Shown here: piece after piece, positions 1 to 5,839 of the stretch | Position numbering within the stretch: the stretch's first letter is position 1 | How the letters are laid out: each line of letters starts with the position of its first letter | Assembly: GCA_016188625.1 (NCBI GenBank) | Contig: JACPHL010000331.1 | Location: 1 to 5,839, forward strand | DNA from: Candidatus Rokuibacteriota bacterium | Lineage (GTDB): Bacteria > Methylomirabilota > Methylomirabilia > Rokubacteriales > JACPHL01 | Direction: 5' to 3' | Length of the DNA stretch: 5,839 bases | The notes under the pieces: model-generated | What the model saw: only the letters and a program-made list of their open reading frames with translations | Told to the model about the DNA's origin: nothing | Database searches by the model: none | Program-made: the position numbers and the translations under genes

Positions 1-12
1 CACCGGCACGCG

Positions 13-20
13 TACTAAAT
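13..20 (+). promoter_or_regulatory. Possible -10 element upstream of the rfb cluster
   Basis: TACTAAAT is the only AT-rich patch in the first 200 bases. TACTAA resembles a sigma70 -10 hexamer. A -35 element would fall before the window, so it cannot be checked. If this drives the rfb genes, the transcript would carry the whole 134-bp palindromic repeat in its 5' leader. This is a weak call: the patch could equally be the end of an upstream gene, since TAA at 16-18 and TAG at 20-22 are stops in two frames. Confidence 0.2.
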
Positions 21-59
21 AGATGCACCCGATGCGCGAGGCGAGGGTTCAGAGCCCGG

Positions 60-193
60 GGCGGACGGGTGGCGCGCCGGGCGGGGCGCCCCACGCGGCG
101 AGCCGGGGGACCCCACACCGGGCGGGGGTGGCGAGCCGCGTGGGGCTGCCCGGCGCGACAGGACCCGTCCGCCTCGCGGGAAGCCGTTCATGA
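60..193 (-). repeat. 134-bp inverted repeat, left copy
   Basis: The reverse complement of this stretch matches 5351-5484 at 132 of 134 positions. The differences are 110 versus 5434 and 185 versus 5359, and there are no gaps. Similarity stops abruptly on both sides. The inner end (TCATGA at 188-193) lies 10 bp before the rfbA start and runs directly into its ribosome binding site. The repeat is itself an imperfect palindrome, described under the right copy. I see no target-site duplication flanking it (CAGAGCCCGG outside, GAGGTCGCCT inside) and no convincing peptide in it. It is best read as a member of a dispersed intergenic repeat family. An element end is possible. Confidence 0.95.
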
Positions 194-203
194 GAGGTCG
201 CCT

Positions 204-1268
204 GTGAAGGGGCTGATCCTCTCGGGCGGGCGGGGGACCCGGCTCCGGCCCATCACCTACACGGCCGCCAAGCAGCTCGTCCCCATCGCCAACAAGCCGA
301 TCCTCTTCTACGGGATCGAGGCGATTGCGGCCTGCGGGATCACCGAGGTGGGGATCGTGGTGGGCGAGACGCGCCGGGAGATCGAGGAGGCGGTGGGGGA
401 CGGGTCCCGCTGGGGGGTCCGGGTCACCTACATCGAGCAGGAGGCCCCCCTCGGGCTCGCCCACGCGGTCCTGGTCTCCGAGGCCTACCTCGGGGAGGAG
501 CCGTTCGTGATGTACCTCGGGGACAACCTGGTCAAGGACGGGATCGTCCCCTTCGTCGAGGCCTTCCGCCGGGAGGCGCCCCACTGCCAGATCCTCCTGG
601 CCCGCGTCCCCAACCCGGAGCAGTTCGGGGTGGCGGAGCTCGTGGACGGGCGGGTGGTGCGGCTGATCGAGAAGCCGGCCCGCCCCCCCTCGGACCTCGC
701 CCTGGTCGGGGTCTACATGTTTGACCCCCACATCTTCGAGGCCGCCCGGGCGATCGCCCCCTCCTGGCGCGGGGAGCTGGAGATCACCGACGCGATCCAG
801 TACCTCATCGACAAGGGCTACACCGTCCATCCCCACGTCATCGCCGGGTGGTGGAAGGACACGGGGAAGCTCGAGGACATGCTGGAGGCGAACCGGATCA
901 TCCTGGACGCCCTCGTCCCCGCCGTCCGGGGCGAGGTGGACGCGGCCTCCGAGGTCCACGGCAAGGTGGTGGTGGAGGCCGAGGCCCGGGTGGTGCGGAG
1001 CCTGATCCGCGGCCCCGCCATCATCGGCCGCGGGGCCCTGATCGAGAACGCCTACGTCGGCCCCTTCACCTCGGTCGGGGACGGGGTGACCATCCGGGGG
1101 AGCGAGGTCGAGCACTCCATCATCCTGGAGGGGTCCTCCATCACCGACATCGGGGGGCGGATCGAGAACAGCCTGATCGGGCGCAACGTCGCCGTCTACC
1201 GGGCCGAGGCCAAGCCCCGGGCCTACCACCTCATGCTCGGCGACCGCTCCCAGATCGGGCTCGTGTGA
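204..1268 (+). CDS. rfbA: Glucose-1-phosphate thymidylyltransferase, long form (RmlA/RfbA)
   Basis: This 354-aa cytoplasmic enzyme makes dTDP-glucose from glucose-1-phosphate and dTTP, the first step to dTDP-L-rhamnose and other dTDP-sugars. The GTG start at 204 is chosen because GAGAGG (192-197) sits 6 bases upstream and the protein then opens with the nucleotidyltransferase signature LSGGRGTRLRP (residues 6-16). Other visible motifs are K23 and the PIANKP stretch (27-32), LGD with metal-binding Asp107, EKP (156-158), GELEITD (190-196) and WWKDTG (216-221). After about residue 245, hexapeptide-like repeats form a probable left-handed beta-helix domain. Short RmlA enzymes of about 290 aa lack this extension, and the length matches the long subfamily that includes StrD. 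Upstream in-frame codons from 69 are open but run through the inverted repeat and are not likely translated. The exact sugar or nucleotide preference cannot be read from sequence. Confidence 0.95.
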   Translation: MKGLILSGGRGTRLRPITYTAAKQLVPIANKPILFYGIEAIAACGITEVGIVVGETRREIEEAVGDGSRWGVRVTYIEQEAPLGLAHAVLVSEAYLGEEPFVMYLGDNLVKDGIVPFVEAFRREAPHCQILLARVPNPEQFGVAELVDGRVVRLIEKPARPPSDLALVGVYMFDPHIFEAARAIAPSWRGELEITDAIQYLIDKGYTVHPHVIAGWWKDTGKLEDMLEANRIILDALVPAVRGEVDAASEVHGKVVVEAEARVVRSLIRGPAIIGRGALIENAYVGPFTSVGDGVTIRGSEVEHSIILEGSSITDIGGRIENSLIGRNVAVYRAEAKPRAYHLMLGDRSQIGLV

Positions 1269-1275
1269 GGGCCCC

Positions 1276-1805
1276 GTGGAGCTGAGCGACGCGGCCAAGC
1301 GCGCCTTTCGGGTCCAGGACTACTCGGCCGCGCCCCCCATCGCCGGCGTGGAGGTCGTCGAGCTCGCCCGCCACACCGACGCTCCTTCACCGAGCTGGGC
1401 CGCTTCGCGGCCGGCGCCTCCCTGGCGTTCTCCGGCTTCGTCCTCGCCCAGGTGAACTACAGCGAGCTGGAGCCGGGGGCCATCAAGGCCTTCCACCTCC
1501 ACCGGCGGCAGACCGACATCTGGTACGTCCCGCCCGGCGACAAGGTGCTCCTGGTCCTCGTGGACGTCCGCGCCGGCTCGCCCACCGAGGGCGCGCGGCG
1601 GCGGCTGGTGCTCGGCGACGGCCGCTCGCGCCTGGTCCGGATCCCCCCCGGGGTGGCCCACGGCTGCAGGAACGTCGGCGCGGCGCGGGGGCGCATCATC
1701 TACTTCACCGACACGCCCTTCTCCCCCGAGCCCGAGGCCACGGACGAGGGGCGGCTCCCCTGGGACTTCGCGGGCGCCGAGGTCTGGGAGACCGCCCGGG
1801 AGTGA
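1276..1805 (+). pseudogene. rfbC: dTDP-4-dehydrorhamnose 3,5-epimerase-like gene (RmlC/RfbC), frameshifted
   Basis: Epimerase of the cupin fold acting on dTDP-4-dehydro-6-deoxyglucose, third step to dTDP-L-rhamnose. The gene is split between two frames. GTG at 1276, with GAGGG at 1267-1271 upstream, opens a frame giving 35 residues ending VVELARHTD (to 1380). From 1383 homology resumes one frame away as SFTELGRF and continues 140 residues to the stop at 1803-1805. The second part holds the cupin core: NYSELEPGAIKAFHLH, QTDIWYVPPGD, IPPGVAHG and a C-terminal TDEGRLPW. Read uninterrupted, the first frame would stop at 1453-1455 after 59 residues. Family members have D-x-R-G-x-F/L at the junction, and the R-G is missing here, so a deletion of 7 nt (or 4, or 1) explains it. 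It could be real inactivation or a sequencing/assembly error in a GC-rich run. A GTG at 1452 could start a shortened protein, but that lacks the first strands. Intact neighbours favour an error or a very recent mutation. Confidence 0.85.
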
Positions 1806-1818
1806 GGGCCCAGGCCCC

Positions 1819-2820
1819 ATGAGGATCCTCGTGACCGGCGGGGCCGGGTTCATCGGCCAAAACTTCGTCCGCTACCTCCAGGCCCGCCGCCCGGACCACT
1901 CCATCGTCAACCTCGACAAGCTCACCTACGCCGCCGACCGGGAGTTCGTCGAGGCCCCGGCCGCCGGCCCCGGCTACCAGTTCGTCCAGGAGGACATCTG
2001 CCGCCTCGAGAAGGTCCGGGAGATCGCCCGCGGGGTGGACGCCATCGTCAACTTCGCCGCCGAGACCCACGTGGATCGCTCGATCCTGGACCCGGGGAGC
2101 TTCATCCAGACCGACGTCTACGGGACCTTCGCCCTCCTCGAGGTCGTCCGGGAGCTCGGGATCCGCCGCTTCGTCCAGGTCTCCACCGACGAGGTGTACG
2201 GCTCGACCGAGGGGGGAGCGTTCTCCGAGGCATCCCCCCTGAACCCCTCGAACCCCTACTCGGCCTCCAAGGCCGCCGGGGACCTCATGGCGTTCGCCTA
2301 CTGGCGGACCCACCGGTTGCCCGTGCTCGTCACCCGGAGCTCCAACAACTTCGGCCCCTACCAGTACCCGGAGAAGGTCATCCCCCTCTTCATCACCAAC
2401 GCCCTCGACGACCTGCCGCTGCCGCTCTACGGCGACGGGAGGCACGTGCGGGACTGGCTCTATGTGATGGACAACTGCGCCGCCATCGATCTGGTCCTCC
2501 ACCGGGGACGGGAGGGGGAGGTCTACAACATCGGGGGCGGCCACGAGCTCCCGAACATCGAGCTGACCCGGCGGGTCCTGGCCCTCCTGGGGAAGCCCGA
2601 GTCCTTGATCCGCCACGTCGCCGATCGTCCCGGGCACGACCGCCGCTACGCCCTGGACTGCCGGAAGCTCCACGCCCTCGGCTGGCGCCCGACTCACGCC
2701 TTCGACGACGCCCTGGCGGAGACGGTCCGGTGGTACCAGGACCACGAGGCCTGGTGGCGCCCCCGGAAGGCTGGGGCCTTCCAGGAGTACTACCGGCGGC
2801 AGTACGGGGAGCTCGCGTGA
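1819..2820 (+). CDS. rfbB: dTDP-glucose 4,6-dehydratase (RmlB/RfbB)
   Basis: This 333-aa NAD-dependent, extended short-chain dehydrogenase/reductase converts dTDP-glucose to dTDP-4-dehydro-6-deoxyglucose, the second step of the pathway. Visible motifs are the Rossmann GGAGFIG (7-13), NLDKLTYA (31-38) as in RmlB enzymes, ETHVDRSI (82-89), the catalytic Thr-Asp-Glu in STDEVYG (122-128), the Tyr147/Lys151 pair in PYSASK, RSSNNFGPYQYPEK (173-186) and the C-terminal DRPGHDRRYA (269-278). These are the family's diagnostic blocks and the length is usual. ATG at 1819 follows GAGGG (1804-1808) by 10 bases, 13 bp after the rfbC stop. It ends in a 4-bp overlap with rfbD, implying coupled translation. 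Nothing appears damaged. Confidence 0.97.
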   Translation: MRILVTGGAGFIGQNFVRYLQARRPDHSIVNLDKLTYAADREFVEAPAAGPGYQFVQEDICRLEKVREIARGVDAIVNFAAETHVDRSILDPGSFIQTDVYGTFALLEVVRELGIRRFVQVSTDEVYGSTEGGAFSEASPLNPSNPYSASKAAGDLMAFAYWRTHRLPVLVTRSSNNFGPYQYPEKVIPLFITNALDDLPLPLYGDGRHVRDWLYVMDNCAAIDLVLHRGREGEVYNIGGGHELPNIELTRRVLALLGKPESLIRHVADRPGHDRRYALDCRKLHALGWRPTHAFDDALAETVRWYQDHEAWWRPRKAGAFQEYYRRQYGELA

Positions 2821-3656
2821 GGATCGCCGTCACCGGGGCCGGCGGGATGCTCGGGCAAGACCTCTGCCGGATCCTCGGGGTCCGGCACGAGGTCTATCCC
2901 TTCGGGCGCGCCGACCTCGACGTCACCGACCCCGACGCGGTCGCCGAGGCGCTCGCCCGGCTTGCCCCCCAGGTGGTCGTCCACGCCGCCGGCTGGACCG
3001 ACGTGGACGGCTGCGAGCGGGACCCCGACCGCGCCTTCCGGGTCAACACCCTCGGGAGCCGGTACGTGGCGGCGGCCGCGGCCTCGGTAGGGGCGGCGCT
3101 CTGCTACCTCTCGACCGACTACGTCTTCGACGGGGCGAAGAAGGCCCCCTACACCGAGTGGGACCCCCCGAGCCCGCTCTCGGTCTACGGCGCCTCGAAG
3201 CTCGCCGGCGAGCGGGAGGTCCGGGCCCTCTGCCCCCGCCACTGGATCGTCCGGACCTCCTGGCTCTACGGGCCGGGCCGCAACTTCGTGGCCGCCATCC
3301 TCGCCCAGGCCGCCCGGGGCGGGCCCCTCCGGGTCGTGGACGACCAGGTCGGCTCGCCCACCTACACCGAGGACCTGGCCGGCGGGCTCGCCGCGCTCCT
3401 CGAGACCGCCCGCTTCGGGGTCTACCACCTCACCAACGCCGGCCTCTGCTCCTGGTTCCAGTTCGCCACTGCCATCCTCGAGGCCGCCGGGCTCCGGGTC
3501 CCCATCGAGCCGATCCCCTCGAGCGCGCTGGACCGCCCCGCTCCCCGCCCCCCCTACTCCGTCCTCCGGAACGCCTGCTGGGAGCTGGAGGGGCGTCCGC
3601 CCCTCCGCCCCTGGCCCGAGGCCCTCCGAGCCTATCTCGCCCGGGTTCACCCCTAA
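2817..3656 (+). CDS. rfbD: dTDP-4-dehydrorhamnose reductase (RmlD/RfbD)
   Basis: This 279-aa NAD(P)H-dependent reductase makes dTDP-L-rhamnose in the last step of the pathway. GTG at 2817 overlaps the rfbB stop (GTGA, 2817-2820), the classic arrangement for translational coupling. The protein then opens with the cofactor motif GAGGMLG (7-13). Other family blocks are RADLDVTD (31-38), HAAGWTDVD (56-64), STDYVFDG (99-106), the catalytic Tyr124/Lys128 in YGASKLAGE, RTSWLYGPGRNFV (146-158), DQVGSPTYTEDLA (176-188) and RPPYSVLRN (244-252). Length is typical for RmlD. It closes the rfb set, and a hairpin follows 7 bp after the TAA stop. Confidence 0.96.
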   Translation: MRIAVTGAGGMLGQDLCRILGVRHEVYPFGRADLDVTDPDAVAEALARLAPQVVVHAAGWTDVDGCERDPDRAFRVNTLGSRYVAAAAASVGAALCYLSTDYVFDGAKKAPYTEWDPPSPLSVYGASKLAGEREVRALCPRHWIVRTSWLYGPGRNFVAAILAQAARGGPLRVVDDQVGSPTYTEDLAGGLAALLETARFGVYHLTNAGLCSWFQFATAILEAAGLRVPIEPIPSSALDRPAPRPPYSVLRNACWELEGRPPLRPWPEALRAYLARVHP

Positions 3657-3661
3657 TCGAC

Positions 3662-3685
3662 TCGGAGGGGGCTGACGCCCTCCAA
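3662..3685 (+). terminator. Hairpin after rfbD, possible terminator
   Basis: GGAGGG (3664-3669) can pair with CCCTCC (3678-3683); an alternative inner stem is GGGC/GCCC around a TGAC loop. It starts 7 bp after the rfbD stop, where the transcript would be expected to end. No T-run follows, so an intrinsic terminator of the standard type is not shown. The sequence resembles the hairpin at 5573-5601, as both begin TCGGA and share a GGGGGC core. Confidence 0.5.
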
Positions 3686-3774
3686 CCGGGCGCCCCGTCG
3701 GTCTGACTCCGCTGGGGGGTGTCGGCCCCGAGCGGAACGTTAAGCGGAGCGGCGCGGGTCCCCGTCATGAGCGA

Positions 3775-3831
3775 GCCGGGTGGGGAAGCCGACAGGCGAG
3801 CGGAAGACAAACAGGAGGGGCCCCGCCCGGC
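3775..3831 (+). other. Stem-loop with 11-bp stem and 35-nt purine-rich loop
   Basis: GCCGGGTGGGG (3775-3785) pairs with CCCCGCCCGGC (3821-3831) along 11 positions, one of them a G-U wobble in RNA. The enclosed loop (3786-3820) is rich in A and G and contains a small possible GCC/GGC hairpin. Such a layout could be a leader RNA, a small RNA, or simply chance pairing in GC-rich DNA. The G-U pair hints at an RNA on the + strand, but one pair is not evidence of selection. Confidence 0.35.
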
Positions 3832-3875
3832 GAGCCATAGACGGGTGCGCCGCGGGGCGTGTGGAGCGAGGGGTC

Positions 3876-3903
3876 GGCGCCCCCCGGGGGGGCGGGCGCC
3901 TTT
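3876..3903 (+). terminator. GC hairpin followed by TTT upstream of the HD gene
   Basis: GGCGCCC (3876-3882) pairs with GGGCGCC (3894-3900), enclosing an 11-nt C/G loop that can also fold as a C-run/G-run stem. TTT follows at 3901-3903. This resembles an intrinsic terminator with a minimal T-tract and would separate rfb transcription from the HD gene. It also lies just ahead of the candidate -10 element, so it could influence that promoter. Confidence 0.4.
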
Positions 3904-3924
3904 CCCCGCCCGGGCGGTCCGTGC

Positions 3925-3930
3925 TATCGT
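3925..3930 (+). promoter_or_regulatory. Candidate -10 box for a leaderless HD-gene transcript
   Basis: TATCGT occupies -12 to -7 relative to ATG 3937 and fits the TANNNT pattern placed just before leaderless genes. It is preceded by TG one base upstream (GTGC), an extended -10 feature. The only Shine-Dalgarno-like run, GAGG at 3931-3934, is 2 bases from the ATG, too close to work well, which supports a leaderless start. The expected -35 position (around 3902-3907, TTCCCC) is a poor match. Confidence 0.4.
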
Positions 3931-3936
3931 GAGGCC

Positions 3937-5340
3937 ATGGTAGGGGCCGAGACCTATCGCGGCAAGGGGCTGATCGCCGACCCGATCCACCGCTACATCC
4001 TCTACACCCGGCCCGAGGGCGGGCTCCCGGGGGAGGCGACCGAGCAGGACCTGATCGACACCCCCTGGGTCCAGCGCCTCCGGCGGATCCCCCAGCTCCA
4101 GTCGGCCCGGTGGGTCTTCCCGACCGCCGAGCACAGCCGCTTCCAGCACGCCCTGGGGGCGATGCACGTGGCGGGCCGCTTCGCCCAGCACCTCTACCCT
4201 TCCCTCCGGGCCCTCCACCCCGACTGCCCCTCGGCCCCCCTCGTCGAGGAGCTCCTCCGCATGGCCGGCCTCCTCCACGACGTCGGCCACGGCCCCTTCG
4301 GGCACTTCTTCGACGACAACTTCCTCGCCGACTTCGGCCTGACCCACGAGATGGTGGGCCAGAAGATTATCCGGGAGGAGCTGGGGGAGGTCATCCGGGG
4401 GCTCCGCCGGAGCCCCTCGGGGGCCTTCGCCGACGGCGAGGCGATCGATCCGGAGTGGATCTGCTACCTGATGGGGAAGGGGTACACCCGCCTCGAGGAG
4501 GGGCAGCCCCGCTGGCTCGCCTTCCTCAAGCCGCTCCTCTCCGGGATCTACACCGCGGACAACCTCGACTACGTCCTCCGGGACGCCTACATGTGCGGGG
4601 TCGCGGTCGGGCCCGTGGACCTCGACCGGATCATCTACTACTCGTTCTTCTCCGAGGAGGGGCTCACCCTGGACCGGGGCGGGACGAGCGCCCTCATCAT
4701 GTTCCTCACCGCGCGCTACTACATGTACACCAACGTCTACTACCACCGGACGACCCGGGCCATCGATCTCCACCTCAAGGAGATCTTTCGCGACACCATG
4801 CGGATCGTCTACCCCACCGATCCCCGCCGGGACCTCCACCCCTACCTCCACCTGACCGAGTGGACCCTCCTCGAGGAGGTGGGACGCTGGCACGACGCCG
4901 CCGAGCCCGAGCGGCGCGCCCTGGGGGCCGAGTGGCGCCAGATCCTGGACCGGCGGCTCAAGTGGCGGATGGTCCACGAGGAGATCCTGGACGACTCCAT
5001 GGTCAAGATCTGGCGGCTGGTGCGGCCGGACATCGTGGCCGCCCAGGTCAAGGAGGCCCTCCCCCGCGCCCTCAAGGAAGTGGAATTCCAGATCGACATG
5101 GCCTTCCAGGACCCGCGCCCGCTCAACCCCCTGGCGATGGGGGACCGGCAGATCTACATCTACGACAGCTCGACGGGGCAGGTCTCCAAAGAGCCCCTCG
5201 CCGCGCTCTTCAAGTACCTCCCCGGCAAGGTGGCCCAGTGCCGGATCTTCGCGCGGGACCACCGCCACGATCAGGAGCTGACGGAGGCGTTCCGGCGGGT
5301 CCTCTACGAGGATCAGCCTTCGATCCCCACCAATGTTTAG
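3937..5340 (+). CDS. HD-domain phosphohydrolase, SAMHD1/dGTPase-like (COG1078-type)
   Basis: This 467-aa, probably cytoplasmic protein has no signal peptide or membrane segment. ATG at 3937 is chosen because the family-like N-terminus KGLIADPIHRYI starts ten residues later and the upstream reading runs through hairpins. Motifs: DTPWVQRLRRIPQL (41-54), the region holding the first metal His, EHSRFQHALG (65-74, His71), the HD core LLHDVGHGPFGHFF (112-125, His114-Asp115, with His118 and His123), and TADNLDYVLRDAYMCGV (206-222), where Asp208 corresponds to the last metal ligand and Asp211-Tyr212 to the D-Y following it. These match HD phosphohydrolases related to SAMHD1 and dNTPases. The C-terminal part (about 240-467) is helical-looking and less recognisable. 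A dNTP or other phosphoester substrate is inferred from family only; the actual substrate is unknown. It follows the rfb cluster after 280 bp and ends 10 bp before the right inverted repeat, with no evident link to rhamnose synthesis. Confidence 0.9.
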   Translation: MVGAETYRGKGLIADPIHRYILYTRPEGGLPGEATEQDLIDTPWVQRLRRIPQLQSARWVFPTAEHSRFQHALGAMHVAGRFAQHLYPSLRALHPDCPSAPLVEELLRMAGLLHDVGHGPFGHFFDDNFLADFGLTHEMVGQKIIREELGEVIRGLRRSPSGAFADGEAIDPEWICYLMGKGYTRLEEGQPRWLAFLKPLLSGIYTADNLDYVLRDAYMCGVAVGPVDLDRIIYYSFFSEEGLTLDRGGTSALIMFLTARYYMYTNVYYHRTTRAIDLHLKEIFRDTMRIVYPTDPRRDLHPYLHLTEWTLLEEVGRWHDAAEPERRALGAEWRQILDRRLKWRMVHEEILDDSMVKIWRLVRPDIVAAQVKEALPRALKEVEFQIDMAFQDPRPLNPLAMGDRQIYIYDSSTGQVSKEPLAALFKYLPGKVAQCRIFARDHRHDQELTEAFRRVLYEDQPSIPTNV

Positions 5341-5350
5341 CCGCGATTAG

Positions 5351-5484
5351 TCATGAACCGCTTCCCGCGAGGCGGACGGGTCCTGTCGCGCCGGGCAGCC
5401 CCACGCGGCTCGCCACCCCCGCCCGGTGTGGGGCCCCCCGGCTCGCCGCGTGGGGCGCCCCGCCCGGCGCGCCACCCGTCCGCC
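5351..5484 (+). repeat. 134-bp inverted repeat, right copy, internally palindromic
   Basis: This is the partner of 60-193 in opposite orientation, with two substitutions in 134 positions. It begins 10 bp after the HD-gene stop. From 5371 to 5484 it can fold into one long hairpin with three perfect stems: 5371-5381 with 5474-5484 (11 bp), 5387-5396 with 5462-5471 (10 bp), and 5398-5409 with 5445-5456 (12 bp). Small unequal internal loops separate the stems and the terminal loop is 35 nt. The first 20 bases (5351-5370) are outside the hairpin and form the end that faces the gene block in both copies. I see no flanking target-site duplication. It could be a REPIN-like or MITE-like element, or a two-way transcription terminator. 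Confidence 0.95.
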
Positions 5485-5537
5485 GTCCGCTGGCCGCGCT
5501 CCGGACCCTCGGCACGAGGATGGGTGGTCCGCTCCGA

Positions 5538-5556
5538 GCGCGGGCTTGGCCCGCGC
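5538..5556. other. Tight 8-bp hairpin
   Basis: GCGCGGGC (5538-5545) and GCCCGCGC (5549-5556) form a perfect 8-bp stem around a TTG loop. It lies between the right inverted repeat and the final gene. No T-run follows on either side. It may be a short REP-like palindrome or part of a terminator region for the HD gene. Confidence 0.5.
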
Positions 5557-5572
5557 AGCCTTGGGGGGAGGT

Positions 5573-5601
5573 TCGGAAGGGGGGCGTTAGCCCCCCTCCG
5601 A
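5573..5601. terminator. Strong bulged hairpin upstream of the last gene
   Basis: TCGGA (5573-5577) pairs with TCCGA (5597-5601), and GGGGGGC (5579-5585) with GCCCCCC (5590-5596), around a GTTA loop with a single bulged A at 5578. That gives 12 base pairs, mostly G-C. TTT at 5603-5605 lies close behind on the + strand. It ends 10 bases before the next start codon, so it may terminate HD-gene transcription or sit in the leader of the last gene. It resembles the hairpin after rfbD. Confidence 0.5.
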
Positions 5602-5611
5602 GTTTAGGGCC

Positions 5612-5839
5612 ATGGATATCCTCGACATCAAGGCGCGGGTCGCCGAGGCGGTCGTGGAGTCCATCTTCCGCCGGGCCCGCTACAAGCTCACCCCCTACGC
5701 GCGGTCGGGGGCGGCCCCGGTGCTCCGGATCGGGCGGGAGGACTTCACCCCCGACTTCACGGCGGCCCAGACCGCCGAGACGCGGGGGGAGGCGAGCCCG
5801 GGGCCGCCCCAGTCCTTCCTGATCGCGGTCAAGTATCGG
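5612..5839 (+). CDS. Unrecognised protein, N-terminal 76 codons, cut by the window end
   Basis: ATG at 5612 is the first usable start because TAG at 5588-5590 closes the frame just upstream. The visible 76 residues begin MDILDIKARVAEAVVESIF, a likely amphipathic helix, followed by a basic RRARYK stretch (20-25). Then come VLRIGREDFTPDF (42-54), a Pro/Gly/Glu-rich segment, and FLIAVKYR (69-76), which looks like a beta strand. A beta strand ending in a lysine after acidic residues is loosely reminiscent of restriction-like nuclease folds, but the E-x-K motif is not present and I do not assign a family. AGGG at 5606-5609 is only 2 bases from the ATG, the same close spacing as at the HD gene. Codon use matches the neighbours, so it is probably a real gene. 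Confidence 0.75.
   Translation, partial: MDILDIKARVAEAVVESIFRRARYKLTPYARSGAAPVLRIGREDFTPDFTAAQTAETRGEASPGPPQSFLIAVKYR

What the first reader, a model, noticed from the sequence alone, without database searches (positions are those of the whole stretch)
60..5484. Near-identical 134-bp inverted repeats bracket the rfb cluster plus HD gene
Positions 60-193 and the reverse complement of 5351-5484 agree at 132 of 134 positions without gaps, and their same ends face inward. Between them lie five genes and no transposase or recombinase. The match is far too long for chance. Possible meanings are two members of a dispersed repeat family, ends of a non-autonomous mobile unit carrying a rhamnose module, or a segment invertible by homologous recombination. 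No target-site duplication is visible around either copy or around the whole unit.
Basis: partly seen in the sequence, partly recalled or inferred. Interest (0 to 1): 0.75.

Follow-up and report, generated by a model that had tools for sequence, protein, structure and literature searches.

The report
Hitchhiking hairpin repeats, not a bracket
The two matching repeats are ordinary scattered copies of a tiny jumping element that happen to flank a conserved sugar-gene cluster, but the core of that element is an uncatalogued, strongly conserved folded hairpin that turns up in several different jumping elements across three bacterial phyla.

Summary
In detail: 60-193 and the reverse complement of 5351-5484 match at 132/134. 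The bracket itself means little. The source genome (a Rokubacteriales MAG) holds about 14 near-complete copies scattered singly, and copy 1 is closer to copies on other contigs than to its partner. Relatives keep the same rml-HD gene order. The 134 bp is the core of a ~181-bp miniature element with ~20-bp terminal inverted repeats and YTAR target sites. IS1380-family (PF13701) transposons of relatives have the same ends, so these are IS1380-type MITEs. Both window copies have lost their outer end. The unexpected part is the core: an imperfect hairpin of ~95-165 nt with strong covariation (469 double-change cells, score 0.42 versus at most 0.08 when slid). It has no Rfam match. It occurs in up to at least 37 copies per genome in Methylomirabilota, Nitrospirota and Pseudomonadota, inside MITEs with several unrelated end sequences. 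In two families the frame diverges far less than the ends or a ~57-nt loop in its middle, which suggests selection on the fold. Its function is unknown: RNA is favoured, a single-stranded DNA hairpin is not excluded. No invertible segment or composite transposon is supported.

The parts
59..194 (+). Copy 1 of the miniature element: core plus degraded inner end; the outer terminal repeat is missing
   Evidence: Model R1 match 59-174; alignment with other copies
59..174 (+). Conserved hairpin core of copy 1
   Evidence: R1 103.5 bits, R2 94 bits; folds with z about -5 as RNA or DNA
5338..5494 (-). Copy 2 of the miniature element: core plus one terminal repeat; the outer terminal repeat is missing
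5370..5485 (-). Conserved hairpin core of copy 2
   Evidence: R1 99.7 bits, R2 90.9 bits
5338..5359 (+). Surviving terminal inverted repeat of copy 2, TAGCCGCGATTAGTCATGAACC; its TAG is the stop codon of the HD gene
   Evidence: 3 mismatches to the consensus end; HD ORF ends at 5340
204..1268 (+). rml nucleotidyltransferase gene (RmlA-like), start just after the copy-1 remnant; neighbour, not part of the element
   Evidence: PF00483
1819..3656 (+). rmlB and rmlD; neighbours, not part of the element
   Evidence: same neighbourhood in relatives
3937..5340 (+). HD-domain gene, conserved in 37 of 40 relatives; neighbour, not part of the element

Best explanation
The two repeats are decayed, independently inserted copies of one dispersed, non-autonomous miniature element (about 181 bp) with the ends of IS1380-family insertion sequences. 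An IS1380-type DDE transposase acting in trans is inferred to have moved it into YTAR sites, which often lie at gene stop codons. The element carries no protein gene. Its body is a conserved imperfect hairpin that folds as one strand and keeps its pairing through compensatory change. Shown: dispersal, terminal repeats, shared ends with IS1380 transposons of relatives, YTAR site use, conserved fold, low divergence of the frame in two families, presence of the fold in several unrelated end chassis and three phyla. Inferred: movement by IS1380 transposase; that the fold acts as a structured RNA (or a single-stranded DNA hairpin) kept for its own sake; that the bracketing of the rml-HD genes is chance.
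For: About 14 near-complete scattered copies. Terminal repeat: 17 hits in the genome against 0 for the reversed control. The same ends lie on both sides of 8 PF13701 loci, at 1-6 mismatches per end against 6-8 for the best of 200 shuffled patterns; a blind end search recovers an IS1380 transposon in a Verrucomicrobia MAG. Target sites YTAR, direct 11 against inverted 1 among 49 non-palindromic pairs. Copy 1 is nearer to C232, C131, C309 and C214 than to copy 2. rml-HD neighbourhood kept in relatives. Fold: 14 of 32 pairs covary on a sequence-only alignment; 469 double-change cells, score 0.422 against 0.133 shuffled and at most 0.078 slid; no Rfam match. Frame divergence 0.6-4.5% against 8-25% for the loop in its middle and 9-33% for the flanks including the ends.
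Against: No IS1380 transposase found in this genome, which is 84% complete. Movement was not observed. Leaving out CTAG pairs, equality of the two target copies is not above shuffled pairs. Alignments A3-A5 are fitted to the model, which favours the structure. No transcript data.
Confidence: 0.82

Rival explanations
1. The core is a single-stranded DNA hairpin recognised by a protein (for example an HUH-type transposase or a host factor) rather than an RNA.
For: Imperfect hairpins with conserved bulges are recognised as DNA in REP/RAYT, IS200/IS605 and integron attC systems (general knowledge). Random orientation to genes. Inverted pairs of cores lie close together in the Gammaproteobacterial genome.
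Against: The elements end in DDE-type terminal repeats with YTAR target sites, not in the end anatomy expected of an HUH element. HUH genes were not searched for. The excess of G-U over A-C (81 to 26) fits RNA at least as well.
Confidence: 0.25
2. The repeats are the ends of one non-autonomous mobile unit that carries the rml-HD genes.
For: Inverted arms with no transposase between them.
Against: The copies are members of a scattered family, are not closest relatives, and are separately truncated MITEs; rml-HD is the ancestral gene order.
Confidence: 0.02
3. The segment between the repeats inverts by homologous recombination.
For: A 134-bp inverted repeat at 99% identity could recombine.
Against: No positive evidence; nothing in the arrangement needs it, and no reads are available to test it.
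Confidence: 0.05
4. The core is only structural ballast of the MITE: a long palindrome that stays similar through recent spread, gene conversion or assembly collapse.
For: Own-genome cores differ by only 0-5 positions in most pairs while the ends differ far more; short-read assemblies can homogenise repeats.
Against: In other genomes the loop in the middle of the frame has diverged 8-25% while the frame on both sides has diverged 0.6-4.5%; compensatory changes across three phyla and unrelated ends.
Confidence: 0.15

Closest known systems
IS1380-family insertion sequences (PF13701 transposases; e.g. IS1247)
   Same: Terminal repeats of the MITEs match those of PF13701 transposons in relatives; full elements of 1.5-1.7 kb, against 1672 bp for IS1247 (PMC3281130).
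   Different: The MITE has no transposase and its folded core was not found in the full-length elements tested. IS1247 is listed with a 5-bp direct repeat; here 4 bp (YTAR) are inferred.
Bacterial MITEs and repeats such as ERIC/RU-1 (127 bp), RU-2
   Same: Short, intergenic, multi-copy, able to fold into long hairpins, often at gene 3' ends and sometimes overlapping stop codons (PMC2759123 abstract; PMC2674063).
   Different: No sequence relation was tested. Here one fold is shared by MITEs with unrelated ends and across phyla.
MITEPye1 of Paracoccus yeei (IS1182-type MITE)
   Same: Insertion-sequence-derived MITE that folds into a long stem-loop (PMC11578231).
   Different: Different IS family; covariation or sharing of the fold among families was not seen in the passages read.
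REP/BIME elements with RAYT transposases
   Same: Dispersed imperfect palindromes; close inverted pairs in the Gammaproteobacterial genome.
   Different: REPs are much shorter and have no IS1380-type terminal repeats (general knowledge); an associated tyrosine transposase was not looked for.

Membership tests
MITE | Short element without a transposase gene | tested here: met
   About 181 bp, no gene of its own
MITE | Terminal inverted repeats | tested here: met
   17 end matches, paired in most complete copies
MITE | Target-site duplication | tested here: inconclusive
   YTAR at both ends; direct 11 against inverted 1 of 49 informative pairs, but equality outside CTAG pairs is not above shuffled pairs
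MITE | Multiple dispersed copies | tested here: met
   About 14 near-complete copies
IS1380-derived | Ends shared with IS1380-family (PF13701) transposons | tested here: met
   8 full-length loci with paired ends, and L238
IS1380-derived | IS1380 transposase present in the same genome | tested here: not met
   No PF13701 match in G000, which is 84% complete; lowers certainty about the present source, not about the end match
IS1380-derived | Mobilised by the transposase | not testable with these tools
   Needs a transposition assay
Composite or bracketed mobile unit | Repeats that pair around cargo more than chance | tested here: not met
   Single scattered copies; ancestral gene order between them
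Any of the 4227 Rfam 15 families | Match to the family's covariance model | tested here: not met
   No match at E <= 1 on the window; one off-core chance-level match at E <= 5 on ten relatives
Structured RNA | Compensatory changes beyond controls | tested here: met
Structured RNA | Is transcribed | not testable with these tools
   No expression data

The most novel reading that the evidence does not exclude
An undescribed structured RNA (or single-stranded DNA hairpin) of ~95-165 nt, conserved across Methylomirabilota, Nitrospirota and Pseudomonadota, spreads by being housed in MITEs of several different transposon groups. The fold is kept under selection that is independent of the transposon ends, as a function of its own (host-useful or selfish).
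Probability: 0.4. Interest if true: 0.8.

Novelty: new variant of a known kind. Interest (0 to 1): 0.6.

Why it matters
MITEs are usually treated as empty deletion derivatives. Here one folded module recurs inside MITEs with unrelated ends in three phyla, and in two families its frame changes far less than the ends needed for movement. If it is a functional RNA, it shows transposons distributing a non-coding RNA in tens of copies per genome, and it gives a defined covariance model with which to look for transcripts and partners. For the original finding, it shows that inverted repeats around a gene cluster need not mark a mobile unit.

Tried and rejected
IS630 (TA duplication) as the source: no DDE_3 match in the genome, and the ends matched IS1380 instead. 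Fold carried inside full-length IS1380 elements: not found in 17 loci. Insertion preference for stop codons beyond what the YTAR motif gives: 15 of 39 ends against 8 of 35 background sites, not significant. The ~57-nt copy-specific loop as a guide segment: copies at apparently orthologous sites (L308/L329, L305/L311) have unrelated loops while close paralogues share them, so fast drift is simpler. A fixed cis-regulatory role: orientation to genes is random, 20 versus 20, with none among 51 called cases between divergent genes. Frame words in viral contigs: none. An exact scan of the GTDB contigs with the own-genome core word: none. Literature searches for IS1380 MITEs with a noncoding RNA, or for structured noncoding RNA in MITEs, returned nothing relevant. 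A first tblastn with a wrongly framed ORF of L094 was discarded and redone with the true transposase.

Full report
Observation. The inverted repeat is real: 60-193 and 5351-5484, 134 nt, 99% complementary, 5157 nt apart. The window is a complete contig, C169, of an incomplete MAG (2.60 Mb, 344 contigs, 84% complete). Contig lengths and coordinates of several relatives in the genome search coincide with named Candidatus Rokubacteria/Rokuibacteriota records, so the source is a member of that order (Rokubacteriales by general knowledge).

The bracket is a coincidence. The 134-bp sequence has about 14 near-complete copies in this genome, on 13 contigs, none of the others paired around cargo. Copy 1 is identical to the C232 copy over the compared core, differs at 1 position from the C131, C309 and C214 copies, and at 2 from its supposed partner. 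With about 15 copies in 2.6 Mb, roughly 0.4 neighbouring pairs within 5.3 kb are expected by chance, half of them inverted (own arithmetic). The HD protein is matched in 37 of 40 relatives. rml genes (rmlB and/or rmlD) lie beside it in nearly all of the 19 fetched loci, and in four of them the gene that follows copy 2 comes next after HD. The gene block is therefore the ancestral locus, and the elements are later arrivals.

What the repeat is. Aligning copies with their flanks shows a longer element, CTAGCCGGGATTATTCATGAACG...CGTTCATGAATAATC(C/G)CGGCTAG, about 181 bp. The terminal repeat occurs 17 times in the genome at up to 3 mismatches, against 0 for the reversed control. The same ends, with other interiors, occur in relatives and in many phyla. 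In relatives, eight full-length PF13701 (IS1380-family) loci carry this repeat just outside the transposase on both sides, at 1-6 mismatches per end against 6-8 for the best of 200 shuffled patterns; the more distantly related transposases L098, L101, L103 and L122 do not. In reverse, an exact scan of all GTDB contigs for the end recovered L238, a 1689-bp element whose transposase is 42.5% identical to that of L094. Target sites are YTAR; where they are not palindromic they agree as direct repeats in 11 and as inverted repeats in 1 of 49 pairs, though leaving out CTAG pairs equality is not above shuffled pairs. The family is therefore IS1380-type MITEs. No PF13701 gene was found in this genome. 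In the window, copy 2 keeps its inner end (5338-5359), whose TAG is the stop codon of the HD gene; copy 1 has a degraded inner end running into the start of rmlA; both outer ends are gone. Placement at stop codons is explained well enough by the target motif: 15 of 39 ends against 8 of 35 background YTAR sites, not significant.

The unexpected part: a conserved fold. Other genera gave matches to the core at 82-85% without recognisable ends. Fetching them showed the same imperfect hairpin with different stems. On a sequence-only alignment of 12 copies, 14 of 32 predicted pairs have compensated double changes. A covariance model found 1-15 copies in 16 of 59 relatives. An extended model found matches in 20 of 95 genomes, including two other families of the class; in at least 37 copies in a Gammaproteobacteria MAG; and in 1-11 copies in four Nitrospirota MAGs and a Methylomirabilota MAG. 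G086 and G104 appear to be the same genome, since their match coordinates coincide. On 90 distinct sequences, 92.4% of cells pair, 469 cells are double changes, and the covariation score is 0.422 against 0.133 shuffled and at most 0.078 with partners slid. This alignment is fitted to the model, so the slid and shuffled controls and the unfitted alignment matter. G-U exceeds A-C 81 to 26 among mispairs of the outer helices (part of this comes from one conserved G-U pair), which marks one strand as the folded one. There was no Rfam 15 match.

Anatomy of the fold (read). An outer stem of free sequence ends in CGGGU/ACCCG. Next come conserved GG and ACAGG internal-loop sides, a second free stem, often a 4-G bulge, a third stem, and an apical domain of three kinds: a fixed module CCGGGGGACCCCACACCGGGCGGGGGUGG (this genome), a fixed module GCAGCGGAAGGGCCCCACUGGGGGAUGGGUGGAGCGAG (three phyla), or a loop of about 57 nt that differs between copies.

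Chassis. The fold is found between the IS1380 ends above; between CTAACCCCAATCCGAAAATA ends, which also bound two other PF13701 transposases, L107 and L123; and between CTAGTRTTCCGT, CTAATACAAACG and other ends whose transposase was not identified. In many matches no clear terminal repeats were found around the fold, so whether those are decayed MITEs is open. In the Gammaproteobacterial element L198, fold and IS1380 ends occur together. The fold was not inside the full-length insertion sequences tested.

Constraint. In two paralogous families the two halves of the frame differ by 0.6-1.8% and 3-4.5%, the loop between them by 8% and 25%, and the flanks including the ends by 9-33% (one member, L359, has an unrelated left flank that inflates the highest figure). 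Assembly collapse or recent origin would not spare the loop lying in the middle. This suggests selection on the fold itself. Orientation relative to genes is random (20 versus 20), and none of 51 called cases lies between divergent genes, so a fixed cis-regulatory role is unlikely.

Mechanism, with status. Shown by sequence: dispersed MITE, IS1380 ends, YTAR sites, conserved and covarying fold, several chassis, three phyla. Inferred: mobilisation in trans by IS1380 transposases; the fold acting as RNA (favoured) or single-stranded DNA; selection for its own activity. Unknown: partner, transcript, benefit.

Limits. All genomes are MAGs or unnamed; copy numbers are lower bounds because contigs break at the repeats (for example C232, C139 and C99 end in or near a copy) and only the best candidates are scored. 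Phylum assignments outside the order rest on the record titles.

Noticed in passing
window 5496-5612 (and probably the left end of the same repeat at about 3659): A second, far more abundant dispersed repeat (CTCGGAGGGGGGCTAACGCCCCCCTTCCGAACCTCCCCCC...GGAGCGGACC): 103 hits to one 21-bp word in the genome against 1 in the control, usually at gene ends and with CTAG near both ends, so possibly another MITE family. It abuts copy 2, and a similar stretch abuts several other copies.
   Followed up: partly
window about 1277-1805: The rmlC gene is split by a frameshift near 1380; only the C-terminal part is an open frame. It could be a sequencing error of the MAG or a real lesion.
   Followed up: no
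L338-L371 (G037, G028, G033, G019, G025): The ~57-nt variable loop keeps its length and a purine-rich GGAAA-like stretch followed by a small hairpin, so it may itself be structured.
   Followed up: partly
L399-L430 (G095, Gammaproteobacteria MAG): Cores occur as close inverted pairs about 40-45 nt apart, with ends containing the palindrome GAATCCGGCCGGATTC, like a BIME arrangement.
   Followed up: no
L174-L279: IS1380-type ends bound short elements of about 65-300 bp in many phyla (Nitrospirota, Planctomycetota, Myxococcota, Kiritimatiellota, Armatimonadota and others) with other interiors.
   Followed up: partly
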